The notes beneath the pieces are model-generated. The model made no database searches, was not told where the DNA came from, and worked only from the letters and a program-made list of their open reading frames with translations. Shown here piece by piece: positions 1-36,469 of a DNA stretch of 36,469 nt. A program made the translations under genes and the position numbers. Source of the DNA: a virus; IMG/VR virus record IMGVR_UViG_3300034073_004749, positions 1 to 36,469 of that record. One strand, written 5' to 3'. How positions within the stretch are numbered: the stretch's first letter is position 1; each line of letters opens with the position of its first letter.

Positions 1-127
1 ATTTGGTTGAAAAAGTTGTCCCAAGCCATACATTGCTCCCATCATAATTGCCATTGAACCTACAACTGCAAGTCCACCCATAACTGATGCCATACCACCA
101 GCAGCTACTGCACCCATAGCAAATGAC
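1..127. repeat. Left copy of 127-bp terminal overlap (circular contig)
   Basis: These 127 bases are repeated exactly at 36343-36469. The gene I homologue reads without interruption from this end into the other, so the molecule is circular or circularly permuted and the overlap is most simply an assembly k-mer overlap. The unique genome length is 36,342 bp. Confidence 0.95.
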
Positions 128-495
128 CCACCACCTGCTGCTGCCGCTGCACCGGCTGCTCCAGCTACACCTGCTGCTGCTGAACCCATAGATGCCATCA
201 TAGTAAGTAATAATGGAGCTAAGAAAAACTGCCCTTCTGGGTTAGGTGAAAACGTAATAATATCAAATTCACCTAAAGATAATTGCTCATTAATCATTAC
301 TTCATTATAAGAAAACTCATTGCCATTTTTACTATTTTTAGCAATTACAGACCACTTAGTATCATAAATCTTATTTTTAAAAGACGGATAATTATGTTCC
401 AGACCTCTAATAATCTGATATATATTATCTCCCTCAAGTTTAATAGGTGGGCACATTTCTGAATAGCCACCTTCCACAATAATAGTTCTTATCAT
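1..495 (-). CDS. Tail assembly protein I homologue, N-terminal part (continues at 36342-36142)
   Basis: This is the first 165 codons of a 231-residue protein whose remaining 66 codons and stop lie at 36342-36142 on the other side of the contig break. It starts ATG at 495, directly after the stop of the K-like gene (496-498), and begins MIRTIIVEGGYSEMCPPIKL. Residues about 80-160 form a long Ala/Gly/Met-rich hydrophobic segment (roughly 85-155), as in lambda tail-tip protein I and its relatives (gpI is 223 aa). The length and the position between K and J fit this family. In lambda, gpI is needed for tail-tip assembly but is not found in the finished tail. The glycine/alanine tract may form membrane-associating helices. 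Assignment rests on length, composition and gene order. Confidence 0.85.
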   Translation of the reverse strand, partial: MIRTIIVEGGYSEMCPPIKLEGDNIYQIIRGLEHNYPSFKNKIYDTKWSVIAKNSKNGNEFSYNEVMINEQLSLGEFDIITFSPNPEGQFFLAPLLLTMMASMGSAAAGVAGAAGAAAAAGGGSFAMGAVAAGGMASVMGGLAVVGSMAIMMGAMYGLGQLFQPN

Positions 496-1248
496 TTATT
501 TGTCCTTATGGCGTAAATATCGGTGAATATAAGATTTTAATCTGCTCATTGACATTACAGCAGGTACTTGATTTACAGCATGATGAAGTATATTATAATC
601 TCCAACATATATTCCTAAATGATTTGCAGTTCCTCCAAATGACATGATAACTACATCACCTTCTTCTAATTCATCTTCACTTATTTCTTTAAAACCCCAT
701 TCTTCATAATAAGCATCATAAAATGGATACACTATTCCTTTACCATCATTAAACCAATCAAAAGTATCATGGTGCCCATCTAATTTAATTCCATGTTTCT
801 GAAATAGATAATCTCTTACTAAAGTATAACAATCATTTATATAAAAAATAAATGGTCTATGAAATAACTCTTCTTCAGGAGATTGAGGAAATTGAATACA
901 TTCCATTACAGTCTCTCCATCAGTTGCAGAAATAAAGAATGGAATACCTAATGCATTACAAGATTGAACGTCCTTTTTTGATGGAGTTCTAGCATCATAA
1001 CTTTTAACCAATTCATAATATTCACCAGGTAATCTTGTATGGGAATGATAAATTGCAATTGCTTCTTCTGCTACCTTATTGAAATCTTCTTTCTTTATTT
1101 CAAAAGAAAAATGCGGATTAGGTGAAACATTTTCTAATGGAATATAACTATCAACAGTAATGACACCGCATGCTTCTTTAGGAAAACAAGAAAGAGTATG
1201 TTCTTTAATTGCTGTTTTTTGACTTTCTGATAAAATAATTTTGCTCAT
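496..1248 (-). CDS. Tail-tip peptidase K homologue (JAB/MPN + NlpC/P60)
   Basis: A 250-residue protein with two domains seen in lambda gpK relatives. The N-terminal half looks like a JAB/MPN metalloprotease: residues 19-30 (FPKEACGVITV), then IYHSH near residue 66, then SKKD near residue 90, which fits the HxH...SxxD zinc-site pattern although the spacer is longer than usual. The C-terminal half looks like an NlpC/P60 cysteine peptidase: INDCYTLVRDY near residue 137 gives the catalytic Cys, and ANHLGIYVG near residue 209 gives the His. The likely role is local peptidoglycan cutting by the tail tip during DNA entry. The start codon overlaps the stop of the L-like gene by one base (TAATG). Confidence 0.9.
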   Translation of the reverse strand: MSKIILSESQKTAIKEHTLSCFPKEACGVITVDSYIPLENVSPNPHFSFEIKKEDFNKVAEEAIAIYHSHTRLPGEYYELVKSYDARTPSKKDVQSCNALGIPFFISATDGETVMECIQFPQSPEEELFHRPFIFYINDCYTLVRDYLFQKHGIKLDGHHDTFDWFNDGKGIVYPFYDAYYEEWGFKEISEDELEEGDVVIMSFGGTANHLGIYVGDYNILHHAVNQVPAVMSMSRLKSYIHRYLRHKDK

Positions 1249-1772
1249 TAATTTCTAAACCTTACTTGACTTAAACCAGGAAAATCTCTTCTTAAAAATA
1301 TACGGCGTGGTAATTTTAAACCTGCTTTATCTAGAGTTGAAGATAATTCCCATTGAATATTTAATGGATTTTGTACTACTTTTTTATTGATATAAAAAAC
1401 ATCTTTTGGTAGTAATGCTGTAGAATCTGGTGAAGACCCAGTAGTTAAGAATCTTTCAAAAGTTCTATATCTAGTTATTTTTGCCCCAACTAAATCTCTT
1501 AATGCAATAATTGGTCCAATCAATTGAAGGGCAGTATTTGAAACAGTCATTGTAGGCTTTGAAGGAGCCTCTGCACCTGAATAACTAAATCCTTCAATTG
1601 AAATAGGAATAGGCTCCCATGTTTTTCCACCAAATTGTACACTAGTTAAATTTGGTGTAGACATAGGTGTAAAATAATACACAGAACCTCCTAATAAAGA
1701 GCAATCTAACTCAAATAGCTCTATTATCGGATCAGTTGCTGTTAATTGAATATGTTGTGTAATATTACTCAT
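1248..1772 (-). CDS. Minor tail protein L homologue (short form)
   Basis: A 174-residue protein between M and K, with the N-terminal pattern of lambda gpL relatives: it opens with a short strand, then LDCSLLGGSVYYFTP (residues 22-36), VQFGGKTWEPIPISIEGFSYSG (45-66, the typical 'G..W.P.....GF...G' block) and a TRYRTF segment near residue 100. gpL sits in the tail tip between the tube and the fibre. Lambda gpL is 232 aa and its C-terminal domain binds an iron-sulfur cluster through four cysteines. This protein stops earlier and has a single Cys, so that domain is absent. It overlaps the M-like gene by 4 bases (ATGA), indicating translational coupling. Confidence 0.85.
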   Translation of the reverse strand: MSNITQHIQLTATDPIIELFELDCSLLGGSVYYFTPMSTPNLTSVQFGGKTWEPIPISIEGFSYSGAEAPSKPTMTVSNTALQLIGPIIALRDLVGAKITRYRTFERFLTTGSSPDSTALLPKDVFYINKKVVQNPLNIQWELSSTLDKAGLKLPRRIFLRRDFPGLSQVRFRN

Positions 1773-2122
1773 ACGTCATATACCTGTATAATTGACATAG
1801 AAACAGTACATAAATTTCCACTTAAAAAAGTTACATCATGATAGTTATATTTAAACTTCTTCTGACTTGCTTCATTAAATGGAGTCCAAGTAAAAGCATC
1901 AGCACCATATCTAGCTGAGGCTATTGCTGTCTCTATTGTTGTTAGTTCAGTGGTTGTTATATTTTCCCACTGAATAGTCCATTGTTGTTTTGTATAATTA
2001 ATGCCATTTGGTGTTCGTTGTTCATAACCATCACCAAATTTAGCAACTAATAAATTTGTTTGTAAATTCTTACTTGAAGATTGACTTATTTTGGTACTTA
2101 GTGGAAGTGCTGTAACTGCCAT
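1769..2122 (-). CDS. Minor tail protein M homologue
   Basis: A 117-residue protein (lambda gpM is 109 aa) with the family signature KFGDGYEQRTPNGIN at residues 28-42, then a WTIQWENI strand and WTPF near residue 99, as in the Phage_min_tail family. It lies directly after the tape measure gene, which is the lambda position. It is a structural part of the tail tip joined to the distal end of the tape measure/tube. An AAGGAGATATAAAA ribosome binding site precedes ATG. Its last codons overlap the start of the L-like gene. Confidence 0.88.
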   Translation of the reverse strand: MAVTALPLSTKISQSSSKNLQTNLLVAKFGDGYEQRTPNGINYTKQQWTIQWENITTTELTTIETAIASARYGADAFTWTPFNEASQKKFKYNYHDVTFLSGNLCTVSMSIIQVYDV

Positions 2123-2144
2123 TTTTATATCTCCTTATATTTAT

Positions 2145-4649
2145 TTAAGATTGGACAACGCCACCGCCGATAGTTTTTGAGGGATTCATAGTATTTCCAG
2201 GTCTAAATGAGTCTTTAACTTGAAGTTGTACTAATTGTTTAATTTGTCTCTCAATAGCACTTCCAATCATCTGACCTTGTTTTTCAGGGTCTTTAGAGGC
2301 TGGAACTTGTACATTGATTGACCCAATTGAAATACCTCCACCTCCATTTCCACCATGAGATTTAACTCCTAATCTTCCACTTCCATCTCTAGTAAGAGGC
2401 ATAATTGCTTCAGGACCAGCTTCACCCATTAGACCAGTTCCTTTTGCCATTGGGAATAATACAGGTTTATCAACAACCCCACCATTAGCAAATGGAATAA
2501 CATTTCCACCATCAAAGGCATTTCCATTAGCATTTGCAAATGAAGAAAACATTCCACTTCCATTAAATGGTGAACCACCAACTGATGCAGACATCAAACC
2601 TCCAGCCTCACCACCAATCATTCCACCTGCCATACCAACTAATTGTTGAACTGCATACATTATCATCATTTTTGCAATCATTTTTTCAATTTCTAAAATA
2701 ATAGAATTTGCTAAATCTGCCCATGAGGCTTTACCACTAACTGCCATTTGAGCAAATGAATCAGCAATTCCATTGGCAGCATTCATAGTTAAATCAACCA
2801 TATTAGTATTAAATTCATCAACAATTGAAGTTTCTGATGAATATGTCTCTCTCATTTTAAGAGATAATTTATCTAAATAACTACCAGAAATTCTAACTCT
2901 ATCATCATTATATTTTTTATCTAATAAAATTTGACGTTGTTCATATAAACGTTCAGCAGCAGCAATTTGTTGTTGACTATTTTTTGCATCAACTACCTGT
3001 TTATCAAGTTCCTTTTTATTTGCTTTAGTTTGAGCTTCATAAATTAATCTTACTTGAGTAAGTCTATCATTATTAAGTTTTGCAATATCCATAGCAAGAT
3101 CATTTTCATAATCTTTTATTTTTTCAATTGCTTTCTTTGCAATTTCTTCTTTATCTGCAGCGGCTTTTGCATCAATAGCAGCATTTACTTTTGCAAGTTG
3201 TTCATTTGCTGCAATTAATTGTTCACCAGTTAATTTTGCATTTATTACTTTATCTTGTTCTGCTTTCTTCTGGGCTTCTGCAAGGGCATCAATCTTTTTA
3301 ATAGAATCAGCAAATGTTTTACCAGTATAAGTTAAATAATCATTTTCTAAAGAGGCAATAAGATCTCTTGATCTTTCAACCATTGATTCATATTCTCTTT
3401 GTGATCTTGCAGCATCTCTTTCTTCTTTCTTTTCTGCACGAGCTCCTGCTCTTTTACCAGGGGCATCTAATTTATCTTGAATTTGTTTAATTTTTTCTGC
3501 TTTGTCTCTTTCATGATCAGCAAGCCATTTAGCATAAGCAGTATTAACAATTTTTTCTTGTTCAATATTTCCAGCAGCATCTCTTAGAGCTTTATCTCTT
3601 AATTTATTTTGGACATCAAGTGCTTCTTTTGCTTTATTTTCAATAATTTTAATTTTATCTGTTTCAGATTTAATTAAATCAGCTTCAACTTGGCGAGCAT
3701 AAGTTCTTGCTCCTATAGATTCATCTTCATGAGTTTTATCCCAAGAGTCAATAACTTTTAATTGATGTTGTCTAATAACTTCTTGATTTTCTTTAAGTAA
3801 TTGTTCAGTTTTTTCTTTCCATCCAGCAGGTTTTATTGCTCTATCCATCCAATCATTTTGATAAGTTTCTAATTGCTTCCTTAACTCAATAATATTAGTT
3901 CCTGCTTGTTGGGCATTTAATCCAGCATATCTTATATTGATACCCTGCATAAAACTATCCATAGATTTTAATACAGAATTAACCCATGATGAATCAACTA
4001 CATGCTGTTTAAATTCTTCCCAACTATTAGATAGTCTATTAATATTTGCTGCTGCTGTATCAAACTTTCCATCATTATAAGTTTTACTAATAGCTTCAGA
4101 TAATTTTGGTAATAAATCTTCAGCTAATACTTCACCTTTAGAAACATGATCAATTAATTCAGCGGTTGTCATTCCTAAGGCATCAGCTGCTAATTTCATA
4201 GCACCAGGCAATCTTTCACCAAATTGTCCTCTCAATTCTTCCATTGAGACTGTACCTTTACTAATCATTTGAGTAAAGGCATTTAGCATTCCAGATAAAT
4301 CAGCAGTACTTCCACCTAATTTTGTATTTGCTGCTACTAGAGCCTCAAACATTAATTTAGTTTGTTCACCTTCTAAAGAAGTATCTTTAGTTGCTGCTGT
4401 TAACTTCATAAATGCATCAGCTGAAGAATATAATTCAGCACCCATTTGTTTTGAAATTTGAGTAACAAATGCAAGATTTTCAGAGGCAGCTACAGATGAT
4501 CCACTTGCTGCTTCCATTGATGCAGCCATTTTATCTGACTTTACTGCGGTATCTACAGCAACATTTCCAAGATCACCAATTATTCTTATTGCCTGTTCAC
4601 CACCTAAAACTCCAACACTTATGTTTAATAAACTATTTCCTATTGCCAT
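2145..4649 (-). CDS. Tail tape measure protein H homologue
   Basis: An 834-residue protein with the standard tape-measure architecture. The N-terminal tape-measure domain lies around residues 70-190 (MISKGTVSMEELRGQFGERL is a near-diagnostic segment). A long Lys/Glu/Ala-rich coiled coil covers about 250-600. Hydrophobic helices lie at about 615-680 (ASWADLANSIILEIEKMIAK resembles the lambda gpH C-terminal region), followed by a Gly-rich tail with FANGGVVDKPVLFPMA and GEAGPEAIMPLTRDG, typical of tape measures. At the usual 0.15 nm per residue this predicts a tail of about 125 nm. It starts in a TAATG overlap with the end of the GT frame. Confidence 0.95.
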   Translation of the reverse strand: MAIGNSLLNISVGVLGGEQAIRIIGDLGNVAVDTAVKSDKMAASMEAASGSSVAASENLAFVTQISKQMGAELYSSADAFMKLTAATKDTSLEGEQTKLMFEALVAANTKLGGSTADLSGMLNAFTQMISKGTVSMEELRGQFGERLPGAMKLAADALGMTTAELIDHVSKGEVLAEDLLPKLSEAISKTYNDGKFDTAAANINRLSNSWEEFKQHVVDSSWVNSVLKSMDSFMQGINIRYAGLNAQQAGTNIIELRKQLETYQNDWMDRAIKPAGWKEKTEQLLKENQEVIRQHQLKVIDSWDKTHEDESIGARTYARQVEADLIKSETDKIKIIENKAKEALDVQNKLRDKALRDAAGNIEQEKIVNTAYAKWLADHERDKAEKIKQIQDKLDAPGKRAGARAEKKEERDAARSQREYESMVERSRDLIASLENDYLTYTGKTFADSIKKIDALAEAQKKAEQDKVINAKLTGEQLIAANEQLAKVNAAIDAKAAADKEEIAKKAIEKIKDYENDLAMDIAKLNNDRLTQVRLIYEAQTKANKKELDKQVVDAKNSQQQIAAAERLYEQRQILLDKKYNDDRVRISGSYLDKLSLKMRETYSSETSIVDEFNTNMVDLTMNAANGIADSFAQMAVSGKASWADLANSIILEIEKMIAKMMIMYAVQQLVGMAGGMIGGEAGGLMSASVGGSPFNGSGMFSSFANANGNAFDGGNVIPFANGGVVDKPVLFPMAKGTGLMGEAGPEAIMPLTRDGSGRLGVKSHGGNGGGGISIGSINVQVPASKDPEKQGQMIGSAIERQIKQLVQLQVKDSFRPGNTMNPSKTIGGGVVQS

Positions 4650-5008
4650 TATGCGCTTCCCTTTACGTGTAATATTTCATTAATTGACATTACATGCTCT
4701 CTATCAAATTGAATTATTGTTCTTATTATAAAACTTGGTATTTCTATTTCAAACAATTTTTGATATAATTCTATATGAGATAAAGACATAAATGAATCAA
4801 ATTCAGTTTTAAAATGGACAATATCATAAAATAAATTACGATATTCTTCAAGATATGAAGGATATGTTGGTGGATTATCAAGTGGAGAGGGCATGCCAGA
4901 ATCTTTTGCAGCCTGATATATTTCTTTCAGAGTTTGCTTAGATTCTGGCAATGGAGTATTGATTTTTGCAGAAAACTTTATAAATTCTTTAAGCTTTTTT
5001 AAATCTTG
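4649..5008 (-). CDS. Tail assembly chaperone T frame (expressed as G-T fusion)
   Basis: An open frame of 119 residues with no ATG start at its 5' end. It is entered from the G frame by a -1 slip at the T-run 5008-5017. Reading on from CAA at 5008 gives QDLKKLKEFIKFSAKINTPL and then PESKQTLKEIYQAAK, with no stop before 4649. The T part is Phe/Tyr/Ile-rich. The predicted fusion is about 249 residues, comparable to lambda gpGT, which recruits tube subunits onto the tape measure. The stop overlaps the tape measure start (TAATG). An alternative TTG start at 4951 has no clear ribosome binding site. Confidence 0.8.
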   Translation of the reverse strand, partial: QDLKKLKEFIKFSAKINTPLPESKQTLKEIYQAAKDSGMPSPLDNPPTYPSYLEEYRNLFYDIVHFKTEFDSFMSLSHIELYQKLFEIEIPSFIIRTIIQFDREHVMSINEILHVKGSA

Positions 5009-5397
5009 AAAAAAAAATTTGTTTCATCAATTAAAAAGGTTTGAATTTGTTCCATCATCCAGTTATTATGAGGATCATTTATTAGTTCTTCTGCTTTTTC
5101 AGGTGAATATGGCTCTTTTAATGCGCCATTATCTTCCCATCCCACTATTTGATTAGCTACAAATGATTTAGCATTTTCACTAATACGCGAGAAAAGTTCT
5201 CCTTGTTCTAATCCACCTTTTGCATTAATTTTTTTCATAAATTCAAGCCATTGAGGGCTATTGCGTCCTACAATATAAAGAATTAATTGAACTTTCTCAC
5301 CATCTGGTAATTGAAAGAATGTCTCACCTGTAACTGGGTGCTTAATAATTAATTTGCCTTGTTTTGGCTGTAAACTTGATATATTGATTAATGACAT
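4999..5397 (-). CDS. Tail assembly chaperone G homologue
   Basis: A 132-residue protein between the tail tube gene and the tape measure, the position of lambda G (140 aa). It begins MSLINISSLQPKQGKLIIKH and ends NFFFKI. The C-terminus is encoded by the slippery T-run that gives the GT fusion. It is a non-structural chaperone that coats the tape measure before tube polymerisation. Identity comes from order, length and the frameshift rather than from a strong sequence motif. An AAGGAGA ribosome binding site lies just upstream of ATG. Confidence 0.8.
   Translation of the reverse strand: MSLINISSLQPKQGKLIIKHPVTGETFFQLPDGEKVQLILYIVGRNSPQWLEFMKKINAKGGLEQGELFSRISENAKSFVANQIVGWEDNGALKEPYSPEKAEELINDPHNNWMMEQIQTFLIDETNFFFKI
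5008..5017 (-). other. Programmed -1 ribosomal frameshift site (G to GT)
   Basis: The minus-strand mRNA has nine U followed by C. In the G frame it reads AAT TTT TTT TTC AAG ATT TAA, giving the heptamer T TTT TTC of the X XXY YYZ type, three codons before the G stop. Slipping back one base enters the T frame, which is open to 4649. Confidence 0.8.
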
Positions 5398-5412
5398 ACG
5401 TCTCCTTATTTA

Positions 5413-6363
5413 TTATGCTCTTGTAATCTGAATAGTAGTTGCTGTAGTGTCATCATATACTGCTGTAAATGGCATTGTTAAAACAATTGCATTCTCATTA
5501 TTAACAATATTATTAGCTGCACCATAAACTACTTTTGGGAATAAGAAAGTATATGAACGAGTTCCATCACTTAATTTAACTTCTAATGAAGAACTTGTCT
5601 CATTTACGAATTTATTGTACATTGTTGCATCACTAAAATAATAAGTTGCAGAACCTGTTATTTTAGCAGTTGAAGAAGTAATACTTTGAGCAGTAGGACT
5701 TCCTAATGCGAAGTTTGCATCAGATTCATTATTAATACTAAATGAAAATGCAGTCATTAATGAAGAGGCAGCACCACCTTCTTTAAATAAGTTATTTGCA
5801 TTAATATGAACTAATGGTGAAGGTGCTGATGGTTGAGCAACATAAGTTGCACCTGTAATTGCAGTAGTTGCAACTGCATCTTCTGCTAGACCCATAAAAC
5901 CAAAAGTTGCTTTTACAGGAGCATTTAATGCAACCTCAACTGATAAAGAAGTTGCTTGAACTCCTTTAAATCTAAAATAATGCTTAACATTATCAGGTGT
6001 TTGTAGAACTTTTTCTACTGTAAAATTCTTAACTGTATTACCAACTTTTAAGACATTTGAAACCCACGATGCATTTAACACTGACTCAAACCAAGGGTCA
6101 TATAAAGTATTACCAGTTGGAGTTGCACCTACGCCTAATAAGGTCACTGCAATATTCCCACCAATCTTTTTATTTCCATGTTTAAAGAAATGAGTTTGCC
6201 TATCAGATTGAATTGAAGGGTCTGTAAAAGTATCTTTAGTCATTTGTAATGAAAAATCATTTACACCAAATTGATTAAAGGCAGGTGTTGCAGGAGTTGT
6301 ACCTGCTGTTGATTCTACTACATAACCAAATTGTGCATTACTACCAGTTGCTATATTTGCCAT
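5413..6363 (-). CDS. Major tail tube protein
   Basis: A 316-residue protein upstream of G/GT, in the position of lambda V. It is rich in Thr/Ser/Ala with alternating beta strands. It opens MANIATGSNAQFGYVVESTA followed by GTTPATPAFNQFGV, typical of phage tail tube proteins of the TTP/'phage tail tube protein' type. A second beta-domain follows from about residue 180. It polymerises into the hexameric rings of the tail tube. It is one of the better-spaced genes (25 bp to its upstream neighbour), with AAGGAAAAATGAT before the ATG. Confidence 0.85.
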   Translation of the reverse strand: MANIATGSNAQFGYVVESTAGTTPATPAFNQFGVNDFSLQMTKDTFTDPSIQSDRQTHFFKHGNKKIGGNIAVTLLGVGATPTGNTLYDPWFESVLNASWVSNVLKVGNTVKNFTVEKVLQTPDNVKHYFRFKGVQATSLSVEVALNAPVKATFGFMGLAEDAVATTAITGATYVAQPSAPSPLVHINANNLFKEGGAASSLMTAFSFSINNESDANFALGSPTAQSITSSTAKITGSATYYFSDATMYNKFVNETSSSLEVKLSDGTRSYTFLFPKVVYGAANNIVNNENAIVLTMPFTAVYDDTTATTIQITRA

Positions 6364-6387
6364 ATCATTTTTCCTTGAAATTAATAT

Positions 6388-6966
6388 TTATTCTAAAAAC
6401 CTAGAAACAATTAGGTCTAATATCCTTTGACCATTTGCCATTGTACTAGATACCATCCCAATTGGTCTCATTCTATCTGTACCACTTTCCAAATATGGGA
6501 CATAAGGTACAGGATTTACTATATCATCCCCATTTCTAATCCATCCACTCTTTGCTCTTCCTGTATCTACTGGAGTTTTTTCAGCAATTGTTGTCAGCAT
6601 TTCATCTATATATGCATCTTTTATATCATTTAACTGTTGCGCAATTTTATTCATTATTGCTTGATCAAGTGTTAATTGCACTTTTGCAGTATTTTCAAAT
6701 CCTCTGACCGTAGGATTTGGAAATATAAATTTACTTTTCTTTTGATATTCTAAATTAACTATACCAGAGACACCACCTAGTCTTCCTCTAGATGACATCA
6801 TCCTTCTAATTTCTTCAAAGTGTTTTTTTAACTTTGGTGAAGTTGATGTTTTTCCTAATCTAATTCCTAATGCTTTAAATGCTCCTTCAATATCAATTTC
6901 ACCAGAACTAGATTCTCCATAACCAGCTCTTCTTAATCTTTCTACTATTGGGTGTTCTTTATTCAT
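6388..6966 (-). CDS. HK97 gp10-like tail-completion/connector protein
   Basis: A 192-residue protein. The C-terminal part carries the gp10-family pattern: a helix QLNDIKDAYIDEMLTTIAEK, then TPVDTGRAKSGW (about residues 132-143) and VPYVPYLESGT (152-162). That combination of 'T.VDTG...W' and 'Y...LE.GT' is typical of HK97 gp10 / lambda Z-like completion proteins. The N-terminal 80 residues (basic, SSRGRLGG) are extra compared with the minimal family. It probably acts at the head-tail interface. It overlaps the downstream end of the 61-residue gene by 8 bases. Confidence 0.75.
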   Translation of the reverse strand: MNKEHPIVERLRRAGYGESSSGEIDIEGAFKALGIRLGKTSTSPKLKKHFEEIRRMMSSRGRLGGVSGIVNLEYQKKSKFIFPNPTVRGFENTAKVQLTLDQAIMNKIAQQLNDIKDAYIDEMLTTIAEKTPVDTGRAKSGWIRNGDDIVNPVPYVPYLESGTDRMRPIGMVSSTMANGQRILDLIVSRFLE

Positions 6967-7144
6967 TACTTAATTGTTTATCTGCATTTAAAACTGAAAT
7001 AACTCTTTTAATTGTTTCATATGAGCAAAACCAATCACTTGATGGCTCTAAAGTATTTCCATCAATTTTAAATGATCTTTCTTCATCTGAAACAACCCAA
7101 TCAAAACCTTCTTTAATTATTTTTAATCCTTCTATTTCGTACAT
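6959..7144 (-). CDS. Small protein of unknown function in the connector module
   Basis: A 61-residue protein (begins MYEIEGLKIIKEGFDWVVSD) between the tail terminator and the gp10-like gene. Its start follows the terminator gene by about 10 bases, with an AAGAGG ribosome binding site before ATG, and its 3' end overlaps the next gene. It has one Cys, several Trp and mixed charge, with no membrane segment. No family is recognised. Its place between two structural genes suggests a minor assembly factor, which is inference from context only. Confidence 0.6.
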   Translation of the reverse strand: MYEIEGLKIIKEGFDWVVSDEERSFKIDGNTLEPSSDWFCSYETIKRVISVLNADKQLSNE

Positions 7145-7153
7145 AATAACCTC

Positions 7154-7558
7154 TTAAATTCGTTGACCATAATAAGACCATTCTACTATTACAGGAATTG
7201 TATAGTAATTTGGTGCACCACTAAATCCAGGTGAAGGATAAGTATTTACAATTCTTATTCCATCAATAATTGAACCTATTTTAAAATGAGTAATTATTTT
7301 ATCGCAATATTCAGTACAATTTGTATAATTATCATCACCTGGAAAGAATAAATCAATTTGATAAATGCCATTCAATTCGTCTAAACCACCATCACCTAAT
7401 GATAATCTTGCAGTAGGATTAGGAATAAAAGTAGCTCTACACCAACTCTTAGTACCTGCACCTAACTTCATTCTTATATTTTCTTTTTGAAGTGGTGGAA
7501 GATCAGTTAATAATTCTAAATGTGAATCTAAAGACTCATGTATTGAAAGAAATCCCAT
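7154..7558 (-). CDS. Tail terminator-like protein
   Basis: A 134-residue protein with features of the DUF4128/lambda U type: an N-terminal helix, GAGTKSWCRATFIPN, a central block GIYQIDLFFPGDD (about residues 67-79), a helix YCDKIITHF, and final strands IPVIVEWSYY. The 'G.YQIDLF.P' segment is common in this family. Such proteins cap the tail tube and define its length together with the tape measure. Order (between connector and tube genes) agrees. An AAGGAGAAAAATA site precedes ATG. Confidence 0.7.
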   Translation of the reverse strand: MGFLSIHESLDSHLELLTDLPPLQKENIRMKLGAGTKSWCRATFIPNPTARLSLGDGGLDELNGIYQIDLFFPGDDNYTNCTEYCDKIITHFKIGSIIDGIRIVNTYPSPGFSGAPNYYTIPVIVEWSYYGQRI

Positions 7559-7569
7559 TATTTTTCTCC

Positions 7570-7887
7570 TTAATTAGATACACCAATCTTATAGGCCAGT
7601 GGAATATTAGTAGGCATATAAACAACGACACTATTAATGCCATACTCAATATTATCCATAATAAGAAGGTCACCTGCTTCAGGAACTTTTTTAATTGCTG
7701 GAATATAGATAATTCTATCATGTCTTGTAAGCATACTAGCGGCTTTATCATCAAATTCTCCTTCTTCAATTTTCCCCCATACTCCTTTAGTAGTTGTAGT
7801 TCCACCTGCAGCATGTTTAATTCTTACAGTTCTACCAAGACTATTAATTGAACTTTTAATCTGATTTGAAATTGATGAATATTCCAT
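7570..7887 (-). CDS. Head-closure/neck-like protein
   Basis: A 105-residue protein between the DnaT-like adaptor and the tail terminator. It is beta-rich: RTVRIKHAAGG (about residues 19-29), WGKIEEGEFD, then DRIIYIPAIKK and EAGDLLIMDNIEYGINSVV. The pattern 'GD.....I.Y.I..V' near the C-terminus is usual in SPP1 gp16 / lambda FII-like stoppers. It probably seals the portal and joins the tail. The family call is tentative and based on size, order and strand pattern. Confidence 0.55.
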   Translation of the reverse strand: MEYSSISNQIKSSINSLGRTVRIKHAAGGTTTTKGVWGKIEEGEFDDKAASMLTRHDRIIYIPAIKKVPEAGDLLIMDNIEYGINSVVVYMPTNIPLAYKIGVSN

Positions 7888-7888
7888 T

Positions 7889-8416
7889 TTATCTTACCAA
7901 AGTTGTTGAAGTTCTTGTCTTCGTTTTTAATATTGGTTGCAATAATAATTCTACTTGATTAAAACCAGTATAAGTTTCTGAAATCTTTTTATTTGATTGA
8001 TATTCATTTTCAATTTCAATATCACCAATCTTTATTCTTCCCATTTTAATATTTGAATCTGCACTTTCAATAGGCAAAATATCTTCACCTAATAATTGCA
8101 TTAATGCTAATTGACAAGTAGCATTTTTAAGACATTTAGGAATTGTAGTTTGACTTATTAATTGAAAATTATTATCATAAAAGGAATATCTTGGGAATAA
8201 TAATGGACTTATTGAATCTACTCTCTTATAGGAAATAAACTTAGGTCCATATAATAAATCAACAGAACGAGTTGCAAGAATAAGTGCTTGCTCTAATTCT
8301 GAATCAGTTGCTGCCCAATCAAGATTATTATATAATGCATGATAACTATTTGCCTCTTCTAATGAAACATAAGAATTAGCATCTGCAATGCCTATACCTG
8401 TTTCAACTATTAGCAT
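7889..8416 (-). CDS. Head-tail adaptor, DnaT-like (DnaT_2) family
   Basis: A 175-residue protein whose N-terminus IADANSYVSLEEANSYHAL (residues 10-28) is characteristic of the phage 'DnaT-like ssDNA-binding' family found in the connector region of many siphoviruses. Despite the name, context favours an adaptor that joins the portal to the stopper. A helical region follows (SELEQALILATRSVDLLYG), then IPKCLKNATCQLALMQLL, and the last third is more variable. It overlaps the downstream end of the next upstream gene by 7 bases. Confidence 0.8.
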   Translation of the reverse strand: MLIVETGIGIADANSYVSLEEANSYHALYNNLDWAATDSELEQALILATRSVDLLYGPKFISYKRVDSISPLLFPRYSFYDNNFQLISQTTIPKCLKNATCQLALMQLLGEDILPIESADSNIKMGRIKIGDIEIENEYQSNKKISETYTGFNQVELLLQPILKTKTRTSTTLVR

Positions 8417-8610
8417 ATATTTACCTTATCCTTTAAAAATAATAATTCAGTAGAATTAAGTTGAACTTCAAGTCCTGCTTTAATATTAATCTTTTTATTA
8501 TTAATAATGGCATTAATATCTTCTAGAGCAAGTACTTTAATCTCTTCAGATTGTAATTCAATTACTTCTGGTTGGGCACTTAATAATTTTTTAGTCTGTA
8601 ACTTTGCCAT
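8410..8610 (-). CDS. Small protein of unknown function next to the capsid gene
   Basis: A 66-residue protein starting MAKLQTKKLL, preceded by TAAGGGAAAAAGAT as ribosome binding site. An upstream in-frame ATG at 8646 is unlikely because it lies upstream of the promoter-like box at 8633-8642. The protein is rich in Ile/Lys/Leu/Glu with no obvious motif. It is the first gene after the capsid terminator and promoter-like box. The position is that of small head-stabilising or connector genes, but no family is recognised. Confidence 0.6.
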   Translation of the reverse strand: MAKLQTKKLLSAQPEVIELQSEEIKVLALEDINAIINNKKINIKAGLEVQLNSTELLFLKDKVNIC

Positions 8611-8632
8611 ATCTTTTTCCCTTATAAAATTA

Positions 8633-8642
8633 TTATTTATAG
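8633..8642 (-). promoter_or_regulatory. T4-late-like promoter box CTATAAATAA
   Basis: Minus-strand CTATAAATAA lies between the capsid terminator and the start of the 66-residue gene, about 23 bases before its ATG. Exactly the same 10-mer occurs at 13603-13612, 13640-13649, 13783-13792 and 17518-17527, always between genes. Resemblance to the T4 late box TATAAATA is seen directly; promoter function is inferred. Confidence 0.55.
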
Positions 8643-8648
8643 ACATTC

Positions 8649-8674
8649 AAAAAAAAGGGGACCAGACGGTCCCC
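8649..8674 (-). terminator. Intrinsic terminator after the capsid gene
   Basis: A 7-bp stem GGGGACC/GGTCCCC with a 4-nt loop, followed on the minus strand by eight T. It lies just after the major capsid stop, so it limits read-through from the capsid transcript into the connector genes, and a new promoter-like box follows at once. Confidence 0.85.
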
Positions 8675-8694
8675 TTCTTCATAGATTAAATCTA

Positions 8695-9624
8695 TTAAGC
8701 TGCGTTTGCACCAACAGAACTTGCGCATTTACCTAACCATACTGCATCTTGGTCGATGATTTTATAATCAAATACACCAAACCAACCGATATTAGCAAAA
8801 CGTGCTAATTTATCAAATGGACCAGTAATAGTTAATGAAGTAGGACGACTTACTGCTTTACCTAGAGCATTTGCACCAAAGAAATAGCAGTTGTATAAGT
8901 CTACAGTACCTGCACCTGCTTGGTCAGCATAAGTTGCTTGATTGTTACGAACAATACGGAAACCAGCAAATCTACCAACTTCGCCATTTACGATATCTGT
9001 AACATTTGAATATTTGTTTACATCAATCCATGAACCAGTTGTAACATCTGCACGTAAGTCAGCAATTACATCATCATGTAGAACAGCAATATAATCACCA
9101 CCAAATTTAGCAACATTTGCACGCGCTAATTTATTATAGAAATAATTGAAGAAAGTTCTATTTGCTACATCAGTTGCTAAAACATCACCTGCTGCTTTAC
9201 CACCAACAATATAACCATTAGAAGAGGCATCAAGTGCTTGAATAGCTAGTTTATCCATAGAACCAGCAGCATTGATACCAACTAATTGAGGAATAGCTAA
9301 ATCAATTTTGCCACCAGATTGTAGACTTGCTAGAGCAGTTTTAGTTACAACATTACCATACTCTTTAGGAGTTAAGATAATATTTGTATCAGTTACTGCA
9401 ACAGAGGCTAAATCTTCAGTTTCAGTTAGAGGGGTAGTTGCTAAACCTAAACGATTGTATTTTGTCAATTGAATAGATTTTGCACCAATATCAGTTTTCA
9501 TTTGGACTAAAGAGTCCATTACATTGTCAGCACCTACTTGGACTAAGAATGATTGTTCATAAGCTAAAACAATAGAATCATCTAAAGTTGCAGTTGTTGA
9601 CATAACAGTTGTAAAATCGGCCAT
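8695..9624 (-). CDS. Major capsid protein
   Basis: A 309-residue protein between scaffold and connector genes. The layout agrees with the P22/N4-gp56-like branch of HK97-fold capsid proteins: an N-terminal arm, KSIQLTKYNRLGLATTPLTE (the 'beta-hairpin' region, residues 50-69), DTNIILTPKEYGNVV, DYIAVLHDDVIADLRAD (about 173-189), then EVGRFAGFRIVRNNQATY and a C-terminal FANIGWFGVFDYKIID. GC and codon use look slightly richer than neighbouring genes, as is usual for a highly expressed protein. It has its own downstream terminator. No maturation protease gene is seen next to it. Confidence 0.9.
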   Translation of the reverse strand: MADFTTVMSTTATLDDSIVLAYEQSFLVQVGADNVMDSLVQMKTDIGAKSIQLTKYNRLGLATTPLTETEDLASVAVTDTNIILTPKEYGNVVTKTALASLQSGGKIDLAIPQLVGINAAGSMDKLAIQALDASSNGYIVGGKAAGDVLATDVANRTFFNYFYNKLARANVAKFGGDYIAVLHDDVIADLRADVTTGSWIDVNKYSNVTDIVNGEVGRFAGFRIVRNNQATYADQAGAGTVDLYNCYFFGANALGKAVSRPTSLTITGPFDKLARFANIGWFGVFDYKIIDQDAVWLGKCASSVGANAA

Positions 9625-9646
9625 AATATTTCCTTCCTTTTAATAA

Positions 9647-10243
9647 TTAAAATTTACCATATTTTTTAAGAACTGCTTCAATTTCTTGAGCAGTCTTTGC
9701 TTTTCTTAAATCAACTTCATAATTTGAAACAGCAACATCTTCATTTGCTTTTTTAACTGATGGAGTTTTCACATCAGCTAATTCAAATAATAAAGGATCA
9801 GTTTTTTGTAGACCTTTAATTAGGTCCTTAACAGAATTAATTTCAACATTCCCATTATCATCAACATTAATTGAAGACTTATCAATTATCTTATTAAGAG
9901 TAGATAATGATTTTACTCCAGTACTTTTTGCAACTTCTTCAATTGCTGTATTTATTTTAGTTTCTAATAATTGTGTTTTCAAAATATTGAACTTGTCAAG
10001 AGTACTTTCATATAATTCTTTAAAGTTACCTTGCTCTTTTAGAAGTTTTTCTTTTTCTTCTTTTTGCTGACGTTCATATTTTCTTAACTGTTTTACTAAT
10101 TCTGATTTTTTATCCAACTCTTCTTGAATTGCTTTCAATTTAGCTGCTGGATCATTTTCTTCTTGCTGAATGGAAGTCTCTACTTCTTCTTCAACTGTTT
10201 GTTCAATTACTTCTTCTTGAATAACTTCATCTAAAGTTGTCAT
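9647..10243 (-). CDS. Scaffolding protein
   Basis: A 198-residue, strongly charged protein between portal and capsid genes. It has a Glu-rich N-terminus (residues 6-30), a long coiled coil at about 33-100 (KLKAIQEELDKKSELVKQLR continues into a Lys/Glu repeat), a segment VAKSTGVKSL typical of DUF4355-like scaffolds, and a C-terminal basic helix ending KYGKF. Scaffolds guide capsid assembly and leave the prohead. The composition and order make this the natural candidate. AAAGGAAAAAA lies 6-8 bases before ATG. Confidence 0.8.
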   Translation of the reverse strand: MTTLDEVIQEEVIEQTVEEEVETSIQQEENDPAAKLKAIQEELDKKSELVKQLRKYERQQKEEKEKLLKEQGNFKELYESTLDKFNILKTQLLETKINTAIEEVAKSTGVKSLSTLNKIIDKSSINVDDNGNVEINSVKDLIKGLQKTDPLLFELADVKTPSVKKANEDVAVSNYEVDLRKAKTAQEIEAVLKKYGKF

Positions 10244-10259
10244 ATTATTTTTTCCTTTT

Positions 10260-11714
10260 CTAAGGTTGATTTATATTACTATTTATATTTAAAAATTTGT
10301 TATTAAAAGAGGCAATTTCTTGCGCTTTACTAATTGCTTCTTCTTTTGTTAAACTTTGTTTTGCCATCAAATAATCTATAATTGAGGCACGACCAGATTT
10401 GATTCTTTCAGACCACATAATTTCATCTGCTGATTCATCAACTGGTAATTCAAATATAGGGAACTCAATATAGGCATCTGAATTAAATGGCAAATATTCA
10501 AAACCATATTGAGTATTAATAACTTGTGATATAATTTTATATAATCTTTTAAACCCAGCAGTAAACATTTTTGCTCTTTGCTGACGTAACTCTCTATTAG
10601 GAAGTTCTTCAACAACTAATTGAAATCCTGAGTTTGCTGAACCAGTTCCTCCAGTTACCATTCTTACTGACCAATCTGCAGCAAATTGATCCATCCAATT
10701 AGTAACAACTTCATCTAAAGGTTTAATATCAATTTGAGGAGATTTATATTCAATAAATGGGGAATCAACTCCATTACTATCTAATTGAATAACTCTTGAA
10801 GGACCACCAATCAATTCACTTCCATCTTTAGGAATATAATGAGGAAGTTTTTCACCAAATAGAGCAGCTACTTCTAACTGTTGATTTCCACTTTCACCAA
10901 AGGCGCAATTAGTAAATAGAGTTGGAAGTTTTGACCAACTAATAGCATATTCAGAATCAGTTAAATGTAGATTATATAACTCATTTAATGAAACTAAATC
11001 CATTCCAGGTTTATTCCATAAACAATTTCTTGGTGTTCTTGTATCATGAAAGAATGCTAGTGGAATAATTCCATAAGGATTGGGAATGCGTTCAGAAATT
11101 GCTACATTACTTACTCCAGTAATTTCACTCTCTTCTTCAATAATATCAATATATTCATCAACTGTAATTATTCTATAAGTCTCAATATCATCCATTTCAC
11201 TTGTTTTATAAATTAATGCCATAATATTTTTTAACATAGAATCCATTACTATGGCGCAATTACCTCTATGAAGTAATTCAAATGCAAGTTCCCTATTAAT
11301 AGTATCCCATTGCACAAGTACTGCTGTTGTTTTTAATAAGCGAGTGGTTGAATCTAAATTATTAAAGAACTCAAGATAATCAGTCTTTTCTAATTCTTGA
11401 AGAAGAGTATTAGTAGCATCTTCATTTACTTGATTACTTCCTCTATCAAATATTTGAATAGTTGGACTTTTATCTTTAAATAATTTACCAGATTTTTCAA
11501 CTACCATTTGGGTAATATTTCTAAATCGTGGGATAATTCCCCTTTCACGCCATTTTTTACGTCCTTTTGCTGGATGACTTAATAACTCTTCCATTGCTTC
11601 ATATTGATCACCATCATAATATTCAAGTGCTTTTTCAGCATTTTCAGCCTCATCTGAATCTATCATCTCCACCCAATCTTGAAGAGTATAACCAAGAATT
11701 TTTTCATTAATCAT
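10260..11714 (-). CDS. Portal protein
   Basis: A 484-residue protein directly after the large terminase. It has the features of SPP1 gp6-type portals: N-terminal AENAEKALEYYDGDQYEAME, ITQMVVEKSGKLFKDKSP (about residues 67-84), a region ending PYGIIPLAFFHD, and a C-terminal helical part with ELPNRELRQQRAKMF and RIKSGRASIIDYLMAK. The dodecameric portal is the DNA entry channel and the docking site for terminase and connector. The length fits the family. Confidence 0.9.
   Translation of the reverse strand: MINEKILGYTLQDWVEMIDSDEAENAEKALEYYDGDQYEAMEELLSHPAKGRKKWRERGIIPRFRNITQMVVEKSGKLFKDKSPTIQIFDRGSNQVNEDATNTLLQELEKTDYLEFFNNLDSTTRLLKTTAVLVQWDTINRELAFELLHRGNCAIVMDSMLKNIMALIYKTSEMDDIETYRIITVDEYIDIIEEESEITGVSNVAISERIPNPYGIIPLAFFHDTRTPRNCLWNKPGMDLVSLNELYNLHLTDSEYAISWSKLPTLFTNCAFGESGNQQLEVAALFGEKLPHYIPKDGSELIGGPSRVIQLDSNGVDSPFIEYKSPQIDIKPLDEVVTNWMDQFAADWSVRMVTGGTGSANSGFQLVVEELPNRELRQQRAKMFTAGFKRLYKIISQVINTQYGFEYLPFNSDAYIEFPIFELPVDESADEIMWSERIKSGRASIIDYLMAKQSLTKEEAISKAQEIASFNNKFLNINSNINQP
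10280..10287 (-). promoter_or_regulatory. TATAAATA box inside the portal 3' end
   Basis: Minus-strand TATAAATA lies about 37 bases before the scaffold ATG, inside the last codons of the portal gene. It matches the 8-bp core of the recurring box but not the flanking C and final A. Given the AT richness this may be chance. Confidence 0.25.
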
Positions 11715-11726
11715 TTGTTTTTCCTT

Positions 11727-12971
11727 TTAAAATAATTGTTTAGCAGTTGATTTTTCTGTGACTGGAAATATAAAATATATTAAATAGCCAAGCGCATCTA
11801 CGCAATGATCAAGTCCTGATGATTTATCTGGAGATTCTGTTTTTTGATCATACCCTTGTTGTTCTAATGATTTAGTTAAACTTCTACATTTATTTGTATT
11901 AACATAAAATCTAATTTCACCTTTTGCATTTTTAAGAGCAGCATTAACTGAGGCAACTCTATTTTTAACAAATGGATTTTTATTATGACACTTAACAGTA
12001 AATCCAGCCTTTTTAAATAGGGCAATATCACTCCATGAAGTAGATGAATGTGAATTATTACCTGATGAATCTGGAAATATAACTATCTGGCGTCCATTAA
12101 ATCTCTCTTGAAGAAGTTGAATAGTATGTTCTGTATTTCTAGCACCTGTTATTTCATCAATTGCATAAATCTTTTCACCTTGAGATATACAAATAATAGA
12201 AGTGTTATTGTTAACGTTAAAATCTTGCCCAACTAATATAATATTGTCAGTATCTAATAACTCTCTATTAGAGTGATGAAGAGTTCTTTCAAAATTATAA
12301 TAAACAGAACCAGAAGTTAAATTAACAAAATATCCATTTAAATATGCTTCTATTTGGGCCCCACTATGGGTTTGTTTCATATTTTCTATATATGATTCAT
12401 CAATAAAAGGATTATCATATGTAGAGGCTCTTATTAAACGTCTATCACTTCCTTCTTTTTCAACAAATAGTTCATAACAAGTATTAAATCCTTCAGGAGT
12501 AGAAACTAAAATACCTTGCATTTGGTCTCCCCTTGTAAGACGAGAAACTAACATATTGAAGGAATTAATTCCAATCTCCTTTTTCATTAAATCTGCTTCA
12601 TCCATTAAAAAATAAGAGGCAGAAATACCTGCTGCTCTTTGATAATTTTCAGATGAAAGTAACCAAATTATTTTTTCTTTTCCACCTAAATATAAAGTAT
12701 ATTTGCCATCTGATTTATTAAGATCATATCTAATATTAAGAGTTAATAAAAGTTCATTCATAGTTGGAATTAATACCCTTCCAACCATACTAAATGTAGG
12801 CTCACATATTATTCCAGGCAAATCATTTGCATTTGCTAATTGAATAGCCTTAAGACATAATGAAAATGTTTTACCACTTCTATACCCACCAATAAGACAT
12901 ATAAATCTTGTTGTTAAATCTTCCATCAATTCATATTGATGTTTTAATATATTAATATTTGGGGTCGTCAT
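11727..12971 (-). CDS. Terminase large subunit
   Basis: A 414-residue packaging ATPase-nuclease. The Walker A motif is GGYRSGKTFS (about residues 28-37), and Walker B is SYFLMDEADLM with the catalytic Glu near residue 125. Motif III is ILVSTPEGFN near 155. The C-terminal RNase H-like nuclease has GQDFN (first Asp, about 248), FPDSSG (about 299) and LDHCVDALGY (about 388-397). It packages DNA into the prohead through the portal. It overlaps the small terminase gene by 20 bases. The subtype that would decide cos or headful packaging cannot be fixed by eye. Confidence 0.95.
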   Translation of the reverse strand: MTTPNINILKHQYELMEDLTTRFICLIGGYRSGKTFSLCLKAIQLANANDLPGIICEPTFSMVGRVLIPTMNELLLTLNIRYDLNKSDGKYTLYLGGKEKIIWLLSSENYQRAAGISASYFLMDEADLMKKEIGINSFNMLVSRLTRGDQMQGILVSTPEGFNTCYELFVEKEGSDRRLIRASTYDNPFIDESYIENMKQTHSGAQIEAYLNGYFVNLTSGSVYYNFERTLHHSNRELLDTDNIILVGQDFNVNNNTSIICISQGEKIYAIDEITGARNTEHTIQLLQERFNGRQIVIFPDSSGNNSHSSTSWSDIALFKKAGFTVKCHNKNPFVKNRVASVNAALKNAKGEIRFYVNTNKCRSLTKSLEQQGYDQKTESPDKSSGLDHCVDALGYLIYFIFPVTEKSTAKQLF

Positions 12972-13296
12972 TTCTTTTAGAACTAATTAATGAAATAGTA
13001 AATCCATTTTCATCACTTGTAGTAATATTCTGCTCAGTCATTTGAGGTTGTGCCTTATGCAGATATTTTGCTAAATTTTTAGCTGCTTCATTCCTCATTT
13101 CATAAGGATTATTTTCATCATGAAGTACCTCAATCCAAAAAGAAACTGGACTTAAAAAAGTTCCATTATTAATCATTTCTACATACTTTTCTTGATTCAA
13201 AATATCTTCTATTAAAATAGACTTAATATTCTTACCACCTTTTGGGCGACCAGAACCTACTGGTTTTCCACCTCTAAAATTATCACCGCGAGGCAT
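12952..13296 (-). CDS. Terminase small subunit (probable)
   Basis: A 114-residue protein starting MPRGDNFRGGKPVGSGRPKG. The basic Gly-Arg-Pro-Lys N-terminus (residues 8-23) is usual in small terminases and related packaging proteins. The rest is helical with acidic patches and a segment NPYEMRNEAAKNLAKYLHKA. It lies immediately before and overlaps the large subunit. It would recognise the packaging start site. ATAGGAGATAAAT precedes ATG. It is the first gene of the late leftward block, about 68 bases after a TATAAATA box. Confidence 0.75.
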   Translation of the reverse strand: MPRGDNFRGGKPVGSGRPKGGKNIKSILIEDILNQEKYVEMINNGTFLSPVSFWIEVLHDENNPYEMRNEAAKNLAKYLHKAQPQMTEQNITTSDENGFTISLISSKRNDDPKY

Positions 13297-13363
13297 ATTT
13301 ATCTCCTATTCGCTAATTAAACACTGTTAAATTATCAGTTTTTCTGTTTTCAAAATAAATATT

Positions 13364-13371
13364 TATTTATA
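13364..13371 (-). promoter_or_regulatory. TATAAATA box before the terminase genes
   Basis: Minus-strand TTATAAATAA lies about 68 bases upstream of the small terminase ATG. It shares the 8-bp core of the recurring intergenic box. It would start the head operon with a leader of about 60 nt. The surrounding sequence is almost pure AT, which weakens the call. Confidence 0.4.
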
Positions 13372-13390
13372 ATAAATTAGGAGAAATAAC

Positions 13391-13507
13391 ATGAGATTTA
13401 AAAGACGTGAAGAAAAAGTTTTTAAAACATTCATTAGAAATGGTAGATTAGTAGAATTAAGAAAAGTTGAAGGACTTAGAAATATAATTATAAGGGAAGA
13501 ATTTTAG
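13391..13507 (+). CDS. Small basic protein, 38 residues
   Basis: An ORF read on the plus strand, opposite to its flanks, starting MRFKRREEKVFKTFIRNGRL and ending IIIREEF. It is preceded by TTAGGAGAAATAAC, an excellent ribosome binding site at the right distance. It is very rich in Arg/Lys with a hydrophobic IIII-like end and no Cys. A TATAAT lies at 13368-13373, so close that the leader would be very short. No family is recognised. Reality rests on the ribosome binding site and on the lack of any other use for this stretch. Confidence 0.5.
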   Translation: MRFKRREEKVFKTFIRNGRLVELRKVEGLRNIIIREEF

Positions 13508-13509
13508 AC

Positions 13510-13547
13510 AAAAAAAAGGACTCTACCATATGCAAGAGTAGAGTCCT
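13510..13547 (-). terminator. Intrinsic terminator with TCTTGCATATG loop (leftward)
   Basis: The minus strand reads AGGACTCTAC, loop TCTTGCATATG, GTAGAGTCCT, then a T-run: a 10-bp stem if the closing A-T pair is counted. It works only in the leftward direction, since there are no T after the hairpin on the plus strand. The 11-nt loop is identical to that of the rightward terminator at 13742-13780. Confidence 0.85.
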
Positions 13548-13600
13548 CCGTCAACTTCCGTGTTAACTATTTTGATAATAACTATAGGAGAAGATTATCA
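13510..13600 (-). ncRNA. Predicted short RNA with anti-Shine-Dalgarno loop (leftward)
   Basis: A predicted RNA of about 90 nt starts 5-7 bases after the CTATAAATAA box at 13613-13603 and ends at the leftward terminator. Its 5' end forms a hairpin, TGATAAT/ATTATCA (13594-13600 with 13573-13579), with the 14-nt loop CTTCTCCTATAGTT. This loop is complementary to the ribosome binding site region AACTATAGGAGAA before the HNH gene (22749-22761), 13 of 13 bases. It matches shorter ATAGGAGA stretches before other genes. No ORF with a start and ribosome binding site is seen inside. The RNA itself is inferred from promoter-like box plus terminator. Confidence 0.55.
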
Positions 13601-13602
13601 TT

Positions 13603-13612
13603 CTTATTTATA
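13603..13612 (-). promoter_or_regulatory. CTATAAATAA box (leftward short RNA)
   Basis: Minus-strand CTATAAATAA (13613-13604 reading leftward), with a plus-strand copy 27 bases away. The pair forms a back-to-back arrangement that would fire in both directions from 13605-13648. The two boxes are also the arms of a 10-bp inverted repeat. Confidence 0.55.
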
Positions 13613-13639
13613 GAAAAATAAAAAGTCACTTTTAAGTCT

Positions 13640-13649
13640 CTATAAATAA
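13640..13649 (+). promoter_or_regulatory. CTATAAATAA box (rightward short RNA)
   Basis: Plus-strand CTATAAATAA, the divergent partner of the box at 13603-13613. A predicted start a few bases downstream leads into a hairpin-forming sequence and then the terminator at 13742-13780. Confidence 0.55.
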
Positions 13650-13652
13650 AGA

Positions 13653-13780
13653 TTGTATGGTACTTCAAAGCTGTACATTCACAATTTTTTTAAACAACAT
13701 TTAATCAAATTGTTTTTGTAAAAATATTTATGACCTTTAAGGGACCTCTGATCTTGCATATGTCAGAGGTCCTTTTTTTT
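13653..13780 (+). ncRNA. Predicted short RNA (rightward partner)
   Basis: A predicted RNA of about 128 nt from the divergent box to the rightward terminator. The 5' end TTGTATGGTAC...GTACATTCACAA can fold (GTAC/GTAC plus TTGT/ACAA with an internal bulge). A weaker AT-rich stem CAATTT/AAATTG follows, then the terminator hairpin with loop TCTTGCATATG. There is no ORF with a ribosome binding site. Function is unknown. The shared terminator loop links it to the leftward RNA. Confidence 0.45.
13742..13780 (+). terminator. Intrinsic terminator with TCTTGCATATG loop (rightward)
   Basis: A 10-bp stem GGACCTCTGA/TCAGAGGTCC with the 11-nt loop TCTTGCATATG and eight T. The stem differs from that of 13510-13547, yet the loop is identical. 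Confidence 0.88.
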
Positions 13781-13782
13781 GC

Positions 13783-13792
13783 CTATAAATAA
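13783..13792 (+). promoter_or_regulatory. CTATAAATAA box (third short RNA)
   Basis: This box starts three bases after the T-run of the preceding terminator, so a new transcript would begin where the previous one ends. Confidence 0.5.
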
Positions 13793-13796
13793 TATT

Positions 13797-13908
13797 GTAA
13801 ATTGATTTGATTGGGTGGGACCATTGTAAACACATTTACAGAGTTTTTATGTTAGTATTTAGAAAATGGGAAGAATAAGACTAATCAACTTATTCTTCCC
13901 ATTTTTGC
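13797..13908 (+). ncRNA. Predicted third short RNA
   Basis: A predicted RNA of about 110 nt between the box at 13783 and the long hairpin at 13863-13905. It contains a small stem TGTAAA/TTTACA with tetraloop CACA (13826-13841). An 8-codon ORF (MLVFRKWEE without a good ribosome binding site, 13849 on) is probably chance. The 3' hairpin is complementary to the end of the leftward operon transcript, because the same hairpin serves both directions. Confidence 0.35.
13863..13905. terminator. Bidirectional terminator, 17-bp stem
   Basis: A perfect 17-bp inverted repeat (13863-13879 with 13889-13905) with a 9-nt loop ACTAATCAA. The ends are AAAA/TTTT, so it can act in both directions. Leftward it closes the operon ending with the FkbM gene; rightward it closes the third short RNA. 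Confidence 0.85.
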
Positions 13909-14610
13909 TTAATAAAGTTTTTTTCTCTTCCATCCCATAGTTAAGACATTTAACCCATGAAATTTTCTTAATGCTCTATCACTTGTTGGCCATTCAGGGG
14001 CTTTTGTAACTTTCCAATGAATTGGGTCCATCCATGCATAGCAAATATCATGCCACCACTTCCAAACTCTATCTGGTTGCATAAAAATATGAAATTCAGC
14101 AACAAATTCTTCTACATGATTAGGAAATGGGCCAGTTAAAATATCAAATTCTGCTCCTTCAATATCCATTTTTATAATTTGAGGTTTATATTTTTCTAAT
14201 AGATATTGTAATTTTATTACATTTACGACTATTTCATTTCTTGTTCCTTGTTTTTTAGGAATAACTGTAGAACCAATAGTAAGATTTCCAGTTTTTGCTT
14301 CAAAAAAAGAAATAGAATTTTGGGTATAATCTTCTGGAACTATAGCAGCTTCAATAATTTCAGAGAATGGACAATTTTTCTTTAATACTTCTAAATTGAT
14401 TGGATGAGGTTCAACAGTAATTATTTGTTTTGCTCCATTATCATATGCTAATTTAGAAAAACTTCCAGCACAACCTCCAATATCTAATACTATCTTATCT
14501 TTAAAATCTATATGAGTATATGCTGCTAATTCTATTTTAGAACTTTTAAAAGTCTCTAATTGATTTGTTTGTGGTTCATGCCACACTCCATACTTGCTAT
14601 CAAATATCAT
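13909..14610 (-). CDS. FkbM-family SAM-dependent methyltransferase
   Basis: A protein of 233 residues if started at ATG 14610 (MIFDSKYGVWHEPQ), or 235 from ATG 14616. The SAM-binding motif I is IVLDIGGCAGSFS (about residues 41-53), the acidic post-motif is VEPHP near 68, and the FkbM core is IKMDIEGAEFDIL (about 144-156). The FkbM family mostly O-methylates hydroxyl groups of sugars and other small groups. The start at 14610 forms an ATGA overlap with the stop of a 21-residue peptide gene, and 14616 has no ribosome binding site, so the later start is preferred. The substrate is unknown. The neighbouring thymidylate-synthase-like gene suggests nucleotides or modified DNA as one possibility; a host surface sugar is another. 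Confidence 0.88.
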   Translation of the reverse strand: MIFDSKYGVWHEPQTNQLETFKSSKIELAAYTHIDFKDKIVLDIGGCAGSFSKLAYDNGAKQIITVEPHPINLEVLKKNCPFSEIIEAAIVPEDYTQNSISFFEAKTGNLTIGSTVIPKKQGTRNEIVVNVIKLQYLLEKYKPQIIKMDIEGAEFDILTGPFPNHVEEFVAEFHIFMQPDRVWKWWHDICYAWMDPIHWKVTKAPEWPTSDRALRKFHGLNVLTMGWKRKKLY

Positions 14611-14672
14611 TGCCATATGAAATAAAGTGTTGCTAAATTTAAAACTAGAATTGTTGACATTAATATTATCAT
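14607..14672 (-). CDS. Hydrophobic 21-residue peptide (coupled)
   Basis: A short ORF beginning MIILMSTILVLNLATLYF and ending IWQ, almost wholly hydrophobic, enough for one membrane helix. Its ATG overlaps the stop of the preceding gene (ATGA at 14672-14669), and its stop overlaps the ATG of the FkbM gene in the same way (14610-14607). A strong ribosome binding site, AAAAGGAGAAAAATT, lies upstream. It may be a membrane peptide or only a device that carries ribosomes to the methyltransferase start. Confidence 0.55.
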   Translation of the reverse strand: MIILMSTILVLNLATLYFIWQ

Positions 14673-15202
14673 AATTTTTCTCCTTTTAAAACATGAGCAT
14701 TTGTTGCATTAATAGTTAGAATACTTAATTTTGGATTATATAAATGATGAGCCATTTCACTAGTAAGATAACTTAAAAGACATAAATCGTAATCAGCAAA
14801 TTCTGATAATTCCCAAGAACGAAAGTTTGCAGTTACAAATAAATTTCTATTTCGCATTTGAAATTGAATACTTGTTAGGCAAGTTGGTGAACCATTTGGC
14901 TTATGAAATGGAATAATTGCCTTTCTTGTATTAATATCAACAAGAAATTCACCTATTGCACGTGGCAGTCCAGTTATCCAACAGTTATGATAATCTTCAT
15001 ACCTAGTAGTGTGAGTTCCCTGAATCACCGCCAGTGATTCATTTATTTGGTCATAATGCCATGGGGTTTCAATTAGTTTTTTTAAGTCATAATGAAAGTT
15101 GTGATTAAAAACTTCAGTATAAAGTTTATTTCCAATTTCAACTACATCATTTCTAATAGTTAAATATTTTTCTAAATCAAGGGCATGGTAGAAATTATTC
15201 AT
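14669..15202 (-). CDS. Thymidylate synthase/dCMP hydroxymethylase-like protein (short)
   Basis: A 177-residue protein whose C-terminal half lines up by eye with thymidylate synthase. INTRKAIIPF (about residues 90-99) stands for the phosphate-binding arginine region. SPTCLTSIQF (about 105-114) places a Cys exactly where the catalytic Cys lies. FRSWELSEFADYDL (about 127-140) matches the RS-D...N block, and NAHVL (about 168-172) the region of His207. The residue aligned with Asn177 of the E. coli enzyme is Asp, as in T4 dCMP hydroxymethylase, which suggests a cytosine nucleotide substrate. The protein is far shorter than the family (about 250-265 aa) and the usual N-terminal catalytic Glu is not evident, so it may be divergent, partial or inactive. 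AAGGAGAAAAAATA precedes ATG. Confidence 0.65.
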   Translation of the reverse strand: MNNFYHALDLEKYLTIRNDVVEIGNKLYTEVFNHNFHYDLKKLIETPWHYDQINESLAVIQGTHTTRYEDYHNCWITGLPRAIGEFLVDINTRKAIIPFHKPNGSPTCLTSIQFQMRNRNLFVTANFRSWELSEFADYDLCLLSYLTSEMAHHLYNPKLSILTINATNAHVLKGEKL

Positions 15203-15972
15203 TATTTTTTCTCCTTACAGTTATCAAAATGATGTCTTTTCATTATACTAATACCTCCTTCTTTATCACAATGAGGGCATGTTACTTTTTCTTGAGATTT
15301 TCCTTTTCTAGTTTCACTCATTTTTTGTTTAGTTTCTTCAGAAAGAGATTTACCTTTCATTTTACTTATTTTACCTTTATTTCCTTCGGCAATTTTTTGT
15401 TTAGTTTCTTCTGAATGAGATTTACCTTCCCAATACTTTGAATGATTTTCACTCATTTTTATTTTATGTTCTTCTGATTTAGGTTTTCCTTTACTTGATT
15501 CACTCATTTTAGATTTAGTTTCTTCAGAAAGAGATTTACCTTTCATTGATTCACCCAATTTTCTTTTATGTTCTTCTGATATAATTTTCCCTTTACTTGA
15601 TTCACTTATTTTTTGTTTATGTTCTTCTGATTTAGATTTTCCTTTTAAAGATTCACTCATTTTAGATTTAGTTTCTTCAGAATGAGAATCACAATAAAAT
15701 TTTTCTCCACTAATATTTTTATTAATTAGATAAGGTTGTCTCCAGTGTTCTTTAATAAGTTCAGATTCTAATTTGAATACTTCTTCTTTAGTTCCCTCAA
15801 AAATAATCTCATAACTAAATTCATTAAAGCGAGGTTTTACATAATTACTACTTGTAAAATAATGAGTTCCTAAATCTTCAGTTGCAGGTACTTTATTTGC
15901 ACAACGAGCACCAATATAAATTTCATTTGTTTCTTTATGAGTACAAACATAGACATACGGTTGATTATTCAT
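15202..15972 (-). CDS. GIY-YIG homing endonuclease with NUMOD3 repeats
   Basis: A 256-residue protein from ATG 15972. An in-frame ATG at 16017 touches the previous stop and would add 15 residues. The N-terminal GIY-YIG domain has YVYVCTHKETNEIYIGARC (about residues 6-24), with Arg in place after YIG, and a Glu in FKLESELIKEHWRQPY. The middle (about 95-225) is a run of about seven copies of a 16-20 residue motif of the form SEETKxKMSESxKGK, the NUMOD3 DNA-binding repeat. The end holds CPHCDKEG plus HHFDNC, a likely zinc finger. Such enzymes are selfish DNA elements. The stop overlaps the next ATG by one base, so it sits tightly inside the operon rather than as a loose insertion. Confidence 0.9.
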   Translation of the reverse strand: MNNQPYVYVCTHKETNEIYIGARCANKVPATEDLGTHYFTSSNYVKPRFNEFSYEIIFEGTKEEVFKLESELIKEHWRQPYLINKNISGEKFYCDSHSEETKSKMSESLKGKSKSEEHKQKISESSKGKIISEEHKRKLGESMKGKSLSEETKSKMSESSKGKPKSEEHKIKMSENHSKYWEGKSHSEETKQKIAEGNKGKISKMKGKSLSEETKQKMSETRKGKSQEKVTCPHCDKEGGISIMKRHHFDNCKEKK

Positions 15973-16016
15973 TACAGTATCTCTCATATTCATTTGAGTA
16001 AAAATCAAAACCTTCA

Positions 16017-16178
16017 TCACTTGTTACATGGGCTGATATTCCGTGATTCATTATTTGAAATAATATATTCAAGGTCATTTTGTATTTGTCTATCTTTTCT
16101 AACCATTTTTTCACTTACTAAATATGTTAATCTTCGGGATGTATCCCAATAAAGTAATTCAGGTCTCACTTTTCTCAT
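16017..16178 (-). CDS. Small protein of unknown function, 53 residues
   Basis: A protein starting MRKVRPELLYWDTSRRLTYL and ending SRNISPCNK. A very good ribosome binding site, AATAGGAGAAATAAA, precedes ATG. The stop TGA overlaps an ATG in frame with the GIY-YIG gene. It is basic in the first half and neutral later, with one Cys and no membrane segment. No family is recognised. It fills the gap between the exported-protein gene and the endonuclease gene and is clearly part of the same transcript. Confidence 0.7.
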   Translation of the reverse strand: MRKVRPELLYWDTSRRLTYLVSEKMVRKDRQIQNDLEYIISNNESRNISPCNK

Positions 16179-16196
16179 TTTATTTCTCCTATTATT

Positions 16197-16508
16197 TTAT
16201 TGAATAGTAACACTTCCATTATTATCTATTTGATAAGAAATTATTGTTTGGTCATTTAGACATTGACTAACATTATAATTTTCATGTTTTTCAAGTTTTA
16301 ATACTTCTTTACAAGAATAACCATTAAGATTGATAATTGCACCCATTGCGTCTTTAACATTAGGTGGAATATTTTGTCCAGTTAAAATTTGAACTCTTTC
16401 TTCATGTTGTGCAGGTTTTGAATTATCTTCATTATAGGCAATAAGTCCAATAATTAAAAAGTTTGAAAAAAAGATTAAAATTTGTAGATTTGTATTTAAG
16501 TTTTTCAT
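16197..16508 (-). CDS. Membrane-anchored or secreted small protein
   Basis: A 103-residue protein with an N-terminal hydrophobic segment at about 9-25 (LQILIFFSNFLIIGLIAY) after one lysine, then a hydrophilic domain with two Cys (SCKEV near 61, SQCLND near 80) that could form a disulphide outside the cytoplasm. AGGAA lies before ATG. The function is unknown. A periplasmic role (for example lysis or superinfection exclusion) is possible from topology alone, but no family motif supports it. Confidence 0.65.
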   Translation of the reverse strand: MKNLNTNLQILIFFSNFLIIGLIAYNEDNSKPAQHEERVQILTGQNIPPNVKDAMGAIINLNGYSCKEVLKLEKHENYNVSQCLNDQTIISYQIDNNGSVTIQ

Positions 16509-16522
16509 GTCAGTTCCTATAA

Positions 16523-17287
16523 TTATTTTGAACGGTGGGTTTGTACATTTTGTAAATTATTTAAATATTCTCTTTTTTCACTTGAAGTTTTTTTAGAAAA
16601 TTCAAGTGCTGTTTTTTCTTTTAATTTTTTTCTTTTTGATTTTAATTCATTTCTTTCAACTGAATTAACAATTTTTTTGCTACCTTTTTTTCCACCAATT
16701 TTAAATTGTTTATGATCAACAGCAACTACTTCAAAAGTAGTAAATTCAAGTGATTCAATATCCATATCACTCATTACATGAATAAATGCTAAATCTCTAT
16801 GAGTAATTTTATTAAGTTTATGTTCTTTTAGAAAGAGATTAATTTCTTTTTGAACTAAGTCATAAGTAGTTAAATTGACTGACCAAGTACTAAAATAAGC
16901 ATTACGATTTTTATCAATTCCGCCTTTTGAAATTTGTTTAAAAAGAGATTTCCATAATTTATATCCATCACGACCAAATTTTTCTGTTAATTCAGTGGAT
17001 GAATATTGAATAGTTAAAGAAGACCATTGTTCATCAAACTTTATCAAATTATTAGTATGAACTTCATTCCAATCACTAATTTCAGATTCTATTGATTTAT
17101 TTTGTAATGATTTATAGGCAAGAATAGATAAAGTTGCTAAAATCTTGTCTATTTCATGACATAAATCTAATAGACGAGGATTTCTTTGAACTCTTTTTTG
17201 AAGTTTTTCTATTGAGGAAAGATTTGCTGCTTGGGTTTTTTTAGTTGCAGAAATTTTTTGAGCGCGTGTTAAATTTTGAGTTGTCAT
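16523..17287 (-). CDS. Unknown basic protein, first gene of the leftward operon
   Basis: A 254-residue protein, first in the leftward operon. It is helix-rich with a basic N-terminus (RAQKISATKK) and a strongly basic C-terminal third (SKKIVNSVERNELKSKRKKL at about 205-224 and more Lys after it). The centre has WKSLFKQISKGGIDKNRNAY and a segment HRDLAFIHVMSDMDIESLEF. No family is recognised. A DNA-binding role (replication initiation, or binding to the repeats just upstream) would fit the charge and the location, but this is inference. AAGGAA precedes ATG 17287. It lies behind two leftward promoter-like sites. Confidence 0.7.
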   Translation of the reverse strand: MTTQNLTRAQKISATKKTQAANLSSIEKLQKRVQRNPRLLDLCHEIDKILATLSILAYKSLQNKSIESEISDWNEVHTNNLIKFDEQWSSLTIQYSSTELTEKFGRDGYKLWKSLFKQISKGGIDKNRNAYFSTWSVNLTTYDLVQKEINLFLKEHKLNKITHRDLAFIHVMSDMDIESLEFTTFEVVAVDHKQFKIGGKKGSKKIVNSVERNELKSKRKKLKEKTALEFSKKTSSEKREYLNNLQNVQTHRSK

Positions 17288-17321
17288 TTTTGTTCCTTAT
17301 ATTTAAAAAGTTTCATTTAAA

Positions 17322-17350
17322 ATTATACTCACCTTGGCGAAATGAGTTTC
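17322..17350 (-). promoter_or_regulatory. Leftward promoter P1 with TTGGCGAAATG element
   Basis: The minus strand has TATAAT at 17327-17322. Between the -10 and the -35 region lies CATTTCGCCAA (plus-strand TTGGCGAAATG at 17334-17344). The -35 match is poor (TGAAAC). The position, 35 bases before the 254-residue gene, suits its promoter, and the shared element looks like an operator. Confidence 0.5.
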
Positions 17351-17460
17351 AGTTAAAAATTATTTGTGGATGAATAGATAGGAGATAAAATGACAAATCA
17401 ATTGAAACCGCCAAGAAACAATGAAACTTATATCTATCCATCTACAAATAACTTTTAACT
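17351..17460. repeat. 30-bp inverted repeat around a mini-ORF
   Basis: The arms 17351-17380 and 17431-17460 are complementary at 27 of 30 positions. In the leftward RNA, two of the three differences become G-U pairs, leaving one mismatch. The 50-nt loop contains a ribosome binding site and start codon on the plus strand. In the leftward direction the hairpin would lie in the leader of the transcript starting at P2 or at the 17518 box. Confidence 0.85.
17390..17458 (+). CDS. 22-codon mini-ORF inside the hairpin
   Basis: The ORF reads MTNQLKPPRNNETYIYPSTN plus NF, with GATAGGAGATAAA as a strong ribosome binding site. Start codon and ribosome binding site lie in the loop of the inverted repeat, and the last third lies in its 3' arm. 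It could be a leader peptide whose translation opens or closes the hairpin. No rightward promoter is evident. Confidence 0.4.
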   Translation: MTNQLKPPRNNETYIYPSTNNF

Positions 17461-17469
17461 TATGTATTT

Positions 17470-17500
17470 ATTATATACACTTTTGGCGAAATGTATACAA
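17470..17500 (-). promoter_or_regulatory. Leftward promoter P2 with TTGGCGAAATG element
   Basis: The minus strand has TATAAT at 17475-17470, preceded by the same CATTTCGCCAA element (plus-strand 17483-17493) at nearly the same distance as in P1. GTATAC lies near the -35 position, also flanking the element. Confidence 0.45.
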
Positions 17501-17517
17501 CTTTTTGTCTTACATTA

Positions 17518-17527
17518 TTATTTATAG
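17518..17527 (-). promoter_or_regulatory. CTATAAATAA box upstream of the leftward operon
   Basis: An exact copy of the recurring 10-mer on the minus strand. It would give a leader of about 225 nt for the 254-residue gene, including the 30-bp hairpin. Confidence 0.45.
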
Positions 17528-17614
17528 CAAAAATAAAAAAACACACTTTTTGTTTGGATGTTTCATGCAGTGGCTCTCCTATTATATGTTTCATCTTTTT
17601 ATCGGATATGTCCT

Positions 17615-17663
17615 GTGTAAGTGGTTTAATATAAAGAAAGAGATCTATTTAAACCATTTACAC
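17615..17663. repeat. 15-bp inverted repeat
   Basis: GTGTAAGTGGTTTAA (17615-17629) and TTAAACCATTTACAC (17649-17663) pair at 14 of 15 positions with a 19-nt loop. There is no T-run, so it is not a normal terminator. It lies in DNA without a convincing gene between 17459 and 18034. Confidence 0.75.
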
Positions 17664-17790
17664 GGAAGATAAACACAAATCAAAGCAGGTCAATTGTTCG
17701 GTCAATTTTAAAAAAAGATAAATTTGCTGATCTCTACCATAACTATTTGAGATTAATGCAAACAACGAATTGATACACAACTTGTTGGGT

Positions 17791-17896
17791 AGCAAGTATT
17801 TGGCTTGCATTATATCTCTGTGCAGCTTGCTGCATCATACTTTATAACAGAAATAATAACTCTCTCATTTATAAATGTGCTTGCAGCAAGCTGCGC
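17791..17896. repeat. Cluster of CTTGC/GCAAG palindromes
   Basis: The cluster consists of GCAAG...CTTGC (17792-17808), the near-perfect palindrome TGCAGCTTGCTGCA (17821-17834) and its inverted relative TGCAGCAAGCTGCGC (17882-17896), which pair with each other at 14 of 15 positions (17820-17834). The 48-nt spacer is AT-rich. Such nested palindromes are usual in replication origins or operators. No gene is convincing here. Confidence 0.6.
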
Positions 17897-17922
17897 AAGA
17901 GTTGAGTGAAAGTTCATAAAGC

Positions 17923-17943
17923 GCTCAGACAAGCTGAGCTTTT
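17923..17943 (+). terminator. Weak intrinsic terminator (rightward)
   Basis: A 6-bp GC-rich stem GCTCAG/CTGAGC with a 5-nt loop and four T. It lies after the palindrome cluster and before the rightward genes. It argues against extending the next ORF upstream to 17906. Confidence 0.55.
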
Positions 17944-18034
17944 ATTCACATTTAACTCACTCTATTTTGCTGAAGGGTTACTCATTTATTATTTTATCCA
18001 TTTATTTGTTGATGAGGTGATTGATGTAGATAGT

Positions 18035-18145
18035 ATGGAGTTATGTTTGACAAAAAATGCAGGTAAGAAAAATTATACACCAATTAGGAGAGCCACTGCA
18101 GCAGACATCCAGTTTCATAAATACTTTTTTAAGGGAGAAAAATAA
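18035..18145 (+). CDS. Possible short protein, start uncertain
   Basis: The frame ends with a TAATG overlap with the next gene, and its last part (KKNYTPIRRATAADIQFH, then KYFFKGEK) looks like coding sequence. From ATG 18035 it is 36 residues. An alternative GTG at 18017, or a frame open to 17906, would be longer, but the latter includes a terminator-like hairpin. No clear ribosome binding site and no family. Confidence 0.35.
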   Translation: MELCLTKNAGKKNYTPIRRATAADIQFHKYFFKGEK

Positions 18146-18387
18146 TGTATGAAGGATATATAAGAAATTTAGAAGAAAATGGAATAGAGGCAGGGGAATT
18201 AATTGCTATTATTCGTCCTGATTTAGCAAGACAAGCTGGTATTGAAAATATAGAAAGATTGACTAATTTTGAAAAAGTTGGTTGTATTAAATTTGACAAA
18301 AACAAATGGATATATGAGGACCATAAATGGAAGAGAGTGACAGAGAAAAAAAACGAAAAAATTCATATGATAAAGATAATAAAATAA
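18145..18387 (+). CDS. Unknown protein, 80 residues
   Basis: Starts MYEGYIRNLEENGIEAGELI and has AAGGGAG at the right distance before ATG 18145. The first 45 residues look folded (IIRPDLARQAGIENIERL), then the protein becomes Lys-rich and its last 20 codons overlap the next gene in another frame. A CATAAATA variant of the recurring box lies about 25 bases upstream. No family is recognised. Confidence 0.65.
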   Translation: MYEGYIRNLEENGIEAGELIAIIRPDLARQAGIENIERLTNFEKVGCIKFDKNKWIYEDHKWKRVTEKKNEKIHMIKIIK

Positions 18388-18737
18388 AAAGTGCATTTGA
18401 TGAAATACAAAAAGAGAGTGGCAATCATCAGTATAAATTAGTTTGTGTTTTAATGATTGCACCAACAACTAATGATGAACTGGGAATACGAAAATCAGAT
18501 TTAATAAATTTCATACCGGCTAATTTGAATGGCCGTCTACATATAGAACTTCTTAAAAAGAAACATAAGTATAAGTACAACATTTATAAATTAGTTCTTT
18601 ATTACGAGAACTATCAGTACTTAAGAGGTGTGGCATTCAGAATTACTGAATTATTTCACCCAGATTATTTTTTAGGTGGAAAGTTAGGGCATATAGATAA
18701 AATTTCTGAAGAAATAAATTGGAAAAAAAAATGTTAA
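18327..18737 (+). CDS. Unknown protein, 136 residues
   Basis: Starts MEESDREKKRKNSYDKDNKI. GAGG lies 8 bases before ATG. It overlaps the preceding gene by 61 bases and the resolvase gene by 7. The N-terminus is highly charged. The rest is a compact domain with VCVLMIAPTTNDELGIRKSD (about residues 40-59) and LELLKKKHKYKYNIYKL-like basic strands. The arrangement next to the resolvase suggests a nucleic-acid-related job, but there is no recognised motif. Confidence 0.65.
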   Translation: MEESDREKKRKNSYDKDNKIKSAFDEIQKESGNHQYKLVCVLMIAPTTNDELGIRKSDLINFIPANLNGRLHIELLKKKHKYKYNIYKLVLYYENYQYLRGVAFRITELFHPDYFLGGKLGHIDKISEEINWKKKC

Positions 18738-19081
18738 AATCTAAATTTGAAGAACAGATTGCACCACTATTAGGTATTGAAAAATATGAAGTAGACAAGT
18801 TTCCTTATGTACTTACTTGTCATTATACTCCCGACTGGAAGATAACTGACAAACTATATGTTGAGAGTAAAGGACTATTCTCTCAAGAAGACAGACGAAA
18901 AATGAAGGTTGTAAAGGAAACTTATCCTCATGTTACCTTCATTCTTTGCTTTCAAAATGCAAACAAGAAGATTGCTAAGAACTCTAAGACTACCTATGCA
19001 AAATGGGCAACCAAGAATGGCTTTATCTGGTGTGAACTGCCTGACTTAATAAAAACAATCACAAAAATGATAACTGCTTAA
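18731..19081 (+). CDS. T7 endonuclease I-like Holliday junction resolvase
   Basis: A 116-residue protein from ATG 18731. An in-frame TTG four codons earlier is less likely. It carries the active-site layout of phage T7 endonuclease I: FPYVLTCHYTPDWKI near residues 23-37 (the catalytic Asp in YTPD), LYVESKGLFSQEDRRKM (about 41-57, with Glu and Lys of the ExK pair and the DR-K block), then VTFILCFQNANKKIAK and a C-terminal KNGFIWCELPDL. T7 gp3 resolves branched DNA before packaging and helps digest host DNA. The length is close to the family (149 aa in T7), slightly short at the N-terminus. Confidence 0.9.
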   Translation: MLKSKFEEQIAPLLGIEKYEVDKFPYVLTCHYTPDWKITDKLYVESKGLFSQEDRRKMKVVKETYPHVTFILCFQNANKKIAKNSKTTYAKWATKNGFIWCELPDLIKTITKMITA

Positions 19082-19171
19082 CAGTACTGATAAAAAAATT
19101 GTTTACATCAGCAGAGGTTGGTATATAATTATCTCATACTGAAAAACATGATGACTTGGAGAACTAAGATG
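19062..19171 (+). repeat. Early promoter cassette, copy 1
   Basis: A segment repeated at 19531-19602 (partial) and 19966-20075 (almost full length). It holds the palindrome CAGTACTG (19082-19089), an A-run, the -35 TTTACA (19102-19107), TATAAT (19124-19129, spacer 16), then CATACTGAAAAACATGATG and the ribosome binding site TTGGAGAAC. The first bases are the last codons of the resolvase gene, and copy 3 repeats them outside that gene. Confidence 0.9.
19102..19129 (+). promoter_or_regulatory. Sigma70-type promoter, cassette 1
   Basis: TTTACA and TATAAT spaced by 16 bases, preceded by an A/T-rich UP-like tract and the palindrome CAGTACTG. Confidence 0.8.
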
Positions 19172-19513
19172 ACTACTACATACAAAGCAACCAACAAAAC
19201 AGAAGAAGATGCAGCAAAATATCTTCATAAAATTTCTAAAAATATGGAAATCAATGCTGAAACAAGTATTAAATTTCCAAAAAGATTTAATACAACATGG
19301 ATTGTAAATCTTACAGATAAATTAAATAATGAAAATGGAGTAACAAATGTTGCAATATTTACATTGACAACTTGTAATGTAATTGAATTACATAAACTTG
19401 TAGAAGAACAAGTTCTAGATCATATGGATTATGAAGATAGATTAGAAGCTTATAAAGATAGTTTAAATGATGAAGAGTTTTTTCAATATTTTAAAAAAAC
19501 CTCAATATTTTGA
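19169..19513 (+). CDS. Small early protein of unknown function, 114 residues
   Basis: Starts MTTTYKATNKTEEDAAKYLH after GGAGA. In-frame ATGs upstream lie in the cassette and lack a ribosome binding site. It is acidic to neutral, with a beta-like part TTWIVNLTDKLNNENGVTN (about residues 42-60) followed by IATL-type strands and an acidic C-terminal helix (DYEDRLEAYKDSLNDEEFF). It is driven by its own strong promoter, the pattern of phage host-takeover or anti-defence genes. No family is recognised. Confidence 0.75.
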   Translation: MTTTYKATNKTEEDAAKYLHKISKNMEINAETSIKFPKRFNTTWIVNLTDKLNNENGVTNVAIFTLTTCNVIELHKLVEEQVLDHMDYEDRLEAYKDSLNDEEFFQYFKKTSIF

Positions 19514-19530
19514 AAAAAATGTTAAGCAGT

Positions 19531-19602
19531 TAACAGTACTGATAAAAAAATTGTTTACACCAGCAGAAAAGTTGTATATAATTATCCCATACTGAAAAAC
19601 AA
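19531..19602 (+). repeat. Early promoter cassette, copy 2 (partial)
   Basis: The cassette shares CAGTACTG (19534-19541), the A-run, TTTACA, CAGCAGA, TATAAT and CATACTGAAAAACA. It then diverges and uses another ribosome binding site. Confidence 0.88.
19554..19582 (+). promoter_or_regulatory. Sigma70-type promoter, cassette 2
   Basis: TTTACA and TATAAT spaced by 17 bases, the optimal distance. Confidence 0.82.
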
Positions 19603-19631
19603 GATGAATGACTAACTTAAAGGTGAATGAC

Positions 19632-19928
19632 ATGGCAACTTCAAAACAAATACAACAAATTCAAGAATTGATTACTAAAATTGGTGAGCATGCTCCAGAA
19701 ATGGTATATGCTGCAAATTCTCCAGCTCGGAAATTTGATGGTAAACCAATTATTTCTTCCTTTGAAGAAGCTGTAGAAGAGATAGTATCAGATAATGAAC
19801 TTATAGTAAATTATTTCAAATACAGATATAATATTGATATGAATATGGTTAAATTACTTATTGATAAAAAAGTAATTAATTTAGATTTAATGAATTTAAT
19901 TATTGAACTTCATCCATATACTAAATAA
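19632..19928 (+). CDS. Small early protein of unknown function, 98 residues
   Basis: Starts MATSKQIQQIQELITKIGEH, with AAAGGTGA five bases before ATG. It is mainly helical: an N-terminal amphipathic helix, then FEEAVEEIVSDNELIVNYFK (about 44-63) and a hydrophobic C-terminal helix MNMVKLLIDKKVINLDLMN. It is a single-gene unit with its own promoter and an intrinsic terminator directly after it. No family is recognised. Confidence 0.75.
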   Translation: MATSKQIQQIQELITKIGEHAPEMVYAANSPARKFDGKPIISSFEEAVEEIVSDNELIVNYFKYRYNIDMNMVKLLIDKKVINLDLMNLIIELHPYTK

Positions 19929-19936
19929 TTAAACAG

Positions 19937-19964
19937 AAAGGGGAACTAAATGTTCCCCTTTTTT
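19937..19964 (+). terminator. Intrinsic terminator of cassette 2
   Basis: Stem AAAGGGGAAC/GTTCCCCTTT, loop TAAAT, six T. The first half AAACAGAAAGGGGAACTAA is identical to that of the terminator at 20767. Confidence 0.9.
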
Positions 19965-19965
19965 G

Positions 19966-20075
19966 CAAAAATGATAACTGCTTAACAGTACTGATAAAAA
20001 AAAAGTTTACATCAGCAGAGAACTGTATATAATAATCTCATACTGAAAAACATGATGACTTGGAGAACTACGATG
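19966..20075 (+). repeat. Early promoter cassette, copy 3
   Basis: Nearly identical over its whole length to 19062-19171, including CAAAAATGATAACTGCTTAA, which in copy 1 is the end of the resolvase gene. The 3' end with CATGATGACTTGGAGAACTA is also shared. Confidence 0.92.
20006..20033 (+). promoter_or_regulatory. Sigma70-type promoter, cassette 3
   Basis: TTTACA and TATAAT with a 16-base spacer. The palindrome CAGTACTG lies at 19986-19993. Confidence 0.8.
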
Positions 20076-20351
20076 AAAGCACAACAACACATCACCAAAA
20101 TTGAACAATCTCTTAAAGAACTTGCCATTTGGAAAACTAAAATTGATTTATTTGTTAGTGAAAGCAAAACACCTAATACTCATATAAATGAATGGAATAA
20201 ATTGGTAAGAGCACATAAAAAAGCACAATATTCAGCATCAGGTTTAACTTGGGATGAATTGCAAACAATGACTTCAGAAGAAATACAAACTATAGTGGTA
20301 AAACAAAAAGAATATCAAGAATATCTTAATTTAGTTAGTAAAATTGGTTAA
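20073..20351 (+). CDS. Small early protein of unknown function, 92 residues
   Basis: Starts MKAQQHITKIEQSLKELAIW. It has the same leader and ribosome binding site (TTGGAGAAC) as the gene of cassette 1 but an unrelated sequence. It is helical and rich in Gln/Lys/Glu, with a motif SGLTWDELQTMTSEEIQTIV (about residues 56-75). It shares a transcript with the next gene, 20 bases downstream. No family is recognised. Confidence 0.72.
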   Translation: MKAQQHITKIEQSLKELAIWKTKIDLFVSESKTPNTHINEWNKLVRAHKKAQYSASGLTWDELQTMTSEEIQTIVVKQKEYQEYLNLVSKIG

Positions 20352-20371
20352 TAACATAATAGGTAAATTAT

Positions 20372-20761
20372 ATGTATTTTAAAACTTATACCGCTGAAGA
20401 ACTAGTTCTTAAAAAAATACAACGTCTTGAAGATTGCAATTGGTGGAATGAAGGAAATAAAACTTTTAATTATTGGTTTGAACTTCAAGAAACTGATGAA
20501 AATGATGAAGTTCTTAAGTATGATATAAAAAATATTGAACTAGAAATTAAAGACTATTTCCCAGAAGAAATTGAGACTTTTGTAGATAAAGTTGAACTAA
20601 TTAAAACACCTACTGCTAATTATATTAAAATTGTTGTAGCTTATAATAATGTTATAGGTAGTAACTCATCAATAGTATTTGATGTACTATCTGATTTAGA
20701 TAATATTAGTTCATTTCATGAAGACATTGATTATATAGTCTGTTGTAATATCTTAGATTAA
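20372..20761 (+). CDS. Acidic early protein of unknown function, 129 residues
   Basis: Starts MYFKTYTAEELVLKKIQRLE. By count it has 27 Asp/Glu against 11 Lys/Arg, a net charge near -16. It has a beta-rich look, with acidic strands such as DIKNIELEIKDYFPEEIETF (about 50-69) and a C-terminal DLDNISSFHEDIDYIVCC. Strongly acidic early phage proteins are often mimics of DNA that block host nucleases or repressors, but this is inference from charge and position. An intrinsic terminator follows immediately. Confidence 0.72.
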   Translation: MYFKTYTAEELVLKKIQRLEDCNWWNEGNKTFNYWFELQETDENDEVLKYDIKNIELEIKDYFPEEIETFVDKVELIKTPTANYIKIVVAYNNVIGSNSSIVFDVLSDLDNISSFHEDIDYIVCCNILD

Positions 20762-20766
20762 AACAG

Positions 20767-20792
20767 AAAGGGGAACTAATCATTCCCCTTTT
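20767..20792. terminator. Intrinsic terminator of cassette 3 (also usable leftward)
   Basis: Stem AAAGGGGAA/TTCCCCTTT, loop CTAATCA. It closes the early rightward genes, and with flanking T on both strands it can also end the leftward membrane-gene transcript. Confidence 0.85.
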
Positions 20793-20895
20793 AACTATGA
20801 GAATAAATTAAGATTGAAGTTACTATTGACATCCAAAAGAAAAAGAATATTAGAATTAAAAATAGTACATATATTATTTCAGGATCTTTATCCAT
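20791..20895 (-). CDS. Small membrane protein, 34 residues
   Basis: Starts MDKDPEIIYVLFLILIFFFF and ends IYSHS. A short acidic head is followed by one strong membrane helix (about residues 8-30). It overlaps the preceding gene's stop by one base (TAATG), so translation is coupled. The pair with the upstream coiled-coil membrane protein suggests a two-component membrane function such as lysis or holin/antiholin. No motif proves it. Confidence 0.6.
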   Translation of the reverse strand: MDKDPEIIYVLFLILIFFFFWMSIVTSILIYSHS

Positions 20896-21293
20896 TATTT
20901 TTTATTTAATTTATTGTACATTTGAGTTATTGTAGAGTCAAGTTCTTTAATATTATTTTCAATATTATTTAACTTGACTTTTAATTCATCAAGATTTTTA
21001 TTGTCTAATTGAACTGTTTTTGAAATATCATTTTTGAATAACTCAAATTCTCTTTGATTTTCACTAATAGTATTATTAAGATTATTCCATACAATAAAAC
21101 AACCAATTAGCAGTGAACCTAATCCTCCAACTATTGCAATTACATCTCTCATAGTCAAAGTAGATTTGGAAATATCAGTATTTTTTTGTTGATTCATCAT
21201 TATCATCATATCATGAAGTTGTTGCAAGATTACCTCTTGATTATGATAACTTCTTCTATCGACACCATCCCATTCGTAATCTCTACTTTCCAT
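20895..21293 (-). CDS. Membrane protein with C-terminal coiled coil
   Basis: A 132-residue protein from ATG 21293 (MESRDYEWDGVDRRSYHNQE). An in-frame ATG at 21314 would lie only 7 bases after the promoter-like box. It has a soluble N-terminal 50 residues (Met/Gln-rich), a membrane helix at about 52-70 (DVIAIVGGLGSLLIGCFIVW), and then a heptad-type coiled coil to the end (LDELKVKLNNIENNIKELDS). This topology fits inner-membrane spanins or coiled-coil holin-associated proteins, but the N-terminal soluble part is longer than in a typical spanin. It is probably part of lysis. Confidence 0.65.
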   Translation of the reverse strand: MESRDYEWDGVDRRSYHNQEVILQQLHDMMIMMNQQKNTDISKSTLTMRDVIAIVGGLGSLLIGCFIVWNNLNNTISENQREFELFKNDISKTVQLDNKNLDELKVKLNNIENNIKELDSTITQMYNKLNKK

Positions 21294-21321
21294 GTTATTT
21301 TTCCATAAAGACATAAAATTA

Positions 21322-21329
21322 TATTTATA
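21322..21329 (-). promoter_or_regulatory. TATAAATA box (leftward membrane genes)
   Basis: Minus-strand TTATAAATATAAT. A start a few bases on gives a leader of about 22 nt before ATG 21293. It contains the 8-bp core and also a TATAAT-like overlap. Confidence 0.4.
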
Positions 21330-21370
21330 AAAAATGGAAATAATTGCAACGTATCTATAGGTTTTTTCTT

Positions 21371-21378
21371 CATAAATA
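21371..21378 (+). promoter_or_regulatory. CATAAATA box (variant) before the repeat-rich gene
   Basis: TTCATAAATATTC, one base off the core box, lies about 31 bases before ATG 21410 and is followed by the strong ribosome binding site AAATAGGAGTAAA. Confidence 0.3.
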
Positions 21379-21409
21379 TTCTTTTAACTTAAAATAGGAG
21401 TAAATTCTT

Positions 21410-22699
21410 ATGGAAGAACTTTATGTAGAGAGTGGTTACATTGATGACGGGTATTTTACTCGTGTAATCAGTGAAACTGTTGTCATATCAGCAAGTACCT
21501 CTGTTAATTTAGTTCCTGTAGAAGTATTAAAATTAGTAAGTGCTCAAGTCACAACAACTTCAAATGTTATTGTAATTCCAAATACAATATTTGTTGAAAG
21601 TGTTACAATTGCAACAATAACTAATCTTAATCTACAGGCACAGATAATAGTTGGTGGAACTTCAAATATTAGTACAACTTCAACTGTAACTGCTCAAATT
21701 AATGTAGTAAAACAAAATTCATCAACAATCAATCTTACAACAGATATAACTGCAGTACCTAATAGATTTAGAACTACAAGTAATTCAATCACTTCTAGTA
21801 CTAATTTAACTGCATCATCTTCAATCTTGCAAGAAAATTCAATTGTAATTTCTTCTGCAACAAGTTTGAGTGCAGTACCTACTGTATACAAAATAGTTTC
21901 TAGTTCAATCTCTTCTAGTACTAATTTAACCTTAACAGCAAGTGTTACAAAAGAAAATAGTCTTTCAATCTCTTCTATAGCAACTTTAAGTGCAGTACCT
22001 ACAAGATACAGAATAGTTTCTAGTTCAATCTCTTCTAGTACTAATTTAATTGCTGTACCAACAATTGAAGGGCGTGTTTCAGTTCTTTTTACAATTACTT
22101 CAAATGTAGGAGTGATTCCTGCTGTAATAAAAGGAAATTCTTCAGAAATCACTGTTTTTACTCAGGTAGACACTATACCTAGTGTAATTTATAGAAATAC
22201 AGTAAGTATGCTTGGAATGAGTGATTTAAGTGTGATTCCTAATGTTTATGTGACAAATTCTTCACAGATTAATGCAAATATAAGTGTTTTTTGTGCACCT
22301 CTCAGAAATCGTACAAATTCAACAAATATTTCATCAGTAGCGAGTCTATTTGCAGAGCCATTTATTACTTCAGCATATGGAATTGATATTACTTCGACTA
22401 CAGATTTAAGTGTAGTTGCAAATGTTATTAAAAATCCTAATGCAACTTTATTTGATGCTATTACTGATGTAGTTGTAATTGCAGATAAATTTGAGACTTC
22501 TTTAGTTACAATAGAATGTAGTTCTAATCTATCAATAATACCTAATGCAAGTTATTCTGGAGTTATTTTAATAGACACTATAACTAATGTTTTAATTAAA
22601 GAACCAGTTAGTTTGAATAAAGTTAAAAGTCTATATTTGAAATATAATGAAGAAATAACTGAAATCAAATTTATTTCTGTAACTAATATTAGTTTATAA
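21410..22699 (+). CDS. Repeat-rich beta protein, probable adhesin or decoration protein
   Basis: A 429-residue protein of Ser/Thr/Val/Ile with almost no Trp or Cys. It is built from about 18 imperfect repeats of 20-24 residues. The clearest run is residues 150-225, with SSSISSSTNL three times alternating with SLSAVP or TLSAVPT. The period and composition suggest stacked beta strands (beta-solenoid or Ig-like fibre). It ends with a short non-repeated tail (SLYLKYNEEITEIKFISVTN). Unlike the other adhesin genes it is on the plus strand, next to lysis genes. A virion fibre or decoration role is inferred from composition only. AAATAGGAGTAAA precedes ATG. Confidence 0.6.
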   Translation: MEELYVESGYIDDGYFTRVISETVVISASTSVNLVPVEVLKLVSAQVTTTSNVIVIPNTIFVESVTIATITNLNLQAQIIVGGTSNISTTSTVTAQINVVKQNSSTINLTTDITAVPNRFRTTSNSITSSTNLTASSSILQENSIVISSATSLSAVPTVYKIVSSSISSSTNLTLTASVTKENSLSISSIATLSAVPTRYRIVSSSISSSTNLIAVPTIEGRVSVLFTITSNVGVIPAVIKGNSSEITVFTQVDTIPSVIYRNTVSMLGMSDLSVIPNVYVTNSSQINANISVFCAPLRNRTNSTNISSVASLFAEPFITSAYGIDITSTTDLSVVANVIKNPNATLFDAITDVVVIADKFETSLVTIECSSNLSIIPNASYSGVILIDTITNVLIKEPVSLNKVKSLYLKYNEEITEIKFISVTNISL

Positions 22700-22726
22700 A
22701 CAAAAATGTGATTTTTTCATTTTCAA

Positions 22727-22734
22727 TATAAATA
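22727..22734 (+). promoter_or_regulatory. TATAAATA box before the HNH gene
   Basis: ATATAAATATC lies 39 bases before the ATG at 22766. The leader downstream contains AACTATAGGAGAA, the predicted target of the anti-Shine-Dalgarno RNA. Confidence 0.35.
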
Positions 22735-22765
22735 TCATTATACATTAACTATAGGAGAAATTATT

Positions 22766-23303
22766 ATGGAAAAATCACACATCACTCATGAAGAAATTCT
22801 AAATGTATTTGAATACGATGAAAAAATCGGTCATTTAATTTGGAAAAACCCGGTACAAAAGCAATATAAAGGAAAACTTGCTCGGTACTAAAAAACGCAG
22901 TTCAAATGATTATGTTATAATTAAATACAAATATCAAAGATTTTTTGAACATCGATTAGTTTGGTTTTACAAAACTGGTACTTGGCCTAAATTGGTTGAC
23001 CATAAAGACGGAAATAAATCAAATAATAAATTTGAAAATTTAAGAGAGGCAACTCATCAACAGAACTCCCAAAATAGTAGAAATGTTAGAAATACGGTTT
23101 CTTCACGAGTCCCAGGTGTGAGTTGGTGTACAGCAAAACAAAAGTATAAAGTAACTTTAATTAAAAATGGAAAGTATACCCATGGAGGATTTTTTACTGA
23201 CTTACTTGCTGCTGAAAAACGTAGTCATGAAATGAGATTAATGAACTATGACTTCTATGTACCAGAAAATTATTTTGACAATTTGGAGGAAATTAATGGA
23301 TAA
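22766..23303 (+). pseudogene. HNH homing endonuclease broken by a +1 frameshift
   Basis: Translation from ATG 22766 (strong ribosome binding site AACTATAGGAGAA) gives MEKSHITHEEILNVFEYDEK, then LIWKNPVQKQYKGKLARY, and a stop at 22889. The family continues as 'GK.AGTKK...', and this appears in the +1 frame from about 22880 (GTKKRSSNDYVIIKY). One extra base near 22881-22885 explains it. The second part, to 23303, has the HNH core HRLVWFYKTGTWPKLVDHKD (His, Asp-His) with NKSNNKFENLREATHQQN, then a C-terminal AP2-like DNA-binding part (VPGVSWCTAKQKYKVTLIKN). The gene is a selfish endonuclease. The break may be real inactivation, an assembly error in a C-rich context, or recoding. The 3' end overlaps the holin start. 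Confidence 0.75.
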
Positions 23304-23487
23304 AATACTAAAAGTTTTTAATTGGTTGGGTGCAAGACTTAAAGAACCTTCGACAATGGCTGCTGTTGCAAGTATTGGTACAGCAGTTCATGTTAATATT
23401 GATCCTGGAATTTATCAACAAAGTGTTGACATTTTAATTGCAATTTCAGGAATATTAGGAATTGTATTAAAAGAAAAGGGCTCCTAG
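23296..23487 (+). CDS. Holin-like small membrane protein
   Basis: A 63-residue protein beginning MDKILKVFNWLGARLKEPST, with the perfect ribosome binding site GGAGGA 5 bases before ATG 23296. An upstream in-frame start lies inside the HNH gene. Two hydrophobic segments (about 20-35 and 42-58) are separated by a short HVNIDPGIYQQ linker, and the end KEKGS is charged. This is a class II-like holin layout and resembles small phage holins. It lies at the 3' end of the rightward block with a bidirectional terminator. No endolysin gene follows. Confidence 0.7.
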   Translation: MDKILKVFNWLGARLKEPSTMAAVASIGTAVHVNIDPGIYQQSVDILIAISGILGIVLKEKGS

Positions 23488-23496
23488 GAGCCCTTT
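23475..23496. terminator. Bidirectional terminator between convergent genes
   Basis: A self-complementary AAAGGGCTCC/GGAGCCCTTT hairpin. It includes the stop codon of the holin-like gene and closes the late leftward block from the other side. Confidence 0.85.
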
Positions 23497-23501
23497 CGAC
23501 T

Positions 23502-23786
23502 TTAGATATCGTCCACTGCATTTGGAAATTGAAGTTGAGTTTTAATAAAATTGTACATATCTGCAAATGTAAAGTCAACAATACCTAATGGCATAGAAAA
23601 AATATCTTGCCCAATTGATTGTTTTGAATTTAATCTTGCATTTTTATCAATCCAAGTATTAGTAGAAATTGAAAGAGTTTTTTCAGTTTCACTTTGATTT
23701 ATAACATAAAAACTACTAATTTTAGTATAAGCATTTGTAGAACTTAATCCAAAATCTTCACTTGTGTATTCACTTATAATTGCCAT
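23502..23786 (-). CDS. Unknown structural-block protein, 94 residues
   Basis: Starts MAIISEYTSEDFGLSSTNAY. It is beta-rich and acidic, with KTLSISTNTWIDKNARLNSK (about residues 36-55) and a C-terminal aromatic part (GIVDFTFADMYNFIKTQLQF). It is the last gene of the late leftward block. AAAGGAAAGAAT before ATG. Its position after the tail-spike genes suggests an accessory virion protein. No family is recognised. Confidence 0.65.
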   Translation of the reverse strand: MAIISEYTSEDFGLSSTNAYTKISSFYVINQSETEKTLSISTNTWIDKNARLNSKQSIGQDIFSMPLGIVDFTFADMYNFIKTQLQFPNAVDDI

Positions 23787-23797
23787 ATTCTTTCCTT

Positions 23798-23995
23798 TTA
23801 AAATATCAAAAACATTCTAGTTGTATCAAAAGTTGTTATTACTCCAGTAGGAGTAATTGCCCAAAATGGACCATAAGGACCTATTAAATCAAGTCCATCC
23901 ATTGTAAAAGTTGCATTACCACTTACATTTCCAAATGGTCCATAAGGACCTATTAAATCAAGTTTTTCTATTTCTTCTTTTGTATATTGTGCCAT
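23798..23995 (-). CDS. Small protein with two LDLIGPYGPF repeats
   Basis: A 65-residue protein containing LDLIGPYGPF twice, at about residues 12-21 and 35-44, each followed by a hydrophobic strand. It opens MAQYTKEEIEKLD and ends TTRMFLIF. A ribosome binding site AAGGACAAATAG lies upstream of ATG. The pattern suggests a tiny beta repeat protein. It is embedded between the last tail-spike gene and the final late gene, so a virion role is plausible. No family is recognised. Confidence 0.6.
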   Translation of the reverse strand: MAQYTKEEIEKLDLIGPYGPFGNVSGNATFTMDGLDLIGPYGPFWAITPTGVITTFDTTRMFLIF

Positions 23996-24007
23996 AACTA
24001 TTTGTCC

Positions 24008-26107
24008 TTAATCTGCAATCGTGACTGATAAATCATCAAAATAGAATGCTTGTGAGGCATTAGTTCCATCATATTGAGCACCTACATATAAATCCATTAC
24101 TGAACTTACTGTAGGAGTGAAAGTAATTGTTAGTTCTTCCCATGTATTAGCAGCAGCACTTGATTCAGCAATTACATAATCTTCAATTCCACTAACTATA
24201 GGCTGAATAAAAAATGCTGCTTTAGTTGTTGTAAACTTTCTTCGAGTCCATATTTTAACTGTTGTTAATTTATTTGCTTTAACTGGAATTTCACCAATTT
24301 TAGCATTTTGAACTTTATAATAATTTGCAGTTTCTATAGCATTTCCGGTAGTATTAGTATGTGCAAAAAATTCCCAAGCAACACCACCTGCTGTATGAAC
24401 TGGAGTTGTAACAGAATTTAAACGAGTAGATTCTGACATACCTTGTGCTATCCCAGTATTATTATAATTTTTTATGAATAAGTTATTTTTATATTTAAAT
24501 CCTGCAGAAACAGTCATTAAAGAAGCAGGTGCAGCAAGATAAGTAAAGTTTTCAATTGAAACATTGCTATTAGTTGAAGAAGGTGCATAAAAAATTGTTG
24601 AAATAGTAGAACTTAAAGCATTTAAATTTTTTATTTTTAAATAACAACAAGCATTATAATTTGTATTATATGATGAAATTAAATATGGAGTTGCATTTGA
24701 ATTATTACAGATAAAGTTTTCAATCATTCCATCACTAGTTCCCAAATATAAATTTCTATATGCATAACATTTTAAAGTATCGACTTTTAATTTATTAGCA
24801 TATAAATAATGATCAACTTGAGTACTAGCAATAATCTTACCCGCATAATTAATACTAAGTTTATTACCAATTAAATAATTAATTGAATAATAGGAACTTG
24901 ACCCGAATCCGTTAAAACAGGTAAAATATAATTTATCAAAATATATTATTGGTACAGTACCTGATGATAATCCAGGGTTAAAAGATTCAATTACATGATA
25001 TTCACCAATTTTATGATTAGCTGAAGAAAGAGGTAAACCATAAGTTCTAATTGCTATTGCTTTATTTACTGAAATATTACCAACTGATTCTAACATTCCT
25101 CTTCCAGATTGGCATTGAAAATCAACAACAGTATATCCTGTTTGAGATGACATTGTGGAAGTATCCCAACCATATTCAATTTTAACATAATCTCCAGAAC
25201 CTCCACCAATTACATAAAAAGGAGTAAGACTTGATGAACTCCAAGTTCCAGGAATAGTTAGACCTAAATCTGAATATTTAATTGGCTCCATCTTATATGT
25301 AGTTAAAGAACCAGTTGAACCTACCCAGTTGTTCATTATATTTAAAGTAATTGTTGTTCCATTAATTGCCCAAATACTATACCATTCTGGCTCATCTGTT
25401 GTATTAAGTCCTACAATTGAGTTAAGTGTTAATGAATCAGCAGCAGAAGGTGCCTTACAAGCAATAATATTATTTAAAATTATAGTTGGTGTACCTGGGT
25501 CAATTGCTGCTCTTAATGCAATTGAATTGACTCCTGATGGAAGTGCAGAACCATAATCTATAGTAATAGGTTTTGACATTGCATTTGAATTACCAGTTAT
25601 AGCTGGAATAGGTAAACTAACAATTGGAGTTGCACCTAATGTATCACTACATAAATCAAGATATAACATATTAGAAGAAATACTACCAGTACTTCTAAAT
25701 GATAAAGATACTTGTTGATAATCACTTAAATCTGAAGTTGCACATGGAGCATAAGCAATCACTCCAGTAGTAAATGCAGTTGCAACTGCTAAACCGCAAG
25801 CATTTGCGCCAACTCTAGCATCACCAAGATTAGTTACACTACTTTTTGTGATATTAGTTGAAGGAGTCCAACTTGCATTTTCAGATAAACTAATTGTTGC
25901 ATTAATTGCAGTTGGAAGAGTTATAGTAGTACTATTTGACCAAGTTGCAGAACCAATTGATGTTGCATCAGAACTCTTCATAACTCTAATTGTATCACCT
26001 GACAAAGCAGTACCAGAAAGTGAGTTAACTGTTTTCTTTCTTAATGCAAAAGTAGTTCCATTATTTGCATCATTTCCATTGAGTAAATCTACATAATATA
26101 TCGCCAT
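24008..26107 (-). CDS. Tail spike-like protein, paralogue B (699 residues)
   Basis: A beta-rich 699-residue protein with a conserved N-terminal block (YVDLLNGNDANNGTTFALRK, residues 4-23, and DTIRVMKSSDATS), a middle shared block KAPSAADSLTLNSIVGLNT (about 211-229) with TGSLTTYKMEP, and a C-terminal domain GEIPVKANKLTTVKIWT (about 604-620), AESSAAANTWEELTIT and YFDDLSVTIAD. The part between about 300 and 540 is unlike paralogue A. The shape suggests a right-handed parallel beta-helix spike for binding or cutting surface sugar. Catalytic residues cannot be named. Confidence 0.7.
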   Translation of the reverse strand: MAIYYVDLLNGNDANNGTTFALRKKTVNSLSGTALSGDTIRVMKSSDATSIGSATWSNSTTITLPTAINATISLSENASWTPSTNITKSSVTNLGDARVGANACGLAVATAFTTGVIAYAPCATSDLSDYQQVSLSFRSTGSISSNMLYLDLCSDTLGATPIVSLPIPAITGNSNAMSKPITIDYGSALPSGVNSIALRAAIDPGTPTIILNNIIACKAPSAADSLTLNSIVGLNTTDEPEWYSIWAINGTTITLNIMNNWVGSTGSLTTYKMEPIKYSDLGLTIPGTWSSSSLTPFYVIGGGSGDYVKIEYGWDTSTMSSQTGYTVVDFQCQSGRGMLESVGNISVNKAIAIRTYGLPLSSANHKIGEYHVIESFNPGLSSGTVPIIYFDKLYFTCFNGFGSSSYYSINYLIGNKLSINYAGKIIASTQVDHYLYANKLKVDTLKCYAYRNLYLGTSDGMIENFICNNSNATPYLISSYNTNYNACCYLKIKNLNALSSTISTIFYAPSSTNSNVSIENFTYLAAPASLMTVSAGFKYKNNLFIKNYNNTGIAQGMSESTRLNSVTTPVHTAGGVAWEFFAHTNTTGNAIETANYYKVQNAKIGEIPVKANKLTTVKIWTRRKFTTTKAAFFIQPIVSGIEDYVIAESSAAANTWEELTITFTPTVSSVMDLYVGAQYDGTNASQAFYFDDLSVTIAD

Positions 26108-26118
26108 TATAATTTTCC

Positions 26119-28218
26119 TTAATCTGCAATAGTTACTGAAAAGTCGTCAAAATAGAATAATTGACCAGCATTAGTTGCATCATATTGAACACCTATATAA
26201 ACTGGAAGTACTCCAGTAGAAGTTGGTGTAAATGTGATTGTTAATTCTTCCCAAGTATTTGCAGCAGCACTTGATTCAGCAACTATGAAAGATGAAATAG
26301 GACCATCAGGTCTTACATAAAGTGCTAATTTAGTTGTTGTATATAATCTTTGAGTCCATATTTTAACTGTTGTTAATTTATTTGCTTTAACTGGTATATC
26401 ACCAATTTTTAATTTATTAAATTTATAATAATCAACATCATATATATTTTTATATAAGTCATAATTAGTACAACTTAATTGCCAAGCAATTCCACCTGCT
26501 GTGTGAACAGGAGTTGTAATATGTTCATATGCAACTGTGCCATTTACTCCTTTAGAAAGACCAGTTCCTCTATAATTTTGTATAAAGTAATTTGAATTAT
26601 CTTGTAAATTTCCAGAATTTGCTGCTAATTTAGCAGTTGTTTCAGGACTTGTATAATTACCAACACTTATTTTATAATTACCTACATTTAAATAAAATAT
26701 TCCACCTAAAGTAGTATTATAATTAAATAAATTATTAATACGTACATTACAACCGCCAGCGGATGCATTTGATTTAAATACAAAAGAGGAAGTACTATTT
26801 TCACCTGCCGTACCATAAGCATTATTAATTAATCCATTAAATAATCCTAATTGAATACCACTTCTATACCCAACCATTACTAATTTATCAATATAAGTAT
26901 CTAATGAATTAAAATAACTTTCTACAGCAAAATATTCTGCAACTAACTCTCTATAAAGATATTTAAAAACAAGAGTATTAAAAGTTGAAGTTCTTAAAAA
27001 AGAACCTGTTCCAGAAGTTTGATTAATATTACATGTTATATAGACTTTATCTCCATATAAAGTATTAGTTACAAATGTGCCATCAAGACCACCAACATTA
27101 TGATATTCACCTAATTTAAGTGTTCCAGAAGAATATCCATATATTGCATAATTACTTCTTACTGAAATAAATTTATTCAAATTAATAAAATCTCTATCTC
27201 CTGGTCCACCTTTACCAAGTTGCAATTGAAAATCAACAGCAGTATATCCTGTTTGAGTTGTCATATTAGTACTGTCATATCCACACTCAATATTTAAAAA
27301 TGCTATTGCTTGCCCTCCAGTATTTAAACTCCAAGCAGGAAATGTTGCACTATCACTTGTAGGTAAATTTGCTGCTCCAGTTATATCAAAAATTCTAAGT
27401 GGCTCCATCTTATATGTAGTTAAAGAACCAGTTGAACCTTTCCAAAAACAATTAATTAAAATACTTACAGTTGTTCCATCAATATATCTTATTGGAAACC
27501 ATTCTGGCTCATCTGCTGTATTAAGACCTACAATTGAATTAAGAGTTAATGAATCAGCAGCAGAGGGGGCTTTACACGCAATAATATTATCAAAAACAAG
27601 TGTAATAGTACCTGGGTCACTTACTGCTCTAATTGCAATTGAATTTATTCCTGCAGGTAATGCAGAACCAAAATCCATAGTATAAGGATATTGACGATTA
27701 TTATGCACTCCAGTTAATTGTTGAATTAAAAAACTTGCTACTGGAACATCACCTGTTGTATCACTACATAAATCAAGATAAAGAGAATTTGCTGGTAAGG
27801 CAGCATTATTTCTCATAAAAAATGAAATTTGTTGATATGCAGATAAATCTAAGGCACCTGTAGTAAAATAAGCAACTTTACCAGTTGTAAAACCTGCTGC
27901 TATTGCTATAGAACTTTCAACAGTGCCTTGTCTATAATATAAAGTTGCTGTAGTACATGTTACGTTAGTACTTGCAGTCCAGGCTGTTTCACAAGTACAA
28001 ATATTTGCTGTAACTGGGGCAGCAAGTGTTATATTTTTTGAAGTTGAAGACCAAGTGCAATTCCCTAAAGAAGTTGCATCAGGACTCTTCATAACTCTAA
28101 TTGTATCACCTGCTGTTAAACCAGTAGAAGCTGAGCTAAATGTTTTCTTTCTAAGTGCAAAAGTTGTACCATCATTTGCATCATTTCCATTGAGTAGGTC
28201 TACATATCGAATCGCCAT
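26119..28218 (-). CDS. Tail spike-like protein, paralogue A (699 residues)
   Basis: The same length and the same conserved blocks as the gene at 24008-26107: YVDLLNGNDANDGTTFALRK, DTIRVMKSPDATS, KAPSAADSLTLNSIVGLNT, GSTGSLTTYKMEP, TPVHTAGGIAW, GDIPVKANKLTTVKIWT and FYFDDFSVTIAD. Only 11 bases separate the two genes. The centre (about residues 300-560) is different and rich in Tyr/Asn/Ser. The pair is a tandem duplication with diverged middle parts, as expected for receptor-binding proteins. Confidence 0.72.
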   Translation of the reverse strand: MAIRYVDLLNGNDANDGTTFALRKKTFSSASTGLTAGDTIRVMKSPDATSLGNCTWSSTSKNITLAAPVTANICTCETAWTASTNVTCTTATLYYRQGTVESSIAIAAGFTTGKVAYFTTGALDLSAYQQISFFMRNNAALPANSLYLDLCSDTTGDVPVASFLIQQLTGVHNNRQYPYTMDFGSALPAGINSIAIRAVSDPGTITLVFDNIIACKAPSAADSLTLNSIVGLNTADEPEWFPIRYIDGTTVSILINCFWKGSTGSLTTYKMEPLRIFDITGAANLPTSDSATFPAWSLNTGGQAIAFLNIECGYDSTNMTTQTGYTAVDFQLQLGKGGPGDRDFINLNKFISVRSNYAIYGYSSGTLKLGEYHNVGGLDGTFVTNTLYGDKVYITCNINQTSGTGSFLRTSTFNTLVFKYLYRELVAEYFAVESYFNSLDTYIDKLVMVGYRSGIQLGLFNGLINNAYGTAGENSTSSFVFKSNASAGGCNVRINNLFNYNTTLGGIFYLNVGNYKISVGNYTSPETTAKLAANSGNLQDNSNYFIQNYRGTGLSKGVNGTVAYEHITTPVHTAGGIAWQLSCTNYDLYKNIYDVDYYKFNKLKIGDIPVKANKLTTVKIWTQRLYTTTKLALYVRPDGPISSFIVAESSAAANTWEELTITFTPTSTGVLPVYIGVQYDATNAGQLFYFDDFSVTIAD

Positions 28219-28221
28219 AGG

Positions 28222-29358
28222 TTAAAATCCTTTTACAAATGCAATTACATCATATTTTAAATCAGTTGCATTATATATGAGACCAATTTTATCTATTTTG
28301 TTTGCTGTGCTTGATAATGTAATTGAAGTAATGTCAGTTCCAAAGCGCGTTTCACTTGTAAATGAAACAGTTCTTCCACCAACTCCATCTTGTTTTAATT
28401 CAAGTAGTAACTTTTGTCCATCATAAGCACCACTATTTGTAATTGCAATATTTCCAGTAAGAGTAATTCTTGCAATATTTCCTGATGCCCAATTAATAGT
28501 AGTATTTGCTGCATAAGTTGGTGTTTGTACTAAAGTAGTTTGTAAAGAAGTTTGAGGAATATTCTTCCATACTCCAGTAGTTGAGTCATATTTAAGAACG
28601 TCACCATTTGCAACACTTGTAACTAAAACATTATGTAATTCATCGATCTCATATCCATTTTGAATATGAACAAATATTGAACCTACAGTTGCATGAGCTC
28701 TTACTACATATCCAACTAGAACTCCTTGATTAGGGGCTGTAGGTTTTGAAACTGTATATGCCCCAGGTGTTGTAGATAACCAAACTGCTGTACCTTCAGT
28801 AAGTCCTGAAGTATTAAGTCCATTGACTAATCCATTTGTAGTTATGAAACCACTTCCACCAGCAGCAATTGGCTCAGTAACCATACCAATAGTTACAGAA
28901 CTTCCTACTTCAGTGGCAGCAGTTGCTCTTGTAACAGATAATGTATTTCCTTGGGCTCCAGTTACATAGACAATTTCTCCATCAACTAATGTAGAGCCAG
29001 AGGCATTATAGACATACATGACTGACTCTTGCCCAATTTGTAAATTTACATTACCACCTAAAAGTCCTAATTGAAGAGTACCATTTGCTGCATCCCATGA
29101 TAATTGTCCTACAGCAGGGGCAATAGTTTGGGCAATATCAATTTGTAAGGCGTATGCTGAAAGTGTATCATCAACTACAACATTTCCAGTTGCTGAGTGA
29201 ATTGTATGACTTCCTACTTCAAGATTTCCACCTAATGAGGGATTTAAATCTTGTGATAGAGATTCCAGTTTTGCAGAGTTAAGATTAGTGAAATTAGCAT
29301 CGGCTTCAACCCAAGTTAATGGGGAACCTTTCCCTTGACGTGTGACTATTGTTGTCAT
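28222..29358 (-). CDS. Tail fibre/adhesin protein
   Basis: A 378-residue protein starting MTTIVTRQGKGSPLTWVEAD, a common N-terminus of phage fibre proteins ('..KG.PLTW.E.D.NF..L'), with SLGGNLEVGSHTIHSATGNV (about 44-63) in the style of fibre repeats. The middle resembles bacteriophage structural domains with a G-rich VYVTGAQGNTLSVTRAT (about 146-162). The C-terminus is Thr/Ile-rich. AAGGAAAAAGAT precedes ATG, four bases from the box-like CAATAAATAA. It belongs to the receptor-binding part of the late block. Confidence 0.72.
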   Translation of the reverse strand: MTTIVTRQGKGSPLTWVEADANFTNLNSAKLESLSQDLNPSLGGNLEVGSHTIHSATGNVVVDDTLSAYALQIDIAQTIAPAVGQLSWDAANGTLQLGLLGGNVNLQIGQESVMYVYNASGSTLVDGEIVYVTGAQGNTLSVTRATAATEVGSSVTIGMVTEPIAAGGSGFITTNGLVNGLNTSGLTEGTAVWLSTTPGAYTVSKPTAPNQGVLVGYVVRAHATVGSIFVHIQNGYEIDELHNVLVTSVANGDVLKYDSTTGVWKNIPQTSLQTTLVQTPTYAANTTINWASGNIARITLTGNIAITNSGAYDGQKLLLELKQDGVGGRTVSFTSETRFGTDITSITLSSTANKIDKIGLIYNATDLKYDVIAFVKGF

Positions 29359-29406
29359 ATCTTTTTCCTTGTGAAATAATTATTTATTGATATTTATTTT
29401 TCTCAT

Positions 29407-29429
29407 AAAAAAAGGGCCCTAAGGCCCTT
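29407..29429 (-). terminator. Intrinsic terminator in the adhesin block
   Basis: Stem AAGGGCC/GGCCCTT with a 4-nt loop, followed on the minus strand by seven T. It divides the late block between the 135-residue gene and the tail fibre gene. Confidence 0.85.
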
Positions 29430-29446
29430 AATTTACTTAATCACTT

Positions 29447-29854
29447 TTAAGATAAAGAAACTTGAAGATTACCTGTTTTAATCTGGTAAATATCACCAAT
29501 ATCAATTGACTTAATAGTAGCAGGAGTACCCCAATAAAGTACGTTTCCACCAGTTGATTGGTCCATAATTGCAATACCTTCAATTGGGCCCCATAATTGT
29601 GCAGCAACATCAAAAGTTACGTCTGCACTATTTGCACTTGTGCCACCAGTTGCTGCACCAAAAGTTACTGCCTTACGAGCATAACTTGCTTGAGCAATTT
29701 CATCAGTTTTGATATTTGCTTCTAAATTTGCTGCCATACTAGTGCTGACATTATTAAAAAGTGCTACATAAACAGTTGCTGGAGCTGTATAAGAGGCTAC
29801 AGCTAAACTGTGGTCTAATAATTTATTTTCTGTATAATTACTTGCTGAACTCAT
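29447..29854 (-). CDS. Virion-associated protein of unknown function
   Basis: A 135-residue protein starting MSSASNYTENKLLDHSLAVA, followed by SYTAPATVYVALFNN (about 21-35). This N-terminal pattern 'S.YTEN.LLDH...A.Y..P...Y.AL' is widespread in phage structural genes of unknown detail. The rest is beta-rich (GTSANSADVTFDVAAQ, GNVLYWGTPATIKS). A terminator follows the gene, implying separate control. It is probably part of the adhesin apparatus or a decoration protein. Confidence 0.65.
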   Translation of the reverse strand: MSSASNYTENKLLDHSLAVASYTAPATVYVALFNNVSTSMAANLEANIKTDEIAQASYARKAVTFGAATGGTSANSADVTFDVAAQLWGPIEGIAIMDQSTGGNVLYWGTPATIKSIDIGDIYQIKTGNLQVSLS

Positions 29855-29894
29855 TGTTATTCCTTATATAAGTTGTTTAAAATATCTATTTATC

Positions 29895-30317
29895 TTAACG
29901 AGTCACTTCTCTACTTAATGTAAAGTTACCCATTAATATTCTCTTTCTAACACCCATACCATCCTCTAATTCAACGTCTCTAACACCTTCCCAAACATCA
30001 CCTTTAAATCTTACAGCAGCAGTAGTAACATCATCATATATTAAGGCAATTCCACCATTAATTGGTGAATCATATTCAATCTTATCTCCAACTACTTTTG
30101 CACCTAACATTAATTTTCCATTTTCTGTAGAAAGAGTTAAAATTGGTGTTGATGAATCATAAGTTAATCTAATCATAGATTCCGCTGTAAATCCAGATAA
30201 ATCTAAAGGAATAGTTTGTAATTCATCAGAATATAATTGAAAAAATTCTGTTGTATAACTTCCTTGTGGTATAGTAACATCTACAATTGCAGGTGTTAAA
30301 TCATTTATTATAGACAT
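29895..30317 (-). CDS. Adhesin-associated beta protein
   Basis: A 140-residue protein resembling the N-terminal domain of baseplate/adhesin proteins: VDVTIPQGSYTTEFFQLYSD (about 12-31), then IPLDLSGFTAESMIRLTYDS (36-55), the 'dLsGyt..m.iR' strand typical of this domain, then VEYDSP-like and WEGVRDVELEDGMGVRKRIL near the end. Its likely role is a structural element that holds fibres near the tail tip. AAGGAATAAAT lies before ATG. Confidence 0.6.
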   Translation of the reverse strand: MSIINDLTPAIVDVTIPQGSYTTEFFQLYSDELQTIPLDLSGFTAESMIRLTYDSSTPILTLSTENGKLMLGAKVVGDKIEYDSPINGGIALIYDDVTTAAVRFKGDVWEGVRDVELEDGMGVRKRILMGNFTLSREVTR

Positions 30318-30329
30318 ATTTATTCCTTT

Positions 30330-30851
30330 TTAAATATTTAGATATGATTCAAATGTTGGTAGATTTGCTATAAATTGCTCTACATCTGGAGGATTACCAT
30401 TAGCTAAATCTAATTTTAGTTGATCTAAAACAGGTCCCCATAAATAATCTCTCCACGCATTAAAAGCAATAGATTCATTTTTAAATTGTGTATTAGAACT
30501 ATTTATATATGAACAAGCACTAATAATATTGTCATATTTGTATTCTTTTGCTTTATTTTCTAAAGTATTTTGAATATATCCAGTATAATCTTCTAATTTA
30601 GGTACATATACTTCTTCTGTATAAAAACTATTACCATTTAATTTAATAATTGGAATACGTAAATCTAATTTTGATTGACTTAAATTAATTATTGGGTCGA
30701 TTGAATAGAAGGTATAATATTTTGATTGATTGGAACCTCTGCCCCAATCAATATCTTCTGTTTCTAAAATAGTTGTAGAATAATTAGTAGCAAAATAATC
30801 TTCAATTATTTGTTTTTTTTCTGAGTCCTTTGTATAAAAAGCGTATATCAT
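30330..30851 (-). CDS. Tail fibre-associated protein (assembly type, tentative)
   Basis: A 173-residue protein directly after J. The C-terminal part (KEYKYDNIISACSYINSS, about 103-120, then FNAWRDYLWGPVLDQLKLDL) resembles the C-terminal region of small tail-fibre-associated proteins of the DUF4376/fibre-assembly kind, where an 'RGYD.I.SACSYA......E..AF..WRD..W' pattern recurs. The N-terminus (MIYAFYTKDSEKKQIIEDYF) is different. It probably assists or forms part of the fibre. The family call is tentative. Confidence 0.55.
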   Translation of the reverse strand: MIYAFYTKDSEKKQIIEDYFATNYSTTILETEDIDWGRGSNQSKYYTFYSIDPIINLSQSKLDLRIPIIKLNGNSFYTEEVYVPKLEDYTGYIQNTLENKAKEYKYDNIISACSYINSSNTQFKNESIAFNAWRDYLWGPVLDQLKLDLANGNPPDVEQFIANLPTFESYLNI

Positions 30852-30862
30852 TTATATCTCCA

Positions 30863-33800
30863 TTAATATTCAGTGTTTGGATAAGAATAATTATCAACAG
30901 CCCATACAATATATGAAAAAGAACTTGTACTACCTACTGGGGCACTTACTCTTGATTTAAATTGAAGTTTTAATACTTCAAATGTTGCATCCCATATAAC
31001 ATCAATTCTATCAGTTGTGAAGGCTGTTGTACTTCCACTTGAATCTGCATAGTCACTACTTATCCAAGTAGTACCCATATCACGTTGTTTAAATAATGCA
31101 TCATTAAAATAAACTCCATTCATGCCATAACGCATACAAGCAGCTGATGCTGTCATACCAGCATTTTCATAATATCCAGTTATATGAAATGCAAGTCTAA
31201 AACAACCATTAGTAATTACAGGTATTTGAACTGTAGCTGTCTGTGTTGTTCCATTTCCAGCAAATTCATACCAACCATCAGCAACTACTGGCATATGATA
31301 AGAACCACCAAATAATTCAAGTGATGCTTGTTGTATTTTTGCCTGTAGACCATTTTGATCTAATTGGAAAATTGGGCTTGTAACACCAGCTTTCCAGCCA
31401 GCAATACCATAAGTTGAACCAAGATTACCAAATTTTGTTCTATTTGATCCACCAGAAACTGCTGTCATAAATCTATTTGACCCATCTAGAAATAAGCCAT
31501 CAGTACTTGTTCCTACAGTAATATTAGTAGAGGAACTTAAAGTTCCAGTAGTTAATTTTCCAACACTAAGATTTGCAACTTGAGCATCACCTATTGCAGC
31601 AGACGCAATAAATGTAGTTACATTTGAACTAGTAAGTTGAGGAATTACTTTCTTCCATACTCCACCTTGTTTGTACCACATTAAATTAGTACTTGTATCA
31701 AAATAACTATCACCATCAATACCTCCAGTAGGTGTACCACTTCCTGAAGAATTATTATTTAATACACCAATTGTATCCCATGTTGATCCATTATATCTTT
31801 TTAATAATAAATTAGTCTGATCATACCAAATATCACCTGTTAACATTCCAGTTGGTGTAGTAGTAGAATAAAATGTTTTATTCTTACTATTTGCTGCAGT
31901 TAAGGCACTATTAGCTGTACTATTTGCTGTATTAGCTGTACTATTTGCTGTATTAGCTGTACTATTTGCTGTATTAGCTGTACTATTTGCTGTATTAGCT
32001 GTTGATAAAGCAGTATTTGCAGTACTAACAACAGTAGATGCTGCTGTACCTGATACAGTACCTGTTACATCTCCAGCAAATGCAACACTTGTAGCAGGTC
32101 TATATGGATTTTCTGCTGCAAGACTTGGTTTGACTATACTTGAAGTAATTACACCAGTTGCATTTATATCTTTATCTACGCATCTATATGCTTGAATACC
32201 AAAAGTGTAATATCTATCTGCTGAAACATTGTATAAAATAAAGGCACGTTTGCTAGCAGGTCCTTCAAAAACAACTTCATTAGCAGGAGTAGTTCCAAAA
32301 GTATATGAGGTTGAAGAAGTAGATTGGTAGACATATATTCTAAAACCATCAATATCACCTTCATTGCCAGCCCATGCCCATTCAAAACTAATATCGGCAT
32401 CACCAGAAGTTGTAATAGTATGATCAACAGAAGTTCCATCTGATGCAATTGTAGGGGTAACTATTGCTGTGCTATTTCTATCATTACTCGCATTAAAATT
32501 TGTAACTGCAGTTGTGATAGTAGTTGAGGCAACATTGTTGATTGTTCCAGTATAATTGCCTGCACCTAGAACTAAAGTATCTCCATTATAGATTGCAATG
32601 CCTTCAAATTGTGCAGTTCCGTCTTGCTTAATAATCCAACCATCTCGTGGTGAAGTTGATTGATAATTTGATGATTTAATATCTGCACCAATTTGGGCAC
32701 TTGCAGTAATAATTGCTGTATTAGTTACTAAGGCATTTGCACCAACTGTACCTGCAAGAATCATATCTCCAGAAGTAAATGCTCTACCACTGTCATTTGC
32801 AAGGTCTGTACCACCTTTATAAGTTGCAAGTACTCTACCACCTGCTGAAATAGCAGTAAGTAATGAAGTATTAGTTTGTAAAGTAGTATTTCCAGGAATA
32901 TAATAGAGGTATAAAGTTCCAGTTGTCCAAGCAGCACTTCCTGCTGAAACAGTTACTGCATTATTTCCATTTTTATAGACAGTAAATTGAGTCCATGAAA
33001 CAGAGTTTGTACTTGGGTCATTTGGTTTGAATGTTAATCCAGTATAAGTGAAAGTATCTGGCTCAAGAGCAGCAGCCATACTTGCCTGTTCACCTGAAAT
33101 ATTAATACCAACTCTACCAAAAGTATCAGCAGCAGCTACAGCATAATAATAAGTAACATTAGAATCTGCTTTAATATTAATATAAGTATCTGGTCCAGCA
33201 TATATTAAAGTAGTATCATTTTTTGTAAAATTTGATAAAGTACTTCTATAAATTAAATATTCTTTAATATCAGTTTCACCATTAGGTGGTGTGATTTTAA
33301 TATAAACTCCACCAAAATCAGGTTGAATAGTCCAACTAACTGCTGCTGGAACTGGGTTATTAAAAGTTTTAGAAACTGCAGTTGTTCTTTTTTGTTGAGT
33401 ATCTTCGGCATATATTTTTAAATAAACATTTCTACTTGCAGTTCCATAATCTTTCTGATTCATTGAATAAGTATATGTGAACTCTTTGAGAGTAGATACT
33501 ACATAATAAGAATTAAGTACTGCTGTGAGTGTTGAGTTCCATACTTCTATAACATAACGAGCAGTAATTGCTTGATCAGTTCCAAGAATAGTATTTGGGT
33601 CAGTCCAAGTTAAATATAAATCTAAATCAGAAAATGTAGTTCCACTTGTTCCCTTAACATAGAAATTAGTAACTGGACTTAATAAAGTATTTAAATCTTC
33701 TAATGGTAATGGACTAGTTTCAATATTTGAAGAACCATAAGTAAGTTCAACTAATACACCTTCTGAAAGTGCACCATGAACATTTTGGGCATATAACCAA

Positions 33801-36145
33801 ATTTCATAATAACCTTCAGCACAATCTTTAATTGTAAAATTAGTTGCAGATATATCATTTACTTCTTCAAAGTCACTTCCTTCATATGACCATTTAATTT
33901 TATATGAATAAATTCCATTATCACCTGGGTCCCAATCAATAAAAATATCATTTCTCGAAATATTATTAACTGAATCTACAACTTGAATAAACTTTCTAGT
34001 AATATTAGTTGGTTTGGGAACTTGATATTGTACAATGTCTGAAAATTGTTTGAGAGGCATTGTAACTGAAGAATCAACACGTGTATATTTTGTTGAGTCA
34101 TATAAAGAACCTGATATTTCTAATAAATTTCCTTCTTCACCAGTCATTAAAGTTACTTTACTAACTCTAAATGCCCTTGGTGGTCGTGATGAAGTAGATA
34201 GGTTAATAATATATGATGAATTTGCAACAGGTGCAGAAGAAAATGCAGGAACTGTAATTGTTGTATAAGTACCAAGATTTTGTGAAATTATTTTTGTTTC
34301 AATTGTACCATCACTTAAATAAGCAGTTATTGTATTCACGCCACCTGAAAAAGTAATACTTCTATCTAAAGTAATAGAAGTTGTAGTTGCTGATATAATT
34401 CTTCCACCTAGATTTTCACCACTGTAATGGGAATCTGCAACTAATATAATTTCACCAGGTTGAATAAATGCATGCTGAATGGAAGTTTTAAATTGAATAT
34501 TTTCACCAGTCATTAATGAATTATCAAGATAATATTTTCCTAATCTATAGGCTTGTCCAGCAGAAGTACAACCTACAGCAGCAATTTCAGCAGAGTTATA
34601 TGGATATTTTGCAATTTCAGTATCATAAGTATGGTCAGTTGTATGAGGAACTGTAATTACTTTTTGCAGATATCTGTCAGTAGGCTCATTATAAGTTACA
34701 GATACTGTTGTAAATCTTTCAGATAACTCATTACTATTATATTCAAAAACTCCATCAATTACATTCGCATTTGTAAATGCTTGAGTAGCACTTCCAACTC
34801 TATCTTGAACTAAAGTTAATAGTCCACCTAATTCAATAACAAAACCTCTCATACAAGAGGCAACTGCTTGTACTAGAGTATAGGCATCTTCATAAGTTTG
34901 TAATATATTATTAAAAGTAAATCGAGGTTCATTAATTGTATTTCCTGATTCATTTACATATGAAACTGTTTGGTCACAATAAACACCTGCATTATAAAAT
35001 GAATAAATGTCTATTTTTGAAAGAGGAATACCCATACCATATCTGTCATTAGTTAATAAATCTAATAGGCAATATGCTGGATTATCAGTATAATAAACAC
35101 CTGTAGTTAATGAACCATTAAAACTTCCAGTATAAACTCTAGTTGTTGCATTATAATTGCTAGGAACTTTAATTTTAAGTCCTTTAACTAATAATGAAAC
35201 ACGAGGAATACTACCACCTGTTGATTGTGCATCTGCATAAATTCCACATAATGCAGTATTATCATAAGTTAAAGTCTTATGAATAATTTCATTTGTATTC
35301 ACCCATCTTGAATTAGAATTTATTCTTGCAGTTGAATCAGGTTTTGTAATACGAGTAATTCTAATACCCCAAATTTTACCAGTTGCTGCTGTAGGGCGAG
35401 TAACAGAAAATCCTTGTGAATATGGTTTTGTAGACTTTCCTTTAATTGTCCATGTAGTTAAATATTCCCAAACATCAGTTGGTGAATTACGAGTTTCTAC
35501 ATCAAAATTAACAGTATATCCATTTGCATTTCCATTTTCATCAATTGCTACAAGTGAATCTAATTGCAAGTTAACATATATCTCATCAACAGTTAAACTT
35601 GACACGTCTTGTGCAACTGGGTGAGTAGTTGATGTTGATAATTTAATACTATAAGCTGAATTTGCAGCAGGTGCAACTGAAAATGGACTTACTGAAATTG
35701 TAGTATAAGTTCCAGCACCTGTTAAAATAGTTTTTGTTTCAGTTTTTCCATTAGGTAATTTAACACTAATTGTATTCTTACCACTTGGTAGAGTAATTGA
35801 ATGCTGAAGTGTTAAAGAACTAGTAGTTGCTGAAGTAATATAACCATAAAGTATACCACCTGGTCCTATTAATTCAAGTCCTACTGTTACAGTTGAAGAT
35901 ATGTTAGAAAATAATGGAATTACTGTTTGAGAGGAATCACCATTTCTTGTATCATAACCACAATCAGCAAATTGGTCAATATCTGTATCATTAAAATAGA
36001 TATTTTGTACACCTTCAATAGGTCCTTCACATATAGCAACTAAAGACTTTGCTGTTTGTCTTGCTCTTAAAGTATCTGGTCCTTCAACTGGAGCAGACCC
36101 ACCACCTTTACCTTCACCTTTAATATTTTCATTGATTAATTTCAT
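30863..36145 (-). CDS. Tail tip host-specificity protein J homologue
   Basis: A 1,760-residue protein from ATG 36145, which forms an ATGA overlap with the stop of the I-like gene. An in-frame ATG at 36157 adds four residues. The N-terminal half matches gpJ/TipJ relatives: GPDTLRARQTAKSLVAICEG (about 24-43), EGPIEGVQNIYFNDTDI, YGMGIPLSKIDI and EPRFTFNNILQTYEDAYTLV. Two fibronectin-III-like domains follow about residues 770-1050. Then come a Ser/Thr-rich part, a tandem NSTANTA repeat, a domain GDIWYDQTNLLLKRYNGSTW and a C-terminal beta knob. It extends the tail tip and binds the host receptor. It is the largest gene of the genome. Confidence 0.93.
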   Translation of the reverse strand: MKLINENIKGEGKGGGSAPVEGPDTLRARQTAKSLVAICEGPIEGVQNIYFNDTDIDQFADCGYDTRNGDSSQTVIPLFSNISSTVTVGLELIGPGGILYGYITSATTSSLTLQHSITLPSGKNTISVKLPNGKTETKTILTGAGTYTTISVSPFSVAPAANSAYSIKLSTSTTHPVAQDVSSLTVDEIYVNLQLDSLVAIDENGNANGYTVNFDVETRNSPTDVWEYLTTWTIKGKSTKPYSQGFSVTRPTAATGKIWGIRITRITKPDSTARINSNSRWVNTNEIIHKTLTYDNTALCGIYADAQSTGGSIPRVSLLVKGLKIKVPSNYNATTRVYTGSFNGSLTTGVYYTDNPAYCLLDLLTNDRYGMGIPLSKIDIYSFYNAGVYCDQTVSYVNESGNTINEPRFTFNNILQTYEDAYTLVQAVASCMRGFVIELGGLLTLVQDRVGSATQAFTNANVIDGVFEYNSNELSERFTTVSVTYNEPTDRYLQKVITVPHTTDHTYDTEIAKYPYNSAEIAAVGCTSAGQAYRLGKYYLDNSLMTGENIQFKTSIQHAFIQPGEIILVADSHYSGENLGGRIISATTTSITLDRSITFSGGVNTITAYLSDGTIETKIISQNLGTYTTITVPAFSSAPVANSSYIINLSTSSRPPRAFRVSKVTLMTGEEGNLLEISGSLYDSTKYTRVDSSVTMPLKQFSDIVQYQVPKPTNITRKFIQVVDSVNNISRNDIFIDWDPGDNGIYSYKIKWSYEGSDFEEVNDISATNFTIKDCAEGYYEIWLYAQNVHGALSEGVLVELTYGSSNIETSPLPLEDLNTLLSPVTNFYVKGTSGTTFSDLDLYLTWTDPNTILGTDQAITARYVIEVWNSTLTAVLNSYYVVSTLKEFTYTYSMNQKDYGTASRNVYLKIYAEDTQQKRTTAVSKTFNNPVPAAVSWTIQPDFGGVYIKITPPNGETDIKEYLIYRSTLSNFTKNDTTLIYAGPDTYINIKADSNVTYYYAVAAADTFGRVGINISGEQASMAAALEPDTFTYTGLTFKPNDPSTNSVSWTQFTVYKNGNNAVTVSAGSAAWTTGTLYLYYIPGNTTLQTNTSLLTAISAGGRVLATYKGGTDLANDSGRAFTSGDMILAGTVGANALVTNTAIITASAQIGADIKSSNYQSTSPRDGWIIKQDGTAQFEGIAIYNGDTLVLGAGNYTGTINNVASTTITTAVTNFNASNDRNSTAIVTPTIASDGTSVDHTITTSGDADISFEWAWAGNEGDIDGFRIYVYQSTSSTSYTFGTTPANEVVFEGPASKRAFILYNVSADRYYTFGIQAYRCVDKDINATGVITSSIVKPSLAAENPYRPATSVAFAGDVTGTVSGTAASTVVSTANTALSTANTANSTANTANSTANTANSTANTANSTANSALTAANSKNKTFYSTTTPTGMLTGDIWYDQTNLLLKRYNGSTWDTIGVLNNNSSGSGTPTGGIDGDSYFDTSTNLMWYKQGGVWKKVIPQLTSSNVTTFIASAAIGDAQVANLSVGKLTTGTLSSSTNITVGTSTDGLFLDGSNRFMTAVSGGSNRTKFGNLGSTYGIAGWKAGVTSPIFQLDQNGLQAKIQQASLELFGGSYHMPVVADGWYEFAGNGTTQTATVQIPVITNGCFRLAFHITGYYENAGMTASAACMRYGMNGVYFNDALFKQRDMGTTWISSDYADSSGSTTAFTTDRIDVIWDATFEVLKLQFKSRVSAPVGSTSSFSYIVWAVDNYSYPNTEY
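31913..31996 (-). repeat. 21-bp tandem repeat in J, four copies
   Basis: Plus-strand AGCTGTACTATTTGCTGTAT plus T is repeated four times without change, encoding NSTANTA four times in the J homologue. Such identical short repeats change copy number easily and would alter the length of a helical or flexible stalk. Confidence 0.95.
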
Positions 36146-36469
36146 GCTGGAGTCCATTTTTTCTTTTTGTAGATATATTTTGCTGTTGAAAGTTCTGCAG
36201 AAATCACAGTACCACCCGTTCTTACTATTCCATAAACTATAGGAATAGGATGCCCTTGCTCAGTAACATTTGGAGGAGAGTTGTAAAGGAAACTACCTCT
36301 ATCTCCCCCACTGGCTGCACTAGGGTCTTTAATCTTTGGTTGATTTGGTTGAAAAAGTTGTCCCAAGCCATACATTGCTCCCATCATAATTGCCATTGAA
36401 CCTACAACTGCAAGTCCACCCATAACTGATGCCATACCACCAGCAGCTACTGCACCCATAGCAAATGAC
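36142..36469 (-). CDS. Tail assembly protein I homologue, C-terminal part (starts at 495 across the circle)
   Basis: This is the continuation of the gene starting at 495. Bases 36343-36469 are the repeated copy, and 36142-36342 hold the final 66 codons and stop. The C-terminal domain contains GGDRGSFLYNSPPNVTEQGH (about 176-195) and PIPIVYGIVRTGGTVISAEL (196-215), typical of lambda gpI relatives ('P.N...QG.PIP..YG....G'). An ATG at 36459 is internal, not the real start. The stop overlaps the J start (ATGA). Confidence 0.85.
   Translation of the reverse strand, partial: SFAMGAVAAGGMASVMGGLAVVGSMAIMMGAMYGLGQLFQPNQPKIKDPSAASGGDRGSFLYNSPPNVTEQGHPIPIVYGIVRTGGTVISAELSTAKYIYKKKKWTPA
36343..36469. 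repeat. Right copy of the 127-bp terminal overlap
   Basis: Exact copy of 1-127. It should be removed when the circle is closed. Confidence 0.95.

Follow-up and report, generated by a model that had tools for sequence, protein, structure and literature searches.

The intergenic interval around positions 13510 to 13780 of an uncultured phage genome is best explained, with reasonable though not strong probability, as a punctuation block separating late transcription units, in which two terminators of opposite orientation are inverted copies of a terminator-late-promoter module and share an identical 11-nt loop by descent. Under this explanation, two late promoters (13612, minus strand; 13641, plus strand) would fire outward, and each RNA would reach an intrinsic terminator after ~95-130 nt. 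A third late promoter (13784, plus strand) would lie behind the right terminator, and a bidirectional terminator would then part the block from a methyltransferase gene. Terminators A and B would be diverged inverted copies of one arrangement (hairpin, T8, late promoter), their identical loop the product of common descent and their stems altered by paired changes that kept the pairing. The units would yield short noncoding late RNAs and would insulate a leftward terminase operon, a small rightward ORF of 38 codons and a leftward methyltransferase gene from each other; the transcript of the small ORF, from 13355 on the plus strand, would read across hairpin A, in its plus-strand version, and end at terminator B. 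The interval thus offers a small, clean case in which a phage appears to have duplicated a terminator-promoter module while its hairpins were kept working through paired changes, and in which a loop shared by unlike stems need not imply a function.

The window, that is, the whole stretch of DNA analysed here, is a record of 36,469 bases whose two ends overlap by exactly 127 bases (1-127 and 36343-36469 are identical). It is classed as linear, yet with these identical ends it very probably represents a complete genome with a circular map of 36,342 bases. The genes encode a terminase, a portal, a capsid and a lambda-like tail with a J-type fibre, so the phage is siphovirus-like and tailed. Guernseyvirinae and Eiauvirus proteins show ~40% identity to its terminase, and relatives in IMG/VR reach 78% identity in the capsid protein. 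The structural genes are common to these relatives; the stretch from ~12.95 to 17.3 kb is absent there, except for a homing-endonuclease gene. Searches with TerS, the methyltransferase and the 38-aa ORF as queries found no relatives, and DNA similarity searches of phage and plasmid collections with the interval as query returned nothing useful.

Terminator A (13515-13549, minus strand) consists of stem GGAGGACTCTAC/GTAGAGTCCTTT and loop TCTTGCATATG, with a T tract running to 13510 (hairpin ~-17.7 kcal/mol), and terminator B (13739-13775, plus strand) of stem AAGGGACCTCTGA/TCAGAGGTCCTTT, the same loop and a T tract (hairpin ~-20.4 kcal/mol). The original prediction had placed two inverted intrinsic terminators, one per strand, around divergent boxes, and both hairpins and both T tracts were found, as were the differing perfect stems and the identical loop that it had described. 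Each hairpin has a stable, GC-rich, perfect stem followed directly by a run of T7-8, the form expected of intrinsic (Rho-independent) terminators, to which both may be assigned on their sequence. They differ from that class in the length of the loop, 11 nt against the 3-8 nt of a default scan, and in its identity between two copies. The record contains exactly two copies of the loop, and with a per-base match probability of 0.288 an 11-mer match by chance has a probability of ~1e-6. Among 427 terminators from 267 fetched loci, 71 of them having a loop of at least 8 nt, no other pair had such a loop in common. The shared loop is real and non-random.

The two hairpins and their T tracts overlap the arms of a 34-nt inverted repeat (left arm 13510-13543, right arm 13746-13779, 79% complementary). 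Transcripts running through both arms could fold long-range and disrupt the distal terminator, in the manner of an antiterminator, and the shared loop would then matter by making the arms complementary. The arm-arm duplex is the more stable on paper (-42.7 kcal/mol, compared with -36.2 kcal/mol for two separate hairpins), but the 202-nt gap costs energy and the local hairpins form first; moreover, the minimum-energy fold of a 415-nt plus-strand transcript keeps both local hairpins, and readthrough would reach only the next terminator, at 13865. We therefore hold such a switch to be highly improbable.

Between the terminators, two CTATAAATAA boxes stand back to back, at 13604-13613 on the minus strand (unit A, with T at position +11) and at 13640-13649 on the plus strand (unit B), as predicted except that the left start had been placed one position off. 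A third exact CTATAAATAA box, at 13783-13792 on the plus strand directly behind terminator B, was absent from the original prediction. The arms of the divergent promoter pair are 85% complementary. Noncoding DNA makes up 6.9% of the record and holds 21 copies of the core word ATAAATA, against 6 in coding DNA; among the 21 words that share its composition it ranks first in noncoding enrichment. The majority of sites are found 14-74 nt upstream of a late gene start, several of them at 34-43 nt, and T at position +11 is found at all 15 of the 15 promoter sites compared. ATAAATA is likewise enriched in the noncoding DNA of 9 related genomes, a count that includes two near-identical ones, with a rank of 1-3 of 21 in each, one of them at 51% GC.

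Judged by this motif, the CTATAAATAA boxes are T4-type late promoters, whose consensus is TATAAATA (PMC3184105): the core is enriched upstream of late genes, and the word before the late genes of this phage is identical, with no -35 consensus seen. What differs from T4 is the setting, a siphovirus-like 36-kb genome without a recognised gp55, gp33 or gp45 homolog. No family match to the gp55 sigma or the gp45 clamp was found in the phage genome, and a candidate gp33-like coactivator at 19608-19928, with a Pfam match at E 0.34, gained no support from a genome search. The same combination is seen across the siphovirus-like group (the whole window and kin loci L312-L329), where ATAAATA is enriched in noncoding DNA and T4 gp55, gp33 and clamp are not recognised. 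A siphovirus group that apparently relies on T4-type late promoters, with none of the T4 late-transcription proteins recognisable in it, is possibly the weightier by-product of this analysis.

What was copied seems to be a terminator-promoter module rather than a loop, because the similarity spans the T8 tract and the promoter, is matched at 8.65 kb and recurs as an arrangement at 29.4 kb and in kin. In local alignment, terminator blocks A and B score 52, compared with a best of 28 in 5,000 shuffles, a test that is approximate in such T-rich sequence. The alignment spans GGA, the stem, the loop, T8 and then GYCTA(T)AAAT, so that, beyond the loop, the copies agree in 7 of 10 stem pairs, in T8 and in the GYCTA(T)AAAT that follows. 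In copy B this tail forms the intact third promoter, whereas copy A keeps a decayed form, GTCTAAAAT, where the 38-codon ORF ends. Between the stems, one pair has been inserted and two have been swapped, every change being paired. Downstream of the capsid gene, a paralogous module (8634-8677, minus strand) reads GGGGACC-gtct-GGTCCCC, T8 and then GAATGTCTATAAATA, and the T8-promoter part that it has in common with the interval scores 35 against a shuffle maximum of 30. A late promoter directly after a terminator is also present at 29.4 kb, and in kin loci L154, L194 and L204.

A single template switch during replication can alter the two arms of a stem together (PMC8794818). As in the hairpins maintained in that way, the phage stem differences are paired on both arms and the stem is preserved; the events proposed here, however, would separate two paralogous copies and not lie along a phylogeny (PMC8794818). 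The bodies of RNAs A and B gave no significant alignment (p 0.10), and the duplication is therefore traced for the terminators and promoters only, not for whole units. We infer the duplication and its order from these comparisons; because the block is absent from every relative, the ancestry cannot be polarised.

The original prediction took the changed stems and the constant loop to imply that the loop itself works, a conclusion undercut by the extension of the similarity past the loop to the stem, T8 and promoter. A functional loop, serving as a protein-binding site or as an sRNA seed against a host transcript and kept identical while the stems covary, would fit the 11/11 identity beside three changed stem pairs, and no similar shared-loop pair exists among the other terminators surveyed. 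A loop free of constraint should also diverge no more slowly than a paired stem, and against a view of duplication only, the complete identity therefore leaves room for constraint. Under an equal-rate model with three paired stem events, each counted as a single event, and zero loop events, however, the probability of no loop change is 0.11-0.27, which is not significant; constraint on the loop may exist, but the data do not demand it. The A-B identity outside the loop also weighs against a functional loop, as does the phage genome, which holds no exact target copy beyond the two loops. In the terminators of fetched relatives the loop was not found, the nearest relatives being without this intergenic block altogether, and pattern scans of IMG/VR, in which very near records were possibly left out, gave no phage long hairpin terminator with the loop among the matches listed. 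On balance, we regard a functional loop as unlikely. It is distinctly unlikely that the interval is a scaffold for divergent late RNAs whose common terminator loop is a shared recognition element (a protein site, or a seed against one host RNA); were this true, the same loop would be delivered to the cell by two promoters on opposite strands. The loop was also considered as a widespread terminator signature and rejected, since scans of IMG/VR and GTDB genomes gave no other phage long hairpin with this loop among the matches listed. In GTDB, a cluster of Psychrobacter matches proved to be conserved sequence that forms no hairpin, and the few bacterial hairpins that do contain the loop seem to be chance matches.

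Kissing-loop RNAs include retroviral dimerisation loops, plasmid antisense RNAs and phi29 pRNA, and like them the phage hairpin holds a palindrome in its loop. It had been proposed that RNAs A and B dimerise by kissing through CATATG, which is self-complementary and present in both loops. The predicted self-duplex is weak, however, at -4.1 kcal/mol compared with -7.9 to -10.9 kcal/mol for GC-rich 6-nt palindromes like those of strong kissing loops. A 6-nt palindrome occurs in 13% of random 11-mers, 20% of random 11-mers pair with themselves equally well, and in the predicted fold the last G of the loop is engaged in a U-G closing pair. Loop-loop complementarity is thus not clearly above chance: the phage palindrome is AU-rich, weak and ordinary for random loops, with no sign of a partner or oligomer, and dimerisation by kissing seems to us barely credible.

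The distance from box to T-tract end is ~96 and ~130 nt, fitting the predicted 90-130 nt, and, also as predicted, neither RNA contains a good ORF, a ribosome-site scan giving at most 15 codons. From putative start sites, RNA A (~90-96 nt) would extend over 13508-13603 on the minus strand and RNA B (~125-130 nt) over 13650-13779 on the plus strand. The sequence supports the proposed arrangement of divergent promoters, two short units and two terminators. A third predicted short unit, C, which the original prediction did not include, would run from the promoter at 13784 (unit 13793-13908, plus strand) into a bidirectional terminator with a AATGGGAAGAATAAG stem (13865-13903), which is also placed to end the leftward methyltransferase gene. 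The boxes at 13612 (minus), 13641 (plus) and 13784 (plus) have no gene at the usual distance, and short noncoding transcripts are therefore the natural prediction. It is likely that short late RNAs are made from the interval. Structured RNA bodies were rejected: folded without terminators, RNA A (z -0.75) and RNA C (z +0.54) are no better folded than shuffles, and RNA B (z -1.84) is only slightly better. Rfam 15 contained no family above its gathering score for these RNAs, an mmgR-like match (E 0.066) lying far under its own. Short late units in kin (L194 4665, L204 391, L320 8260) lie at gene 3' ends, may be ordinary 3' UTRs and are not counted as support.

To the left of terminator A, the plus strand carries a late-type 38-codon ORF (MRFKRREEKVFKTFIRNGRLVELRKVEGLRNIIIREEF, 13391-13507) that was not part of the original prediction. 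It has the SD TTAGGAG and, 36 nt upstream, an ATAAATA late promoter box (13355-13361, plus strand), and its stop abuts terminator A; homolog searches with the ORF found none. The plus-strand version of hairpin A is without a T tract, and an mRNA starting near 13365 would meet its first T tract at terminator B, so the 3' UTR of the ORF would be antisense to RNA A and hold its full complement. RNA A could then act as a cis-antisense RNA that tunes the stability or translation of the ORF mRNA, and for a regulatory role this overlap gives the most promising lead, albeit a slender one that we think unlikely to hold. Its attraction lies in the SD and the late promoter at canonical distance, and in the exposed CUUCUCCUA of RNA A, which could pair with the SD TAGGAGAA of the ORF and also with ACTATAGGAGAA before 22766. 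Against this, the ORF is without a homolog, and complementarity to an SD is easily fortuitous in a pyrimidine-rich loop.

Several further features of the window were observed. The predicted exposed loop of RNA A, CUUCUCCUAUAGU (13573-13600, minus strand), has 8 nt complementary to the ribosome site of the 38-codon ORF and 12 nt complementary to the one before 22766 (22744-22770). The HNH endonuclease gene that begins there (22766-23303) is apparently split by a frameshift (22766-22891 / 22878-23303) and is preceded by a late promoter at 22727 on the plus strand. A 30-nt inverted repeat (17351-17380 / 17431-17460, 90% complementary) lies in intergenic DNA upstream of 16523-17287 and downstream of a minus-strand late promoter at 17526, and is, after the interval itself, a second indication that regulatory DNA was duplicated in inverted form. 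Finally, three near-identical early promoter regions (19056-19118, 19508-19570 and 19960-20022) are spaced at 452 bp, each with TTTACA, 16-17 nt and TATAAT, with upstream repeats, and with a small gene of unknown function after it.
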